Origin: Lysobacterales bacterium
GTDB lineage: Bacteria; Pseudomonadota; Gammaproteobacteria; Xanthomonadales; Rhodanobacteraceae
Assembly (NCBI GenBank): GCA_017305055.1
Contig: JAFKMZ010000010.1
Coordinates: 1-64,000, forward strand
DNA: 64,000 nucleotides
Reading direction: 5' to 3'
In this document: one piece after another, positions 1-64,000 of the stretch
How positions within the stretch are numbered: position 1 is the first letter of the stretch
How the letters are laid out: each line of letters starts with the position of its first letter
Notes under the pieces: generated by a model
What the model was told of the DNA's origin: nothing
Seen by the model: the letters and a program-made list of their open reading frames with translations, nothing else
Databases searched by the model: none
Translations under genes and position numbers: made by a program

Positions 1-536
1 CGGAGGCGGTGGCGCTCGCCCACGAGGTGTTCGCCGAACTCGGCAGCGAGCGGTTGTGGCACCGGCCGCTGATCCGCATCGGCCGCAACACCACCAAGGG
101 GTTCCGCGAACCTTCCGAGCCGGGCGTGCGGCTGGGCGAGAACGACAGCTACTTCATCGACCTCGGCCTGGTGTTCGACGGGCACGAGGGCGACGTCGGC
201 GACACCTTCACCGTGGGCGACGCACCGCAGCGCCAGGCCTGCGCCGAGGCGGCGCGCACGCTGTTCCACGAGGTCGCGGACGCCTGGTGTACGCGCGGCC
301 TGGGCGGCCGGGCGCTGTACCTGTTTGCCGCGGAGCGCGCCGCAGCCATGGGCTGGCGCTTCAACCAGGCCACCAAGGGCCACCGGGTCAGCGACTTCCC
401 GCATGCCATCCACAAGGGCGGCGACCTCGCCGACCTGGATGCGGCGCCGTCGCGCAACCTGTGGATCCTGGAAATCCAGATCGCGCATCCCAGCGAGCCG
501 TTCGGCGCGTTCTACGAGGATCTGCTGTCGGCGTGA
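1..536 (+). CDS. M24-family metallopeptidase (Xaa-Pro aminopeptidase-like), 5' truncated by window edge
   Basis: The C-terminal ~178 residues of a creatinase/aminopeptidase-P-fold protein are present, and the reading frame stays open to the left edge, so the real start lies outside the window. Visible metal-binding elements are a D-x-G stretch followed by GDVGDTFTVG, then GHRVSDFPHAIH with its histidines, then ILEIQIAHP with a glutamate near the C-terminus. These occur in the order expected for the dinuclear metal site of M24 enzymes. The family cleaves N-terminal residues next to proline, but substrate cannot be read from this fragment. The gene ends 120 bp before the EF-G paralogue. Confidence 0.75.
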   Translation, partial: EAVALAHEVFAELGSERLWHRPLIRIGRNTTKGFREPSEPGVRLGENDSYFIDLGLVFDGHEGDVGDTFTVGDAPQRQACAEAARTLFHEVADAWCTRGLGGRALYLFAAERAAAMGWRFNQATKGHRVSDFPHAIHKGGDLADLDAAPSRNLWILEIQIAHPSEPFGAFYEDLLSA

Positions 537-573
537 GTATGATGTGCCGGTAGGCGCCGGTCCGGCCGGGGAG

Positions 574-608
574 TTTCAATTGAAAAGCCCTGCAGCCAGC
601 GGCATATG
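574..608 (+). promoter_or_regulatory. Putative promoter with 12-bp palindrome upstream of the EF-G paralogue
   Basis: A -35-like TTGAAA (580-585) is followed after 17 bp by a -10-like CATATG (603-608), giving a predicted start near 615 and a leader of about 40 nt. The -35 overlaps a perfect 12-bp palindrome, TTTCAATTGAAA (574-585), AT-rich against a GC-rich background, which could be a regulator site. This rests on sequence likeness only. Confidence 0.35.
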
Positions 609-656
609 GGCTGCCAGTACCGGCACATCGCCGTGTCCTTTCCAGGGAGCGCCACC

Positions 657-2786
657 GTGGCCCGCAGCAAACCGCTCAAGCTGTATCGCAACATCGGCAT
701 CATCGCGCACATCGACGCCGGCAAGACCACGACCACGGAGCGCGTGCTGTATTACACGCACCGCAAGCACCAGATCGTCGACGTGCACGACACCAAGGAA
801 GGCCGCGCCTCGACCACCACCGACTACATGGAGCAGGAGCGCAAGCGCGGCATCACCATCCAGTCGGCAGCGGTTACCACCGAGTGGCGCGGCCACCGCA
901 TCAACCTCATCGACACCCCCGGACACGTCGACTTCACCATCGAGGTCAACCGCTCGCTGCGTGTGCTGGATGGTGCCGTGGTGGTGTTCGACGGCGTGGC
1001 CGGCGTCGAGCCGCAGACCGAGACCAACTGGCGCCTGGCCGACCAGTACCACGTGCCGCGGCTGTGCTACGTCAACAAGATGGACCGCATCGGCGCGAAC
1101 TTCGCCCATTGCGTGAAGGGCATCAAGGAGCGCCTGGCCACCCATGCGCTGATCTGCCAGGTGCCCCTGGGCAGCAGCGACGAGTTCTGTGGCATGGCCG
1201 ACCTGGTGGCCGGGGTCGGCTACATCTGGCAGTCCGAGGACAAGGACAGCACCTGGGAAACGGTCCCGCTCGAACAGTTGCCGGCGCGCCTGAAGTTCAG
1301 CTCGGACGCGGACAACCAATGGCTCGCCGACCTGCCGAAGCTGCGGCAGGACTTGCTGGAGACCGCGCTGGCGCTGGATGACGACGCCTTCGAGCGCCTG
1401 CTCACCAGCGGCGAGTTCGATCCGGAACTGCTCAAGCAGTGCATCCGCAAGGGCACCGTCGGCGGCAAGCTGGTACCGGTGCTGTGCGGCTCCTCGTACC
1501 GCAACAAGGGCATCCAGCAGCTGCTTGACGCGGTGGTCGACTACCTGCCCTACCCTGGCGAAACCGGCGGCATCGCCACGGTGGACGAGGACGGCAACAT
1601 CACCGGCGAGCAGGCGGTGACCGACGATGCGCCGGCGCGCGCGCTGGCCTTCAAGGTCATCAACGACCAGTTCGGCACGCTCACCTTCTGCCGCATCTAT
1701 TCCGGCGTCATCAAGAAGGGCGACACCCTGCTCAACGCCACCCGCGGCAAGAAGGAGCGCATCGGCCGCATCGTCGAGGTGCAGGCCGACGACACGCGGG
1801 AAATCGAGGAGGTCCGCGCCGGCGACATCTGCGCCTTCGTCTCGCTGAAGGATACCGAGACCGGCGACACGCTGACCGACCCCGCGCATCCGGTGCTGCT
1901 GGAGCGCATGCGCTTCCCCGATCCGGTGATCAGCGTGTCGGTGGAACCAAAGACCCGCGACGACGTCGACAAGCTGTCCATGGCCCTGTACAAGATGGTC
2001 AAGGCCGATCCGTCGCTGCGCCTGCACGTGGACCAGGAAACCGGCGAGACCGTGCTCATGGGCATGGGCGAACTGCACTTGGAAATCACCATCGACCGCA
2101 TGCGCACCGAGCTCGGCGTCGATGCCATCATGGGCAAGCCCAGGGTCAGCTTCCGCGAGACCTTCGGCAAGACGGTCGAACACACGTACACGCACAAGAA
2201 GCAGACCGGCGGCTCGGGCCAGTTCGCCGAGGTGAGCATGATCTTCGAACCGCTGGCCCAGGGCTCGGGCGTGGTGTTCTCGGACGAGATCGTCGGTGGC
2301 CGCGTGCCGCGCGAATACATCCCGGCCGTCGAGCACGCGGTCCACACCGAGTTGCAGGAGGGCCAGGTCGCTGGCTACGAGGTGGTCGACTTCAAGGCGC
2401 GCCTGGTCGACGGCAAATACCACGACGTGGATTCGTCCGCGCTGGCCTTCGAGATCGCCACCCGGCAGTGTTTCCGCGAGGCGCAGAAACTCAGTCAGCC
2501 CAAGCTGCTGGAGCCGATCATGCGTCTCGAGGTGGTGCTGGACGCCGATTACCTGGGCGACGTCATCGGCGACATGAACCGGCGGCGCGGCAGCATCAGC
2601 GAGCAGGGACAGAAGGGCAGCTCGGCCTTCGTCGACGGCTTCGTCCCGCTCGCCGAGATGTTCGGCTACATCAACTTCCTGCGCTCGGCCACGCGTGGCC
2701 GTGGCACGTTCACCATGGAGTTCGACCACTACGAAGTGGTGCCCGCCGGCATGGTCGAGCAGCTGATGAAAAAGGAATCCAAATAG
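657..2786 (+). CDS. fusA: Elongation factor G paralogue (translational GTPase)
   Basis: This 709-residue protein has the full EF-G layout. G1 is AHIDAGKT at residues 17-24, the switch region carries GRASTTTDYMEQERKRGITI, DTPGH is at 86-90, NKMD at 140-143, and domains II to V follow. EF-G drives ribosomal translocation and, with RRF, recycling. The GTG at 657 is chosen because AGGGAG sits 7 nt upstream and the conserved N-terminus begins just after it; the in-frame extension back to 606 does not look conserved. No tufA, rpsL or rpsG lies alongside, so this is probably not the str-operon fusA but a second copy of the FusA2 kind. That is inference, because the other copy is outside the window. 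Confidence 0.9.
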   Translation: MARSKPLKLYRNIGIIAHIDAGKTTTTERVLYYTHRKHQIVDVHDTKEGRASTTTDYMEQERKRGITIQSAAVTTEWRGHRINLIDTPGHVDFTIEVNRSLRVLDGAVVVFDGVAGVEPQTETNWRLADQYHVPRLCYVNKMDRIGANFAHCVKGIKERLATHALICQVPLGSSDEFCGMADLVAGVGYIWQSEDKDSTWETVPLEQLPARLKFSSDADNQWLADLPKLRQDLLETALALDDDAFERLLTSGEFDPELLKQCIRKGTVGGKLVPVLCGSSYRNKGIQQLLDAVVDYLPYPGETGGIATVDEDGNITGEQAVTDDAPARALAFKVINDQFGTLTFCRIYSGVIKKGDTLLNATRGKKERIGRIVEVQADDTREIEEVRAGDICAFVSLKDTETGDTLTDPAHPVLLERMRFPDPVISVSVEPKTRDDVDKLSMALYKMVKADPSLRLHVDQETGETVLMGMGELHLEITIDRMRTELGVDAIMGKPRVSFRETFGKTVEHTYTHKKQTGGSGQFAEVSMIFEPLAQGSGVVFSDEIVGGRVPREYIPAVEHAVHTELQEGQVAGYEVVDFKARLVDGKYHDVDSSALAFEIATRQCFREAQKLSQPKLLEPIMRLEVVLDADYLGDVIGDMNRRRGSISEQGQKGSSAFVDGFVPLAEMFGYINFLRSATRGRGTFTMEFDHYEVVPAGMVEQLMKKESK

Positions 2787-2853
2787 TTCGCCATGCGGGG
2801 CATTGCCCCGGCTGCATGCACGCCACACCGGGCAAGCCGGCGTCGGCGGTCCA

Positions 2854-3426
2854 TCACGCGGCCGCGGACAGGTGCTCGTACAGGATCACCGCGCCCACGC
2901 CGATCAGCACCACGCCCCCGGCAATTTCGGCCCCCTTGCCGACCACGGCACCCAGCACCCGGCCAAGCAGGATACCGACGGTCACCATGCAGCAGGTGCA
3001 CAGGCCGATGACCACCGCCACGGCGCCAATGGACACGTCGACAAAGGCCAGGCCGACGCCGACCGCCAGCGCATCGATGCTGGTCGAGAGCCCGGTCAGC
3101 GCCAGGCCCACGAACCCGGGGCGCTTCGCCACCTCAACGGTATCGCCCTGGTCAGGTTGCAAACCCGCCCAGATCATGTGCAGACCCAGCCCCAGCAGCA
3201 GGCCGAACGCCAGCCAGTGATCCCAGGCCTGGATGAAACGCGATGCACCACGGCCCAGCAGCCAGCCGAGTACCGGTGTGATCGCCTCGATCGCACCAAA
3301 GATCACGCCGGCGCGGAGGGCTTCGCCAAGCCGAGGCCGGAGCATGCCCGCGCCCTTGCCGATCGCCGCCGCAAACGCGTCGGTGGACATGGCAAAGCCG
3401 AGCAGCAGAATTGAAATCGGGTTCAT
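2854..3426 (-). CDS. mntP: Manganese efflux pump MntP
   Basis: This 190-residue integral membrane protein of the MntP (DUF204) family exports Mn2+. It shows the family's two-fold repeat of three membrane segments. The paired acidic positions essential in E. coli MntP are D16 (in [11 protein letters not shown]) and D118 (in [12 protein letters not shown]), and both fall at the same numbers here. The ATG at 3426 gives the standard length; the longer open frame upstream is the riboswitch leader. Expression is probably controlled by Mn2+ through the leader RNA at 3493-3595. The gene lies convergent with the EF-G paralogue and divergent from prfC. Confidence 0.93.
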
Positions 3427-3492
3427 GCGGGCCTGCGACGATGGGCTGGGCGCAACGGCACGACGGCGCGCCCACCGCTGTGGCGCCGCCGG

Positions 3493-3595
3493 CCGTTGGT
3501 CTCGCCAACCAGGATCGGTGTCTTCGCCACGGCGGTACGCCGAGCATGTTGACGAAGACGCCCCGTCGCAACGAGGCAGGCTACTCCCCAAACGG
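3493..3595 (-). ncRNA. yybP-ykoY manganese riboswitch in the mntP leader
   Basis: Reading the minus strand from 3595, helix P1 (CCGTTtGG) leads into the hallmark GGGGAGTAGC (3589-3580). A GTCTTCG arm follows and pairs perfectly with CGAAGAC downstream, with the conserved GTCAACATGCTCG (3553-3541) between. The 3' signature GGCGAGACC then runs straight into CCAACGG, which closes P1 at 3499-3493. These are the conserved L1 and L3 Mn2+-binding elements of the family. The RNA ends 66 nt before the mntP start codon. A possible extended -10 (TGCTACGCT, 3640-3632) lies upstream. Known members switch on exporters when Mn2+ binds. Confidence 0.88.
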
Positions 3596-3702
3596 TGTCG
3601 CGCTGCCGGCAACGCCGCCAGCGCGGTCGCCAGCGTAGCACGCCGGCGCAGCAGACTGCCGGGGTGCCGGGGCCGCGGCACGAAGCGGCGTCCGTTCGCC
3701 GC

Positions 3703-3708
3703 TACAAT
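3703..3708 (+). promoter_or_regulatory. -10 box for prfC
   Basis: TACAAT (5 of 6 to consensus) lies 30 nt before the prfC ATG and predicts a leader of about 23 nt. No clear -35 is seen at 16-18 bp upstream. Confidence 0.35.
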
Positions 3709-3737
3709 GACCGGTCGCATTCCAGCCAGCCACCCGC

Positions 3738-5348
3738 ATGTCCCCGCAAGCACACCAGCAGGAAACCCGGCGCCGCCGCACCTTCGCCATCATCAGCCAT
3801 CCGGACGCCGGCAAGACCACGCTGACCGAGAAGCTGCTGTTGTTCGGCGGCGCGATCCAGATGGCTGGGGCGGTGAAGAGCCGCAAGACTGCCCGCCATG
3901 CCACTTCCGACTGGATGGCGCTGGAGAAGGAGCGCGGCATCTCGGTCACCTCGTCAGTGATGCAGTTCCCGTACGCAGGCAAGATCGTCAACCTGCTGGA
4001 TACCCCGGGACACGCTGACTTTTCCGAGGACACCTACCGCGTGCTGACCGCGGTGGATTCGGCACTGATGGTCATCGACTGCGCCAAGGGCGTGGAGGAG
4101 CGCACGATCAAGCTGATGGAGGTGTGCCGCCTGCGCGACACACCCATCATGAGCTTCATCAACAAGCTCGACCGCGAAGGCCGACCGCCGATCGAGTTGC
4201 TGGACGAGGTGGAATCGGTGCTCGGCATCGCCTGCGCCCCGGTCACCTGGCCGATCGGCATGGGCAAGCGCCTGAAGGGCGTGTACCACCTGCTGCGCGA
4301 CGAGGTGCACATCTTCGAGCCGGGCAAAGGCCTGACCCGGCACGACGCGACGGTGTTCAAGGGCCTGGATGCGCCAGGCCTGGAGCAGCGCATCGGCGGC
4401 GACGCCATGCGCGAGCTGCGCGAGGAGCTGGAACTGGTGCAGGGCGCGGCGCCAGCGTTCGACATCGGCGAATATCTCGCCGGCCGGCAGACACCGGTAT
4501 TCTTCGGCTCGGCCGTGAACAATTTTGGCGTCCAGCTGTTGCTGGACTTCTTCGTCGAGCAGGCCCCGCCACCCCGCCCACGGCCGACCCTCACCCGCCA
4601 AGTGGAACCCGAGGAGACCGGGCTCACCGGCTTCGTCTTCAAGATCCAGGCGAACATGGATCCCGCGCACCGCGACCGGGTCGCCTTCATGCGCGTGTGC
4701 TCGGGCACCTACCGCGACGGCATGAGGCTCTATCAGGCGCGCACCGGCAAGGAGCTGCGCATCGCCAATGCATTGACCTTCATGGCATCGGACCGCGAGA
4801 TCGTCGACACCGCCTATCCCGGCGACGTCATCGGCCTGCACAACCACGGCACCATCAGCATTGGCGACACCTTCACCGAGGGCGAACCCCTGCACTTCAC
4901 CGGCATCCCGAACTTCTCGCCGGAGCTGTTCCGCCGTGCCCAGTTGCGCGACCCGCTGAAGGCCAAGGCCCTGCACAAGGGACTGGCCCAGTTGAGCGAG
5001 GAAGGCGCCACCCAGTTCTTCCGTCCGCTGATGAGCAACGACCTCATCCTCGGCGCGGTCGGTGTGCTGCAGTTCGAGGTCGTCGCCTACCGGCTCAAGG
5101 ACGAATACAACGTCGATGCCAGCTTCGTGCCGGTCGGGGTCAGCACCGCACGCTGGGTCGAGTGCGACGACGCCAGGAAGCTGGAGGAATTCCGCGAGCG
5201 CAACGCCATGCACCTGGCCATCGACGGCGCCGGCAAGCTGGTCTACATCGCCCCCACCCGGGTCAACCTGCAACTGGCGCAGGAGCGCTGGCCCATGGTG
5301 CGCTTTGCCAACACCCGCGAGCACGCCACCGCCGCAGCCGCCGACTAG
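3738..5348 (+). CDS. prfC: Peptide chain release factor 3 (RF3)
   Basis: This 536-residue translational GTPase removes RF1/RF2 from the ribosome after peptide release. The P-loop is [13 protein letters not shown] (20-32), the switch I region is [25 protein letters not shown] is at 88-92 and the base-recognition motif is NKLD. Length matches the family (E. coli 529). The ATG at 3738 is the first in frame and gives the usual short N-terminus. RF3 differs from the nearby EF-G paralogue by its AISHPDAGK loop and by lacking EF-G domain IV. Confidence 0.95.
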
Positions 5349-5450
5349 GAGCACGGTCCGTGGCGTCAACCGGCAGCCCCAACCCGCAACCCCGGCACGT
5401 TGGATCGGCTAGGCTTGCGCACTTCCGACCCTGCCACGCCGGATAGCCGC

Positions 5451-6374
5451 ATGTCTCCGCAGAGTATCGCCTTCACCACGCCCACGACCGCGTCCCGATG
5501 GAAGCAGCGGCTGCTGTATTCGCCCACGGCACGCATCGTGATTTTCGCCCTGGTGATGGCGGCGCTGGCAGTGCTCTTCGGCAGCATCGACCACTACACC
5601 TTCGCCCGTGGCGCACGCATGTCGATGGCCACACCGGTCGGTGTGGCGATCTACCTCACCACCATGCCCCTGCCGGCGCTGTTGGCCTACCTGTTCCTGG
5701 TGCGTGTGGTGGAACGCAGGCCAGTGGACGAATTGTCCCCCCGCCGCCTGCCGGCGGGACTGGCCCTTGGCCTGCTCGGTGGCCTGGCGCTGTTCAGCGT
5801 CGTGGTCGGCGTGCTGTGGCTGTTGGGCAGCTACCACGTCATCGGCACCAATCCCGATGCGCATTGGCTGCTTGCCCTGCTGTCGGTCGGGCTGGGAGCG
5901 GGCGTCGGTGAGGAAATCGTCACCCGCGGCGTGCTGTTCCGTATCGCGGAGGAAGGTCTGGGCACCTGGTGGGCGCTGGCCATCTCGGCGCTGTTCTTCG
6001 GCTTCGCCCATGGCCACAATCCGGGCGCCACGGTCTGGAGCTCAGCCGCCATTGCCATCGAGGCGGGGGTGCTGTTTGCGCTGATCTACCACCTCACCCG
6101 TTCGCTGTGGCCATGCATCGGCCTGCACGCGGCCTGGAACTTCGCCCAAGGCACGATCTACGGCATCCCGGTGTCGGGCGGCCATGCCGACGGCTGGCTG
6201 GTGTCGACGCGCGGCGGACCGGACTGGCTCAGCGGCGGCGTGTTCGGCGCCGAGGCCTCGGTGGTGGCGCTGTTGGTCTGCTCGACGCTGTCCTTGCTGC
6301 TGCTGGTCGCTATCCTGCGTCGCCACTCGATCGTGCCGCCGGCGCGGCGTCGCCGCGCCGCGGGCCCGGCTTGA
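5451..6374 (+). CDS. CPBP-family intramembrane metalloprotease (CAAX/Abi type)
   Basis: This 307-residue multi-pass membrane protein carries all three CPBP motifs: EExxxR (E154, E155 in EEIVTRG), FxxxH (FGFAH, H187) and HxxxN (HAAWNF, H226 and N230). These residues form the glutamate/histidine site of Rce1-type intramembrane proteases. About eight hydrophobic segments are visible. The bacterial substrate is unknown; relatives process prenylated proteins or act in bacteriocin self-immunity. The ATG at 5451 is preferred over the TTG at 5400. The gene converges on fadE, overlapping its 3' end by about 65 bp on the opposite strand. Confidence 0.85.
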   Translation: MSPQSIAFTTPTTASRWKQRLLYSPTARIVIFALVMAALAVLFGSIDHYTFARGARMSMATPVGVAIYLTTMPLPALLAYLFLVRVVERRPVDELSPRRLPAGLALGLLGGLALFSVVVGVLWLLGSYHVIGTNPDAHWLLALLSVGLGAGVGEEIVTRGVLFRIAEEGLGTWWALAISALFFGFAHGHNPGATVWSSAAIAIEAGVLFALIYHLTRSLWPCIGLHAAWNFAQGTIYGIPVSGGHADGWLVSTRGGPDWLSGGVFGAEASVVALLVCSTLSLLLLVAILRRHSIVPPARRRRAAGPA

Positions 6375-8799
6375 ACGCGCGCATCTCGTCAGGATCGAAG
6401 TCGTCCACCGAGATGAACTCGAACACCGCCTCATGTACGCGCGCCAGCAGGGCCGCCTCGCTCACATCGAGCACGCCCGCCTGCTCGGCCTCGGCAAGCT
6501 GGCCAGCATAGTCGAGAGCCTTGATCTGGCCTGATTTCAGTGCCTTGCCGAGCTTGCGGTCGACCGGCTCGGCCTGGATCACCTGCGGCAGCAGCGCATT
6601 CATCCGCCCGATCGTATTGTTCGTCGTGGGCGTGAGATAGACCCATTCGAGCAGGCGGTCGCGCGCCTCGCTGGGCGCGGTGATCAGCGCGGCGATGCGC
6701 CGGCCCAGGCGATCGGACGGCGGCACTTCCCGGCGCCCCAACGGGAACACGAGGAAGCGCAGCAGCAATGACACCGGGCGCAACGGGAAATTGCGGATCG
6801 CCCCGTCCAGCGCCATCTGCATGTTCCATACGCAATGGTGGAAGGCCCAGGCCAGCAGCGGGCGATCCGCCTCCGGGCGGCCGGTGTCCTCGTAGCGCTT
6901 CAGCATCGCGCTGGCGATGTACATGTAGCTGAGCACGTCACCGAGGCGGGCGGACAGCTTTTCCTTGAACTTCAGCTTGCCGCCGAGCACGCCCATGAAC
7001 ACGTCCGCGCACAAGGCCAGGGCCGCGGAAAAACGGTTGAGCTTGCGGTAATAGCGCCGGGTGTAGGCATCCCCCGCGCTGTCGCCCAGGCGTGAACCGC
7101 TGAGCTCGAGCACGAAGCTGCGCACGGCGTTGGAAATGCCGAAGCCGACATGCTCGAACAGCAGGCGGTCGAATACCCGGAGCTGCTCGTCGCGGTCGAC
7201 GATCGAGAGCGCCTGCATCTCCTTGAGCACGTAGGGATGACAGCGGATCGCGCCCTGGCCGAAAATCATCAGGCTGCGGGTCATGATGTTCGCGCCTTCC
7301 ACGGTCAGCGCAATCGGCACGCCTTCCCAGGCCCGGCCCGCATAGTTGCTCGGCCCGAGCTGCACACCCTTGCCGCCCAGCACGTCCATGGCATTTCCCG
7401 CCACGGTGCGGCCCCATTCGGTGGCGTGGTATTTCGCGATCGCCGAGGTGACCGCCGGCTTCTCGCCGTTGTCCACCGCCGCGGCTGTCGCGCGCGCCAG
7501 CGCCGCCGTGGCATAGGTCAGGCCGCCGATGCGCGCAAGCGCCTCCTCCACGCCCTCGAAACGCGCGATGGCCAGGCCGAACTGCTTGCGCATGCGCGCG
7601 TACGCGCCCACCGCAGCCACCGCAGCGCGCACCCCGCCCGTCGCATTGGACGGCAGGGAAATCGCACGCCCGACCGAAAGCACCTCCACCAGCATGCGCC
7701 AGCCATGCCCGGCCATCTGCGGGCCACCGATCAACACCGACAACGGCGCAAAAACATCCTTGCCACGGATCGGGCCGTTCTGGAACGGTATGTTCAGTGG
7801 AAAATGGCGGCGCCCGATCTCCAGTCCAGGCGTCGAGCGCGGCAGCAGCGCGAGCGTGATGCCCAGGTCCTCGGCGCCGCCCAGCAGGTGTTCCGGGTCG
7901 TACATGCGAAAGGCCAGGCCAACGACCGTGGCGATTGGCGCCAGCGTGATGTAGCGCTTGTCGAAGGTGAAACGGATGCCGAGCGTGTCGACCCCATCCA
8001 CTTCCTGCCGGCACACGATGCCGTAATCGGGAAGCGACGTGGCGTCGGAACCGGCGTACGGGCCGGTCAACGCGAAGCACGGAATCTCCTCGCCGGAGGC
8101 CAGCCGAGGCAGGTAGTGGTCCTTCTGCTCCTCGCTGCCGTAGTGCAGCAGCAACTCGGCCGGCCCCAATGAGTTCGGCACCGCCACCGTGGACGACACG
8201 GTCGCCGACATCGAGGCCAGCTTCTGCAGCACCGCCGAATGCGCCAGCGCCGAGAACTCCAGGCCGCCGTAGCGCTTGGGGATGATCATGCCGAAGAACT
8301 TGTGTTGGCGGATGAAAGCCCACACGGCGGGAGGCAGGTCGGCCAGCTCGTGCGTGATCTGCCAGTCATCGAGCATGCCGCACAGCTCTTCCACCGGACC
8401 GTCGAGAAATGCCTGCTCCTCCACGCTGAGCTCCGGTTTGGGCTGGCGCAGCAGCTGGTGCCAATCCGGCCTGCCTGAAAACAGCTCGCCCTCGAAGCCG
8501 ACGGTGCCCGCCTCCAGCGCGGTCTGTTCGGTCGCCGACAAGCTGGGCGTCACCCTGGCGAAGAGCTTGAGCAACGGGGCGCTGATCTCGCGGCGGCGAA
8601 AATCCATGAGCAGCAACGGCACGCCAATCGCCGCCTCGATCAGCAGCAGGATCACAAGCGTCCACGGCGCGCCGAACACGATGCCGGCGATCAGCGTCGT
8701 CACCACCACCACGATGAACCAGGTGCGCAAGCCGGCGCGGTGATAGGCGCACACACCGCTGGCAACCAGCGCAGCCAGCACAGTCAGGATCACAGACAT
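6310..8799 (-). CDS. fadE: Acyl-CoA dehydrogenase FadE
   Basis: This 829-residue enzyme is close to E. coli FadE in length and order. It has an N-terminal hydrophobic stretch (residues 1-60), the acyl-CoA dehydrogenase core with ELADLPPAVWAFI, GGLEFSALAHS and ALTGPYAGSDA, and the long C-terminal domain unique to this type. It performs the first, FAD-dependent step of fatty-acid beta-oxidation and passes electrons to ETF; etfBA and ETF-QO are also in the window. The ATG at 8799 has GAGGTG 6-7 nt upstream. The divergently transcribed TetR regulator is a candidate controller. The C-terminal tail (PGPRRGDAAPAARSSGDAG) is low complexity. Confidence 0.93.
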   Translation of the reverse strand: MSVILTVLAALVASGVCAYHRAGLRTWFIVVVVTTLIAGIVFGAPWTLVILLLIEAAIGVPLLLMDFRRREISAPLLKLFARVTPSLSATEQTALEAGTVGFEGELFSGRPDWHQLLRQPKPELSVEEQAFLDGPVEELCGMLDDWQITHELADLPPAVWAFIRQHKFFGMIIPKRYGGLEFSALAHSAVLQKLASMSATVSSTVAVPNSLGPAELLLHYGSEEQKDHYLPRLASGEEIPCFALTGPYAGSDATSLPDYGIVCRQEVDGVDTLGIRFTFDKRYITLAPIATVVGLAFRMYDPEHLLGGAEDLGITLALLPRSTPGLEIGRRHFPLNIPFQNGPIRGKDVFAPLSVLIGGPQMAGHGWRMLVEVLSVGRAISLPSNATGGVRAAVAAVGAYARMRKQFGLAIARFEGVEEALARIGGLTYATAALARATAAAVDNGEKPAVTSAIAKYHATEWGRTVAGNAMDVLGGKGVQLGPSNYAGRAWEGVPIALTVEGANIMTRSLMIFGQGAIRCHPYVLKEMQALSIVDRDEQLRVFDRLLFEHVGFGISNAVRSFVLELSGSRLGDSAGDAYTRRYYRKLNRFSAALALCADVFMGVLGGKLKFKEKLSARLGDVLSYMYIASAMLKRYEDTGRPEADRPLLAWAFHHCVWNMQMALDGAIRNFPLRPVSLLLRFLVFPLGRREVPPSDRLGRRIAALITAPSEARDRLLEWVYLTPTTNNTIGRMNALLPQVIQAEPVDRKLGKALKSGQIKALDYAGQLAEAEQAGVLDVSEAALLARVHEAVFEFISVDDFDPDEMRAFKPGPRRGDAAPAARSSGDAG

Positions 8800-9145
8800 C
8801 CGCCACACCTCACGTCGATCGAGTAGCGTCCGCGGCCACGTGCCGCCCGCCTGCCGACTGCAGGCAGACGGCGTGAACATGCCGCCGCCATACTGGTCGG
8901 CCCAAGGCGTCGGCCAGTACGGCGTGTCACATCATGGTCGCCAAAGCATGCATGGTCCATCCTCGCACGCGCCCGCCACGACTTCCAGCCACGAGCCGGC
9001 GCCGGACGAGGACGAAAAATGAGCGACGGCGCCCGCCATCGACGCCCCGGGCGAGCCCCCGATGCCAGGCCGGCAGGGGTCACTGCCCATGGCGCAACCC
9101 AGCCAGCGCGATTGCAAAAGCACAGGGCGTGGATACCATGCGGCT
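8800..9145. promoter_or_regulatory. fadE/TetR intergenic region with inverted repeat
   Basis: No gene is seen in these 346 bp. An imperfect inverted repeat, CGCCATACTGG (8886-8896) and CCAGTACGGCG (8914-8924), has 11-bp arms with one mismatch and a 17-bp gap. It lies about 90 bp upstream of the fadE start and could be an operator for the neighbouring TetR protein. A shorter repeat, CTGCC-GACTGCA-GGCAG, lies near 8851-8867. Function is inferred from position only. Confidence 0.4.
9112..9139 (+). promoter_or_regulatory. Putative promoter for the TetR regulator, possibly leaderless
   Basis: TTGCAA (9112-9117) and TACCAT (9134-9139) are spaced by 16 bp. The predicted transcription start falls at about 9146, the A of the start codon. 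No Shine-Dalgarno sequence precedes that codon, which fits a leaderless mRNA. Confidence 0.4.
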
Positions 9146-9724
9146 ATGGAAGACAGCAGCAAACCCGAGCGCACGCGCCTGTCCGCCAAGGATTGGGAAC
9201 TTGCCGCGCTGGAAGGCATTGCCGAACAAGGCATCCGCGCCCTGGCAGTCGAAACCCTGGCACGCAAGCTGGGGGTCACCAAGGGCAGCTTCTACTGGCA
9301 TTTCCGCAATCGCGAGGCCCTGCTCATCGCAGCCCTGGAGCGCTGGGAACGCGATGGCGCCGCGGAAATCATCGTCCCCATCGAACGCATCGCCGACCCG
9401 CGGCAGCGCCTGCCTGCGCTGTTTCGCCGCGTCGCGCACCAGTTGCTGACCCACCGCGTCTACGCCGCCCTGCTCAAGGCCATGGACGACCCGCATGTCG
9501 TCGCCGTGATGGCGCGGGCCTCGCAAAGGCGCATGCAGTTTCTGACCACCATCTATCGCGAAGCGGGCCTCGACCCGCCTGAGGCATTGAACCGCGCCCG
9601 CCTGACCTACGCGGCCTACGTGGGCTTCCTGCAGCTCAATTTCACCCTCGGCCTGCCACGCCTGAGCCACGACGAATTCGACGCCTACGTCGCGCACATG
9701 CTCACCGTGCTCACTCCCGAATGA
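9146..9724 (+). CDS. TetR/AcrR-family transcriptional regulator
   Basis: This 192-residue protein begins with a TetR N-terminal helix-turn-helix: residues ~15-60 include LAVETLARKLGVTKGSFYWHFRNREAL, where SFYWHF is the family's recognition-helix signature. The C-terminal half is a variable helical ligand and dimer domain. It is divergent from fadE, so it may repress fatty-acid oxidation when acyl-CoA is scarce, as FadR or PsrA types do; that is inference from neighbourhood. The ATG at 9146 is used because the HTH starts shortly after it. The upstream frame back to 9062 lacks conservation. Confidence 0.85.
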   Translation: MEDSSKPERTRLSAKDWELAALEGIAEQGIRALAVETLARKLGVTKGSFYWHFRNREALLIAALERWERDGAAEIIVPIERIADPRQRLPALFRRVAHQLLTHRVYAALLKAMDDPHVVAVMARASQRRMQFLTTIYREAGLDPPEALNRARLTYAAYVGFLQLNFTLGLPRLSHDEFDAYVAHMLTVLTPE

Positions 9725-9853
9725 ATCATCGCGCCCGCGGCAGCAAAGGCGCACAACCTGCCCCACGGCGCGCGCCTGCTGCTGGCGACCTTGCAATGCC
9801 CTCATCCGCAAACTACCGTTTCAGTCTTTCGCAAGCTAGAGCCGAGGAGTCTC

Positions 9854-11611
9854 ATGATGTCGAGCAAACTGGACGCGCTGAACGCCTGGGTCGCGGAGGC
9901 CGCGGCGCTTGCCAAGCCCGATGCGGTGCATTGGTGCGACGGCTCCCAGGCCGAATACGACGCGCTGATCGCCGACATGCTCCAATCCGGCACACTTGTC
10001 GCACTGAACCAGCACACCCATCCCGGCTGCTATCTGCACCGCTCCAATCCGGCTGACGTGGCCCGGGTCGAGCGCCTGACCCTGGTCTGCCACCCGCAGG
10101 AAGCGGACGCCGGCCCCAACAATCACTGGATGGATCCGGCCGCCGCGCACGCCAAGATCGACGCGATGTTCGACGGCTGCATGCGCGGACGCACGATGTA
10201 CGTGATCCCCTATTGCATGGGGCCAATCGACTCGCCGCTGGCGCGATGCGGTGTGGAAATCACCGACAGCCCGTACGTGGTGGCCAACATGCGCATCATG
10301 ACGCGCATGGGCGCCGCGGCACTGGCGCGCATCGAGCGCGACGGCAGCTTCGTCAAGGGCCTGCACTCGATCGGCGAGCTCGATCCCGAGCGGCGCTGGA
10401 TCATGCACTTTCCGGCGGAGCTGGCGATCAAGTCGTTCGGCTCGGGCTACGGCGGCAACGCCCTGCTGGGCAAGAAGTGCCACGCACTGCGCATCGCCAG
10501 CTACCAGGGGCGCACGGAAGGGTGGTTGGCCGAGCACATGCTGATCGTCGGCATCGAGAATCCGCAAGGTGAAATCCGCTACATCGCCGCGGCCTTCCCC
10601 TCGGCATGCGGCAAGACCAACCTGTCGATGCTGATCCCACCGGAAGGCTACCGGCGGGACGGCTGGAAGGTATGGACCGTGGGCGACGACATCTGCTGGA
10701 TGCACCCGGGCGAGGATGGGCGCCTGTACGCCATCAATCCTGAAGCCGGCTTCTTCGGTGTCGCACCCGGCACCAACCGCAAGACCAACCCGAACGCGCT
10801 GGAAACCATCAGCCACGACACCATCTACACCAACGTCGCGGTCACCGCCGACAACCAGCCGTGGTGGGAAGGCCTGCCGGGAACCCCGGTTACCGACTGG
10901 CAGGGCCGCCCCTACGACCCGGCCAATGGTCCGGCGGCACACCCGAACTCGCGCTTCACCGCCAGCGTGCGGCAATGCCCCACCTGGACCGACCAGGCCG
11001 AAGCGCCCCAGGGCGTGCCGATCAGCGCCATCGTGTTTGGTGGACGCCGCGCGAGCCTGCAGCCGCTAGTGGTGCAGGCCCGCGATTGGACCCACGGGGT
11101 GTTGATGGGCGCCATGATGGGCTCGGAGACAACCGCCGCCGCCGCTGGCGCCGTCGGCGTATTGCGCCGCGACTCGATGGCCATGAAGCCGTTTTGCGGT
11201 TATCACTACGGTGACTACTTCACCCATTGGCTGGACTTCGACCGGCCGGCCGCAAAGTTGCCGGCCATCTTCCAGGTCAACTGGTTCCGCAAGGACGCGG
11301 ACGGCAAGTTTCTTTGGCCCGGATTCGGCGACAACCTGCGCGTGCTCGAGTGGATGCTCAAGCGGGTCGAGGGGGGCGCCACCGGGAAGCCGACCCCGAT
11401 CGGTACGGTGCCCGCCCCCGGCGAACTGAACCTGGAAGGACTCGACCTGGAGCCCGGCCGGCTCGAGGCTTTGTTGACGGTGGACCAGGCGGGTTGGCAA
11501 GCCGAGCTTGCCGACGTCGAGACTTACCTGGAGAGCTTTGCGCCCCGCCTGCCGGAAGCGCTGCGGCGCGAACGCGACCGCATTGCCCAGGCCCTGGCTG
11601 CCTCCGACTGA
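9854..11611 (+). CDS. pckG: Phosphoenolpyruvate carboxykinase (GTP)
   Basis: This ~585-residue enzyme converts oxaloacetate and GTP to PEP and CO2 for gluconeogenesis. It is the GTP-dependent class: PSACGKTNLSML is the kinase-1a P-loop with the reactive cysteine at ~252, and YGGNALLGKKCHALRI and GAMMGSETTAAAAG are class signatures. The ATP-dependent class lacks the P-loop cysteine. Two adjacent ATGs (9854 and 9857) follow AGGAG at 9845-9849; spacing slightly favours 9857. A weak TTGCAA-17-TACCGT pair (9791-9819) may be the promoter. With fadE and the ETF genes it suits growth on fatty acids. Confidence 0.95.
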   Translation: MMSSKLDALNAWVAEAAALAKPDAVHWCDGSQAEYDALIADMLQSGTLVALNQHTHPGCYLHRSNPADVARVERLTLVCHPQEADAGPNNHWMDPAAAHAKIDAMFDGCMRGRTMYVIPYCMGPIDSPLARCGVEITDSPYVVANMRIMTRMGAAALARIERDGSFVKGLHSIGELDPERRWIMHFPAELAIKSFGSGYGGNALLGKKCHALRIASYQGRTEGWLAEHMLIVGIENPQGEIRYIAAAFPSACGKTNLSMLIPPEGYRRDGWKVWTVGDDICWMHPGEDGRLYAINPEAGFFGVAPGTNRKTNPNALETISHDTIYTNVAVTADNQPWWEGLPGTPVTDWQGRPYDPANGPAAHPNSRFTASVRQCPTWTDQAEAPQGVPISAIVFGGRRASLQPLVVQARDWTHGVLMGAMMGSETTAAAAGAVGVLRRDSMAMKPFCGYHYGDYFTHWLDFDRPAAKLPAIFQVNWFRKDADGKFLWPGFGDNLRVLEWMLKRVEGGATGKPTPIGTVPAPGELNLEGLDLEPGRLEALLTVDQAGWQAELADVETYLESFAPRLPEALRRERDRIAQALAASD

Positions 11612-11725
11612 CCGCCATGTGCTGGCTCGCCGCGGCCAGCCCCGCGGCAGGTGGTTTCGCGTACCTGCCGGCTGGCAGCCGCATGCCGTGGCCACATTCA
11701 ATCCTGCGTGCACGTCCGAACGGAC

Positions 11726-12643
11726 TTAGCGCTGCAAGTCCTGGTGGTATTGGACGTAGGGAGTGCGCGACTGGTCCGGTTCCGGGCCCATCGGGCTGTT
11801 CGCCGGGGCACCGGAGGACCACAGGTTTTGCGCACCGACGCTCAGCTCGCCGCGCCATGGCAAACGCCAGGTCACACCCAGGTCGATGCTGCTCCAGCGC
11901 CGCGAGTTCAGGGGGCTGCCCGGAATGGCCACCTGGGGCTGGATGGTGCGCTCCACCAGGGCCCCACTGAGCGGGCCATGGTCGACTCCGAAACTGAGCG
12001 TGCTTTGATCCAGCGTATTCACCCCAAGTCCGTTGCCTGGCAGCAGCTGGATGCGGCCCGTGCTGGCGCCGAGGTCGATACCCGTGTTGTTGCCCAACTG
12101 CAGGCGGCCGCGCGCCCGCACATGCAAGTCGTTGTCGAAACCGGACAAGCCGTCCACGCCTGGCGCCACGCGCGGCAGGATGCGCGGCAAGGCAAGGTTT
12201 GGCTTGGCCGCACTGTTCGTGCCTACGCTCAGCCCGATCATGTACGCGCCCACATTGTAGCTGGCGCCCAATTCCGCACCGGTCAGCAACGACAGCCGAT
12301 CGAGTGAGCGGCCGTGGGTAACCTCGGCCTGGGCATGCAGCCTTGGGGTCAGGGAATACTGCATGCCGGCGGCGTAGACCGTGGCTGGAGTCGACGCACG
12401 CAAGGACAACGGCGCACGGATCGAGGCGATGGCGTCCGCGCCCTCACTCCGTGCACGGGGCGCCAGCATCGAACCGCCCACACCCTGCCACGACGCCACG
12501 GCAAATTCGGAACCAGTACCGGTAGCCTGGCCCGCCAGCGGCGCAGCCAGCCACGACGACGCATCCGCACCGCCATTCGCGGACTGCGCAGCCGCCATGA
12601 AAGGCAGCAGGAACAACGCGACGATGGAGATTGGACGAGACAT
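11726..12643 (-). CDS. Exported protein of unknown function, outer-membrane barrel-like
   Basis: I do not recognise a named family for this 305-residue protein. It has a signal peptide (hydrophobic run FLLPFMAAAQS, probable cleavage near residues 19-20). A body rich in Gly, Ser and Leu follows, with alternating polar and nonpolar residues suggesting beta strands (for example RLHAQAEVTHGRSLDRLSLL). The ending YVQYHQDLQR resembles strand ends of outer-membrane proteins but lacks the classical terminal Phe. It stands alone, divergent from the GGDEF-EAL gene across an AT-richer 220-bp gap. Membrane location is inference. Confidence 0.6.
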   Translation of the reverse strand: MSRPISIVALFLLPFMAAAQSANGGADASSWLAAPLAGQATGTGSEFAVASWQGVGGSMLAPRARSEGADAIASIRAPLSLRASTPATVYAAGMQYSLTPRLHAQAEVTHGRSLDRLSLLTGAELGASYNVGAYMIGLSVGTNSAAKPNLALPRILPRVAPGVDGLSGFDNDLHVRARGRLQLGNNTGIDLGASTGRIQLLPGNGLGVNTLDQSTLSFGVDHGPLSGALVERTIQPQVAIPGSPLNSRRWSSIDLGVTWRLPWRGELSVGAQNLWSSGAPANSPMGPEPDQSRTPYVQYHQDLQR

Positions 12644-12866
12644 GCGCGTGCAGAGAAACCTTACGCCAGGATGAATGGGGCATACCTAGTGTAACCGCTT
12701 TTACGTTTTGCTAACACCACCTGTTGCAGGCCCTGGCCATGAGCGTAACAGGGCCCGGACTGCCACTTGCAGTATCACAGACTCTTCGCACAATGGTGAG
12801 TTCCTTGGGCCTGCTGGCGCCTCACACCTGCACGATATACAGTCGGCCGGCAGCCCGACAGCGCCG

Positions 12867-15809
12867 ATGAAGACGACCTACCCCGAGCCCCGTACATCGA
12901 TGAACGCCATGCCAAGCGCGCGTCGCGCCAGGTCAAGGGCAAACACGCTGGCGACGCCACGCCCGTGGCAGATGTTGAGCGAGTTGTTCCTGGCCACAGA
13001 CGCGACGGGGGTGACGCGCGCATGCAACCGCATGCTGCAACATCTGGGCATCTGCGGACAGGTGCAGTGGGCCAGCATCGGCGAAACCGGCAACGCGCCG
13101 GGCGCGGCCCAGGTGACCATGGCCGAGGATGCGCGCCTTCCAGGCAGGCTCATCTTTATAGCCGACACCACCCGGATGGCCGAGCTGGCGCGCGGCAACG
13201 AATACTTTGCATGGATCGGCCAGTTGGCCGGTATCCGACTGCACCAGCTGGCCGGGCAGGATCAGCACGGAACACACGACGGTGGTGTGGCAACGGAACA
13301 GGTCCTGCCGCAGGTGCTGTACGCCATCAGCGCGCAGGTCGCCACCGACCAGCCCATCCCGACCCAGCTCGGCACCCTGCACAACCTCATCAAGGGGGTC
13401 ATGGATGCCGAGAGTTTCTACGTGGTGCTGTATGACGCCGGCACCGACTGCGTGCGCTTCCCGTACTACGTGGACGACGCCGATCAGAACCCGCCGGTAC
13501 TCAATGAGGATCTCCCGGCCAGCGAAGCGCTGCCGTGGATCGCACGCAACCTGCTGCGCAGCGGTGAGCCGATGACTGGTTCCAGGGCTGATGCCGCCGA
13601 ATCCGACGGTGCCCTGGGTCACGTCCCTGCCACGGGCTGCGAACATTGGCTCGGCGCCCCCTTGCTGCGCGACGGCAGCGTTGTCGGTGCCGTGGTCACG
13701 CTGAGCTACCGGCTGGAAACCCGTTACGCGCGCAGGGAAATCGAGCTTTTGACTTACGTGGCGCAACACGTGCAGGCCACCCTGGCGCGCTACACCGCAC
13801 GCCAGGAACTGGGCCGCCGTGTGGCCGAACGCACCATGGCCCTGCGCGAAACCAATCGGATCCTGCGCCAGCAGGTACTGCAGCGGCAGCGCGGCGAGCG
13901 CCTGCAGGCCGCGTTGTTCCGCATCGCGGAGCTGGCCGACAGTCCTGACTTGCCGGAAACGTTCTATGTCGCCATGCACCAGGTCGTCAGCGGCCTGCTG
14001 TATGCGCGCAACATCCATCTCGCCCTGCTCGACGACGAATCCGGTGCGCTCACCTTCCCGTATTTCGTCGACCAGAACGAAAGCCGCCCACAGACCCGGG
14101 CGCACGAACGCGGATTGAGTGAATACGTGCTGCGCCATGGCACGCCGTTGCTGGTCACGCCTGCCGAGGTCGAGCGCCTGCGCGAGCAAGGCGAGATCAG
14201 CCAGGTCAATACGCGTTTCGTTTCATGGCTGGGCGTACCCCTGGCGTTCGCGGAAAAGGCTGTCGGCGTGCTTGCGCTGCAGAGCTACTCGCAGCGTCAT
14301 GTGTATACGGAAATGGACCAGGAGCTGCTCACCTTCATCGGCTTCCACATTGCGAACGCCTTGCAGCGCAGGCACGCCGCCGCATCGCTGAAGCAGGCCT
14401 ATGCCGGGCTGGAACGCCGTGTCACCGAGCGTACCCGGGCGCTGGCCCTGGCCAACAACGACCTGCGGGCACAAATCGTCGAGCGTGAACGCATTGAGCG
14501 TCGGCTGAAGTACGAGACACTGCACGACTCCCTGACCGGGCTGCCGAACCGCAGCCTGCTGCTGCAGCGCCTGGACGCCGCCATGGCGCGCTATCTGCTG
14601 AACCGCAAGGACCAGTTCGCAGTGCTGTTCATCGACCTGGACCGTTTCAAGGTGATCAACGACTCGGTCGGCCATCTGGTCGGCGACGATCTGCTGTTCC
14701 AGGTTGGCGGCCGCATTCGCGCCTGCCTGAAGACCAGGGACATGGTGGCACGCCTTGGCGGCGACGAATTCGCCGTCCTGCTTGACGGCATCGACCACGC
14801 CGACGACGCCCGCGCGGTGGCCGAGCGCATCATCCGTGAGCTCCAGGCGCCGTTCCAGCTCGGCCTGAAGGAAATCTTCACCTCGGCATCCATTGGCATC
14901 GCGCTGCCCGGCAAGCACTATCAGCAACCTGAAGAGCTGTTGCGCGACGCCGATGCCGCCATGTACAGCGCCAAGGATGCCGGCCGCCATCGCTGCGTCC
15001 TGTTCGACGACCACCTGCGCCACCAGGCGCTGTCCCTGCTGGACATGGAAAACGACCTGCGCCATGGCTTGTCGCGCGGCGAGTTCGAGCCGTTCTACCA
15101 GCCGATTGTCGAGCTCGACACCGGCCTGGTGCTTGGCTATGAAGCGTTGCTGCGCTGGCACCATCCGCAACGCGGCCTGCTCCAGCCCGGTGATTTCCTG
15201 CCCATCGCGGTGGAAAGTGGTTGTGCGGAAACGATCGACTGGCAGATCTTCGAGCAGGTCTGCATGCAGGGCTCACGCCTGATCGGCGGCGAGGGTTTCA
15301 TCAGCATCAACGTCTCGGGCCGGCACTTCCGCTCGGGAGACTTCGACCAGCGCCTGCTGACCTTGTTCGAGCGCTGCCGCGTACCGGCAAGCTGCATGCG
15401 TGTGGAAGTCACCGAACATACGCTGCTGGAAAACTCCGAGCAGGTGAAGAAGATCCTGCGGAACCTGCGCCAGCATGGCGTGGGCATCGTGCTGGACGAT
15501 TTCGGCACCGGCTACTCGTCGCTAAGCTACCTCCACCAGTACCCGTTCGAGACGCTGAAGATCGACCGCTCCTTCATCACCGAACTGCCGGCGCACGATG
15601 GCGAGACCCAGGGACTGGCCTTGGTGCGCACCATCCAGGTGCTGGCCGACTCGCTGAACATGCGCGTGGTGGCCGAAGGCATCGAGCTGGAATCACAGCG
15701 TCGCGCCCTGCTCGGCATCGGCTGCCGCTACGGCCAGGGCTTCCTGTTCGCCAAGGGCGAGCAGGCCGCGCATTGGCAGTCGCGGCCCGCGCCGTTTCAC
15801 CTGCCGTGA
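12867..15809 (+). CDS. GAF-GAF-GGDEF-EAL cyclic-di-GMP signalling protein
   Basis: About 980 residues: an N-terminal region, a GAF domain (~145-310), a helical linker (~312-345), a second GAF (~345-505), another coiled linker (~510-550), a GGDEF domain (intact GGDEF at 631-635) and an EAL domain (EAL at 759-761). EAL catalytic elements are present: SINVSGRHF, EVTEHTLLEN, DDFGTGYSSL, KIDRSFI, VVAEGIELES and QGFLFAKG. Both cyclase and phosphodiesterase activity are possible. The inhibitory I-site reads KxxD instead of RxxD, so product feedback may be weakened. No transmembrane segment is evident, so sensing is probably cytoplasmic. The start is uncertain; ATG codons at 12867, 12900 and 12909 all lack a strong ribosome site. 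Confidence 0.88.
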   Translation: MKTTYPEPRTSMNAMPSARRARSRANTLATPRPWQMLSELFLATDATGVTRACNRMLQHLGICGQVQWASIGETGNAPGAAQVTMAEDARLPGRLIFIADTTRMAELARGNEYFAWIGQLAGIRLHQLAGQDQHGTHDGGVATEQVLPQVLYAISAQVATDQPIPTQLGTLHNLIKGVMDAESFYVVLYDAGTDCVRFPYYVDDADQNPPVLNEDLPASEALPWIARNLLRSGEPMTGSRADAAESDGALGHVPATGCEHWLGAPLLRDGSVVGAVVTLSYRLETRYARREIELLTYVAQHVQATLARYTARQELGRRVAERTMALRETNRILRQQVLQRQRGERLQAALFRIAELADSPDLPETFYVAMHQVVSGLLYARNIHLALLDDESGALTFPYFVDQNESRPQTRAHERGLSEYVLRHGTPLLVTPAEVERLREQGEISQVNTRFVSWLGVPLAFAEKAVGVLALQSYSQRHVYTEMDQELLTFIGFHIANALQRRHAAASLKQAYAGLERRVTERTRALALANNDLRAQIVERERIERRLKYETLHDSLTGLPNRSLLLQRLDAAMARYLLNRKDQFAVLFIDLDRFKVINDSVGHLVGDDLLFQVGGRIRACLKTRDMVARLGGDEFAVLLDGIDHADDARAVAERIIRELQAPFQLGLKEIFTSASIGIALPGKHYQQPEELLRDADAAMYSAKDAGRHRCVLFDDHLRHQALSLLDMENDLRHGLSRGEFEPFYQPIVELDTGLVLGYEALLRWHHPQRGLLQPGDFLPIAVESGCAETIDWQIFEQVCMQGSRLIGGEGFISINVSGRHFRSGDFDQRLLTLFERCRVPASCMRVEVTEHTLLENSEQVKKILRNLRQHGVGIVLDDFGTGYSSLSYLHQYPFETLKIDRSFITELPAHDGETQGLALVRTIQVLADSLNMRVVAEGIELESQRRALLGIGCRYGQGFLFAKGEQAAHWQSRPAPFHLP

Positions 15810-15830
15810 ACGCCGGCGACCGCCCTGGAC

Positions 15831-16727
15831 TCACTGTGGCATCGATGCCGCGGGTACCGCGGCACTGCCGCTGAGCAGGTGCTCCGCATCGATGCGGTCG
15901 AAGGTATAGACCCGCGCGCAGAATTCGCAGGTCACCTCGACCTCGTCTCCATGCGCAGCCATTGCAGCTTCGACCTCATCGCGGCCCAGGGCACGCAGCA
16001 TCGCACTGACCCGCTCGCGGCTGCAGCTGCAACCGAAGCGCAGCTGTCGCGACGGGAACAGGCGCACGCCCTCCTCATGGTACAGGCGGTACAACAGCTG
16101 CTCCGGTGGCGTGTCCAACAGCTCCCGCGCACCCAGGGTGGCGGTCAGCTGCAGTACGCGTGGCCAGGCGTCGGCATCCTCGACCGCGTCATGGCCACCC
16201 GTACCGGGCAGGCGTTGCAGCATCAGGCCGGTCGCCTGTTCGCCATCGGCCGCCAACACGATGCGTGCCGGCAATTGCTCTGATTGCGCAAAGTAGTTTT
16301 CCAGCACCGCGGCCAGCCCCGCGTGCGGCAGGTCGACCAGGCCCTGGTAACGTTGCCCGCGTTCCACGTTGCCGATGGTAATCGCCATGCCGCCATCCGG
16401 CAGGCGGTCCAGGGCCAACAGCTCAGGCAACGCACCTGACCACCGCGCGAGGCCGCGCAACCGTCCGGTGTCGTCGCATTCGGCAAACAGCAGGCGCAGG
16501 GCACCGCTGCTCTTGAGCTCGAGCGAAAGCGCGCCGTCGAGCTTGACGTTGCCGGTCAACATCGCACTGGCCGCCAGCGCCTCGCCCAGCAGGTTGCGCA
16601 GGGCCGGTGGATACGCGGCACGGCCGGCAACCTCGCGCCAGCTCGCACCGAGCTGCACCAGGGTGCCGTTGACGCCGGCCCGTTCCAGGACGAAGCGCTG
16701 CAATTGGTCTGTGTGGATTGCATTCAT
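15831..16727 (-). CDS. hslO: Redox-regulated chaperone Hsp33
   Basis: This 298-residue cytosolic holdase is activated by oxidative stress. The zinc-binding switch is complete: CxC at 233/235 (FGCSCSRERV) and CxxC at 267/270 (CEFC). The N-terminal domain contains SAMLTGNVKLDGALSLELKSSG, typical of the family. Oxidation of the four cysteines releases Zn2+ and exposes the substrate-binding surface in known members. The ATG has GAGG just upstream. It is divergent from mtgA. The C-terminal Ala/Ser/Pro tail is slightly long. Confidence 0.94.
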   Translation of the reverse strand: MNAIHTDQLQRFVLERAGVNGTLVQLGASWREVAGRAAYPPALRNLLGEALAASAMLTGNVKLDGALSLELKSSGALRLLFAECDDTGRLRGLARWSGALPELLALDRLPDGGMAITIGNVERGQRYQGLVDLPHAGLAAVLENYFAQSEQLPARIVLAADGEQATGLMLQRLPGTGGHDAVEDADAWPRVLQLTATLGARELLDTPPEQLLYRLYHEEGVRLFPSRQLRFGCSCSRERVSAMLRALGRDEVEAAMAAHGDEVEVTCEFCARVYTFDRIDAEHLLSGSAAVPAASMPQ

Positions 16728-16825
16728 CGGAGCCTCACGACATAGTTCCAGAGCCCCAATGTGGGTACGCGGTGCGACCGGAACAACTCACCGTGGCTTC
16801 CCGTCATTGCCATGACCCAGTACGC

Positions 16826-17602
16826 ATGAAACCCCGCCATACCCTGTTCCGGCGCCTGCTGCGTTGGCTGGTCGCGCTGTTGCTGTTTGCCGTAGCCGCC
16901 AGCTGGCTCCTGGTCCTGGTATTGCGCTTCGTGCCGCCACCGACGTCCGCCGTCATGTTGGAGCGGTTGGCCAGCCAACACTGGCACGGGCACGTGCAGT
17001 TCCATATCCGCCAGCACTGGGTGCCGTGGAGGGCAATCTCGCCCTGGGCCCCGCTGGCGGTCATGGCTGGCGAGGACCAGAAATTCCCGTTCCACCACGG
17101 CTTCGACCTGGAATCCATCCAGCAGGCCATCGACGCCGCGGACGATGGCGCACGCCTGCGTGGTGCCAGCACGATCAGCCAGCAGACCGCCAAGAACCTG
17201 TTCCTGTGGAACGGGCGGAGTTTCGTGCGCAAGGGCCTGGAGGCATATTTCACGGTGCTGCTGGAGCTGACTTGGCCGAAGCAGCGCATCCTCGAGGTGT
17301 ACCTGAACATCGCCGAATTCGGCGACGGCATCTATGGCGTGGATGCCGCCAGCCGCGCGTTCTTTCATGTCGCGCCGGCCCGCCTCGATGCGGCGCAGGC
17401 CGCCCGGCTCGCCGCCGTATTGCCCAGTCCGCGCCGGCTGCACGCCGATGCGCCGAGCACCTACGTTCTGCGCCGCAGCAACTGGATCATGCAGCAAATG
17501 ACCCAATTGGGCGGGCCGGCGTTCCTGGACACCCTGCAAACGGCATCGCCACCGCGCGCCGGTTCACACCACGGCAACACCCCTGCCCGAACTCCGGGCT
17601 AG
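16826..17602 (+). CDS. mtgA: Monofunctional peptidoglycan transglycosylase MtgA
   Basis: This 258-residue inner-membrane GT51 enzyme polymerises glycan strands from lipid II. One N-terminal membrane anchor (residues ~9-33) precedes the GT51 domain. The catalytic Glu is E83 in AGEDQKFPFHHGFD, followed by GASTISQQTAKNLFLW, RKGLEAYFTVLLE and the second-glutamate motif ILEVYLNIAEFGDGIYG. It lacks the transpeptidase domain of bifunctional PBPs. The ATG at 16826 places the anchor at the N-terminus. The C-terminus carries an unconserved Ala/Pro/Gly tail. Confidence 0.93.
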   Translation: MKPRHTLFRRLLRWLVALLLFAVAASWLLVLVLRFVPPPTSAVMLERLASQHWHGHVQFHIRQHWVPWRAISPWAPLAVMAGEDQKFPFHHGFDLESIQQAIDAADDGARLRGASTISQQTAKNLFLWNGRSFVRKGLEAYFTVLLELTWPKQRILEVYLNIAEFGDGIYGVDAASRAFFHVAPARLDAAQAARLAAVLPSPRRLHADAPSTYVLRRSNWIMQQMTQLGGPAFLDTLQTASPPRAGSHHGNTPARTPG

Positions 17603-17639
17603 ACTGGCTGCACCGGCCCAAAGTCCAGGAGGTGCAGAC

Positions 17640-18068
17640 ATGAGCGATGTCAGGCAGCTGTTGCAGGCAAAGGGTGGCACGACTTTCACCATCGGCCCCG
17701 AGGCGCCCGTGCGCGAGGCGATCAAACTGATGGCGGAGCACCGCATCGGTGCGCTGCTGGTGATGGATGGCAAACACCTGCTCGGCGTGGTTTCCGAACG
17801 GGACTACGCGCGCAAGGTGATCCTCCAGGGGCGATCCTCGGCACAGACCGCGGTGGCCGAGATCATGAGCGGCGAACCGCTCACCGTCGGCCCGGAGACG
17901 GATGCGTTCGACTGCATGCGCCTGTGCACCGACAGGCGTGTGCGGCACCTGCCAGTCATCGAGAATGGCCAGGTGATCGGCGTGATCTCCACCGGAGACC
18001 TGGTCAAGGCAGTGATCGACGCGCAAGCCCAGCAAATCGAACACCTCGAGCGCTACATCACCAGCTGA
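17640..18068 (+). CDS. CBS-domain protein
   Basis: This 142-residue protein is made of two tandem CBS domains: residues ~10-65 with IGALLVMDGKHLLGVVSERDYARKV and ~75-135 with RVRHLPVIENGQVIGVISTGDLVKAVI. CBS pairs bind adenosine nucleotides (AMP, ATP or SAM) and act as energy or redox sensors. There is no catalytic domain, so its role is probably regulatory; the partner is unknown. A near-consensus ribosome site (AGGAGGT) lies just before the ATG. Confidence 0.9.
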   Translation: MSDVRQLLQAKGGTTFTIGPEAPVREAIKLMAEHRIGALLVMDGKHLLGVVSERDYARKVILQGRSSAQTAVAEIMSGEPLTVGPETDAFDCMRLCTDRRVRHLPVIENGQVIGVISTGDLVKAVIDAQAQQIEHLERYITS

Positions 18069-18244
18069 ACCCACCTGTCAGCACGGTATCCGGCGACGAT
18101 CGCGCGACGGCATCCCTCGACGCATGGGTCGACGGGACAAGTTGCCGCAGACTTTGGTAACGCGCTCACCGTATGCTTGTCCGTCGCGGTCGTGGCGGAC
18201 GGCACACCAGCCCGTCGAGCAAGCAGCAACCGGCGAGAAGTGCC

Positions 18245-20167
18245 TCACAGCGGCATAGGGCAATGCACGCTGGCACAAATGACCCGCAGCAGCTCGGCCT
18301 CCTCCGTAGTCACAACGGCATCGGCGCGGACCACGATCACCAGGCCCTGGATAAGCAATTCCTTGGCCGCCGGCAACAGTCCGTCGAGTTCGTTCAAGGC
18401 GTTCTCGAACGGCTGCTGCCATGCCTCGGGAAGCTGCGGCCACTCCAGGGCTTCGCCGGGAAATACGTGCTGGATGGCGAGCAGCCACGCCCGCCGCGAT
18501 GCTTCGGGCTCGCGGTTGCCCTTTGCGGCAACGACGGCATATACCAGCTTCACGCTGTCCCGGGATGCCGGCAGCTTCCCGCGCCCATCCACCGGCGCGC
18601 TGCGCGGATGCTGCGCTTCGAGCAGCTGCAGGCGCAGCAGGCGGGTCAGGCAGTACTTGTCCAGTTCCACCTGGTTGTCGACGCGCACCACGGCATCCAG
18701 AGCATCGAGCAACGCGCGCACCCGGCCTGGTGCCAACTGCTTGAGGGCAGGTGCGGCTACCGCGACCAGCGGCAGGCGTGCCTCGGCTGCGAGCGTGCTC
18801 GCCTCGCCGAACAGCGCCAACGCAGCGTGCTGCACATCGTCGCCAAAGGCATCCGCCAGCAGGCGCAATTGCCGCTGGCGCACATCGGCCTTGGCGGACA
18901 AGGCCAGGGCCAGGACCAGGGCCAGCGCCGACTCGGGATCGTGCGCCTGCGCCGCCAACGTGTCCGGCAAGCCACGCCGCAAGGCTGCAGCGCGATCGAC
19001 GGTCGACGCGCCATGGTCGCCTGCGCCGCCCGTCGCAGCCGCGGCCGCCGCCCCCGCCAAGACCGACGTCGCCACGACCCCACGCCCGGACACGCCCGGG
19101 ATGGATCCGGCTTGCGCCGCCCGCTGCGCCGTGGGCATCGGCGGAGGTTCTTCCCCACGCCGCACCGCCTGCGCGAATTGCTCCAGGTCGGCCTCCCCAA
19201 AGCCGGGTTGCAACGCGCGTATGCGTTGCAGCAGGGGCGGATGTGTGGCAAACAAGGCACTGAACGCATCCGCCTCGCCAAACAGCATATGGGCAACTTC
19301 ATGCTTGTGCGGGGAATGCAACACAGACCCCTCGCTGTAGATGGCGATCTTCTTCAGCGCATTGGCAATGCCGTCGGTCTGACGCGTGAACTGCACTGCG
19401 GAGACGTCCGCCAGGGATTCACGCGAGCGGGATACCGCGGCCTGGATCAGGCGCGCAAAAAAGTAACCGATGTATCCCACCACGATCAGCGCCAGGCCGA
19501 TCATCCACACCTGGCCGCCGTTGTTGTCGCGCCGGCCACCGCGCCCGCCGCCAAACCAGATGACGTGCCGCCCGACCACCGTCAGCACCAGGATGCCGAA
19601 CAACAACCCCATGAGGCGGATGTTGAGGCGCATGTCGCCGTTCAGCACATGGCTGAACTCGTGCGCAATCACGCCCTGCAATTCGTCGCGGTTCAACTGG
19701 TCGAGGCAGCCCTGGGTGACGCACACGGCCGCGTCGGACGCGGAATATCCCGCCGCGAATGCATTGATGCCCGGCTCATCGGCCATCAAATAGACATCCG
19801 GGACTGGTGCGCCGGCGGCAATCGCCACTTCCTCGATGACATTGCGCAGCCGGCGCAGCTGTGGGTTCGTGGTATCCGTCGGGACCTCCACCGCGCCGAC
19901 GGTCTGCGCCACCTTCTTGCCGCCTGCCGACAGGCTCGCGATCCGGTACAGCGAACTGAGCACGATGCCGCAGACCACGGCAACGCTGGTGCCAAGCAGC
20001 AACGGCACATTGGAGCGGACCACACCGTCAACATCCGGACGGTAGCCAAACGCGAGCCAGACCACGAAGTCGATGGCAGCGACGATCGCGACCACGGCCA
20101 GCACGAACAGCACGACCAGCCGGCGGCTGCTGCCCCGCACCCGAGCCTGTTGCGCGAAGAAATCCAT
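18245..20167 (-). CDS. M48-family membrane metalloprotease (HtpX-like, extended)
   Basis: This 640-residue protein has an N-terminal HtpX-like protease half and a long C-terminal half. Two membrane segments (~17-40, ~55-75) precede the zinc motif HEFSH (169-173). Two more follow (~183-200, ~222-245), with the third-ligand region SRESLADVSAVQF after them. HtpX proteases clear misfolded membrane proteins. The C-terminal ~330 residues are helical, Ala/Leu rich, without a family I recognise. It lies 47 bp downstream of lemA on the same strand, a pairing common in proteobacteria, so the two probably form an operon. E. coli HtpX is only ~290 residues. Confidence 0.88.
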   Translation of the reverse strand: MDFFAQQARVRGSSRRLVVLFVLAVVAIVAAIDFVVWLAFGYRPDVDGVVRSNVPLLLGTSVAVVCGIVLSSLYRIASLSAGGKKVAQTVGAVEVPTDTTNPQLRRLRNVIEEVAIAAGAPVPDVYLMADEPGINAFAAGYSASDAAVCVTQGCLDQLNRDELQGVIAHEFSHVLNGDMRLNIRLMGLLFGILVLTVVGRHVIWFGGGRGGRRDNNGGQVWMIGLALIVVGYIGYFFARLIQAAVSRSRESLADVSAVQFTRQTDGIANALKKIAIYSEGSVLHSPHKHEVAHMLFGEADAFSALFATHPPLLQRIRALQPGFGEADLEQFAQAVRRGEEPPPMPTAQRAAQAGSIPGVSGRGVVATSVLAGAAAAAATGGAGDHGASTVDRAAALRRGLPDTLAAQAHDPESALALVLALALSAKADVRQRQLRLLADAFGDDVQHAALALFGEASTLAAEARLPLVAVAAPALKQLAPGRVRALLDALDAVVRVDNQVELDKYCLTRLLRLQLLEAQHPRSAPVDGRGKLPASRDSVKLVYAVVAAKGNREPEASRRAWLLAIQHVFPGEALEWPQLPEAWQQPFENALNELDGLLPAAKELLIQGLVIVVRADAVVTTEEAELLRVICASVHCPMPL

Positions 20168-20214
20168 GGATCAAGCCTGCAGCATCACGGCATGCACGAC
20201 ATGCCGCGGTGCCG

Positions 20215-20802
20215 TCAGCTGAAGGAAACCTGTGGCACGTCGCGCACCTTCGGATCGTCGATCTGCAGCGGCTCCGCGGCGGCAAATCCAAAACTGCCTG
20301 CGACAATCGAGGCAGGGAACACTTCGCGCTGGTTGTTGTAGGTGAGCACCGAGTCGTTGTATGCCTGGCGCGCGAAGGCGACACGATTCTCGGTCGAGGT
20401 GAGTTCCTCGGACAACTGCATCATGGTCTGGTTGGCCTTGAGATCAGGATAAGCCTCCTGCAAGGCAAACAGGCGCCCCAGCGTTTGCGTCAAGGCATTC
20501 TCGGCGCTGCCCAACTGTTGCATGGCGGCCGGATCACCAGGCTTGGCCTTGGCACCCGCCACGCCGCCCACCGCGGCATTGCGCGCCTGAACCACCGCCT
20601 CAAGCGTGCCGCGCTCGTGGGCGATATAGCCCTTGGCGGTCTCGACCAGGTTCGGAATCAGGTCGTGGCGCCGGGTGAGCTGCACGTCGATCTGCGCGAA
20701 TGCATTCTTGTAGCCGTTGCGTGCACGCACCAGCGCGTTGTAGATCGCGACGAAGTACAAGACAATCACCAGGATGATGACCAGCAAGATGATCATGCCC
20801 AT
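20215..20802 (-). CDS. lemA: LemA-family protein
   Basis: This 195-residue protein has one N-terminal membrane helix (GMIILLVIILVIVLYFVAIYN) and a coiled helical domain with the LemA signatures RRHDLIPNLVETAKGY, AYPDLKANQTMMQL and FARQAYNDSVLTYNN. The N-terminus is probably outside and the helical domain membrane-tethered. Its molecular function is not established. Co-occurrence with an M48 protease, here just downstream, suggests a joint membrane quality-control role. The ATG at 20802 follows GGGAG. The gene is divergent from the serine hydrolase at 20856, sharing a 53-bp gap. Confidence 0.92.
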   Translation of the reverse strand: MGMIILLVIILVIVLYFVAIYNALVRARNGYKNAFAQIDVQLTRRHDLIPNLVETAKGYIAHERGTLEAVVQARNAAVGGVAGAKAKPGDPAAMQQLGSAENALTQTLGRLFALQEAYPDLKANQTMMQLSEELTSTENRVAFARQAYNDSVLTYNNQREVFPASIVAGSFGFAAAEPLQIDDPKVRDVPQVSFS

Positions 20803-20855
20803 GTACGTACTCCCTGCCTGAAGACGCATGTCCGCGCCGCAACACACAGATTAGC

Positions 20856-22100
20856 ATGGCCCCAACACGTCTTTTTCAACCGTTTGCCACAGCCTTCATC
20901 CTCGCTTCCGCGTTGTTGGTGGCAGCTCCCGCAGGCGCCCTCGATACGCCACCCGCCGCCAATGCCGAGGCCAGCCTGGAGGCCACCGCCAGGCTGCCAC
21001 GGCCACGCGTGCAGGCCACCATCAAGGACTACCGGCGCTGGCTCGACGTCATTGCCCAACGCCACGACGTGGCCGGCCTGGCTACGGCGGTAGTGCAAGG
21101 CGACAAGGTGTTGTTCGAACACACCGTGGGTTATGCCGACGCGGCCACACAGCAGCCGGTCACGCCACACACCGTGTTTCGCCTGGCATCGCTGTCCAAG
21201 GCATTTGCCACTGCGGTCACCGGCCTGCTGGTCGACGATGGACGGCTGCATTGGAGCACGCGCCTGGTCGACGTCCTGCCCTACTTCAAGCTCAAGGATG
21301 CCGAGGGTGCCGAGCACGCCACGGTTGGCGACATCCTCGGCCAGCGGCTGGGCCTGCCACGCAACACCTATGACAACCTGCTCGAGGACGAGGTGTCCTA
21401 CGAGGAGCTGGTGCGCAAACTGGACGAAGTGGACCTCAGCTGTGCCGTCGGCAAATGCTACGGCTATCAAAACGTCGCCTTCAGCATGATCCAGGACGTC
21501 CTGTTCGCCCGCACCGGACAGTTCTTCTACCAACTGGTCGACAAGCGCCTGTTTTACCCGCTCGGGCTGGCGGACGCGAGTTATGGGTTGGCCGGACTCG
21601 AATCCAGCAAGAGCTGGGCACGGCCACACTCGCGGGCGGGACACACATGGAAGCCATTCGAACCCAATGAGATCTACTATCGGATCGCCCCGGCGGCGGG
21701 CGTCAACGCCAGTATCCGGGACATGGAAAAATGGCTGATTGCACAAATGGGCGGACGTCCAGACGTGCTGCCACCGAAATTGCTGGAGGTCCTGCATGCT
21801 CCTGGAGTCGTCACGCCAGGCGAATTGCACTCCACCGCGTGGCGCCAGCGCCGGCTGACCGCCGCCCACTACGCGCTGGGATGGAGGGTCTACCGTTACG
21901 CCGACCAGGCCCTGCTGTTCCACGCCGGCGCAGTTGCCGGATACCGCACCGCGATCGCCTTCCTGCCGAAGTACCAGATCGGCGTGGTCATCCTGGTGAA
22001 CTCCACCGGACCGGTCGCCGGGCAGCTGATCCCCATGGTGCTGGACAATCTCCTCGGACTGCCCCACGTCGACTGGGCTGGCATCGACCGCAAACGCTAG
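20856..22100 (+). CDS. Exported serine hydrolase, beta-lactamase/DD-peptidase family (class C-like)
   Basis: This 414-residue protein has a signal peptide (~residues 1-28, AAPAGA). The penicillin-recognising fold follows: SxxK is S112-L-S-K115 in RLASLSKAFATA, the tyrosine motif is YGYQNVAF, and HAGAVAGY is the third (KTG-like) element. Relatives include esterases, D-aminopeptidases and AmpC; nothing in the sequence fixes the substrate, and true beta-lactamase activity should not be assumed. It is probably periplasmic. Its 3' end faces the metJ-like gene and its terminator. Confidence 0.88.
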   Translation: MAPTRLFQPFATAFILASALLVAAPAGALDTPPAANAEASLEATARLPRPRVQATIKDYRRWLDVIAQRHDVAGLATAVVQGDKVLFEHTVGYADAATQQPVTPHTVFRLASLSKAFATAVTGLLVDDGRLHWSTRLVDVLPYFKLKDAEGAEHATVGDILGQRLGLPRNTYDNLLEDEVSYEELVRKLDEVDLSCAVGKCYGYQNVAFSMIQDVLFARTGQFFYQLVDKRLFYPLGLADASYGLAGLESSKSWARPHSRAGHTWKPFEPNEIYYRIAPAAGVNASIRDMEKWLIAQMGGRPDVLPPKLLEVLHAPGVVTPGELHSTAWRQRRLTAAHYALGWRVYRYADQALLFHAGAVAGYRTAIAFLPKYQIGVVILVNSTGPVAGQLIPMVLDNLLGLPHVDWAGIDRKR

Positions 22101-22158
22101 CGGGCCGTACCGCCCGTTGCCGCGATTTGCCGTGGAGCCCACGGACGATTCCGCGGCC

Positions 22159-22188
22159 AAAAAAAAAACGTCCCGGCAAGCCGGGACG
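22159..22188 (-). terminator. Rho-independent terminator of the metJ-like gene
   Basis: The arms 22188-22181 (CGTCCCGG) and 22176-22169 (CCGGGACG) form an 8-bp GC-rich stem, followed on the minus strand by ten T (22168-22159). It lies about 80 nt past the stop codon of the MetJ/H1-like gene. There is no T-run on the plus strand, so it is not bidirectional. Confidence 0.88.
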
Positions 22189-22265
22189 AATCTTGTTGAA
22201 AGCTCCCCTCGCGCTGGGCACCGCAAGGAGAGAATGTTTGATGCTGTCGCTTGCGCGACGATTGA

Positions 22266-22838
22266 TTACTTCTTGGATTTCTTTGCGGGCTTGGCAGTCT
22301 TGGTGGCCTTCACCACCTTGGCTGCGGCAGCCTTTTTCACCGCCGGCTTCTTTGCCGCCGGCTTCTTCGGTGCAACCTTGCTTGCCGCCGGCTTCTTGGC
22401 AGCCGCCGGCTTCTTGGCGGCGACCTTCTTTACCGCCGGCTTCTTTGCCGCAACCTTCTTTGCGGCGGGCTTCTTCACAGCAGCCTTCTTGGCCGCCGGC
22501 TTCTTCGCTACCGGCTTCTTGGCTGCAACTTTCTTTGCGGTGGGTTTCGCAGCCGCCTTCTTGGCGGCCGGCTTCTTTGGAGCAGGTTTCTTGGCAGTGG
22601 CCATAGTTCGTCTCAGCTCCTCATCAGTTGGCAGTGGTTGCCCAGTAAAAGCATGCAGGAACGCCTCGACCAAAAGGTCACTGTTCGTGGCGTGCCGAAA
22701 ATTCTTCACCTGTCGCTCGGTACGAAGATCGGAAAGCGTGCGCAAGACATGGACCGGAATCGAGACCGTAATCTTGCGTACTGCATTGGCCTTTTCGCCG
22801 TGTTCGATATACGGCTTGATGAACTTTGTAGTTGCCAT
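22266..22838 (-). CDS. metJ: MetJ-type methionine repressor fused to a histone-H1-like lysine/alanine/proline tail
   Basis: This 190-residue protein is a two-part fusion. Residues 1-78 match MetJ closely: [15 protein letters not shown] is the DNA-contacting beta-strand and following helix of the ribbon-helix-helix fold, and [20 protein letters not shown] plus QPLP includes the SAM-binding segment of E. coli MetJ. MetJ with SAM represses methionine and SAM synthesis. The normal C-terminal helices are replaced from ~80 to 190 by more than a dozen [14 protein letters not shown] repeats like the tail of eukaryotic H1 or bacterial AlgP/Hc1 proteins. The tail should bind DNA nonspecifically. The ATG at 22838 has a GGGGAAGG ribosome site. 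Tandem met boxes lie upstream. Confidence 0.9.
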
Positions 22839-22866
22839 GGCGAACCTTCCCCGTAATCTGTTGCGA

Positions 22867-22895
22867 AAGCTATCTCTCAATATTTCCGCTGTCAA
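22867..22895 (-). promoter_or_regulatory. Promoter of the metJ-like gene
   Basis: A perfect -35, TTGACA (22895-22890), is followed after 17 bp by a weak -10, TAGCTT (22872-22867). The predicted leader is about 22 nt and includes the ribosome site. Confidence 0.5.
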
Positions 22896-23457
22896 TTGGT
22901 TTTAGCCACCGCACGCACGCCGTGAACACCACCATCACCCGGAGCGACATGCGCACGGCAACCAGGCACGGCGGCATATGGGTAAACACAAAAGACGTCT
23001 ATACGTCTATATTGAATTATCATGAATTCCTCCAATCATCCCACAAGCGTTGCGACCCAACGATTGCACGAGCAATGAAAATACATGGACGCGCAATCCT
23101 GTCGGTGCCGCCATGCAAAACGTCATGCCCCAATCGTGCCGCACGGCCCCGCGCCTCGATCATGAACGCAAGGCCACCGACGTATACCGAAAAGACTTAT
23201 CGGCCCGCATCGCCAGCACTTGAAGCACGGCATCACGCACTGGATCGGCACCCGACGCGATGATGGAGGTGGCGGATCACGCGCTGTGGCAGCACACCGC
23301 TCGCCCTGCAATCGACCGCAGCCATGCGGACGCGAAGGCACCATCAGGAGGGGGCGGTCGGCACGACCAACGCAGGGTATCGAACGCAACGCCCGCGTGC
23401 GAACGCGGGCACGGCAATTGCGGCGCGTGACGCCGCAGGCGGCGGCAGCCGCTGTGC
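22896..23457. other. 562-bp intergenic region between metJ-like gene and gcvH
   Basis: No convincing gene is seen. The region holds the met boxes (22993-23008) in an AT-rich island, a GATAAT -10-like element on the minus strand just upstream of them, and a short minus-strand frame (43 codons, 23023-22892) with a GGAGGA ribosome-like site that may be fortuitous. Near the gcvH side there is an 8-bp hairpin (GCCCGCGT, loop GCGA, ACGCGGGC; 23391-23410) without a T-run, possibly a weak terminator for gcvTH. Confidence 0.5.
22993..23008. promoter_or_regulatory. Tandem met boxes (MetJ operator)
   Basis: AGACGTCT (22993-23000) is a perfect match to the 8-bp MetJ box and is followed immediately by ATACGTCT (23001-23008), 7 of 8. 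Two adjacent boxes are the minimum operator bound cooperatively by two MetJ dimers in E. coli. The site is 155 bp upstream of the MetJ-like start codon, so autoregulation through a distal promoter is likely. Confidence 0.7.
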
Positions 23458-23853
23458 TTACGACTCTTCGCTTTCCAGCAACTGCTCGTATTCGTGCACG
23501 TCCAGCAGTTCGTCCAGCTCCGCGCGATCGCTTGGACGCAGCGCGTAAATCCAGCCGGCGCCATAGGCGTCTTCGTTGATCAGCTCCGGCTTCTCGGCCA
23601 GCAGCTCGTTGACCTCAACCACTTCCCCGGACACCGGCGCGTAGATGTCCGAAGCCGCCTTCACCGACTCCAGCACGGCCGCCCCGTTGCCCGCTTCCAG
23701 CGCCGCCCCGACTTCCGGCAACTCCACGTAGACGAGGTCGCCCAACTGGCTCTGGGCGTGATCGGAAATCCCGACGCGCACCAAACCGTCATCCTCGAGC
23801 CGGGCCCATTCGTGGGATTTCAGAAACTTCAGGTCACCAGGGATATCACTCAT
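23458..23853 (-). CDS. gcvH: Glycine cleavage system H protein
   Basis: This 131-residue lipoyl carrier shuttles the aminomethyl group between P, T and L proteins of the glycine cleavage system. The lipoylation lysine is K65 in LESVKAASD; other family marks are [17 protein letters not shown] and [13 protein letters not shown]. The start at 23853 gives the usual length; an ATG two codons upstream (23859) is an alternative. It lies 78 bp downstream of gcvT on the same strand and is probably cotranscribed. No gcvP is in the window. Confidence 0.95.
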
Positions 23854-23931
23854 GGTCATGTCCAATGTTGGGGTGGAAAAGCAGTGGTGCCGGCACATGA
23901 TAACCAAGGCCGGCGCACGCGGCGCACAGGC

Positions 23932-25032
23932 TCAGATGCCGACACAGGCCTTGCCGCCGCGCACGAACGGATACTTCACCACATGCGCCGGCACTTGGCG
24001 GCCACGGATGTCGACCTGGACGGTGCCGGTGGTGCCGGTGGGCACGCGGGCAAAGGCGATGGCCTTGTCCAGGGTTGGCGCATAGCTGCCGGACAGGACT
24101 TCACCCGGGCCGTATTCGGTGGTCACCTGCTGTCCATGGCGCAATACACCCTTGCCGTCCAGCACCAGGCCGACCATCGTGCGTTGCACGCCGGCCTGCT
24201 TCTGCGCCTCCAGTGCGCCGCGGCCGATGAAGTCGCGCCCCTCGTCCAACGCCACGGTCCAGCCCAGGTTCGCTTCCCAGGGCGTTATGTCCTCGTCCAT
24301 GTCCTGTCCATACAGGTTCATGCCGGCCTCCAGGCGCAAAGTGTCGCGCGCGCCCAGTCCGGCTGGGGTCACGCCGGCTGCGATCAGCGCCTCCCACAGC
24401 TCGACCGCATGCTCGTTGGCCACCAGGATCTCGAAGCCGTCTTCACCGGTATATCCGGTGCGTGCAACGAACAGCGGTATGCCGTGGAGACCCTGGGCAG
24501 CAGCCGCACTGAACTTGCCGAGCTCGGCGATGCGCTTGACGTCGGTGTCATGCAGCAAGGCCAGCACGCGCTCGCGCGCGTTCGGTCCCTGCACCGCGAT
24601 CATGGCAAAGTCGCTGCGTTCCTTGACCTCCACGCCGAAGTCGCCGGCATGCCGGGTGATCCAGGCCAGGTCCTTGTCCCGCGTCGCCGCGTTCACCACC
24701 ACGCGGAAATAGGCTTCGGCGAAAAAGTACACGATCAAGTCGTCGATGATGCCGCCGTGCTCGTTCAACATGCAGGTATACAGGGCCTTGCCCGGCACCT
24801 GCAGCTTGTCGACGCTGTTGGCGAGCAGATGCCGCAGGAACTCCCGCGTGCGCTCGCCGTGCAGGTCGACGACGGTCATGTGCGAAACGTCGAACATGCC
24901 CGCATCCGTGCGCACCGCGTGATGCTCCCGGATCTGTGACCCGTAATGCATGGGCATGTCCCAGCCACCGAAATCGACCATGTGCGCGCCCAGCGCGCGA
25001 TGCGTGGCATTGAGCACAGTCTTGTTGGTCAT
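23932..25032 (-). CDS. gcvT: Glycine cleavage system T protein (aminomethyltransferase)
   Basis: This 366-residue enzyme transfers the methylene group from H-protein-bound aminomethyl to tetrahydrofolate, releasing ammonia. Family hallmarks are [21 protein letters not shown] near the N-terminus, MFDVSHM, the folate-site acidic region [15 protein letters not shown], and [13 protein letters not shown]. The methylene-THF produced can feed metF (61 kb) for methionine synthesis. It has its own probable promoter directly upstream. No glycine riboswitch is visible in the 86-bp gap to cysNC. Confidence 0.95.
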
Positions 25033-25053
25033 CGGTGCGCACTCCGGCTAAAA

Positions 25054-25086
25054 CGCGATTATCGCGGTGCCCGCTCGACAAGCCAA
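25054..25086 (-). promoter_or_regulatory. gcvT promoter overlapping a 13-bp palindrome
   Basis: TTGGCT (25086-25081) and GATAAT (25063-25058) are spaced by 17 bp, giving a predicted leader of ~18 nt. The -10 is embedded in the palindrome CGCGATTATCGCG (25054-25066), which could also be a protein-binding site. Confidence 0.5.
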
Positions 25087-25118
25087 GTGAGCGCGCGCAG
25101 GGTGGGGTCCCGCAGCCC

Positions 25119-26996
25119 TCAGTCGACGTTCCCGGCGCCGCCCAGCAGTGGCAACAGGTAGGCGCCAACTTCCCCGGCCAGGTCGTCCGCGCGCCGGCCA
25201 CCGCCGGCAAGCAGATGGACCTCGGCCGCCTCCGGCGCCTCGTAGGGTGCGCTGATGCCGGTGAAATTGGGGATCTCGCCGGCCCGGGCCTTTCGATACA
25301 GGCCCTTGGCATCGCGCCGCTCGCATTCGGCCAGCGGCGTGTCGACGAACACCTCGATGAACTCGCCGGTGTCGAACAGCTCGCGTGCCGAGCGCCGTTC
25401 GCTGCGATAAGGCGAGATGACACTAGCAAGCACGACCAGGCCGGCGTCCACCATCAGGTGCGCGACCTCGGCGATGCGCCGGATGTTCTCCACCCGCGCC
25501 TCGGGCGTGAAGCCGAGATCGCGGTTGATGCCATGGCGGATGTTGTCGCCGTCAAGCAGGTAGGTGTGGTAGCCGAGCGCATGCAGGCGCCGCTCGAGCA
25601 GGTTGGCAATGGTCGACTTGCCCGCCCCGGACAAGCCGGTGAACCACACGCACAGGGGGCGCTGGCCCTTGCTCTGGCCGCGTACCGCCTTGTCGATGTC
25701 GACGTGCTGCCAATGCACGTTGCTCGACCTGCCCAAGGCAAAATCCAGCATGCCACAGGCAACCGTGGCGTTGCTCTGGCGGTCGATCAGGATGAAGCCG
25801 CCGAGCGTCTGGTTGACCGCGTACGGCTCGTAGGCAATCGCATCGTCCAGACCCACCGTGCAGTAGCCGACTTCGTTCAGCACCAGATGCCGTGCCGCGA
25901 GCTGTGCCCGGGTGTCGACATCCACCTTGTACTTGATCGACATCACCCGCGCGTTCAGCGTGCGCGTGCCGATCTTCAGCGTGTAGGTGCGACTGGGCAG
26001 CAGCGGAGTCTCCCCCAGCCACAGCACGTGGCAGGTGAACTGGTCGGCGACCGGCGCCGGGTGCACAGCATCGGCGATGAGGTCGCCACGGCTGATATCC
26101 AGCTCGCGATCGAGGCACAACGTGATGGCCTGGCCCTGGACGGCATGTGTCAGGTCGCCGTCCTGGGTCACGATGCGCTGCACGTGGGCGCGATGCACGC
26201 CCGGTTGCACGATGACCTCGTCGCCTACCGCCACGCTGCCTCCAGCCACCGTGCCGGCATAGCCGCGAAACGACTGGTCGGGACGGTTCACCCATTGCAC
26301 CGGCATGCGGAACTCGGCAGCGGTCCGTGGCGCCGCATCGATCGTCTCGAGCAGCTCGAGCAGGCTGGGCCCGCCGTACCAGGCCATGCGCGGGGAGCGC
26401 CCGCCGACGTTGTCCCCGCCTAATGCCGAGACCGGCAGGCAGTGCACGTCGGTGATCCCCATGCCGGCAGCCAGCTCCCGGTAGGCCTCGGCGATCGGGG
26501 CGTAGATCTCCTCGCGGTAGCCGACCAGGTCCATCTTGTTGACCGCCAGCACCGCGTGGCGGATGCCAAGCAGACTACATATATATGTATGCCGCCGGGT
26601 CTGCGCCAGCAGGCCCTTGCGGGCATCCACCAGCACCACGGCCAGCTCGGCATTCGAGGCGCCGGTGGCCATGTTGCGGGTGTATTGCTCGTGTCCGGGG
26701 CAGTCGGCGACGATGAAGTTGCGCCGCGCGCTGTGGAAATACCGGTAGGCCACGTCGATGGTGATGCCCTGCTCACGCTCGGCGTCCAGGCCGTCGGTGA
26801 GCAGCGAGAAATCCAGCACCTCCCCCGCGTCGGCGTGCAGGCGCCGGCTGTCGCGCACCAGCGCTGCCACCTGATCGTCGGGCAGCATGCCGGCGTCGTA
26901 CAGCAGCCGCCCGAGCAGGGTGCTCTTGCCGTCGTCCACACTGCCGCAGGTGATGAACCGCAGCAGGCCCGGGTTTGCCGCCTCCGCCTGCACCAT
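25119..26996 (-). CDS. cysN: Bifunctional sulfate adenylyltransferase GTPase subunit / APS kinase (CysNC)
   Basis: This 625-residue fusion has an N-terminal GTPase, CysN (P-loop [31 protein letters not shown]), that drives ATP sulfurylase. Its C-terminal CysC kinase (Walker [10 protein letters not shown], then [15 protein letters not shown]) phosphorylates APS to PAPS. Both active sites look intact. The ATG at 26996 overlaps the cysD stop as TGATG, so the pair is translationally coupled. A short patch near 26576-26589 is unusually AT-rich for the gene. PAPS can feed cysteine and methionine synthesis or sulfation; no cysH is in the window. Confidence 0.95.
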
Positions 26997-27907
26997 CAGA
27001 AATAGCCTTCCCGTTTCTTGCGCTCCATCGAGGCGGTCGGGTCCTGGTCGATCATCCGACCCTGGCGCTCGGAAGTGCGTGAAGCCAGCATCTCCTCGAT
27101 GATCTTGTCCAGCGTATCGGCGTGCGACTCCACCGCGCCGGTCAACGGATAGCAACCCAGGGTGCGGAAGCGCACCTCGCGCATCCGCGCCTGCTCGCCC
27201 GGGCGGAACTGGAAGCGCGCGTCGTCCACCATGATCAGCGTGCCGTCGCGTTCGACGACTGGGCGCGGCTTGGCGAAATACAGTGGCACCAAGGGGATCG
27301 ACTCGCGGCGGATGTACAACCAGATGTCCAGCTCGGTCCAGTTCGACAGTGGAAAGACCCGCACGTTCTCACCCTGGCGCAGCCGCGTGTTGTAGGTGTG
27401 CCAGAACTCGGGCCGCTGGTTCTTGGGATCCCAGCGATGCTGCGCGTTGCGGAAGGAAAACACGCGTTCCTTGGCCCGCGACTTTTCCTCGTCGCGCCGT
27501 GCCCCGCCGATGGCCGCGTCGAACGCGTACTGGTCCAGGGCCTGCTTCAGGGCCTGGGTCTTCATGATGTCCGTGTGTACCGTCGCGCCGTGGGTGAACG
27601 GCGACACGCCCTGGCGCACGCCTTCCTGGTTGATGTACACCAGCACCTGCACCTCGCCCTCGGCGGCGAGCCGGTCCCGGAACGCGATCATCTCGCGGAA
27701 TTTCCACGTGGTGTCGACGTGCAGCAGCGGCATCGGCGGCTTGGCCGGGTAGAACGCCTTGCGCAGCAGGTGCAGCAGCACCGACGAATCCTTGCCGATC
27801 GAATACAGCATCACCGGCTTGCGGTAGGCGGCCTGCACCTCCCGGAAGATCTGGATCGCCTCGGCCTCCAGATCGTCGAGGTGGGAACGTGCAGCGGTTT
27901 GGCTCAT
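26996..27907 (-). CDS. cysD: Sulfate adenylyltransferase subunit 2 (CysD)
   Basis: This 303-residue catalytic subunit of ATP sulfurylase makes APS from sulfate and ATP with CysN. The PP-loop nucleotide motif is [13 protein letters not shown]; other conserved blocks are [34 protein letters not shown] and [14 protein letters not shown]. The start at 27907 (MSQTAARS) gives the normal length; the longer frame to 27973 is rejected. It is first in a cysD-cysNC operon. No CysB site could be identified by eye. Confidence 0.95.
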
Positions 27908-28017
27908 GGCGATGGGTTCGTCCGGATCACGCGAGCCGCATGGCCTGAAAGACCTCCGTGCACGCTGCGCCAATGGGGCATCTTACACGCCGCATCGCGC
28001 CGGGCCGACCACACCAC

Positions 28018-29415
28018 TCAGGCCAGCACCGGATAAGTTGGGGCGACGTCCAACGTGGCCGCGCACACGGCCGCCAGTTCCAGCAGGCGCAAGTCGGAAC
28101 CGCGGGCGCCGACCAGCTGCAGGCCAACCGGCAGGCCATCCGGCAACGTCCCCATCGGCAGGCTCACCGCGGGGCAGCCAGCCAGGCTGGCAAAACTGGT
28201 GAGGTCGGCCTGCGAGTCCGGTACCGGGCCACCCAGTGGGAACGCACCCTGCGGCGTGGTGGGCAACACCAGCACGTCGACCTGGCAGAACAGGCGGCGC
28301 ATCTTCAGGATCGCGGCATCCAGCACGCGGTCGGCCAGCGCATAGTCGGCCGCACTCTTGCGCGCGGCGTAGCCCAGCATGCTGCGAAAGCGCGGCGACA
28401 CCGGATGGCGCGTGTCGGTCAGGTCGGGAGCAAAGGTATCGAGCATTTCCGCTTCCATCAGCAGCAGGCCCGAACGCCGGGCACGCGCAAAATCCCAATC
28501 GCTGAAATCGACCATGCGCCGTTCGCCGAGTGCGTGCGGCAGGCGCTGCAATGCCTGCTCGAACAGCTCGATCACGTCGGGCCTGACGCCAATCGCGCCC
28601 AGATCCGGGAGCACGCCGGAACGCAGGTTTCCGGGCTCCCAGTCGGGCAGTGCGAACGCTACGCGGCGCCGGCGCGAGCGCGCGTCGTCGGCGTCGTACC
28701 CCGCCAGCACCTGGAGCAGGATTGTGAGATCTTCTGCGCTGCGCGCGAGCAGACCCACCGCGTCCAGCCGGCGCGCCGCCGGCACCATGCCACGCGTGGA
28801 GATCTCGCCATGGGTCGGCTTGAGCGCATAGACGCCGCAATAGCTGGCCGGGATGCGGATCGAGCCCAGGCTGTCCGAACCCACGGCAGCAACCGCAAGC
28901 CCGGCGGCCACCGCGGCAGCGGCTCCGCCGGACGACCCGCCGGCGGTATAGCCGTGCCGGTGGGGATTGTGCGTGGGTCCAAAATGCGCGTTGTCGGTCG
29001 TGGCGCCCAGCGCGCCCTCGTCCATGTTGGTCTTGCCCACCAGCACCGCACCGGAGGCGCGCAAGCGCGCCACCACGTGGGCATCGCTTTCTGCCGGCTG
29101 CTCGCGGCCCGGCAGCCCGGCGCGGGTCGGCCAACCGGCCACGTCAAGATTGTCCTTCAAGGCCAGCGGGATGCCGTCGAGGCGGCCGATGACGCCGTCG
29201 CGGCGCCGGCGATCCGCCATTTGCGCCTGATCCTGGAGCAGGCCCGAGCGCACGTCGACGTAGGCGTTGAGCTGTGGATCGAGGCGCTCGATGGCCGCCT
29301 GGTAGGCATCGGTCAAGGCCTGAGGCTGCACGCGACCGACCGCCAGCCAGTGCAGCAACTGGCACAGGCTGGCGCCGCGCAGTTCGAAATCGGCAATCGG
29401 CTGCTGCGAATTCAT
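28018..29415 (-). CDS. Amidase-signature family hydrolase
   Basis: This ~465-residue protein carries the Ser-cisSer-Lys triad of the amidase signature: the lysine in LALKDN, the cis-serine in YTAGGSSGGAAAAV, and the nucleophile in GSDSLGSIRIPAS. The family hydrolyses amides, including GatA, allophanate and fatty-acid amide types. No gatB or gatC lies nearby, so it is unlikely to be the tRNA amidotransferase subunit; the substrate is unknown. The ATG at 29415 has AAGGTG 5 nt upstream. A GATAAT -10-like element sits at 29447-29442. Confidence 0.88.
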   Translation of the reverse strand: MNSQQPIADFELRGASLCQLLHWLAVGRVQPQALTDAYQAAIERLDPQLNAYVDVRSGLLQDQAQMADRRRRDGVIGRLDGIPLALKDNLDVAGWPTRAGLPGREQPAESDAHVVARLRASGAVLVGKTNMDEGALGATTDNAHFGPTHNPHRHGYTAGGSSGGAAAAVAAGLAVAAVGSDSLGSIRIPASYCGVYALKPTHGEISTRGMVPAARRLDAVGLLARSAEDLTILLQVLAGYDADDARSRRRRVAFALPDWEPGNLRSGVLPDLGAIGVRPDVIELFEQALQRLPHALGERRMVDFSDWDFARARRSGLLLMEAEMLDTFAPDLTDTRHPVSPRFRSMLGYAARKSAADYALADRVLDAAILKMRRLFCQVDVLVLPTTPQGAFPLGGPVPDSQADLTSFASLAGCPAVSLPMGTLPDGLPVGLQLVGARGSDLRLLELAAVCAATLDVAPTYPVLA

Positions 29416-29747
29416 GGGCACACCTTGGCGGACGAAGGCCGATTATCGCCACGCACCACCCCGTGATTGCAAGCACCGCCGGATTGGCGGCATATCGAGC
29501 ACGCCCATCAATGACCACGTTCGCCTGGCCACCACCGATGGCCACGCCGACCCGACGGAGCCGCAGGCATCCACCAGCGCCGCGCCCCAGTCGATTTGCC
29601 GCATGCGCCGCAAAACCGGACAATGCCACACGACCTGGCCTTGGCCGCGGCCTGCAGCAACACCGGTGTTGCCGGCGTGGACCCGATGGGACCGCCGACC
29701 TGGCGCGCCACGCTCGCCATCTGGCCGGCTGGTGCACGGAGACTGTC
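29416..29747. other. 332-bp intergenic region, amidase / ETF-QO divergent
   Basis: Apart from the amidase -10-like GATAAT and the ribosome site of ETF-QO at its right end, I see no gene, repeat or clear regulator site here. The long open frame leading into ETF-QO has no conserved protein features. Confidence 0.5.
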
Positions 29748-31361
29748 ATGAGCGAACGCGAATCGATGGAATACGACGTGGTGGTGGTCGGTGCCGGCCC
29801 GGCCGGGCTGGCGTGCGCCATCCATCTCAAGCAGCTCAAGCCGGAGATCAGCGTCTGCGTCATTGAAAAATCCTCGACTATCGGTGCGCACATCCTGTCC
29901 GGCGCGGTGATCGAACCCGAACCGCTGGATGCACTGCTGCCGGGTTGGCGCGACAGCCCACCACCGATCTGCATACCGGCCGGCGACGACGAGTTCTATC
30001 TGCTCAGCAAGACCGGCAAACACAAGCTGCCGAAACCACCGGGCATGCGCAACCACGGCAATTTCATCGTCTCGCTGGGAGCGCTGTGCGCCTGGCTGGC
30101 GCCACAGGCCGAGGCCTTGGGCGTGGACGTGTTTCCTGGCTTCGCCGCCGCCGAAACACTGCATGGCGACGACGGCACGGTGACCGGCATCCGCATCGGT
30201 GACATGGGCGTGGCGAAGGATGGTTCGCACAAGGCCAACTACACGCAGGGCGTCGACATCCTTGCCAAGGTCACCGTGGTGGCCGAGGGTGCACGCGGCA
30301 GCCTGACCAAGGTGCTGGTGCAGCGCTTCAAACTCGACGCGCACAGCGACCCGCAGGGTTATTCCATCGGCATCAAGGAACTCTGGCAGGTGCCTGCCGG
30401 GCGCGTGACGCCGGGCAAGATCGTGCACAGCTTCGGCTGGCCGGCCGACCCGCACACCTATGGCGGAGGCTTTCTTTACCACCTGGACGGCGACCGCCTG
30501 GCACTGGGCTACGTCAGCGGCCTGGACTACAGCGACCCCCTGTACAAGCCATGGGAAGCATTCCAGCAGTGGAAGCACCATCCGCTGATCAAGCCGCTGC
30601 TGGAAGGCGGCCAGATCCTCTCCGCCGGTGCGCGCGCGATGGCGACAGGCGGCTACCAGTCCATGCCGAAAGTGGAGATGCCAGGCGCGCTCCTGATCGG
30701 CGACACCGCCGGCCTGCTCAACGTGCCGAAAATCAAGGGCACGCACCAGGCGATCCGCAGCGGCATGCTCGCCGCCGGGCACCTGGCGCAGAAACTCGAC
30801 AGTACCGGTTTCGATGCGAAGCTGCGCGGCTCGGCGGTCATGGCCGAGCTGAAGAAGGTGCGCAACGTCAAACCCGGCTTCAAGAAGGGCTTCTGGTTCG
30901 GGCTGCTGAATGCCGGCTGGGAAACCGCCACCGCCGGCCTCTCTCCCTGGACCCTGAAAAACACCGCGGACTGGTCGAGCCTGCACAAGATCGGCGAGTA
31001 CACCCCACCGGAGCGCGACTACGTGCAGCGCACCCTGCCGCCGCGTGACCGCCTGGCCAGCGTGTACTTCTCCGCAACCGAATACGACGAGGACCAGCCA
31101 GTGCACCTGGTCGTCTCCGATCCCTCCATCTGCGTGACCCGCTGCAAGGAAGAATATGACAATCCCTGCACGCGTTTTTGCCCGGCCAACGTCTACGAGA
31201 TGGTCGACGACGTCATGCCGGACGGCAGCACACGGCCGCGCCTGCAGATCAACGCCGCCAATTGCGTGCATTGCAAGACCTGCGACATCAAGGATCCCTA
31301 CGAGATCATCACCTGGGTCACGCCCGAAGGTGGATCCGGGCCGAACTACCAGAACTTGTGA
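29748..31361 (+). CDS. Electron transfer flavoprotein-ubiquinone oxidoreductase
   Basis: This 537-residue inner-membrane flavoprotein passes electrons from ETF to ubiquinone. The N-terminal FAD fold is VVVVGAGPAGLACAI. The C-terminal ferredoxin domain holds the 4Fe-4S cysteines in CVTRCKEEYDNPCTRFCPANVY and CVHCKTCDIKDPYEI. GAHILSGAVIEPEPLDALLPGW and LGYVSGLDYSDPLYKPWEAFQ are strong family marks. The ATG at 29748 has GGAG 7 nt upstream. It works with EtfBA (36.6-38.3 kb) and FadE, though the three loci are separate. Confidence 0.95.
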   Translation: MSERESMEYDVVVVGAGPAGLACAIHLKQLKPEISVCVIEKSSTIGAHILSGAVIEPEPLDALLPGWRDSPPPICIPAGDDEFYLLSKTGKHKLPKPPGMRNHGNFIVSLGALCAWLAPQAEALGVDVFPGFAAAETLHGDDGTVTGIRIGDMGVAKDGSHKANYTQGVDILAKVTVVAEGARGSLTKVLVQRFKLDAHSDPQGYSIGIKELWQVPAGRVTPGKIVHSFGWPADPHTYGGGFLYHLDGDRLALGYVSGLDYSDPLYKPWEAFQQWKHHPLIKPLLEGGQILSAGARAMATGGYQSMPKVEMPGALLIGDTAGLLNVPKIKGTHQAIRSGMLAAGHLAQKLDSTGFDAKLRGSAVMAELKKVRNVKPGFKKGFWFGLLNAGWETATAGLSPWTLKNTADWSSLHKIGEYTPPERDYVQRTLPPRDRLASVYFSATEYDEDQPVHLVVSDPSICVTRCKEEYDNPCTRFCPANVYEMVDDVMPDGSTRPRLQINAANCVHCKTCDIKDPYEIITWVTPEGGSGPNYQNL

Positions 31362-31379
31362 CCCATCCGGGGCAGTCCG

Positions 31380-33461
31380 CTGATCGGCAATCTTTCATGG
31401 CGCGCCAGGCGCCTCGGATACGTCCTGCAGCGGGTACGCGGCAGCCTGGCCTCGCGCGGCTGGCGGGGAACCTGGGCGCGCATCAGGCAGGAGTTCCAGG
31501 CCCGCCCCGGGAGCGATGACGCGCTTGCACTCCTGCCATTGGACGCGGCCCCCGCAGTGGTCAGGCTGCCCACCTCCGCGGCACCCCTGGTCTCGATCGT
31601 CATCCCGGCCTACGGCAAGTTGCCCTACACCTTGGCCTGCCTGCGCTCGGTGGCGCTGCATGGTGCGCAGGCACCGTTCGAGGTCATCCTGGTCGACGAT
31701 GCCTCGCCGGACGACAGCGCGGCACACCTGGAGCGCATCGAGGGCCTGCGCCTGCTGCGCAATCCGCACAATCTAGGCTTCGTCGGCAGCTGCAATGCCG
31801 GCGCCGCGGCAGCCGGCGGCCAATTCCTGCTGTTCCTCAACAACGATACCCAGGTCAGTCCCGGCTGGCTCGACGCCCTGCTGCGCTGTTTCACCGAGCG
31901 CGCCGATTGCGGCATTGCCGGCAGCCGCCTGGTGTACCCGGATGGCCGCCTGCAGGAGGCCGGCGGCATCGTGTTTGCCGACGGCAGCTGCTGGAACTAC
32001 GGGCGCTTCGAGCCGCGCGATGCACCAGACTTCGGCTACCGGCGCCAGGTCGACTACGTCAGCGGCGCCGCGCTGCTGATCCGCAGCCAGTTGTTCCGAC
32101 AGCTGGGCGGCTTCGACCAACGCTACGCGCCTGGCTACTACGAGGACACCGATCTCGCCTTCGCAGTACGGCGGCAGGGCCTGGCCGTGTATTACGAACC
32201 GGCAAGCCTGGTGGTGCACTGCGAAGGCGTCAGCGCCGGCACCGACACGACCCGCGGCATGAAGCGCCACCAGGCGACCAACCAGGCCAAGTTCACCGGC
32301 AAGTGGACGGCCGAGCTGGCGGTGCAACCGCCACCGGGCACCGCACTCGGGCAGGCCATCCGCTGGCGTTCCCGCGGCCGGGTGCTGGTGGTGGACGCCA
32401 CCACGCCGGATCCGGCGCGCGACTCGGGCTCCATGCGCCTGTGCGCGATCCTGCGCCTGCTCGACGTGCAGGGCTGGAGCGTGAGCTTCGCGCCGGACGA
32501 CGGCCGCGCCGATCCTGACGGCATCGCGACGCTCGGCGCGCTTGGCTGCGAGCTGCTCGGAGGCCCGACGCTCAAGGACCTGCCGGCCTGGCTGCGCGAC
32601 AACGGCCGCGAATTGCACGCCGTCATGCTGTGCCGGCACACGGTGGCCGGACAGTATGCCGCCATCGTGCGCCGCCACGCGCCACAGGCCAGGCTGCTGT
32701 TCGACACCGTCGACCTGCACTTCCTGCGCGAGCAGCGGGCCGCCGAGGTCACCGCCAATGCCCGTCTGCGCCACCAGGCCCAAGCGACGCGGCACAGCGA
32801 GCTGGCGCTCATCGCCGCAGCCGACGTCAGCTTCGTGGTCAGCCCGCACGAACAGGCGCTGCTGGCCTCGCTGGTGCCCACAGCCCACGTGGAATTGCTG
32901 TCCAACATCCACGAAGTCGACGAACGGGCGCCAGGCTACGGCGGGCGCAGGGATCTCGTCTTCATCGGCGGCTGCAACCATGCCCCCAATCTCGATGCCA
33001 TGCGCTGGATTGCCGCGGAGATCCTGCCAGCTCTGCGCAGCGCGTTTCCGGACATCACCGTGCACCTGCTCGGCGACATGCCGGGGTCGGTGCGCCGAGA
33101 ACTGGCGCAACCCGGCCTGGGCTGCCACGGGCGCGTGGCGGATCTCACGCCCTGGCTGGACGGCTGTCTGGCCTCGATCGCGCCGCTGCGCTTCGGCGCC
33201 GGGGTGAAGGGCAAGATCAACATGGCCATGAGCCATGGCGTGCCCGTCATCGCCACGCCCATTGCCATCGAGGGCATGCAGCTGCGTGAGGGCGTCGACG
33301 TCCTGGTGGCGCAGGCGCCAGCCGGGTTCGTCACGGCTGTGACGCGTCTGCAATCCGACCCGGCACTCTGGGCACAGCTGTCGACGAACGGCATGGCCAA
33401 TGTGCGCGGGCACTTTTCACCCGCCGCCGCCGCGGCTGCATTGCAGCGGGCCTTGCCATGA
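31380..33461 (+). CDS. Large glycosyltransferase with GT2 and GT4-like halves, uncertain start
   Basis: The N-terminal half is a GT-A family 2 domain (LVSIVIPAYG, VILVDDASPDD, LFLNNDTQVSPGWLDALL, FDQRYAPGYYEDTDLAFAVR). The C-terminal half resembles a GT-B/GT4 enzyme (VFIGGCNHAPNLDAMRWIA, SIAPLRFGAGVKGKI). Such fusions build rhamnan, O-antigen or similar surface glycans. The first ATG/GTG/TTG in frame is TTG at 31539, but the frame reads plausibly from 31380 (WRARRLGYVLQRVRGSLASR, then RGWRGTWARIRQEFQ), so the true start is probably CTG 31380 or another rare codon. It overlaps the next gene by ATGA. Confidence 0.82.
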   Translation: MIGNLSWRARRLGYVLQRVRGSLASRGWRGTWARIRQEFQARPGSDDALALLPLDAAPAVVRLPTSAAPLVSIVIPAYGKLPYTLACLRSVALHGAQAPFEVILVDDASPDDSAAHLERIEGLRLLRNPHNLGFVGSCNAGAAAAGGQFLLFLNNDTQVSPGWLDALLRCFTERADCGIAGSRLVYPDGRLQEAGGIVFADGSCWNYGRFEPRDAPDFGYRRQVDYVSGAALLIRSQLFRQLGGFDQRYAPGYYEDTDLAFAVRRQGLAVYYEPASLVVHCEGVSAGTDTTRGMKRHQATNQAKFTGKWTAELAVQPPPGTALGQAIRWRSRGRVLVVDATTPDPARDSGSMRLCAILRLLDVQGWSVSFAPDDGRADPDGIATLGALGCELLGGPTLKDLPAWLRDNGRELHAVMLCRHTVAGQYAAIVRRHAPQARLLFDTVDLHFLREQRAAEVTANARLRHQAQATRHSELALIAAADVSFVVSPHEQALLASLVPTAHVELLSNIHEVDERAPGYGGRRDLVFIGGCNHAPNLDAMRWIAAEILPALRSAFPDITVHLLGDMPGSVRRELAQPGLGCHGRVADLTPWLDGCLASIAPLRFGAGVKGKINMAMSHGVPVIATPIAIEGMQLREGVDVLVAQAPAGFVTAVTRLQSDPALWAQLSTNGMANVRGHFSPAAAAAALQRALP

Positions 33462-36301
33462 GGGTCGGCGCCGCCATTGCGCTCGCCCGTTCGGCCATCG
33501 AGCGGCACGGCGGTGGCTGGCGCGGCGCCTGGGCCGTGGCCAGGCGCAGTGCGCGCATCCTCCACGCACTGGGTTGGCGAGGCCTGGCGCAGCGCATCCG
33601 TGCCGCCAGTGCGCCGCCGGCTCCAGCCATGCCCCAGGCGCAGGCCGTGCACTTTCCGCCCGCCTCGCCGCTCGACCAGGTGCGGCTGCGCGTCGGCGTC
33701 ATGTTGCACGTGTTCTACCCCGATCTGCTCGACGAGCTGGCGCGCGACCTGGCGCACATGCCGGTGCCCTACGTGCTGATGATCTCGGTCGGCGACGCAA
33801 CCGCGCGCGACGCCGCGTTGGCGCGCTGCCGGAATCTGCCGCGGGTGCAGACGCTCGAGGTGCGCATCGTGCCCAACCGCGGGCGCGATCTGGCGCCGCT
33901 GCTGCTGACCTTCCGCGGGGAAATCCTGGCGCTCGATGTCGTCTGCCACCTGCACACCAAGAAGTCGCTGTACTCCGGCCAGGAGCAGGATCGCTGGCGG
34001 CGCTACCTGGTCGAGCGCCTGCTCGGCAGTGGCGGGCGCATTGGCTGGATCCTCGGCATGTTCCAGGCCATGCCGCAGCTGGGCATGGTCTACCCGGAAA
34101 GCTTTGCCTCGGTACCGTGGTGGGCACACACCTGGTTGAGCAACGTGGCCTGTGGGCGCGAGCTCGGTGCGCGGCTCGGCATCGCCGTGGACCCGGCGGC
34201 CTATCTGGACTATCCAGCCGGCTCGATGTTCTGGGCGCGCACCGCGGCCCTGCGCCCCCTGTACGACCTCGAGCTGCCGCTCGCGACCTTCCCGCCGGAA
34301 CAGGGCCAGACCGACGGCACCACCCAGCACGCGCTGGAGCGCCTGCTGGGCCTGGTCGTACCACGCCATGGCATGCTGCTCGGCATCCTGCCCGCGGACG
34401 GCACGCAGTCCCTGCACGGCGAAGGTGAGCGCAACTGGCACGCCTACTTCAGTGCCCCGCTGGCGCACAAGATCGGCATGGCCGCGCTTGATGCCGAACT
34501 GGTCTCGTTCGACGTCTTCGACACCCTGGTGTGGCGGCCGTTCCTGCAGCCGGCGGGAGCCAGGGCCTACCTGGGCTGGCTGGTTGAGCGGCGCCACGGC
34601 CTGGCCGGCTTCGACGCGCTGCGCTCGCGCGCCGAGCACGCGACCTACCTGCGGCGCGGTTGTGACGTCACCCTGGCTGACATCTATGCGGAGCTGGCGC
34701 GCCGGCCCGAGTTGCGTGGCATGCCGATGGCGGCGCTGCAGGCGCTGGAGATGGATACCGAGCAACGTCTCCTCAGGCCCCGGCCAGCGGCAGTCGATGC
34801 CGCACGCACGCTGGCCGAAGGCGGCAAGCGCGTCATCGCCGTCTCCGACATGTATCTCGCGGCCGAGGATTTGCGTCACGTGCTGCCGTCAGCGGCAAGC
34901 GAACCATTGCGGGCCATCCACGTCTCCTGCGACAACGGGTGGCGCAAGGATGGCGGCGCAGCCTGGCGCCAACTGCCGGAGCTGGAAGGCGTGCGCCCCG
35001 AACACTGGCTGCATGTGGGCGACAACGAGCATGCCGATGTGCAGCTGCCGCAGGCCATGGGCTTCATCCATCCGGTCCACGCGCTGCGCTCCGGCGCCTT
35101 GCTTGACCTCGTCCCCGCCCTGCGTCCCCTGCGCCCGAGTGCGGCACAACGCGGGCGCTGGCAAGACCAGCTGTGGCTGGGCCTGCTGGCCAACCACTGC
35201 AACGCGCTGGCGGACGCGCACCCCGAGGCCTTTGGCACACGACTGACGCTGGAGGCGCCGGAAGCGCTGGGCTACCTGGTGCTTGGCCCGCTGCTGCTCG
35301 ACTACGCCACCTGGATGGCGCGGCTCGCCGGCGAACGCGAGGTGCGGCGCATCCTGTTCCTGAGCCGCGAAGGCCACCTGCTGCTGCAGGTGTTCCAGCG
35401 CTTGCAGCACGCCGTGCCGCGGCTTGCCGCCATCGACGCAGGTTATTTCCTGGCATCGCGGCGCGCGGTGCATACCGCTGCGCTGCGCAGCATCGAGGAC
35501 CTGCATGCGGTGTTTGCCGCCCCCTATACCGGGCCGCTGGACGCGCTCATCCGGGCCCGGCTGGGCGCCCCCATGGCCACGGCCTTGGCGACCCAGATGG
35601 CGCGTGCCACCCTCGACCAGGAAGTGTTCCTGCCGGAAATGCAAACGCAGCTGATCGAACTGCTGCGGCCATTCGCAGCCACCATCACGAAGGTCGCCCG
35701 GACCGAGCGGGAAACCTACCTGGAATACTGCTCGAATATGGGCGTGGACGAGGCGACCATGGTGGCCGACATCGGCTATGCCGCCAGTATCCAGCACGGC
35801 CTCATGCGGCTCACCGGCCAGCCGCTGGGTGGTGCCTACCTGGCGCTGAAGGCCGCGGCGGACCAGGTCACCGCGCAGCATGGCTGGGCCTGCGCCCGCT
35901 TCCACGATGCACGCACGGCCGGGACCGGCGAAGCAGGTCCGGTGATGCGCCACCACCTGCTGCTGGAAGCCATGCTCACCGCACCCCAAGGCCAGTTCTC
36001 ACACTTTTCGCGCAAGGCCGGCGCGCTGGACCCGGTCTATGCCACGAACGGCATGCCACCGGCCGACTGGCGGGTGCTCGAGCGCGTCCACGCCGGCTGC
36101 CTGCGCTTCGTCGACGATGCCTGTGATGTGGTCGGTGCGGATGCTGTCGAACTGGCCTTCGACCGCGACCACGTCCAGGTGCCGCTGCAGTGCTGCGCCT
36201 CCGGGGCATGGCAGCCCGGCAGCTGGGCGCGCGCACTTGGCGTGGAGGACCGCTACAGCGGCCGCGGCGTTGTGGCTGGCGCCGCGCTGCGTCCGCGCTG
36301 A
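33458..36301 (+). CDS. Rhamnan-synthesis F (RgpF) domain plus HAD-like domain protein
   Basis: This 947-residue protein has three parts. The N-terminal third (~75-320) is RgpF-like: LHVFYPDLLDELARDL, NRGRDLAPLLL, HLHTKKSLYS and LDYPAGSMFWARTAAL. A HAD hydrolase-like domain (~345-540) follows, with motif I SFDVFDTLVWRP, motif II AVSDMY and a late GDNEHADV. A long helical C-terminal region ends the protein, with FLSREGHLLL and ADIGYAASIQHGL, as in COG5610-type proteins. It is translationally coupled to the upstream glycosyltransferase, which supports a role in surface polysaccharide assembly. The exact reaction is unknown. Confidence 0.85.
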   Translation: MRVGAAIALARSAIERHGGGWRGAWAVARRSARILHALGWRGLAQRIRAASAPPAPAMPQAQAVHFPPASPLDQVRLRVGVMLHVFYPDLLDELARDLAHMPVPYVLMISVGDATARDAALARCRNLPRVQTLEVRIVPNRGRDLAPLLLTFRGEILALDVVCHLHTKKSLYSGQEQDRWRRYLVERLLGSGGRIGWILGMFQAMPQLGMVYPESFASVPWWAHTWLSNVACGRELGARLGIAVDPAAYLDYPAGSMFWARTAALRPLYDLELPLATFPPEQGQTDGTTQHALERLLGLVVPRHGMLLGILPADGTQSLHGEGERNWHAYFSAPLAHKIGMAALDAELVSFDVFDTLVWRPFLQPAGARAYLGWLVERRHGLAGFDALRSRAEHATYLRRGCDVTLADIYAELARRPELRGMPMAALQALEMDTEQRLLRPRPAAVDAARTLAEGGKRVIAVSDMYLAAEDLRHVLPSAASEPLRAIHVSCDNGWRKDGGAAWRQLPELEGVRPEHWLHVGDNEHADVQLPQAMGFIHPVHALRSGALLDLVPALRPLRPSAAQRGRWQDQLWLGLLANHCNALADAHPEAFGTRLTLEAPEALGYLVLGPLLLDYATWMARLAGEREVRRILFLSREGHLLLQVFQRLQHAVPRLAAIDAGYFLASRRAVHTAALRSIEDLHAVFAAPYTGPLDALIRARLGAPMATALATQMARATLDQEVFLPEMQTQLIELLRPFAATITKVARTERETYLEYCSNMGVDEATMVADIGYAASIQHGLMRLTGQPLGGAYLALKAAADQVTAQHGWACARFHDARTAGTGEAGPVMRHHLLLEAMLTAPQGQFSHFSRKAGALDPVYATNGMPPADWRVLERVHAGCLRFVDDACDVVGADAVELAFDRDHVQVPLQCCASGAWQPGSWARALGVEDRYSGRGVVAGAALRPR

Positions 36302-36474
36302 GCCTCGGCTGCGTCCTGCCGGTGGCGGTGCCGGGGTTGTCGAACACGGCCATCGCGGGTCCGTTGCCAGCAGCGCGGAGCATGTGCGGGCCAACACCAT
36401 CCGCACCACCACAAACCAGCACCTTCATGTCCCATTCCCGACGCCGTGAGCGGCACAGCACTACCGCCGCGGAC

Positions 36475-36502
36475 TTGGGCCCGCACAGCCATGCGTTAGA
36501 AT
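36475..36502 (+). promoter_or_regulatory. Promoter of etfBA
   Basis: TTGGGC (36475-36480) and TAGAAT (36497-36502) are separated by 16 bp. The predicted leader is ~48 nt, ending in an AAGGAG ribosome site before etfB. Confidence 0.45.
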
Positions 36503-36556
36503 GTGCCCTTGCTATCGCAGCGTCCGCGCCAGGCAGCGCGCGGCTCAAGGAGACCC

Positions 36557-37303
36557 ATGAAGATACTGGTCGGCTACAAGCGCGTGGTGGACTACAACGT
36601 CCGCATCCAGGTCAAGCCAGACGGCAGCGGCGTGGTGACCGACGGCGTCAAGCTGTCCGCCAACCCGTTCGACGACATTGCCCTGGAAGAGGCGCTGCGC
36701 CTGCACGAGAGCGGTGTGGCCGACGAGGTGGTGATTGCCGGCATCGGCCCCGCCAACCTTGGCGCGCACCTGCGCAACGGCCTGGGCATGGGCGCTGACC
36801 GGGCGATCCACGTGGTCAGCGAGGAAGCCGTGCAGCCGCTGACCGCCGCGCGCGTGTTCCTCAAGCTCATCGAGAAGGAACAGCCCGGCCTGGTCATCCT
36901 TGGCAAGCAGGCGATCGACGACGACAGCGGCCAGACCGGGCAGATGCTTGCCGCGCTGTGGGACCGGCCGCAGGCCACGTTTGCCAGCAAGCTCGAGATT
37001 GCCGACGGCAAGGCGAAGGTCACGCGCGAGGTCGATGCCGGCCTGGAAGTGATCGAGGTCGACCTGCCTGCCGTGGTCACCACCGACCTGCGCCTGAACG
37101 AACCGCGCTTCATCAAGCTCACCGGCATCATGAAGGCCAAGTCCAAGCCGCTCGAAACCATGGAACTGGCCAGCCTTGGCGTCGAATCCGGCGACCACCT
37201 GAAGAATACCCACTACGCGCCGCCGCCCAAACGCAGCAAGGGCGTGATGGTGAAGGACGCCGCCGAGCTGGTGGCCGCGCTGAAGCAGAAAGGCCTGCTT
37301 TGA
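36557..37303 (+). CDS. etfB: Electron transfer flavoprotein beta subunit
   Basis: This 248-residue ETF small subunit binds AMP and forms a heterodimer with EtfA to carry electrons from acyl-CoA dehydrogenases to ETF-QO. Hallmarks are KILVGYKRVVDYNVRIQV, NPFDDIALEEALRL, LGKQAIDDDSGQTGQMLAALW and TTDLRLNEPRFIKLTGIMKAK. The start at 36557 has AAGGAG 7 nt upstream. etfA follows 61 bp later on the same strand. Confidence 0.96.
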   Translation: MKILVGYKRVVDYNVRIQVKPDGSGVVTDGVKLSANPFDDIALEEALRLHESGVADEVVIAGIGPANLGAHLRNGLGMGADRAIHVVSEEAVQPLTAARVFLKLIEKEQPGLVILGKQAIDDDSGQTGQMLAALWDRPQATFASKLEIADGKAKVTREVDAGLEVIEVDLPAVVTTDLRLNEPRFIKLTGIMKAKSKPLETMELASLGVESGDHLKNTHYAPPPKRSKGVMVKDAAELVAALKQKGLL

Positions 37304-37364
37304 GCCCAGGCCACTGGATGCGGGGCAACTCCCGCAAACACGGAAACAGAGACTGGAGACAACC

Positions 37365-38309
37365 ATGAGCAAGATCCTCGTCATCGCCGAACACCAGTGC
37401 GGCCAGCTCAATGCTTCCACCGCACGCACGGTCAGCGCGGCCAGAGCGGTACAGCCTGAAGCCGTCGAGGTGCTGGTGCTGTCCGACGCGCCGGACGCCG
37501 TGGCCGCCGACGCCGCGAAGCTCGAGGGCGTCAGCCGGGTACTTACCGTGGCCCGCGCCGAGAACGCCCACCCGCTGGCCGCGATCCTGGCGCCGCAGAT
37601 TGCCAAGGCCGCCGCCGGCTACAGCCACGTGTTCCTGCCGTCCACCACGTTCGGCAAGGACGTCGCCCCGCGTGCCGCGGCCCTGCTCGGCGTGGCCCAG
37701 GTGAGCGAGCTGATGGGCGTGGAATCGGCGCACACGTTTACCCGCCCGATGTACGCCGGCAACGCCATCGTCACGGTCGAGGCCGACCCGGCGCAGACCG
37801 TCGTGGCCACCGTGCGCACCGCGTCCTGGCCGGCGGCCGGGCAAGCTGCCGGCAGCGCCCCGGTCGAGGCACTGGCCCTCGAGGCCACGCTGCCCACCCA
37901 CACCCGCTTCGTCGAACTCCGGCAGGCGCGTAGCGACCGCCCCGACCTGCAAAGCGCGCGCAAGGTCGTATCCGGCGGTCGCGGCGTCGGCTCGAAGGAG
38001 AACTTCGACATCATCTACAAGCTAGCCGACAAGCTCGGTGCCGCCGTCGGCGCCTCGCGCGCGGCGGTCGATGCCGGCTATTGCCCGAACGAGATGCAGG
38101 TCGGCCAGACCGGCAAGATCATCGCCCCCGAGCTGTACATGGCCATCGGCATCTCCGGCGCGATCCAGCACCTGACCGGCATCAAGGACGCCGGCACCAT
38201 CGTGGCCATCAACAAGGATGCCGAGGCGCCGATCTTCGAGGTCGCCGATCTCGGCCTGGTGGGCGACCTGTTCAAGATCATCCCGGAACTGGAACAGGCG
38301 CTCGGCTAG
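37365..38309 (+). CDS. etfA: Electron transfer flavoprotein alpha subunit
   Basis: This 314-residue ETF large subunit contains the FAD. The C-terminal FAD-binding signature is complete: [61 protein letters not shown] and [23 protein letters not shown]. The N-terminus ([20 protein letters not shown]) matches the family. It has its own ribosome site and is cotranscribed with etfB. Confidence 0.96.
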
Positions 38310-38462
38310 AAGCCCAGGTCGTAGACACTGTCAAGGCGCAGCGCTTCAACACAGCGAACCTGGCTAAAAGTGGCTGTATGAGGACAGTGCTTCGCCGCTG
38401 GTCTCGCCGCCGGCACCTGATATTCCCATCGATCCCCGGGGCGCGCTACCATCACCAATCCC

Positions 38463-38536
38463 GCGGGTGTAGCTCAATGGTAGAGCTGTAGCTTCCCAAG
38501 CTACTGACGAGGGTTCGATTCCCTTCACCCGCTCCA
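38463..38536 (+). tRNA. tRNA-Gly, anticodon CCC
   Basis: A complete cloverleaf is present. The acceptor GCGGGTG (38463-38469) pairs with CACCCGC (38526-38532). The D arm is GCTC/GAGC, the anticodon stem is GTAGC/GCTAC around the loop TTCCCAA (anticodon CCC), and the T arm is AGGGT-TCGATTC-CCTT. The discriminator U and CCA are encoded. It resembles E. coli glyU. A -10-like TACCAT lies at 38447-38452. No integrase or att duplication is seen after it. Confidence 0.95.
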
Positions 38537-39019
38537 GTCACGACGCCGTGGACATCACCGGCGCCCGTCCTGCCCAGGCCCATCGTCGAATCCTGATCAC
38601 AGGCATGCCCGTACAAGGACGTGTGCGGCGACCTGCGATTGCCGAATCCCACGTGGACCGGAAATGCACCACGACGCCTGGACCGCGCCTGACATACCGG
38701 CATCTGCCGGCCAGGCGGGTCTGGTCTTCCCGATCCCTTCGTGGCTGTCAAAAAACGCTGCTGGCCTGCGCCGCCAACCAGCAGCCTGCAGCAGGAGAAT
38801 CACACATGACAATGATTCTCGATTGCGTTTATAATCCTAAAACGGGATTCAGATTCATTCACTGCGGGCTGTTGGTGCACTTGGCAGTCCGCGCCACCAC
38901 CATGCAGCCGCGCGCCCGGGGGACCGGCGCAGCAACCGGGTCAGCCGCGGACGGGTACTGCTGGCGGCCCTGGCACTCGGCGCCGGACACCACCATTCGC
39001 CATCAAGGACGCCCGCGAC
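38537..39019. other. 483-bp regulatory region before the siderophore cluster
   Basis: No gene is seen. It holds the Fur-controlled promoter (next entry) and a predicted leader of about 177 nt. The leader has no recognisable riboswitch. Confidence 0.5.
38804..38835 (+). promoter_or_regulatory. Fur box overlapping the promoter of the siderophore cluster
   Basis: The complement of 38808-38822 reads CGAGAATCATTGTCA, matching 12 of 15 positions of the 7-1-7 Fur consensus TGATAATCATTATCA. It overlaps a -35-like ATGACA (38806-38811), 18 bp from a perfect -10 TATAAT (38830-38835). Iron-loaded Fur bound here would block RNA polymerase. A GAGAATC/GATTCTC inverted pair (38795-38801, 38814-38820) surrounds it. 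Confidence 0.75.
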
Positions 39020-40300
39020 ATGATGTTGCAAGCCAACCGCGATATGGAAACCCAGCTGGGCGATGCCGAGGCGGCGCCGTACCTGGCACCCGGCCCGGCA
39101 CCGACGTTTCTGCTGCAAGGTGGTTTACGGCCACTGCGCGCCCAAGGCTTGCGGCAACACCTGCCAGCCGGATCAATGCGCACACTGGACCAGCGGGTGG
39201 CGGATTTCTTTGCCGCACCGGATGTCGCCCCACAGCCGCTGCTCGGCTTGTTGCCGTTCGATCCCGACGCCGATACCGCGCTGTACCAGCCCCGGCAAGT
39301 GACGGCTGGGTCGTTGCCCCCCGTTTCCGCTGCACAGCCTGCGCCCATCCCCGCCGCCGTGGCCGCGGCTGAGCCCGCCGTCGCAGTCTGGGCCGACATG
39401 GTGGCGCACTGCGCGGCCGGCTTGGCCCGCCGCGGCGAGCACCCGTCCCGGCTGCACAAGCTGGTACTGGCACGCAGCCTGCGCGTGGAACTGGAAACTG
39501 CCGTCGACCTTCCGCACCTGGCGGCGCTGGCCGCACGGCTGGCCGGCGACCCCGGCGCCACTGCCTACCTGGCCCCGATTCCGGTCGCCGACGGGCAGGC
39601 GCCGGCCTGGCTGCTCGGCGCCACGCCGGAGCTGCTGGTCTCGCGGCGCGGCGACGCCATCGCCTCCAATCCACTGGCCGGCTCCGCACCGCGGCGTGCG
39701 GATGCGGCACAGGACCAGGCCGCGGCCAAGGCCCTGCTGGCCTCGGCCAAGGACCGCGACGAGCACCGCTATGTGGTCGAGGCCATGCTCGATACCCTGG
39801 CCCCGCTGTGCCGGCAACTCGATGCCGCCGAGCCCACGCTGCAGTCCACGCGCAGCATGTGGCACCTCGGCACCGGCATCCGCGGCCGGCTCAAGGACCC
39901 GGACGTGTCGGCAGCCACCCTGGCCGCCCTGCTGCACCCGACGCCCGCCGTCTGCGGCACGCCGCAACGCAAGGCACTGGGAGCCATCCGCAGGCTGGAA
40001 CCGGTCGAGCGCGGCTTTTATGCCGGCGCCGTTGGCTGGGTCGAAGCCAGCGGCGACGGCGACTGGTACCTGACGCTGCGCTGCGCACACGTACAGGGAA
40101 ATACGCTGCGGCTGTTCGCCGGAGCGGGCATCGTCGCCGACTCGCAGGCGGCGCTCGAGGTACAGGAAACCGACGCCAAGTTCCAGGCCATGCTGCAGGC
40201 CTTCGGCATCGAGCACCCGACGCACACCAGGCAGCCATTCCGCGGGCAGGAACGGCGCGCGGAGCTGACGTCCGCCGCGGGGATGGGCAATTGGCGCTGA
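39020..40300 (+). CDS. entC: Isochorismate synthase (EntC/DhbC type)
   Basis: This 426-residue chorismate-utilising enzyme converts chorismate to isochorismate, the first step to 2,3-dihydroxybenzoate. The C-terminal catalytic block shows LHKLVLARSL (catalytic Lys), LLGATPELLVSRRGD, SNPLAGSAPR, DEHRYVVEAM, WHLGTGIRGRL, HPTPAVCGTPQRKA, ERGFYAGAVGW and FAGAGIVADSQ. The HPTPAVCGTP block fits isochorismate rather than anthranilate or salicylate synthases. It is the first gene after the Fur-controlled promoter. The isochorismatase start overlaps its end. Confidence 0.93.
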   Translation: MMLQANRDMETQLGDAEAAPYLAPGPAPTFLLQGGLRPLRAQGLRQHLPAGSMRTLDQRVADFFAAPDVAPQPLLGLLPFDPDADTALYQPRQVTAGSLPPVSAAQPAPIPAAVAAAEPAVAVWADMVAHCAAGLARRGEHPSRLHKLVLARSLRVELETAVDLPHLAALAARLAGDPGATAYLAPIPVADGQAPAWLLGATPELLVSRRGDAIASNPLAGSAPRRADAAQDQAAAKALLASAKDRDEHRYVVEAMLDTLAPLCRQLDAAEPTLQSTRSMWHLGTGIRGRLKDPDVSAATLAALLHPTPAVCGTPQRKALGAIRRLEPVERGFYAGAVGWVEASGDGDWYLTLRCAHVQGNTLRLFAGAGIVADSQAALEVQETDAKFQAMLQAFGIEHPTHTRQPFRGQERRAELTSAAGMGNWR

Positions 40301-40926
40301 AACCGGTCGCCGCCTACGCCCTGCCCGCGGCCGGGGAGCTGCCGGCTGCGCGCGTGTCCTGGCGGCTGCAGGCGGCACGCGCGGCCTTGCTGGTGCACGA
40401 CATGCAGGGCTATTTCCTCGCCGTCTACCAGGCGCATGCGGCGCCACTCGCGCCCATGCTGGCCAGGCTCAAGACCGTGCTCGATCGCTGCCGCCTGCTT
40501 GACATACCGGTGTTCTATACCGCCCAGCGTGGCAACCAGGATCGCCGCGACCGTGGCCTGCAGGCCGACTGGTGGGGCCCCGGCATGCAGGCGGTGCCTG
40601 CGCACGAGGCGATCGTCGACGTGCTGGCGCCGGCCGCCGGCGACCAGGCCCTGGCCAAGCACCGCTACAGCGCATTCCAGCGCAGCAACCTGGCCGAGCT
40701 GCTGCGCGCACGCGGCCGCGACCAGTTGCTGATCACCGGCGTGTACGCCCACCTTGGCATCCTTGCCACCGCGGCCGAGGCGTTCCAGCGCGACATCCAG
40801 CCGTTCGTCGCCGCCGACGCCGTGGCCGACCTGGGTCGCGCCGAACATGACCAGGCCCTGGCCTGGATCGCCGCCAGCTGTGGCGTACCCATGGCCACCG
40901 CGGCCGTGCTGGAGGCGCTGCAATGA
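40291..40926 (+). CDS. entB: Isochorismatase without carrier domain (EntB N-terminal part only)
   Basis: This ~211-residue cysteine-hydrolase-fold protein converts isochorismate to 2,3-dihydro-2,3-dihydroxybenzoate. Family marks are ALLVHDMQGYFL (catalytic Asp), IPVFYTAQRGNQ, GLQADWWGPGM, KHRYSAFQRSNL, ITGVYAHLGILATA and FVAADAVADLGRAEH. Like EntB it has Gly, not Cys, in the YAHxG segment. It stops where EntB's C-terminal aryl carrier domain would begin; that domain is a separate gene at 50766. The likely start is TTG 40291, overlapping entC by 10 nt; the next ATG (40398) would cut the first strand. Confidence 0.9.
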   Translation: MALKPVAAYALPAAGELPAARVSWRLQAARAALLVHDMQGYFLAVYQAHAAPLAPMLARLKTVLDRCRLLDIPVFYTAQRGNQDRRDRGLQADWWGPGMQAVPAHEAIVDVLAPAAGDQALAKHRYSAFQRSNLAELLRARGRDQLLITGVYAHLGILATAAEAFQRDIQPFVAADAVADLGRAEHDQALAWIAASCGVPMATAAVLEALQ

Positions 40927-41032
40927 AATCCATGGCCGCGCCGACCCGCACCACGGGCTCCGTGACGCCGCGCATTCGCGCCGCAGCCACGCGCCACGAC
41001 CCCGCCACTGCCCATTCGTGCGAGGAGGGGGC

Positions 41033-41803
41033 ATGCAACTGAGCGGCATCGGGAAGCGCATCGCCCTGGTCACCGGTGCCGCCGGCGGCATCGGCCGGGC
41101 CGTCGTCGCCCAGTTGCGCGCCAGCGGCGCCGTCGTCGTCGCCACCGACCTGCAAGCGCCACGGGTACAAAACGATGCGGCGCTGCCAGCCGCCCACGCC
41201 ATGGCATTGGACGTCGGTGATGCCAACGCCGTCGAAGCGCTGGTCGCCCGCATCGAGCGCGACATCGGCCCCATCGACCTGCTCGCCCACGTCGCCGGCG
41301 TGCTCTCCACCACCTGCGTCCACGACACCAGCGACGCCGAATGGCGGCGCGTGTTCGCCGTCAACACCGATGGCCCGTTCCATCTCGGCCGCGCGCTGGC
41401 GCGGGTCATGGCGCCACGCCGGCGCGGCGCCATGGTCCTGGTCGGCTCCAACGCCGCCGGCATCCCGCGCCATGCCATGGCCGCCTATGCCGCCTCCAAG
41501 GCCGCGGCCACCATGTTCATGCGCTGCCTGGGGCTGGAGCTGGCGCCGCTGGGCATCCGCTGCAACATCGTTGCTCCCGGCTCCACGCGCACGCCCATGC
41601 AGACCGGCATGTGGGTCGACGGCAACGACGAGGCGCATACCATCGCCGGCTCGCCGCAGACCTATAAAGGTGGCATCCCGCTGGGCAAGCTGGCCGAGCC
41701 TGGGGATGTCGCCAACGCCGTGCTGTTCCTGCTTTCCGAACAGGCCGGGCACATCACCATGGGTGACCTGTACGTGGATGGGGGGGCCAGCCTGCGTGGC
41801 TGA
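41033..41803 (+). CDS. entA: 2,3-dihydro-2,3-dihydroxybenzoate dehydrogenase
   Basis: This 256-residue short-chain dehydrogenase oxidises 2,3-dihydro-DHB to 2,3-dihydroxybenzoate with NAD+. The NAD motif is VTGAAGGIGRAV, the catalytic Ser lies in VLVGSNAAGIPR, and Tyr/Lys in YAASKAA. The blocks IRCNIVAPGSTRTPMQTGMW and YKGGIPLGKLAEPGDVANAVLFLLS are close to EntA/DhbA. A strong ribosome site (GAGGAGG) precedes the ATG. Confidence 0.94.
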   Translation: MQLSGIGKRIALVTGAAGGIGRAVVAQLRASGAVVVATDLQAPRVQNDAALPAAHAMALDVGDANAVEALVARIERDIGPIDLLAHVAGVLSTTCVHDTSDAEWRRVFAVNTDGPFHLGRALARVMAPRRRGAMVLVGSNAAGIPRHAMAAYAASKAAATMFMRCLGLELAPLGIRCNIVAPGSTRTPMQTGMWVDGNDEAHTIAGSPQTYKGGIPLGKLAEPGDVANAVLFLLSEQAGHITMGDLYVDGGASLRG

Positions 41804-41887
41804 GATCTTCGACCCGTCACGCCGGACTCCCCGCCGGCAGGCTGACCCACCTGCTGCCGCCAACTTTCCAACCAGAGAGGTTTCGCC

Positions 41888-43057
41888 ATGAAGCACCTGT
41901 CCCTTCCCGCCATCCTGGCTGTGCTGTTGCTGACAACTGGCGGTTTCCAGCCGGCGATGGCCACGGGCGCCATGGCGCAGGCGACGGGGGCGGCTGCCAG
42001 CACCGCGGCCACGCAGGCGCAAGTCCTGCGCCAGGCGCCGGCACCCGGGCTGTACCAGCTCGCCTATTCGCCCCGCCAGAACCTGCTGTACGTGGTTTCC
42101 GCCGGAGGTTCGGGCGAGGCTGGCGAGCCTTCCAAACTGCTGTGGCTGGATCCTGACACCCTGCGGGTGGTTGGCGAACTGGCGCTGCCGCAACGTGGCT
42201 TTGGCGTGGCCCTGGACGACGGCGGCGACCGCCTGTACATCGGCAACTCCGTGGATGGCTCAATTACCGTGGTCGACACGCAGGCCAAGCAAATCTCACG
42301 CGTCCTGCAGCTGGCGCAGAAGGTCGAGGCCCGCGGCCGCGACGGCAAGATGCGTCCGCGCCCGGCCTACATGTTCCGCGAACTCGTGTTCGATGCCCCC
42401 AGGCAGCGCCTCTACCTGCCGGGCCTTTCCAGGGAAGACAGCACACTGTTCGTGGTCGACACCAAGGCCCTGAGACTGGACAAGACCGTCACCGGCTTCG
42501 GCGCTGCCGCCACCGGCATCGCGCTCTCGCCCAAGGGCGACACGCTGTATGTCTCCAACCTGGCGGGGCAGCTCTACCTGGTCGACCCGGACACCTTGCA
42601 AATCCGCAAGCAAGTCAAAGTCGACGGCAAGCAGCTTCTCAACCTCGCCTTCGATGCCAAGCACCACCAGGTGCTGGCCATCGACCAGGGCTCGGCCTCG
42701 CCCGAGGCGAACCCTGGCCAGAGCAAGGAACAGGCGGCCGCCGACCGCGCGCACGGCAACCGCCTGGTGGTCATCGACGCCGGCGACGGCAAAACCGTCG
42801 GGCACATCGCCACCGGCCAGGGTCCCGTCGCCCTCCTGCTGGACGAGGCGCGCAACCGCCTGTACGTCACCAACCGCGGCAGCGGCACGGTGACCATCCA
42901 CGACAGCAGCAACCGGCAACTGCTGCGCACCGTGGACCTGCCCACGCACCCGAACAGTCTGGCCCTGAACCCGACCACCGGCGCCGTGTACGTCACCATC
43001 AAGAACGGACGCGGCGAGGCCAAGGGCAACGAAAGCGTCGCCCGCATCCTGCCATGA
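41888..43057 (+). CDS. YncE-like secreted beta-propeller protein
   Basis: This 389-residue protein has a signal peptide (~residues 1-26) and repeated propeller blades with the YVSN/YVTN motif: LYIGNSVDGSITVVD, LYVSNLAGQLYLVD, LYVTNRGSGTVTIHD and VYVTIKNGRG. YncE of E. coli is a periplasmic protein repressed by Fur whose role is unclear. Its position inside the siderophore cluster fits iron-linked expression. It might bind a siderophore or intermediate in the periplasm, which is inference. AGAGAGG precedes the ATG, and its stop overlaps the next start as ATGA. Confidence 0.87.
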   Translation: MKHLSLPAILAVLLLTTGGFQPAMATGAMAQATGAAASTAATQAQVLRQAPAPGLYQLAYSPRQNLLYVVSAGGSGEAGEPSKLLWLDPDTLRVVGELALPQRGFGVALDDGGDRLYIGNSVDGSITVVDTQAKQISRVLQLAQKVEARGRDGKMRPRPAYMFRELVFDAPRQRLYLPGLSREDSTLFVVDTKALRLDKTVTGFGAAATGIALSPKGDTLYVSNLAGQLYLVDPDTLQIRKQVKVDGKQLLNLAFDAKHHQVLAIDQGSASPEANPGQSKEQAAADRAHGNRLVVIDAGDGKTVGHIATGQGPVALLLDEARNRLYVTNRGSGTVTIHDSSNRQLLRTVDLPTHPNSLALNPTTGAVYVTIKNGRGEAKGNESVARILP

Positions 43058-44241
43058 CCGGCGCGTCAGAGCCTGCGACCATGCCCGCTCCCGACCTGGC
43101 ACCGATCGCCACCGAGATGCGCGCGTGGCGCCACGATTTCCACCGCCATCCGGAGCTCGGCATGCTCGAGCACCGCACCGCCGGCAAGGTGGCCGCGCTG
43201 CTCGGCTCCTGGGACATCGAGGTCGATGCCGGCTTCGGCGGCACCACGGCGGTGATCGGCACACTGCACGGCACGGGCGGCGGAGCGGACGGCAGCCGCA
43301 GCGTCGGCCTGCGCGCGGACATGGATGCCTTGCCCATGCCGGAGCAGGCCGACGTACCGTACCGCTCGGTGCATGCCGGCATTGCCCACACCTGCGGCCA
43401 TGATGGGCATACCGCCATGCTGCTCGGCGCCGCCAAGTACCTCGCCAATCACCGGGACTTCAGTGGCACGGTGCGATTCATCTTCCAGCCCGCCGAGGAA
43501 CCGCTGACCGGCGCCGCCGTGCTGCTGCGCCACGGCCTGCTCGAACGCCACCCCTGCGACCAGGTCTACGCGCTGCACAACAACAATGCGGTGCCCGCCG
43601 GCAGCATCGGGGTGCGCGAGGGCGCCATCCTGGCGGCAAACGACCTGTTCCGCATCCATATCACCGGGGTGGGTGGACATGCCGCGCAGCCACACCACAC
43701 GGTGGATCCGATCCTGGTCGGCACGGCGCTGGTGCAGGCGCTGCAAAGCGTGGTCAGCCGCAACATCGATCCGCTGGACACGGCCGTGCTCAGCGTCTGC
43801 CAGTTCCACGCCGGCAGCGCGATCAACGTGATCGCCGCGCAAGCCGTGCTGGAAGGCACCCTGCGCAGCATGTCCCGCCAGGCCCAGGACACGGCACTGC
43901 AACGGTTGCACGCGCTGTGCGACGGCATGGCCGCGAGCTACGGCTGCGGGGTGCGCCTGGAGCACCTGCTGTCCACGCCGCCCACCATCAACCACCCGGC
44001 GCCAACCGGGCTGGTGCGGCGCGCCGCCGCGGCCGTGGTCGGCGCGCACAACGTGCGCGGGACGCCGCCGCTCATGGCCTCCGAGGATTTCTCGCTGCTG
44101 CTGGAGCAGCGCCCCGGCGCGTATTTCTTCCTCGGTCACGATGGCCTGAACTGCCATCACCCGGACTTCGTCTTCGACGACGAAACGCTCGCCACCGGCG
44201 CCGCCGTCCTGGTGGAAATCGCGCGCCAGGCGCTGGCGTGA
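43054..44241 (+). CDS. M20-family amidohydrolase (hippurate hydrolase/aminoacylase-like)
   Basis: This 395-residue zinc-dependent N-acyl-amino-acid hydrolase shows DFHRHPELGMLEHRTA, LRADMDALPM, HTCGHDGHTAMLLGAA (metal ligands), FQPAEEPLTGA and GGHAAQPHHTVDPILVG. Members split an acyl or aroyl group from an amino acid. In this cluster a DHB-serine bond is an attractive substrate, so the enzyme might recycle siderophore breakdown products; there is no direct evidence. It is translationally coupled to the YncE-like gene by a 4-nt overlap. No signal peptide is seen, so it acts in the cytoplasm. Confidence 0.88.
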   Translation: MTGASEPATMPAPDLAPIATEMRAWRHDFHRHPELGMLEHRTAGKVAALLGSWDIEVDAGFGGTTAVIGTLHGTGGGADGSRSVGLRADMDALPMPEQADVPYRSVHAGIAHTCGHDGHTAMLLGAAKYLANHRDFSGTVRFIFQPAEEPLTGAAVLLRHGLLERHPCDQVYALHNNNAVPAGSIGVREGAILAANDLFRIHITGVGGHAAQPHHTVDPILVGTALVQALQSVVSRNIDPLDTAVLSVCQFHAGSAINVIAAQAVLEGTLRSMSRQAQDTALQRLHALCDGMAASYGCGVRLEHLLSTPPTINHPAPTGLVRRAAAAVVGAHNVRGTPPLMASEDFSLLLEQRPGAYFFLGHDGLNCHHPDFVFDDETLATGAAVLVEIARQALA

Positions 44242-44250
44242 GTATCTGAC

Positions 44251-45327
44251 ATGACGACGCCACCCGCATCGACTTCGCGTCCGGCCGATCGCGCCGGCAG
44301 TGCACGCGCGCTCTACGCGCGGCTGCTGCATTGGCGCTGGGTGCTGATGGCGGTGCTGGCCATCGCCATCGTGTTCACCACCCTGGTGGATTTCACCCTC
44401 GGCCCCTCAGGCCTGGGCTGGCCCGAACTGCTGCGCACCCTGCTGCACCCCGCGGCGGCCGAGCCGACTACGCGGGTGATCGTGTGGGATTTCCGCCTGC
44501 CGTATTCCACCATGGCCGTGGCCATCGGCCTCGGCCTCGGCCTGGCCGGCGCGGAGATGCAGACCATCCTCAACAACCCGCTGGCCAGCCCGTTCACCCT
44601 GGGCATCTCCTCGGCCGCGGCGGTCGGCGCCTCGCTGGCCATCGTGCTCGGCCTGGCGTTGCCCGGCATCCCGGCCGGCTGGATGGTTGCCGGCAACGCC
44701 TTCGTGTTTGCCATCCTCTCGGCGCTGCTGCTCGAGGCCGTGGCGCGCTGGGGCGGCATGGACAGTTCGGGCATGGTGCTGTTCGGCATCGCCCTGGTGT
44801 TTTCCTTCAACGCGTTGGTCTCGCTGATGCAGTTCATCGCCAGCGCCGAGGATCTGCAGAACCTGGTGTTCTGGACCATGGGCAGCCTGTCACGCGCCAA
44901 CTGGACCACGGTGGGCATCATGCTGGCCGCGTTTGCGCTGATGCTGCCGCTGGCCCTGCGCGATGCCTGGAAGCTCACCGCGCTGCGCCTGGGCGAGGAC
45001 CGCGCCGCCAGCTTCGGCATCGACATCCGGCGCCTGCGCCTGACCTCGCTGCTGCGCATCAGCCTGCTGGCGGCACTGGCCGTGGCCTTTGCCGGGACCA
45101 TCAGCTTCATCGGCCTGATCGCACCGCACATCGCCCGGCGGCTGTTCGGCGAGGACCACCGCTATTACCTGCCGGGCAGCGCGGTGATCGGGGCGCTGAT
45201 CCTGTCCCTGGCCTCGATCGCCTCCAAGAACCTGGCCAGCGGCAGCATCATCCCGGTCGGCATCGTCACCTCGCTGGTGGGCGTGCCGTTCTTCCTCTTC
45301 GTGCTGCTGCGGCGCAAGGTGGCCTGA
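44251..45327 (+). CDS. FecCD-family iron-siderophore ABC transporter permease
   Basis: This 358-residue membrane protein has about nine to ten hydrophobic segments and family motifs: VWDFRLPYSTMAVAIGLGLGLAG near the N-terminus, NNPLASPFTLGISSAAAVG, and GTISFIGLIAPHIARRLFG (the coupling region that contacts the ATPase) followed by DHRYYLPGSAVIGAL. Only one permease gene is present, so it probably forms a homodimer, unlike E. coli FepD/FepG. It imports ferric siderophore from the periplasm. The ATPase begins 4 nt downstream. Confidence 0.93.
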   Translation: MTTPPASTSRPADRAGSARALYARLLHWRWVLMAVLAIAIVFTTLVDFTLGPSGLGWPELLRTLLHPAAAEPTTRVIVWDFRLPYSTMAVAIGLGLGLAGAEMQTILNNPLASPFTLGISSAAAVGASLAIVLGLALPGIPAGWMVAGNAFVFAILSALLLEAVARWGGMDSSGMVLFGIALVFSFNALVSLMQFIASAEDLQNLVFWTMGSLSRANWTTVGIMLAAFALMLPLALRDAWKLTALRLGEDRAASFGIDIRRLRLTSLLRISLLAALAVAFAGTISFIGLIAPHIARRLFGEDHRYYLPGSAVIGALILSLASIASKNLASGSIIPVGIVTSLVGVPFFLFVLLRRKVA

Positions 45328-45330
45328 GCC

Positions 45331-46125
45331 ATGCTCGAGGTCAGCCGACTCTGCGTCGCCTACCGCCGCCAGGTCATCATTCCCGACCTGTCGCTGGCGC
45401 CGATCGCGCCGGGGCGACTGGTGGCATTGCTCGGCCCGAATGGCAGCGGCAAGTCCACCCTGCTCAAGGCCCTGGCCGGGTTGCTGCGGCCGCGCTCGGG
45501 CTCGATCCGGCTGGCCGGCACCGAGCTCACCCGCATCGGCTTCGAGGAGCGCGCGCAGCATGTGGTCTACCTGCCGCAATCGCTGCCCGCCGCCGTGCAC
45601 CTGCGGGTGATGGAATCGGTGCTGGTCGCCGCGCGCGCCTCGGCGCGCGCCGCCAACGCCGGGCGCGCCACGGTGGACGCGGTCATGGCCCTGCTGGAGC
45701 GGCTGGGTATCGCCCAGCTGGCCATGCACTATCTCGACCAGCTGTCAGGCGGGCAAAAACAGCTGGTCGGCCTGGCCCAGGCCCTGATCCGCCGCCCCGC
45801 GCTGCTGCTGCTGGACGAGCCGCTGTCGGCGCTGGACCTGAATTACCAGTTCCACGTCATGGACCTGCTGCAGCAGGAAACCCACCACCATGACCTGGTC
45901 ACCCTGGTCGTGCTGCACGACCTGAACATGGCCTTGCGCCACAGCGACGGCTGCGTGCTGGTACGCGGCGGCGAGCTGCTGCGTCAGGGGTCGCCGGCAA
46001 CCGCGATCACCAGCGCGGCACTGGCCAGCTGCTACGGCGTGGCCGCGCGCATCGAGCGCTGCTCCCGGGGCATACCCCAGGTGCTGGTGGACGGGCTCAG
46101 CGATGCCGCGACCGGCTTGAACTGA
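45331..46125 (+). CDS. Iron-siderophore ABC transporter ATP-binding protein
   Basis: This 264-residue ABC ATPase has Walker A GPNGSGKSTLLKALAG, Q-loop region YLPQSLPAAVHLRV, signature LSGGQKQLVGLAQAL, Walker B LLLLDEPLSALDL and switch His in VVLHDLNMAL. It is of the FecE/FepC/BtuD type and energises the adjacent permease. The substrate is inferred from the cluster. Confidence 0.93.
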   Translation: MLEVSRLCVAYRRQVIIPDLSLAPIAPGRLVALLGPNGSGKSTLLKALAGLLRPRSGSIRLAGTELTRIGFEERAQHVVYLPQSLPAAVHLRVMESVLVAARASARAANAGRATVDAVMALLERLGIAQLAMHYLDQLSGGQKQLVGLAQALIRRPALLLLDEPLSALDLNYQFHVMDLLQQETHHHDLVTLVVLHDLNMALRHSDGCVLVRGGELLRQGSPATAITSAALASCYGVAARIERCSRGIPQVLVDGLSDAATGLN

Positions 46126-46174
46126 CTTTCGGGAGCCCACCGCTCCCACCACGCGAGACGAAGGCGATCCATCG

Positions 46175-47338
46175 ATGCCCATGCAGAAGCAGATTTTCCC
46201 ACTCGCCCGCATCTGGCTGCTCTTTGTCCTGGCCCTGGGCGCTGTCGCCAGCGCCCAGGCGCAGCCGATCACCGTGGTCGACGCGGTAGGCCGCGCGGTG
46301 CACATCGAGGCTCCGGCCAAGCGCATCATCCTGGCACAGGCGCGGCACTACCCGGTCCTGGCCCTGCTGCACCCGGACCCGTCCAGTCTCGTGGTCGGCT
46401 GGTCGGACGAGCTGCGCACCTCGTTTTCCGACGACTACCGCACCTACCTTGAGCACTCACCGCGACTGGCTGATATCCCCATCGTCGGCCGGCACACGCC
46501 GGACACCTTCTCGGTGGAAAAGGCGCTCTCGCTCAGACCCGACCTGGTCATCCTCGCGCCACGCTTCGCCGGCGGCACGACGAAAGAGCAGATCGACGCC
46601 TCGCCGCTGATGCGGCGCTTTGCCGCCGCCGGCGTGCCGGTGCTGGTGATCGACTTCTTCATCCAGCCCATGGAACACACCCTACCCAGCCTGAAGGCAC
46701 TGGGCGCCGCGCTGGGCGAGGAGCAGCGCACGCAGGAGTTCATCGACTTCTACCAGGCCCACATGCAGGCGGTGAAACAGCGCCTGGCCGGCCTGCCGGA
46801 CAGCCAGCGGCCCAGCGTGTTCATGCACGTGCACGCCGGCAGCACCGAGTGCTGCAACTCGCCCGGCACCGGCACCTTCGACGAGATGATCCAGTACGCC
46901 GGCGGGCACAACATCGGTGCCGATGCGCTGAAGGCGGCCACCGGGCGGCTCAGCTTCGAATACGTCAACGCGCGCCAGCCGAAGATCTACATCGCCACCG
47001 GCACCGGTGCCGGCACACGCGCCAGCACCGGGCTGGCGATCGGCCGCGACACGACGGTGGCGGCGGCACGCGCCAGCCTGCAGCGCATCATCGGCGCCGA
47101 CAAGCTGGGCGGCCTGCCTGCGGTACGCAACGGCAACGCGCACGGCATCTGGCACGGCTTCAACGACTCGCCGCTGCACGTGGTGTTCATCGAGGCCCTG
47201 GCGGGCTGGATCCATCCGCGGCGCATGGCCGGCATCTCGGCGCAGAAGACCCTGGACGAGATCAACCGGCGCTTCCTCAGTGTGCCGATGACCGGCACCT
47301 ACATGGTCGAGCTGCACGCGGAGCCAGCGCAGCCATGA
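46175..47338 (+). CDS. Periplasmic iron-siderophore binding protein (FepB/FecB-like)
   Basis: This 387-residue exported protein has a signal peptide with a hydrophobic core and AQAQ cleavage region near residue 30. A TroA/FepB-type two-lobe binding fold follows: ITVVDAVGRAVHIEAPAKRII, then VEKALSLRPDLVILAPRFAGG, and GTGTFDEMIQYAGGHNIGADA. No lipobox cysteine is visible, so it is probably soluble in the periplasm. It would deliver ferric siderophore to the permease at 44251. Its stop overlaps the esterase start as ATGA. Confidence 0.9.
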   Translation: MPMQKQIFPLARIWLLFVLALGAVASAQAQPITVVDAVGRAVHIEAPAKRIILAQARHYPVLALLHPDPSSLVVGWSDELRTSFSDDYRTYLEHSPRLADIPIVGRHTPDTFSVEKALSLRPDLVILAPRFAGGTTKEQIDASPLMRRFAAAGVPVLVIDFFIQPMEHTLPSLKALGAALGEEQRTQEFIDFYQAHMQAVKQRLAGLPDSQRPSVFMHVHAGSTECCNSPGTGTFDEMIQYAGGHNIGADALKAATGRLSFEYVNARQPKIYIATGTGAGTRASTGLAIGRDTTVAAARASLQRIIGADKLGGLPAVRNGNAHGIWHGFNDSPLHVVFIEALAGWIHPRRMAGISAQKTLDEINRRFLSVPMTGTYMVELHAEPAQP

Positions 47339-48156
47339 GCTGCCGGCGCCACACGACGCAGCCCTTCACCGGCGTCGACGGACGGAGCATGACGCTCGAC
47401 CTCTGGAAGCCGACACCGCCGGTCGATGGGACGCTGCCAGTCATGCTGCTGCTCGACGGCCAGTGGCTGCATGGCCTCATAGATCAGACGCTCGAGGCCG
47501 GCACCAGCCCGCCGCTGCTGGTGGCCAGCCTCGGTTTCACCTCAGCCGAGCGCGAGGTGATCCGACCGTGGCGCGCGCGCGACTACACGCCGCAGGCGCC
47601 CGGTCCCGAGCAATGCGATCCACGCGTGCCGGAGTGGCGCTGCGGCGGCGCCGATACCCTGCTGGAGCTGATTGGCGGGCACCTGTTGCCGCAACTGGTC
47701 GCCGACCATCACGCCGACCCCACCCGCTGCGCGCTGTTCGGGCACTCCTATGCCGGCCTGTTCGCGGTCTACGCCTGGCCGCGCCGACCCATGCCCTTCA
47801 GCCACATCTATGCCGCCAGCCCGTCACTGTGGTGGTACTGGCCGTACCCGCGGACACTGACTGCGGCCGCATTGGCCGCGCCACGCACGCAGCCGTTGCC
47901 GGCACTGCAGCTGTTCGTGGGCGACGCGGAGCGTTGGCGCCCGCTGCCGGCGCAGCCCGGACAACCCCGTCCTGCAGGCATTCCCACCCTCGGCTTCGCC
48001 CGCGAATTCCTCGCAACGCTGACGCCCGAGGCCACCGCGGCAAGCTCGCTGCAGGTGGTGCCCGAGCTTGCCCACGGACTGATGCTGGCGTGGGCGGCCC
48101 GGCATTGCCTGCAGGATTTCGCCGCGCGCATGGCCGGCATCGACACCAGGACATGA
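47335..48156 (+). CDS. Alpha/beta-hydrolase of the siderophore esterase type (IroE/Fes-like)
   Basis: This 273-residue hydrolase has the nucleophile elbow GHSYAGLFAVYAW and YAASPSLWWYWPYP after it, as in the esterase D / IroE group. The probable catalytic His is in VPELAHGLMLAW. In related clusters these enzymes cut the ester bonds of cyclic tri-DHB-serine siderophores to release iron. Unlike IroE it lacks a clear signal peptide or anchor, so cytoplasmic action after import is more likely. It overlaps the binding-protein gene and the phosphopantetheinyl transferase by ATGA on both sides. Confidence 0.87.
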   Translation: MSCRRHTTQPFTGVDGRSMTLDLWKPTPPVDGTLPVMLLLDGQWLHGLIDQTLEAGTSPPLLVASLGFTSAEREVIRPWRARDYTPQAPGPEQCDPRVPEWRCGGADTLLELIGGHLLPQLVADHHADPTRCALFGHSYAGLFAVYAWPRRPMPFSHIYAASPSLWWYWPYPRTLTAAALAAPRTQPLPALQLFVGDAERWRPLPAQPGQPRPAGIPTLGFAREFLATLTPEATAASSLQVVPELAHGLMLAWAARHCLQDFAARMAGIDTRT

Positions 48157-48938
48157 GCGCCGCCGACGCCACAGCCGAGGTGCAGGTCGTCATGCTGGAT
48201 ACCGGCCGCAAAAGGGATCTCCCGCCGGCGCTGGCCGCCACGCTGCCGCCTGCCGAGGACGCCCGCGCCACCACCTTGCGTCAGCCGCAGGACCGCCTCA
48301 ACCGCCGTGTGGCCTACGCCGCGCTGTGCGCCCTGGCGGCGGCGCGCGCCGGCGTGGCGCCAGGAGCCATCGGCATCGGGCGCGACACCAACGGCAAACC
48401 CCAGCTGCGTCTGCCAGCTGGGATCGGCCCACTGCACGCCAGCCTGGCGCATGCCGGCACACGCGTGGCGGTGGCGCTCGCCGACCATGCGGTTGGCATC
48501 GACATCGAACGCGTGGGCGCGATCGACCACCAGGCCTTGTTGCATGAATATTTTCCCCATGACCCCGAGGCCGCGGACCACGACCCGCAGACCTGGTTCT
48601 TCCACCTGTGGACGGCCAAGGAGGCGCTGCTGAAAGCCATCGGTACCGGCCTGCATTTGCCGCTGCACGAGCTCGTGCTGCACCCGCCGTCGCCGGTATT
48701 CCAGGCCCCGGTATCGTGGCCTGCAGGCAGTGGCCTCGGGCAGACCCGGGTCGCCACACTGAAGCCTGGCGCCGGCTATGCCGCGGCGGTGGCGGTGTCC
48801 GGCGTGGACGCTTCCACTCGGGTCCGCTGCACGCTGCGGACATGGCCGCTGGAGCAGTTCCATGCCGACCTGCCGTGTCACCGACCAGCACCCTGGTCCA
48901 CCGACGGCAGCGATGCGGGATCGTCACCCCGGAAATGA
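48153..48938 (+). CDS. 4'-phosphopantetheinyl transferase (Sfp type)
   Basis: This 261-residue enzyme attaches phosphopantetheine from CoA to carrier-protein serines. The Mg2+ motif GIDIERVG and the downstream WTAKEALLKAIGTGL are both intact, and LHASLAHAGTRVAVALAD precedes them. In this cluster it activates the free-standing aryl carrier protein (50766) and the PCP of the NRPS, the EntD role. It is longer at the C-terminus than Sfp by a Ser/Pro/Gly-rich tail. Coupled by ATGA to the esterase. Confidence 0.92.
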   Translation: MSAADATAEVQVVMLDTGRKRDLPPALAATLPPAEDARATTLRQPQDRLNRRVAYAALCALAAARAGVAPGAIGIGRDTNGKPQLRLPAGIGPLHASLAHAGTRVAVALADHAVGIDIERVGAIDHQALLHEYFPHDPEAADHDPQTWFFHLWTAKEALLKAIGTGLHLPLHELVLHPPSPVFQAPVSWPAGSGLGQTRVATLKPGAGYAAAVAVSGVDASTRVRCTLRTWPLEQFHADLPCHRPAPWSTDGSDAGSSPRK

Positions 48939-48959
48939 GAATGAGTCTTGTCTATGTTA
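48932..48959 (+). promoter_or_regulatory. Weak Fur-like half site upstream of the DHB-AMP ligase
   Basis: TGAGAATG (48936-48943) matches one half of the Fur consensus well (6 of 7), but the other half (AGTCTTG) is poor. It lies in an AT-richer patch in the 160-bp gap before entE, with a TATGTT -10-like element at 48953-48958. It could be an internal iron-controlled promoter. Confidence 0.3.
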
Positions 48960-49098
48960 GGATGATGCGGTTCCCGCGCGGCCTGCCGCCACCGGATCGC
49001 CATTCGCCACGACACCACCCATGCTCCCGGCGATTGGCCGGCCCTGGGGTGTCACCGCGTCCCTCCGCACGACCCTGGCCGCCATCGACTTGCCCGAC

Positions 49099-50765
<1,667 letters not shown>

Positions 50766-50769
<4 letters not shown>

Positions 50770-51005
50770 GCGATGCACTGACCCTCGAGCGCATGCGGCA
50801 GGATGCTGCCGACATCCTGCACCTGGACGCCGCCGAGATCGGCGACGACGACAACCTGATGGAGCTTGGCCTGGATTCGCTGCGCGCCATGACCCTGGCC
50901 ATGAGCTGGCGCCAGGCCGGGGCCGCAATCGAGTTCACCGACCTGGTCGACGACGTCACCCTGGGCAGCTGGTGGCAGTTGGTCCAGGCTGCCGAGCCAC
51001 GTTGA
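50766..51005 (+). CDS. Free-standing aryl carrier protein
   Basis: This 79-residue acyl-carrier-fold protein carries the phosphopantetheine serine in [15 protein letters not shown]. The helix-4 end [10 protein letters not shown] matches the ArCP of EntB rather than fatty-acid ACP, and the protein is only moderately acidic. It supplies the carrier missing from the isochorismatase at 40291. Placed between the DHB-AMP ligase, which charges it, and the NRPS, which takes the DHB from it, its role is clear from context. GGGAG precedes the ATG. Confidence 0.93.
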
Positions 51006-51052
51006 GCAACGCCACGCGCCGCGCCCAGGAACGATCCGGAGCCATTCCAGCC

Positions 51053-54000
51053 ATGGCCACCACCGACGCGCCATCACCGACGGCAGGGACCGGCATGCAC
51101 TCGGCCGCCACCGCGGCACCGCTGACCGAGGCCCAGGAAGGGCTGTGGTATGCCCAGCAGCTCGACCCCGGCAACCCGCTGTTCAACACCGGCCACTGCA
51201 CGGAAATCCGCGGTCCGCTCGACCGCGCCCGCTTCAGCGCCGCCATCAGCCAGACCTTGGCCGAGGCCGACGCGCTGGCGCTGAACTTCAGCGACGGCAA
51301 TGCCGGCCCGCGGCAATGGATCGACGCGCGGCGCCGCCCGGTGCTGGAACAGGTAGTGCTGACTGCCTCGGGCGACGCCGCCAGGCACGCGCGGCAACTG
51401 ATGCGTCAGGACCTGGAAACCCCGGTCGACCCGTGCTCGGCGCCGCTCGCCCGGCATGTGCTCTTCAGTCTCGGCGAGGAGCTTCACTTCTGGTACCAGC
51501 GCGTGCACCACCTGGCTGCCGACGGCTACGGCATGGCGCTGATCGAAAGCCGTGCCTTGCAGTTGTACCGGCAATCCGGCGGGGCGCAGGGTCACGGCAA
51601 GCCGCTGACCCCGTTCCAGCGCGTGGTCGCCGACGATGCCGCCTACCGCGTCAGCGGGCAGCGCCGGCAGGATGCCGCGTTCTGGCGCGGGCAGCTGCGC
51701 GACGCCGATGGCATCGGCAGCCTGGCCGAGGCCAGCGCCATGTCGGCGCACCGCATCCTGCAGGCACGACAAAACCTGAGCGCGGAGACCGTCGCCCTGC
51801 TCCAGCAACGGCAGGCGAACGCGCAATGCGCCTGGCCGGCCATCCTCACCGCGCTGGTCGCCGCCTACGTGCAGCGCCATGCCGGGCAGAACCCGGTCAT
51901 CGTCGGTGCGCCGTGGATGGGCCGCATGGGCCACGCCAGCGCGCGCTGCGTGGCCACGGTGATGAACGTGATGCCGATGCGCCTGGAGCTCGACCAGGAC
52001 GCGCCGCTGGATGAAGTCTTCCGTCGCTGTGCCGGGCAGCTGACGCTGGCGCACCGCCATGGCCGCTATCGCAGCGAGCAACTGCGCCGCGACCTGGGCC
52101 TGCCCGGTGGCCAGGGCCGCATCCACGGGCCGCTGGTCAATATTCTGCCGTTCGACGCAGCCTACCGGCGTGCCGGGCTCGACGCCCGCCAGGAAGTGCT
52201 GTGCGCGGGCCCGGTGGACGACTTCAATTTCAACTTCCGCGCCGCCCCGGATGCCTCGGACTTGCGCCTGGAGCTGGAGGCAAACCCGAAGCTCTATCGT
52301 GCGGACGAAGTGCAGCAGCACCTGACGCGCTTCGCCGCCTTCCTGCATGCCGCGCTGCAGGCGCAGACCCTGCGCCCGGTGCAGACCCTGCACGGTGCCG
52401 AATTCGAGCACTGGGTACACGGCGTCAACCAGACCAGCCACGCCGTGCCCGACACCACCCTGGTGGCCCTGGTGGCGCAGACCTGTGCCGCGCATCCGCA
52501 GGCCGAAGCGCTGCGCGCCGCGGACCGCTCGATCGACTTTGCCGGCTTTGACACCCTGGTCGGCCACGCCGCCCGCCGACTGCAGGCGGCGGGCGTGGGC
52601 CGCGGCGACATCGTCGCGGTGGCGCTGCCACGCAGTCTGGAGATGGTGCTCAGCCTGCATGCCATCCAACGCGCTGGCGCCGCCTGGTTGCCGCTGGACA
52701 CCGGCCAGCCGGCGGCGCGCAGCGCGCGCATCCTGGGCGTGGCGCAGCCGGCGGCGCTGATCGGTGAGCCAGACACCCTGGCCGGGCTGGCGTGCACCTG
52801 CCCCACGCTCGCCGTCACCAGTCTGTTCGCCGCTCCGGAACATCCCGGGCCCAAATCCGCGGCCGCGCTTCCGGAGGTGCAGCCAGGTGACCCGGCCTAC
52901 GTGATCTTTACCTCCGGCTCGACCGGTGAACCCAAGGGCGTGGTGGTCAGCCACCGCGCCATCGTCAACCGGCTGCTGTGGATGCGAGAGCACTATGGCC
53001 TTTCGGCGGACGACTGCTTCCTGCAAAAGACGCCGTATACCTTCGACGTCTCGGTGTGGGAGCTGTTCCTGCCCATGCTGTGCGCCGCACCCTTGGTGGT
53101 GGCCGCACCGGACGTACACCGCGACCCATTGGCCCTGGCCGAGCTGATCCAGCGCGAAGGCGTCGACGTGGTGCACTTCGTGCCGTCCATGCTGGCGGCC
53201 TTCCTCGACGAACCGGCCAGCCGCGGCCTGGCCCTGCGCATGGTGTTCTGCAGTGGCGAGGCGCTTTCCGCGCGCCTGCGCGACCGCTTCCACGTCTGCC
53301 TCAGCGCCGCCCTGCACAACCTCTACGGACCCACCGAGGCGGCGGTCGACGTGAGCTGGTGGCCGGCCAACGCCGACGACCGCTCCGACCCGGTGCCAAT
53401 CGGCTTCCCCGTGTGGAACACGCAGCTCCATGTGCTCGACGCCTGCCGGCGCCCGCTGCCGGCCGGGGTACGCGGCCAACTGTACCTGGCCGGCGTGCAG
53501 CTGGCCGACGGCTACCTGGGCCGTCCCGGACTGACCGCGGCGCGCTTCGTCGCCAACCCGTTCTCCACCCGGCCCGATGCACGCATGTACGACACCGGCG
53601 ACCTGGCACGCTGGCGTATCGACGGCGCGGTGGAATACCTGGGCCGCGCCGACCACCAGGTGAAGCTGCGCGGCCAGCGCATCGAGCTGGGCGAGATCGA
53701 GGCCGCGCTGGGCCAGCATCCGCTGTGTCGTCAGCTCACCGTGGCCCTGCGCCCGGACACCGCCGGCGAGCTGCGGCTCATCGCCTATGTCGTGCCGCCC
53801 GACGGTCACCCGGCCGGACAACAGGCGCAGGACGGCCAGGCCATCCTCGACCACGCCCGCCAGCAGCTGCCGCCAGCCATGGTGCCATCGGCCGTGGTCT
53901 GGCTGGCCGCGCTGCCGCTCAGCCGCAACGGCAAGCTGGACAGCAAGGCGCTGCCGGCACCGGACTTCACCCCGCAAGCGATGCGACTGCCCACCACGCC

Positions 54001-55063
54001 AGGCGAGATCGAGGTCGCCCACGCCTTCCAACACATCCTGGGCCTGCCCGAGCCGCCGGGTGCCGACGATGATTTCTTCGCGCTGGGCGGCCATTCGCTG
54101 CTGGCGGCGCGCCTGGCCAGCGCCTTGCGCCAGGACACCGGCGCCAAGCTCACCCTTGGCGCGGTCTTCGAGCATCCCACCGTGGCCGGGCTGGCCGGCT
54201 GGCTGGAGCACCTGGCGGACGATGCGGCAGCCAGCGACGAAGCCGGCTTCGGCCCGCTGTTCACCCTGCGCGCAGCCAGGGTGGGCGCGCCGGCAGCGCT
54301 GTTCTGCATCCATCCGGCGGGAGGCCTGAGCTGGTGCTACGGACCGCTGGCGCGAAACCTGTCCGCAGCGCGCCCGGTCTACGGGCTGCAATCGCCCGTG
54401 CTGGCCGGCACGCCGCATGGCATCGGCAGCCTGCGCGAGCTGGCCACGTTGTACGTCGACCGGCTGCAGGCGCTGCAGGCCCATGGCCCGTACCACCTGC
54501 TGGGCTGGTCGGTGGGCGGCATCATCGCCCAGGACATGGCCTGCGTCCTGCGCAGCCGCGACGCGGAGGTTGGGGTCGTTGCCCTGCTCGACGCCTATCC
54601 CAGCGAGGTCTGGCGCGCCCGGCCACCGGCTGCGGCCGATGACGCCTGGCGCGCCATCCTGCATATTGCCGGCTTCGATCCTGCCAGCCTGCCCGACCTG
54701 GACCTCGGCCGCGACAGCGTCATCGCCTTCCTGCGCGGGCGCGACCACCCGCTGGGTGCGCTCACCGACCCGCAACTGCATGGCATCCTGGAGGCGGTGG
54801 CGTTCAACAACGCCCTGGTGCGCGCGCATCGGCAGCAGCGCTACGACGGCGAACTGCTGTATTTCCGCGCCGCGCTCGACCACCAAGCCGATGGCCTCGA
54901 CCCGCGCGCCTGGGAACCGTGGGTCGCCGGGCTGCATGTGCATGACGTGCCCTCGCTGCACGGCGACCTGCCGGGACCACCGGCACTGGCCCACTGGCTG
55001 CCCGTGCTCGACGACCGGCTGCAGGTCGCCGACACACCAGTCCCGGCCGCACCGGACCCATAG
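51053..55063 (+). CDS. entF: Enterobactin synthase component F-like NRPS (C-A-PCP-TE)
   Basis: This ~1336-residue single module has a condensation domain (HHLAADG at 152-158), an adenylation domain ([14 protein letters not shown] ~617-630, [31 protein letters not shown]), a PCP ([11 protein letters not shown], Ser ~1015) and a type I thioesterase (GWSVGG, Ser ~1153). Pocket residues read D-V-W-H-F-S-L-V-D-K, the EntF code for L-serine. The thioesterase probably cyclotrimerises DHB-Ser, as in enterobactin. Start is uncertain: ATG 51053, ATG 51095 or TTG 51002 overlapping the carrier stop. No MbtH-like gene is nearby. Confidence 0.94.
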
Positions 55064-55265
55064 GCTTCCACGGATGCTTCCGGCCTGTGTTCCGTGCCGC
55101 ACCGGTCAGGCAATCGCGATTCCCATCCGCGCCCCAGCGGGATTACCATCGCCAGCTCGGCACCGGCCGTGTCGGCGACAGGCACCAAGTTCGCCTCCCC
55201 CTCCGCAACCTGCACCGCGCGAGCCGCCCTCTCCGGCGACACGCGCCGCGCCACAGGATCGATGC

Positions 55266-56192
55266 ATGAAAATCGCGATACTTTCGCGCAACACCCGCCT
55301 GTATTCGACGCGGCGCCTGGTGGAAGCCGCCCGCGAACGCGGGCACGTGGTGCGTGTGCTCGACCCGATGCGTTGCTACGCGCGGGTGGCGCCGGACAGG
55401 CTGTCGATGCGCTACCGCAGCAAGCCGCTGCGTGCGTTCGATTGCGTGATCCCGCGCATCGGCGCCAGCAGCACGTTTTACGGCACGGCCGTATTGCGCC
55501 AGCTGGAAATGATGGGCGTCTATACCCCCAGCCCGGCCGATGCGGTGCTGCGCGCGCGCGACAAGCTGGGCTGCCTGCAGCGCATGGCCGCCCAGGGCAT
55601 CGAGGTGCCGACCACGGTGTTTGGCGACAATCCAGACGACACCGCCGACGTGCTCGGCCTGATCGGGCCGCCGCCCCACGTCATCAAGCTGAACGAGGGC
55701 AGCCAGGGCGCGGGCGTCGTGCTGGCGGAGAAGCAGGCTGCGTCGCAAAGCGTGGTGGAGGCCTTTCGCGGGCTGGCGGCCAACTTTGTGGTCCAGGAAT
55801 TCATCCCCGAGGCGAACGGCAGCGACCTGCGCTGCTTCGTGGTCGGGCACAAGGTGGTCGCCGCCATGCAGCGTGACGCCAGCGCCGGCGATTTCCGCGC
55901 CAACCTGCATCGCGGCGGTGTGGCGACGCCCGCCACTCTCAGCGCCGCGGAGCGGCGCATGGCCATCCGCGCCGCCAGCGCCATCGGTCTGGGCATCGCG
56001 GGTGTCGACCTGCTGCGCTCGATGCGTGGCCCCCTGCTGCTGGAAGCCAACGCCTCGCCCGGGCTGGAAGGCATCGAGACTGCCACCGGCGTGGACGTCG
56101 CCGGCAGCATCATCGAGTGGCTCCAGGATCAGGTGCAACGCGTGCATACGGGCGAACCAGCACCACGCCGCGCCAGCAGCCTGCAGCGCTAG
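55266..56192 (+). CDS. rimK: RimK-family ATP-grasp ligase (ribosomal protein S6 glutamate ligase)
   Basis: This 308-residue ATP-grasp enzyme shows [103 protein letters not shown] and [16 protein letters not shown]. coli RimK adds glutamates to the C-terminus of S6. It follows the NRPS by 200 bp and is probably an independent gene, since homologues usually occur away from siderophore loci. A role in siderophore tailoring is possible but unsupported. Confidence 0.9.
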
Positions 56193-56272
56193 GAGCGCGG
56201 GCGCATCGTGCCCTGGAGCACGCGGCTTGGTAAGCTGGGATCCTCAGCCAGGCGGCTGTGCAGGAGTGATGT

Positions 56273-56959
56273 ATGCGCGTACTGGTGATCGAAGACAATA
56301 CCGACCTCGCCACCAATATCGGCGATTACCTGGAGGACCGCGGCAACGTGGTCGATTTTGCCGGCGACGGCGTCACCGGCCTGCATCTGGCCGTGGTGCA
56401 CAACTTCGACGTCATCGTGCTGGACTTGACCCTGCCGGGCATGGACGGCCTGGAAGTCGCGCGCAAGCTGCGCCACGAGGCGCACAAGCAGACCCCGATC
56501 CTGATGCTGACCGCGCGTGACGCGCTGGAGCAGAAGTTGACCGGCTTCGAGTCCGGCGCCGACGACTACATGACCAAGCCGTTCGCGCTGCAGGAACTGG
56601 ATGCCCGGCTGCAGGTGCTGGCCCGTCGCGGCAAGGGACCGCAGAGCCGGGTGCTCAAGGACGGCGACCTCACCTTCAACCTCGACACACTGACCGTGCA
56701 CCGTGAAGGCAAGTCGATCCAGCTCAACCCGATCGGCCTGAAGCTGCTGCAGGCCTTGATGGAGGCGAGCCCTTCAGTGGTGACCCGGCAGGACCTGGAA
56801 CAACGCGTGTGGGGCGAAGAGCTGCCCGACAGCGACTCGCTGCGCGTGCATATCCACGGCCTGCGCGCCGCGATCGACAAACCGTTTGCCACGCCACTGA
56901 TCTATACGCGCCACGGTATCGGCTACCGGATGGTGGGACCGGATGCGCTCCAGGCGTAA
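56273..56959 (+). CDS. OmpR-family response regulator
   Basis: This 228-residue protein has a receiver domain (EDN at 7-9, phospho-acceptor D51 in VIVLDLTLPGMDG, TARDA, YMTKPF) and a C-terminal winged helix (~125-222, LRVHIHGLRAAIDKPF, YTRHGIGYRMV). An AGGAG ribosome site precedes the ATG. The histidine kinase gene overlaps its 3' end by 17 nt, so they form a pair. Target genes are unknown. Confidence 0.93.
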   Translation: MRVLVIEDNTDLATNIGDYLEDRGNVVDFAGDGVTGLHLAVVHNFDVIVLDLTLPGMDGLEVARKLRHEAHKQTPILMLTARDALEQKLTGFESGADDYMTKPFALQELDARLQVLARRGKGPQSRVLKDGDLTFNLDTLTVHREGKSIQLNPIGLKLLQALMEASPSVVTRQDLEQRVWGEELPDSDSLRVHIHGLRAAIDKPFATPLIYTRHGIGYRMVGPDALQA

Positions 56960-58226
56960 GCTGCGGTTTCGCCTGGTCGTCTCGTTCACGCTCTTCGGCC
57001 TCGGCCTCAGCGCGCTGTTCGCCGTCGCCGCGCTGAACATCCGCGCCAAGGTGGAAAACCAGCTGGTGGTGTCGGCCCTGCAGCACGACGTCGACCAGGC
57101 GGTGGACCAGATCATCGCCCATCCCGACCAGCAGTCGCACTCCGAGCTGCTGGAGGCCTGGTTCAAGAGCGAGCGCACCCTGTACAAGATGCCGTTGGCC
57201 TGGCAGAACCTGCAGAGCGGCGTGCACGACATCACCGAGACCAATGCCAGCGGCGTGGTCAAGCATTACAAGCTGGCGGTGCGCCGCAAGGACGGCATCA
57301 TCGGCTTCGTGCGCTATGACGCCGGGCGCGAGGAACTGGGCAAGCAGCAACTGGTGCTGGCCCTGGTGGGGGCGGTCTGCCTGTTCACCCTCCTGTCGCT
57401 GGCGATTGGCCTGTGGCTGTCGCGCAAGGTGCTGAAGCCGGTGACCGAGCTGGCCAACCGCCTGCGCGACTTCCGCAAGGCCGGCAAGGCCGAGCCGCTG
57501 GCGCCGCACTTCGCCGACGACGAGGTGGGCGAGCTGGCCCACGCGCTGGATGAATACTCGGTACGGCTCACGGCCATGGTCGAGCACGACCGGGAATTCA
57601 ACTCCGACGTCAGCCACGAGTTGCGCACGCCGCTGGCGGTGATCGCCAGCACCACCGAGCTGCTGCAGGGCTCGAGCGACCTCACCCCGAAGCTGAGCGA
57701 GCGGCTGAAGCGCATCGAGCGCGCCTCGCGCCAGGCCACCGAGCTGATCGAGGCGCTGCTGCTGCTGTCGCGGGCCGAGCGGCGCGGGCCGACCCGCGGC
57801 GAGACCACCGAGCTGGCCAAGCTTGCCGCGGACGTGATCGAAAGCCAGCGCCCGCAGATGCGCGGCAAGCCGTTGAGCATCGAGTTGGTGGTGAACACCC
57901 CGGTGAGCGTCAACGCCCCGGCCTCGGTATTGTCCGTGGCACTGACCAACCTGATCGGCAACGCGATCAAGTACACGCTCGAAGGCAGCGTCCGCGTCGA
58001 GGTCGGCAATGACCAGGTGGAGGTGATCGACACCGGTCCCGGCATCAAGCCCGAGGACGCCGAGCGCCTGTTCCAGCGCGGCGTACGCGGCGAAGGCGTG
58101 GGCGGCAGCGGCGCCGGTCTGGGGCTGGCCATCGTGCGCCGGCTCTGCGAGCTCTACGGTTGGCATGTCTCCATGCGCCCGCGCGAGGATGCCAACGGCG
58201 CCGTGGCCCGCATCCGTTTTGTCTAG
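56943..58226 (+). CDS. Two-component sensor histidine kinase
   Basis: This 427-residue inner-membrane kinase has two membrane segments (~10-32 and ~140-160) flanking a periplasmic sensor of ~105 residues. A HAMP-like linker, the dimerisation domain with H225 in SDVSHELRTPLAV, and the ATPase domain (N box NLIGNAIKYT, G1 DTGPGI, GAGLGLAIVRRLCELYG) follow. It is the cognate kinase of the regulator at 56273. The signal is unknown; no acidic Mg2+-type patch is evident in the sensor. Confidence 0.93.
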   Translation: MRSRRKLRFRLVVSFTLFGLGLSALFAVAALNIRAKVENQLVVSALQHDVDQAVDQIIAHPDQQSHSELLEAWFKSERTLYKMPLAWQNLQSGVHDITETNASGVVKHYKLAVRRKDGIIGFVRYDAGREELGKQQLVLALVGAVCLFTLLSLAIGLWLSRKVLKPVTELANRLRDFRKAGKAEPLAPHFADDEVGELAHALDEYSVRLTAMVEHDREFNSDVSHELRTPLAVIASTTELLQGSSDLTPKLSERLKRIERASRQATELIEALLLLSRAERRGPTRGETTELAKLAADVIESQRPQMRGKPLSIELVVNTPVSVNAPASVLSVALTNLIGNAIKYTLEGSVRVEVGNDQVEVIDTGPGIKPEDAERLFQRGVRGEGVGGSGAGLGLAIVRRLCELYGWHVSMRPREDANGAVARIRFV

Positions 58227-58460
58227 GGCCGCCCTGAACAAGACACACTCGACCGCCTTCCCGTGACACCACTCCTCGCCATTCCCGCGGGACACCCCCT
58301 CGTCGTCATTCCCGCTTTCGCGGGAATGACGACGGAGTGGTGTGTGAGTGCGTCTCCGAAACGTTCCGGACAGCAGTGCGCTTGACCAGCTTCGCTGTTG
58401 TGAAGCGCCTCGCGGGGATGACGACGATGGTTCAGGCCTCCCTGGGCCAGGCTCTCGAAC
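58227..58460. repeat. REP-like nested palindrome
   Basis: A perfect 15-bp hairpin, CGTCGTCATTCCCGC (58301-58315) with loop TTTC and its complement (58320-58334), sits inside an outer 10-bp stem, ACACCACTCC (58266-58275) with GGAGTGGTGT (58334-58343). Between them is the self-complementary TCCCGCGGGA. A decayed half copy (CGCGGGGATGACGACG) recurs near 58411-58426. The ATTCCCG/CGGGAAT core resembles extragenic palindromes common in Xanthomonadales and Neisseria. It may also terminate the two-component operon and ilvE, which converge here. Confidence 0.7.
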
Positions 58461-59378
58461 TCAGACCTTCTCCAGCCAGCCCCACTGGTCACGGGTACGA
58501 CCATCGAACAGGCCGAAGAACAGTTCCTGCAGGCGCCGCGTCACCGGACCGGCCTTGCCCGCACCCACCTGCTTGCCGTCCACGGAGCGGATTGGAGTGA
58601 TCTCGGCCGCCGTGCCGCACATGAAGACTTCATCGGCCAGATACAGGTATTCGCGCGGCAGGTCACGTTCGACCACGTCGATGCCCTCGGCACGCGCGAG
58701 CTTGCGCAGGCTGTCACGCGTGATGCCGGCGAGGATGGAAGCACTCGCCGGTGCGGTGTGCAACGCACCGTCGAACACCAGGAACAGGTTCTCGCCCGCC
58801 CCTTCACTGAGCAGGCCCGAGGCGGACAAGGCGATACCCTCGCCAAAGCCGCGCTCGCGCGCCTCGCGGGCAATGAGCTGGCCGGACAGGTAATTGCCAC
58901 CGGCCTTGGCGCCGGCCGGGATGGTGTTCGGGGCGAAGCGCTGCCAGCTCGACACGCAGGCGGTGATGCCGGTCTCCAGCGCCTCGGGACCAAGGTAGGG
59001 ACCCATCGGCCAGGCGGCGATGGCCACATCGATCGGTGTATCGGCCGACAAGCCGAAGCCACCCAGGCCCCGATACGCCAGCGGCCGGATATACGAAGCC
59101 GTGAGACGGTTCCTGGTGATGACCTCGCGTGTGGCCGCGGCCAGCTCCTCGGCCGAATACGGCAGCACCATGTCGTAGATCTTGGCCGAGTGGTAAAGCC
59201 GCCGCAGGTGGTCGGTCAGGCGGAAGATCACCGCGCCGCTCGGCGTGGCGTAGCTGCGGATCCCCTCGAATACCGATGAGCCGTAGTTGAGCGCGTGCGA
59301 CATGACGTGCGCGGTCGCGTCCTTCCATGGTTTGATCGAACCGTTGTGCCAGACCCAATCGGGATATTGCTGCGCCAT
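58461..59378 (-). CDS. ilvE: Branched-chain amino-acid aminotransferase
   Basis: This 305-residue fold-IV PLP enzyme makes Leu, Ile and Val from their keto acids. The PLP lysine is K158 in IPAGAKAGGNYLSGQL; HALNYGSSVFEGIRSY, SYIRPLAYRGLGGFG, EGAGENLFLV and VFMCGTAAEITPIRSVDG match the family. The ATG at 59378 follows a strong AAGGAGG site. The longer open frame upstream (to 59657) runs into the structured repeat and is rejected. Confidence 0.95.
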   Translation of the reverse strand: MAQQYPDWVWHNGSIKPWKDATAHVMSHALNYGSSVFEGIRSYATPSGAVIFRLTDHLRRLYHSAKIYDMVLPYSAEELAAATREVITRNRLTASYIRPLAYRGLGGFGLSADTPIDVAIAAWPMGPYLGPEALETGITACVSSWQRFAPNTIPAGAKAGGNYLSGQLIAREARERGFGEGIALSASGLLSEGAGENLFLVFDGALHTAPASASILAGITRDSLRKLARAEGIDVVERDLPREYLYLADEVFMCGTAAEITPIRSVDGKQVGAGKAGPVTRRLQELFFGLFDGRTRDQWGWLEKV

Positions 59379-59555
59379 GACGTTCCTCCTTAGCCTGGCA
59401 CCATCATAGCCGCCCACGCCAACACCTGACGACCCACGACCGCCGACGCCGATACCGGTGGGTGACCGCCACCTCACCGCAACGTTGCGCCCATCGTCGG
59501 GAACCGCGCCGGCGGGCGCCGCCCTCGTCATTTTGCCGACCCCAAGATTCGAAGC

Positions 59556-59800
59556 AAGAGCTTTTCGACTGCCTTCGGCAGGCGAGTCACTTTTCTCTGT
59601 TTGGCCAGAGAAAAGTAACCAAAAGAGAGGCCACCCCGCTTGGCGCTTCCTGGGCATCGTGCCCAGGAAGTCCGTGAGCCGGAGCCGGGCTTTTCGGCGG
59701 TATATCCATATACCGTCGAAAAGGCATCGGCGTCATGCCGATGCCCGCTCCGCGGCCTGATCGTCTCCGTCTCACCGCCGCACAGGGGACCCATAAGAGC
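59556..59800 (+). repeat. Copy A of the multi-hairpin module
   Basis: Hairpins in order: CTGCC-ttc-GGCAG (59569-59581); CTTTTCTCTG, loop TTTGGC, CAGAGAAAAG (59590-59615); CTTCCTGGGCA, loop TCG, TGCCCAGGAAG (59646-59670); a 15-bp stem beginning CTTTTCGGCGGTATA with loop TCCA and one G-T pair (59690-59723); GGCATCGGC, loop GTCAT, GCCGATGCC (59723-59745). A long-range GCCTGAT/ATCAGGC pair (59755-59761, 59809-59815) may close its 3' part. Confidence 0.8.
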
Positions 59801-59954
59801 GAGCGCGCATCAGGCAACTGCTCCTGCGTTGCCTCCACTCAGGCATCCATGCCTTCCCCTGCGCGCACTCCTTGAAAAGCCAGCAAGTTCGCGCTGTCGC
59901 GCTTCCGCAGCGGCGCAGCCGCTGCGCACCGAGTGCGGGCCAGGCATGGCCCGC

Positions 59955-60202
59955 CCACTCTTCGGGGCCCCTGTGCGGCGGTGAGGCTGGGACGACCAGG
60001 CCCGCAGGGTGCTCGGCAGGGGGCCGAGCATTTCTCGACGGTACAAGGATGTACCGCCGAGAAACCCGGCCCAGCCTCACGGACTTGCCGCCCATGGAGT
60101 GGGCGGCAAGCGCCAAGCGGGGTGTCGTTTTCTCTTGGTTACTTCTCTTTTGGACAAGCAAAAGAGAAGTGACTCGCGCGACGAAGGCGCACGAAAGCTC
60201 TT
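59955..60202 (-). repeat. Copy B of the multi-hairpin module
   Basis: Counterparts of copy A in reverse order on the plus strand: ACTTCTCTTTTG with CAAAAGAGAAGT (60141-60170), 6-nt loop; CTTGCCGCCCA with TGGGCGGCAAG (60084-60110), 5-nt loop; TTTCTCG-x-CGGTACA with TGTACCG-x-CGAGAAA (60031-60064), 4-nt loop; TGCTCGGC with GCCGAGCA (60010-60030), 5-nt loop. The single mismatch of the third stem is A-C on the plus strand but G-T on the minus strand, as in copy A read in its own direction. Confidence 0.8.
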
Positions 60203-60307
60203 GATTGATGAAGCCACGGGCGCAAGCCCAAACGAGAGCGGCGCGCGCCCGCAGGGGATTCCCTTCGGTCACTAGCAGGCTCCTGTAAAAGAGCGGGGGA
60301 AGCGGGG

Positions 60308-60886
60308 CTATGGGGTGCCGGTGCCGGTGCCGGCGCCGCGCAGCCACAGGCAGCCGGCACGCTGGACCACATCAAAGTGCAGGGCCTGCACGCCTTCGGG
60401 ATCTCCGGCGGCACCCGTATCCACAACCAGCATGGTCGGGACCGGCGCCACTTCCGGCGCCGAATCCGATGGTGCCGGGAGGTCGCCCTCATCCTCCCCG
60501 GCCGGTTCCGTGGTGAGGCTGAGCAAGGGTCGACGCATGATGCCCTGTAGGGCGCGGATGTCGGCGACCGCGGCATGTGTTCCGTAACCGCCCCACAGCA
60601 TCACGGCGGCCAGGCGATTGGCGTCACGCGCGGCAAATGCCTCGATCACCACGCGCTTGAGCTGGTTGGCGTTGGCCGCACACAGCATGACCGGTGCCGG
60701 CGGTCCCGCGACGGGCGGCGTCGCCGGGCTGCGCATCACCGGCGTGGCGTCGAGCGTCGCACATGGCTGATCGGTGAACACCGGGTTGCCATTGGTGCCC
60801 ACACAGCGATGGATCACGGTCTGCGCTGCCACCGGCAACATGCCGGTCAACGCGAACAGGAACACCAGGGCAAGCAGGGGGCGCAT
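60308..60886 (-). CDS. Exported DUF4124-type protein
   Basis: This ~192-residue protein has a signal peptide (MRPLLALVFLFALTGMLPVAAQ). A DUF4124-like motif follows (VIHRCVGTNGNPVFTDQPC), then a Pro/Ala linker and a C-terminal domain ending in LHFDVVQRAGCLWLRG. The last residues are a Gly-Thr repeat encoded by three GGTGCC-type hexamers (60314-60330). Such periplasmic proteins are common in Xanthomonadales; function is unknown. The start at 60886 is chosen so that the signal peptide is at the N-terminus. Confidence 0.72.
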   Translation of the reverse strand: MRPLLALVFLFALTGMLPVAAQTVIHRCVGTNGNPVFTDQPCATLDATPVMRSPATPPVAGPPAPVMLCAANANQLKRVVIEAFAARDANRLAAVMLWGGYGTHAAVADIRALQGIMRRPLLSLTTEPAGEDEGDLPAPSDSAPEVAPVPTMLVVDTGAAGDPEGVQALHFDVVQRAGCLWLRGAGTGTGTP

Positions 60887-61047
60887 CGGCCCAGCATACG
60901 GGATCGACAACGCACTGCCGCAGATCCACCCCGCTGCCCGTGACGCCAGTCTCGGTCGTCACACCACCGGCGCAGCATGCCCAGCAGGCACGGCCGGCAG
61001 AAGCCTCTGGGGCGTTGTCGCCCGGACGCCTTTGCCCGCCCGCGCCG

Positions 61048-61872
61048 CTAGGCCAGGCGCCGCAACACCGCGCGTGGCGCGTAGGCGCGGTTCAGGGTGT
61101 AGATGTGCAGTCCCGGCGCGCCGCCATCCAGCAGGCGCCGGCAGAGCTGGGCCACCACGTCGGCGCCCAGCGCACGCACCGCCTTGGCATCGTCGCCAAG
61201 CGCCTGCATGCGCTTGGCGATCCAGCGCGGGATCTCCGCGCCGCACATATCGGAAAAGCGCTGCAGTTCGCTGTAGCTGGAAATCGGCATGACGCCGGGC
61301 ACGATGGGCACGTGCACGCCGAGCTTGGCCACGTCGTCGACGAAACGGAAATAGGCATCCGGATTGAAGAAATACTGGGTGATGGCGCAATCGGCACCGG
61401 CATCGACCTTGGCCTTGAAGTGCTCCAGGTCGCGCCGCGCGTTTTCCGCCTGCGGATGGATCTCCGGATACGCCGCCACCGCGATGTCGAAATGATCGCC
61501 ACTGCGCTCGCGGATGAACTCGACCAGTTCCGCCGCGTGGCGGAAGTCGCCGGGAGACGCCATGCCGGACGGCAGGTCGCCGCGCAGCGCCACCAGGCGG
61601 CGGTAGCCGGCGGCCTGGTAGCTGTCCAGCAGCGCGCCCAGTTCGGCGCGGGTGCCGCCGGTGCACGACACGTGCGGCGCCACGGCCAGGCCGTGCTCGC
61701 AGCGCAGGCGCTCCGCCGTGTCGCGCGTATAGCTCAGGGTCGAGCCGCCGGCACCGAAGGTGACGGAGGCGTACTCGGGCAAATGCGCCTTCAAGGCCTG
61801 CGCGGCGCGATCGAGCTGGGCGCGCTGCTGGTCGGTCTTGGGCGGAAAGAATTCAAAACTGATGGTCGGCAT
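61048..61872 (-). CDS. metF: 5,10-methylenetetrahydrofolate reductase
   Basis: This 274-residue TIM-barrel flavoenzyme reduces methylene-THF to methyl-THF, the methyl donor for methionine synthesis. Marks are SFEFFPPKT, YASVTFGAGGS, PHVSCTGGTRAEL, LVALRGDLPSG, FDIAVAAYPEIHPQA, DCAITQYFFNP, VPIVPGVMPISSY and GLHIYTLNRA. It continues the one-carbon flow from gcvT. In E. coli metF is a MetJ target; no AGACGTCT box is seen upstream here, but another repeated element is. Confidence 0.95.
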   Translation of the reverse strand: MPTISFEFFPPKTDQQRAQLDRAAQALKAHLPEYASVTFGAGGSTLSYTRDTAERLRCEHGLAVAPHVSCTGGTRAELGALLDSYQAAGYRRLVALRGDLPSGMASPGDFRHAAELVEFIRERSGDHFDIAVAAYPEIHPQAENARRDLEHFKAKVDAGADCAITQYFFNPDAYFRFVDDVAKLGVHVPIVPGVMPISSYSELQRFSDMCGAEIPRWIAKRMQALGDDAKAVRALGADVVAQLCRRLLDGGAPGLHIYTLNRAYAPRAVLRRLA

Positions 61873-61908
61873 CGGCGGCTTCCTGGTGCTGCGCCGGCAA
61901 GTGTATCT

Positions 61909-61930
61909 CTATGTCGCGATGAAGCGATAG
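61909..61930 (-). promoter_or_regulatory. Candidate operator upstream of metF
   Basis: An imperfect palindrome, CTATGTCGC (61909-61917) and GCGATAG (61924-61930), lies 37 bp upstream of the metF ATG. On the minus strand it also reads as a direct repeat, ATCGC-ttc-ATCGC. The position fits a promoter-proximal regulator site; the regulator is not known. Confidence 0.35.
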
Positions 61931-62131
61931 CTCAAAATCGACCGACGCGCGCCGATACCCCGTCCGGCTGCGCGCAAGGCCCGTCAAGCCGCGCACCGGC
62001 TCGCCGCGCGGCGTCCCGGCCGCCTATACTGGAAGCGTTCCCACCGGTCTGGATCGACACGGCGTGCAGCACCCACTGCCATCTTGCATTCATCGTCTTC
62101 ACTTCGGCCTCGCGGACGATTGCCAGTGGGA

Positions 62132-63967
62132 TTGACGCTCACCCCCGACATGACCCTGGTACTGGGCCTGCTGGTCTTCACCATGCTGATGCTGGTCCTG
62201 GAGTGGATCCGTGCCGACATGGTGGCGCTGCTGGTGGTGGTCACCATCGGCCTGACCGGACTGCTGCCGCCGGAGCAGATCTTCCAGGGCTTTGCCGGCA
62301 ACGCCGTGATCACCATCATCGCGGTGATGATCATGGGCACCGGCCTGGACCGCGCCGGCGTGCTGAACAGCGCGACCAGCTTCGTCATGCGCCTGGCCGG
62401 CGGCGTGGAATCCCGTCTGGGCCTGGTGGTCAACTCGCTGGCCTCGATGTTCAGCGCGGTCATTCCCAGCCAGGCCCTGGCCGCGCTGATGATCCCCGTC
62501 ACCAGCCGCCTGTCGGCGCGCACCGGCGTGCCGCTGTCGCGGCTGCTGCTGCCCATGGCCTACTGCATCCTCACCGGCACCAACACCACACTGATCGCCA
62601 ACTCACCGCTGATCCTGCTCAACGACCTGGTCGCCAGCGCCAACCGCAACCTGCCGCCGGGCGCGCACACGATTCCGAAGTTCAGCATGTTCAGCGTCAC
62701 CCCCATCGGCCTGGCCTGGGCAGTGACCGGCATCGCATTCTTTTATTTCTTCTCGCGCAAATTGCTGCCACCGCGCGAAGACGAGCGCCATGCCGTCACG
62801 CCCCGGCGCACGGAGAGCTATTTCGCCGAGACCTATGGCATCGTCGGCAACCTCGCCGAGCTCACGGTGACAGCGGAAAGCCCGCTGGTCGGCATGAGCG
62901 TGTCGGAGGTCGAGCAACTCTTCGAGGCGCCGCTGATCCTGGCGATCAAGAGCGGCAACGACGCGCGCATGGCACCGCCGACCGACCACGTGATCTGGGT
63001 GGGCTCGGTGCTCGGGGTACTCGGCCCGCGCGAGCAACTGAACCGCTTCGCCAACAACCAGCTGTGCCGCCTGTCCACCCGCATGCGCCAGTTGGGCGAG
63101 CTGTTCAACCCGACCCGCGCCGGCATCTCCGAGGCGGTGCTGCCGCCCAGCTCGCGCTTCGTCAAGCAGGTGCTGGGCGACCTGCACCTGCGCAAGCGCT
63201 TCGGCATCTCGGTACTGGCGGTGAACCGCGGCGACCAGGTGTTTCGCGAGGATCTGCGCAGCATCACCCTGCGCGCCGGCGACACCCTGGTGCTGCACAG
63301 CAGCTGGCACGACCTGAGCCTGGTCCAGGAGGACAAGGACCTGATCGTGGTCACCGACATCCCCCAGGAGGAGCAGCGCCCGGGCAAGCTGTGGCTGGCG
63401 TTGGGCTTTTTCCTGGGCGCCATGGCCCTGGCCCTGTTCACCGACCTCGACCTGTCTGTGGCGATGATGACCGGCGCCATCGGCATGCTGCTGTCCGGCG
63501 TGCTGAACATGGACGAGGCCTACAAGGGCATCAACTGGATGACCATCTTCGTCACCGCCTGCCTGTTGCCACTGGGCTGGTCGATGGACTCCACCGGCAC
63601 CGCCAGCTGGCTGGCGCAGGAGCTGATCGCCTTCTCCCACGGTGCGCCGCAATGGTCGCTGCAGCTGGCGATCGCGGTGCTGACCCTGGTGTCCTCGCAG
63701 ATCATGTCCAACGTCGGCGCCACGGTGATGATGGTGCCGATCGCCATCAGCATTGCCGTGGCCACCGGCGGCAATCCAGCCGGCTATGCCCTGCTGGTGG
63801 CGGTGTCCTCGTCGAATGGGTTCATGCTCAGCGCCGGCCACCCGGCGCTGATGATGGTGGCCGGCCCGGGTGGCTACAAGAGCCGCGACTTCCTGCGCGT
63901 GGGCCTGCCGCTGACCGGCGTCATCCTGCTGGTGACCATGATCAGCATCAACCTGATGTTCCGTTGA
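62132..63967 (+). CDS. SLC13-family (DASS) transporter with RCK_C domains
   Basis: This ~611-residue inner-membrane protein has about ten to twelve membrane segments split by a cytoplasmic region (~210-420) with two RCK_C-like folds (ELTVTAESPLVGMSVSEVEQLF, GPREQLNRFA; ISVLAVNRGDQVFREDL, LRAGDTLVLHSS). The transport halves carry SLC13 features: SAVIPSQALAALMIPV, ILTGTNTTLIANSPLIL, SNVGATVMMVPIAISIA and SSSNGFMLSAGHPALMMVAG. Relatives move dicarboxylates, citrate or sulfate; a sulfate role would fit cysDNC but is inference. Start uncertain: TTG 62132, GTG 62126 or ATG 62150. Confidence 0.85.
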   Translation: MTLTPDMTLVLGLLVFTMLMLVLEWIRADMVALLVVVTIGLTGLLPPEQIFQGFAGNAVITIIAVMIMGTGLDRAGVLNSATSFVMRLAGGVESRLGLVVNSLASMFSAVIPSQALAALMIPVTSRLSARTGVPLSRLLLPMAYCILTGTNTTLIANSPLILLNDLVASANRNLPPGAHTIPKFSMFSVTPIGLAWAVTGIAFFYFFSRKLLPPREDERHAVTPRRTESYFAETYGIVGNLAELTVTAESPLVGMSVSEVEQLFEAPLILAIKSGNDARMAPPTDHVIWVGSVLGVLGPREQLNRFANNQLCRLSTRMRQLGELFNPTRAGISEAVLPPSSRFVKQVLGDLHLRKRFGISVLAVNRGDQVFREDLRSITLRAGDTLVLHSSWHDLSLVQEDKDLIVVTDIPQEEQRPGKLWLALGFFLGAMALALFTDLDLSVAMMTGAIGMLLSGVLNMDEAYKGINWMTIFVTACLLPLGWSMDSTGTASWLAQELIAFSHGAPQWSLQLAIAVLTLVSSQIMSNVGATVMMVPIAISIAVATGGNPAGYALLVAVSSSNGFMLSAGHPALMMVAGPGGYKSRDFLRVGLPLTGVILLVTMISINLMFR

Positions 63968-63973
63968 GATTTC

Positions 63974-64000
63974 TCAGGCGCCCTCGCCCAGATAGACCTC
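63974..64000 (-). CDS. C-terminal end of a probable ABC-transporter ATPase (truncated by window edge)
   Basis: On the minus strand the last bases read E-V-Y-L-G-E-G-A followed by TGA at 63976-63974. The EVYLGE ending is typical of LivF/LivG/LptB-type ABC ATPases. Only eight codons are visible, so this is a guess from the tail motif. Confidence 0.3.
   Translation of the reverse strand, partial: EVYLGEGA

Follow-up and report, generated by a model that had tools for sequence, protein, structure and literature searches.

Paired inverted modules of a dispersed bacterial family as candidate mobile elements for triplex-capped, putatively CsrA/RsmA-binding RNAs

Results

Position and make-up of the element

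In the window (that is, the whole stretch of 64,000 nucleotides that was analysed, from a host genome available as a 3.5-Mb draft assembly), we observed two inverted modules of about 250 nt that belong to a dispersed family and are conserved as a folded single strand. The explanation that we prefer, and to which we give about half of our confidence, is that the region is a non-autonomous mobile element specifying triplex-capped, putatively CsrA/RsmA-binding RNAs.

Copy A lies at about 59556-59808 and copy B at about 60202-59949, where the earlier note had placed them, and the hairpins that it quoted were all found in the sequence. The 17-nt block CACCCCGCTTGGCGCTT is 100% common to both copies. 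The TCACCGCCGCACAGGGG stretch is part of a 39-nt arm pair at 87%; another arm pair spans 74 nt and is 78% complementary. The extent of the module proved larger than had been proposed, since a 5'-tail region lies at the centre and REP-like motifs lie outside the copies of many relatives. In what follows, the functional strand is the one opposite to that on which the earlier note read the modules; on this strand, paired modules point outward from the centre. The features are the following.

58464-59378, minus strand: class IV aminotransferase gene, ilvE-like (Aminotran_4)
59379..60307, no strand assigned: interval enclosing the entire insertion, from the aminotransferase start to the stop of the next gene
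60308-60910, minus strand: neighbour gene on the far side of the insertion
59556..59808, functional strand minus: module A, 3' (predicted triplex) end on the left
59949..60202, functional strand plus: module B, 3' (predicted triplex) end on the right
59621..59628, minus strand: module A, loop L1 as predicted third strand, TCTCTTTT; 8/8 parallel match with AGAGAAAA in the purine arm
59586..59619, minus strand: module A, long stem S2 with its arms at 59606-59619 and 59586-59599
59602..59606, minus strand: module A, S1 strand located within the loop of S2, partner 59629-59633
59629..59633, minus strand: S1 partner strand of module A
60123..60126, plus strand: S1 strand of module B, TGTC, partner GACA at 60153-60156
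60128..60136, plus strand: module B, loop L1 as predicted third strand, TTTTCTCTT; 9/9 parallel match with AAAAGAGAA (60160-60168)
60138..60173, plus strand: module B, long stem S2 with its arms at 60138-60152 and 60159-60173
60040..60055, plus strand: GGA-loop hairpin of module B, GGTACAAGGATGTACC, CsrA/RsmA-type
60084..60110, plus strand: hairpin of module B, loop ATGGAGT
60009..60031, plus strand: module B, body hairpin lacking GGA, loop region CAGGGGG
59699..59714, minus strand: GGA-loop hairpin of module A, GGTATATGGATATACC
59813..59833, minus strand: central hairpin with loop GGA in the 5' tail of module A, from sequence
59842..59853, minus strand: central hairpin GGCATGGATGCC in the 5' tail of module A, from sequence
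59646..59671, minus strand: module A, body hairpin lacking GGA, loop CACGATG
59723..59745, minus strand: module A, body hairpin lacking GGA, loop CATGACG

Secondary structure and functional strand

A 209-nt model (R2) found 104 modules from 68 sources of the same genus. Over a structure of 66 pairs and 100 distinct modules, 97.2% of the cells were standard pairs, as compared to 44-51% when the partners were slid by 1-3 columns. Double-sided changes were present in 45 of the 66 pairs (908 cells), a result that none of 500 shuffles equalled. The pattern thus lies well outside what chance would give. The R2 alignment had been fitted to the structure; an independent MAFFT alignment of 31 modules (A1) gave double changes in 31 of 65 pairs. 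Compensatory change in the stems, noticed earlier between the two copies, thus extends to the congeneric modules, and covariation in both alignments bears out the view that selection acts on a folded single strand. That the module is a structured element under selection for its fold is well supported.

The strand is a different matter. The wobble pairs, the folding energy, the GGA loops, the Rfam matches and the triplex geometry favour the strand opposite to that of the earlier note. On the strand read there, 64 wobble cells were A.C and 34 were G.T (47 and 17, respectively, when two pairs judged dubious after viewing the table were left out). Because an A.C on that strand is a G.U on the other, this asymmetry favours the other strand. 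The functional strand also gave the more stable fold in 104/104 modules, with a mean of -120.7 kcal/mol vs. -109.8 kcal/mol. The non-Watson-Crick position in the fourth stem is indeed a G-T in both window copies, each read in its own direction, yet it is uninformative on the strand: in the family this position is a 1x1 mismatch (A.G 61, A.A 28, G.T 7 and A.T 4 on the strand of the earlier note, n = 100) and therefore the strand argument drawn from the G-T fails.

Open frames do run over the element, which lies in GC-rich DNA, and could be taken for a conserved small protein. Every frame is interrupted in some of the 99 full-length modules (the best one is open in 64/99), open-frame lengths drop in all three frames across the modules, and the changes track pairing. 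A coding function is therefore hardly credible, in keeping with the opinion that peptides read from the region are spurious.

A predicted triple-helix pseudoknot at the 3' end

Upstream of the outer hairpin S2, as read on the functional strand, lie a pyrimidine tract and a short strand, S1, which pairs with the S2 loop. S1 was paired in 90.4% of cells over five pairs and in 95.9% over four, with 40 double-change cells, while the slid control reached at most 40.2%; judged by eye, S1 differs between families. Since S1 pairs with the S2 loop, the pyrimidine tract corresponds to loop L1 of an H-type pseudoknot, and L1 in this topology crosses the deep groove of S2. When L1 was read parallel to the purine arm of S2, a Hoogsteen match was observed: 712 of 718 letters were canonical in 94 modules (532 U.A-U, 180 C.G-C and 6 other letters). 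Where a stem pair is inverted to U-A, the third strand has G in 4/4 cases (L163, L164, L174 and L183), which gives a natural G.U-A triple; in DNA triplex work, G is the base that reads such inverted pairs. A further 22 cells of the third-strand table are not Watson-Crick in S2, nearly all of them in misaligned or decayed rows. One base is absent jointly from all three triplex strands in window copy A and in L031.

The match also holds across families. Heads, the outer 83 nt of the module, were found with a covariance model (R1) and parsed without scoring L1; this strict parser accepted 71 of 102 heads and failed on 31, and 39 of the 44 distinct heads matched at 7-8 of 8 positions. The match was 0.91 at register 0, 0.42-0.43 at shifts of 1 and 0.53-0.58 at shifts of 2, and in a permutation test on 20 head types 0 of 20,000 permutations reached the observed mean. 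A looser parser, the junction of which was defined too loosely, parsed 94/102 heads (71 distinct, 35 at 7-8) and gave a weaker, still significant result (38 types, mean 5.13 vs. 4.42 permuted; 0 of 20,000 as high). In another head parse, 72 of 81 distinct heads matched at 7-8 of 8 and the other 9 look false. These data argue for a selected triple helix, with U.A-U and C.G-C triples in the major groove, which we predict from sequence and regard as very probable.

Two other arrangements were considered. The mirror symmetry of two purine tracts had suggested a purine-motif triplex on the strand of the earlier note; it was abandoned, since on the opposite strand the common pyrimidine motif results and the H-type topology fits, and since the wobble, energy, GGA and Rfam evidence agree on that strand. 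An alternative duplex, with the third strand Watson-Crick paired to the purine arm, is disfavoured by the register test and by the G at inverted pairs, with the caveat that in tracts having one G or one GAG core the mirror image nearly equals a shifted copy.

GGA loops and CsrA/RsmA

On the functional strand, three body hairpins have GGA loops (in 91/99, 93/100 and 91/100 modules) on stems that are variable, and a fourth body hairpin has a GGA loop in 1/98. In the window itself, GGA is present in just 3 of the 6 body loops of copies A and B. The CsrA/RsmA consensus is given as A(N)GGA (PMC4066749). In 61 loci, mostly one per genome, 70 GGA-loop hairpins were counted on the functional strand vs. 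14 on the opposite one, and two or more such hairpins were present in 21 loci vs. 0. Likewise, 79 heads from named records gave 100 vs. 23.

In a scan of the window, Rfam returned no family at gathering score for the element, the sole match being a tRNA elsewhere in the window, and a relaxed scan of the window gave nothing useful. Among the 32 loci scanned, TwoAYGGAY (RF01731) gave 7 matches in 5 loci, all on the functional strand of the bodies. This RNA has AYGGAY-loop hairpins and is predicted to bind CsrA (PMC4333381). The likeness lies in the AYGGAY-type hairpins; the family differs in that the body is matched in part, six of the seven matches covering about model positions 43-126 of 168, and in that most loci, as well as the window, remain under the cut-off. 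The passages on TwoAYGGAY in PMC4333381 mention no triplex, pairs or mobility.

The csrA gene was present in 47 of 58 genomes. In 39 csrA-positive genomes, 87 GGA hairpins were counted in 64 heads (11 on the opposite strand), as compared to 13 in 30 heads of 10 csrA-negative genomes (8 on the opposite strand). The window's genome, as well as G639 and G753 (no usable body), is not part of this comparison, nor are six csrA-positive genomes without a parsed head. At least 1.5 GGA hairpins per head were found in 16/39 csrA-positive and 0/10 csrA-negative genomes (Fisher p = 0.02, kinship ignored; 7 of the 10 csrA-negative genomes belong to one family). The other 23 of the 39 csrA-positive genomes were under this value, and Pasteurellaceae have csrA and no GGA hairpins. 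CsrA binding is thus not universal in the family, because Pasteurellaceae and several other csrA-positive genomes have GGA-free bodies. In Pasteurella multocida, an outward pair (L161, 3989-4441) lies between dapF and the DUF484-xerC operon, and its body is GGA-free, of the AACTCGCT-like class in relatives.

The Xanthomonas loci contained 8 family heads with 18 GGA-loop hairpins on the functional strand vs. 2 on the other. We lean, by a narrow measure, towards binding of CsrA/RsmA by Xanthomonadales-type copies; that these would act as a sponge titrating CsrA/RsmA is a more tentative suggestion, possible rather than probable.

Distribution of the family

The 647-bp stretch matched in 24/24 other genomes of the same genus that were searched, with 4 to 51 match rows per genome, where both strands of one copy count as separate rows; the supposition of a dispersed family was therefore right. 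Its range, given earlier as Xanthomonadales, was too narrow, as carriers occur in many other genera of Pseudomonadota. R1 matched 63/398 Pseudomonadota species in 44/213 genera (E <= 0.001) and 79/369 sampled species of the class in 62/272 genera (E <= 1e-4). An exact-pattern scan gave at least 120 matching stretches; named hosts among the matches listed include Dyella, Xanthomonas, Luteimonas, Lysobacter, Stenotrophomonas, Burkholderia, Cupriavidus, Silvimonas, Methylomonas, Aggregatibacter, Actinobacillus, Psychromonas and a Desulfobulbus MAG, and the MAG labels Ruminococcus and Sphingobacteriaceae, also among them, may be contamination. In a species of another class (L098, G075), a weak head keeps S1 and, by eye, 6/8 third-strand matches, so that the range of the family may extend beyond Gammaproteobacteria.

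One genome, G228, contained 70 heads. Among 72,556 plasmid records, one relative's element was present in 6 and the window-type element had no match; E. coli, queried just with one relative's element, gave nothing useful, and phages, queried just with the G228 element, gave two partial matches only. Heads also lie at extreme contig ends in G263 (C6, C14, C27, C28), G245 (C13) and G000 (C6), because repeats interrupt draft assemblies. In literature searches, titles and the beginnings of abstracts held no description of the element family, and the core-motif strings were absent from full texts, subscription papers and preprints lying outside this scope.

Insertion and mobility

In 15/15 congeners, the aminotransferase gene directly adjoins its neighbour; the space between them is short (about 40-90 bp, judged by eye) and contains no head. 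The filled site of the window, compared to this empty site, indicates that the window copy is an insertion; insertion by mobility is highly probable on these genome comparisons. In G228, the elements are about 860 bp long and have terminal inverted repeats with GGACTGGCAAGTTTGTGTG; in the window element, inversion was seen for the modules themselves. No target-site duplication was visible by eye at 11 G228 copies.

The REP-like motif GTAGGAGC lies outward of 41/101 modules, as compared to 7 in the reversed orientation and 1 in 94 far windows (same genus). A scan allowing two mismatches was too loose (79/102 outward, 56 reversed, 29 in far windows) and was set aside. As to the suggested link with RAYT-like transposases, a search of the window's own genome, G000, found no Y1 transposase (PF01797) at E <= 0.001, although REP-like motifs are present outside many copies. 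On contig C1 of G024, two opposite heads overlap within 85-87 bp at 2419558-2419645 and at 2305414-2305499, as if the bodies had been deleted.

Arrangement, gene context and enclosed genes

Of 24 cases in six genomes in which heads neighbour each other within 1 kb, 20 were outward pairs, holding 40 of 82 heads; G228 was excluded from this count, its second head being mostly too decayed for the model. With our own codon-usage gene caller, 40 of 45 sites were flanked by genes on both sides. These comprised 20 convergent, 20 tandem and 0 divergent sites (n = 40, four wide pairs counted twice), while all 136 adjacent gene pairs in those loci, element sites included, were 96 tandem, 20 convergent and 20 divergent. 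Tandem sites with single or same-orientation modules were 3 sense and 4 antisense (n = 7), and this lack of a sense bias gives no help to a read-through model. An intrinsic-terminator T-run was lacking after the 3' end (4/102 vs. 1/96).

The genome of the window has another pair beside fliP (L362, 2112-3534, contig C76 of G000). In five other species (L173, L197, L169, L177 and L180), a pair lies between fliP and a fliQ-like gene, inside the flagellar operon; the module types differ and some are apparently flipped. The pairs beside fliP in six species indicate that some copies persist.

Nine outward pairs were picked for their width of about 0.9-3 kb; each encloses one frame or two, in many cases with a lower GC content. 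The enclosed product is a TIR protein in L182, a CAP12/Pycsar-type TIR protein with a PADLOC PDC-S35 match in L185 and a HEPN protein in L081; the frames in L186, L140, L122/L354, L128, L143 and L353 had no above-cut-off Pfam match and no PADLOC match. As only 3/9 enclosing pairs have TIR or HEPN matches, the cargo is not claimed as a defence-island system. Elsewhere, a KAP-family NTPase (L082, 1484-3004; PADLOC PDC-S20) has an outward pair on one side and a third head on the other, and single detected modules are adjoined by an HNH endonuclease (L170, 3594-4466; PADLOC HNH) and by a trypsin-like protease (L178, 2960-3940).

Discussion

In the explanation that we prefer, the region would be one MITE/BIME-like non-autonomous insertion with two outward-facing modules, each giving, from its functional strand, a structured RNA of roughly 250-330 nt. 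The modules are presumably transcribed: a transcript entering from a neighbouring gene, in either direction, would include one functional module. Its body would be multi-hairpin, with loops that often carry CsrA/RsmA-type GGA, closed by a CCCC/GGGG stem. At the 3' end, in an H-type pseudoknot, an 8-10-nt pyrimidine loop would occupy the S2 major groove and form a U.A-U / C.G-C triple helix, which may cap and stabilise the transcript, while the hairpins may bind and titrate CsrA/RsmA.

The telomerase RNA pseudoknot also has a pyrimidine third strand in the major groove, and the family would resemble telomerase RNA, MALAT1 and PAN in this strand and in its predicted U.A-U and C.G-C triples, although it is bacterial, multicopy and carried in mobile-looking elements. 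These two triples are those reported for the MALAT1 triple helix (PMC12609000). The same source gives three to five consecutive triples for the majority of validated natural RNA triple helices, whereas 8-9 are predicted in the family. Several GGA-loop hairpins on one strand are also a property of the sponge RNAs CsrB/CsrC and RsmX/Y/Z (PMC4333381 and general knowledge); in contrast to these, the family is dispersed and multicopy, forms inverted pairs, ends in a predicted 3' triplex pseudoknot and has no recognised promoter, and its binding is predicted. REP/BIME sequences with RAYT share the intergenic location, the paired inverted arrangement and the GTAG-type motifs outside many copies. The family elements are far larger, their conserved part is a structured module, and the window's genome is without Y1 transposase. 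The R0-R200 repeats of P. fluorescens form intergenic families, 50-352 bp long and present in many copies, of which some are MITE-like; they show a tail-repeat-tail bias (PMC2718517). Compared by description only, they are alike in being multicopy, intergenic and in part MITE-like, and differ in that the portions of that account concerning them refer to neither a triplex nor a CsrA link.

A purely selfish non-autonomous element would need the fold as ssDNA, for transposition or recombination by a trans-acting enzyme, and its GGA loops would be by-products. Such an element would agree with the species-specific insertion, the high copy numbers, the outward pairs, the terminal inverted repeats in G228, the REP-like motifs outside 41/101 modules and the avoidance of divergent gene pairs. 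We nevertheless consider it unlikely, given that the GGA loops are strand-specific and rarer without csrA, that the window's genome has no Y1 transposase and that the pairs beside fliP persist in six species. The gene context could also be read in terms of a bidirectional 3'-UTR cassette, in which the outward triplexes would protect or define the 3' ends of neighbouring transcripts and the CsrA sites would merely modulate. The triplex is located at the outer 3' ends, inverted pairing works for both directions, and sites are convergent or tandem and never divergent in the 40 counted. On the other hand, the 3' ends are not followed by an intrinsic-terminator T-run, and tandem sites with modules in one orientation show no sense bias. 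Insertion at the least harmful site, as proposed for the P. fluorescens repeats (PMC2718517), accounts for the context as well, and a cassette of this kind seems to us quite improbable.

The functional-strand 5' ends face each other at the centre, as would be expected of independent small-RNA genes with their own divergent promoters there. Almost no conservation was found upstream of the conserved 5' end in 83 modules, and a scan of the window gave no promoter-like site inside the element; we give this possibility very little credit.

If the preferred reading, that of a mobile element specifying triplex-capped RNAs, is true, common bacteria would have many copies of a triple helix of the telomerase/MALAT1 type, and its natural variation would be sufficiently clear for base-triple rules to be read off genomes. 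In Xanthomonas, rsmB-type antagonists of RsmA 'have not been identified', in the words of a 2014 account (PMC3937308), and the GGA-loop hairpins of the Xanthomonas heads make this gap directly testable. The elements lie inside a flagellar operon in several species and at times enclose a single foreign-looking gene. More broadly, and as a speculation that we hold to be doubtful, beta- and gammaproteobacteria may harbour an unrecognised class of mobile RNA elements: outward triplex-capped pairs that would spread by insertion and titrate CsrA/RsmA. Post-transcriptional control on a global scale would then vary with copy number and position. RsmA antagonists like those reported as missing from Xanthomonas would belong to this class, and single genes, at times of the defence type, would lie between the halves of some copies.
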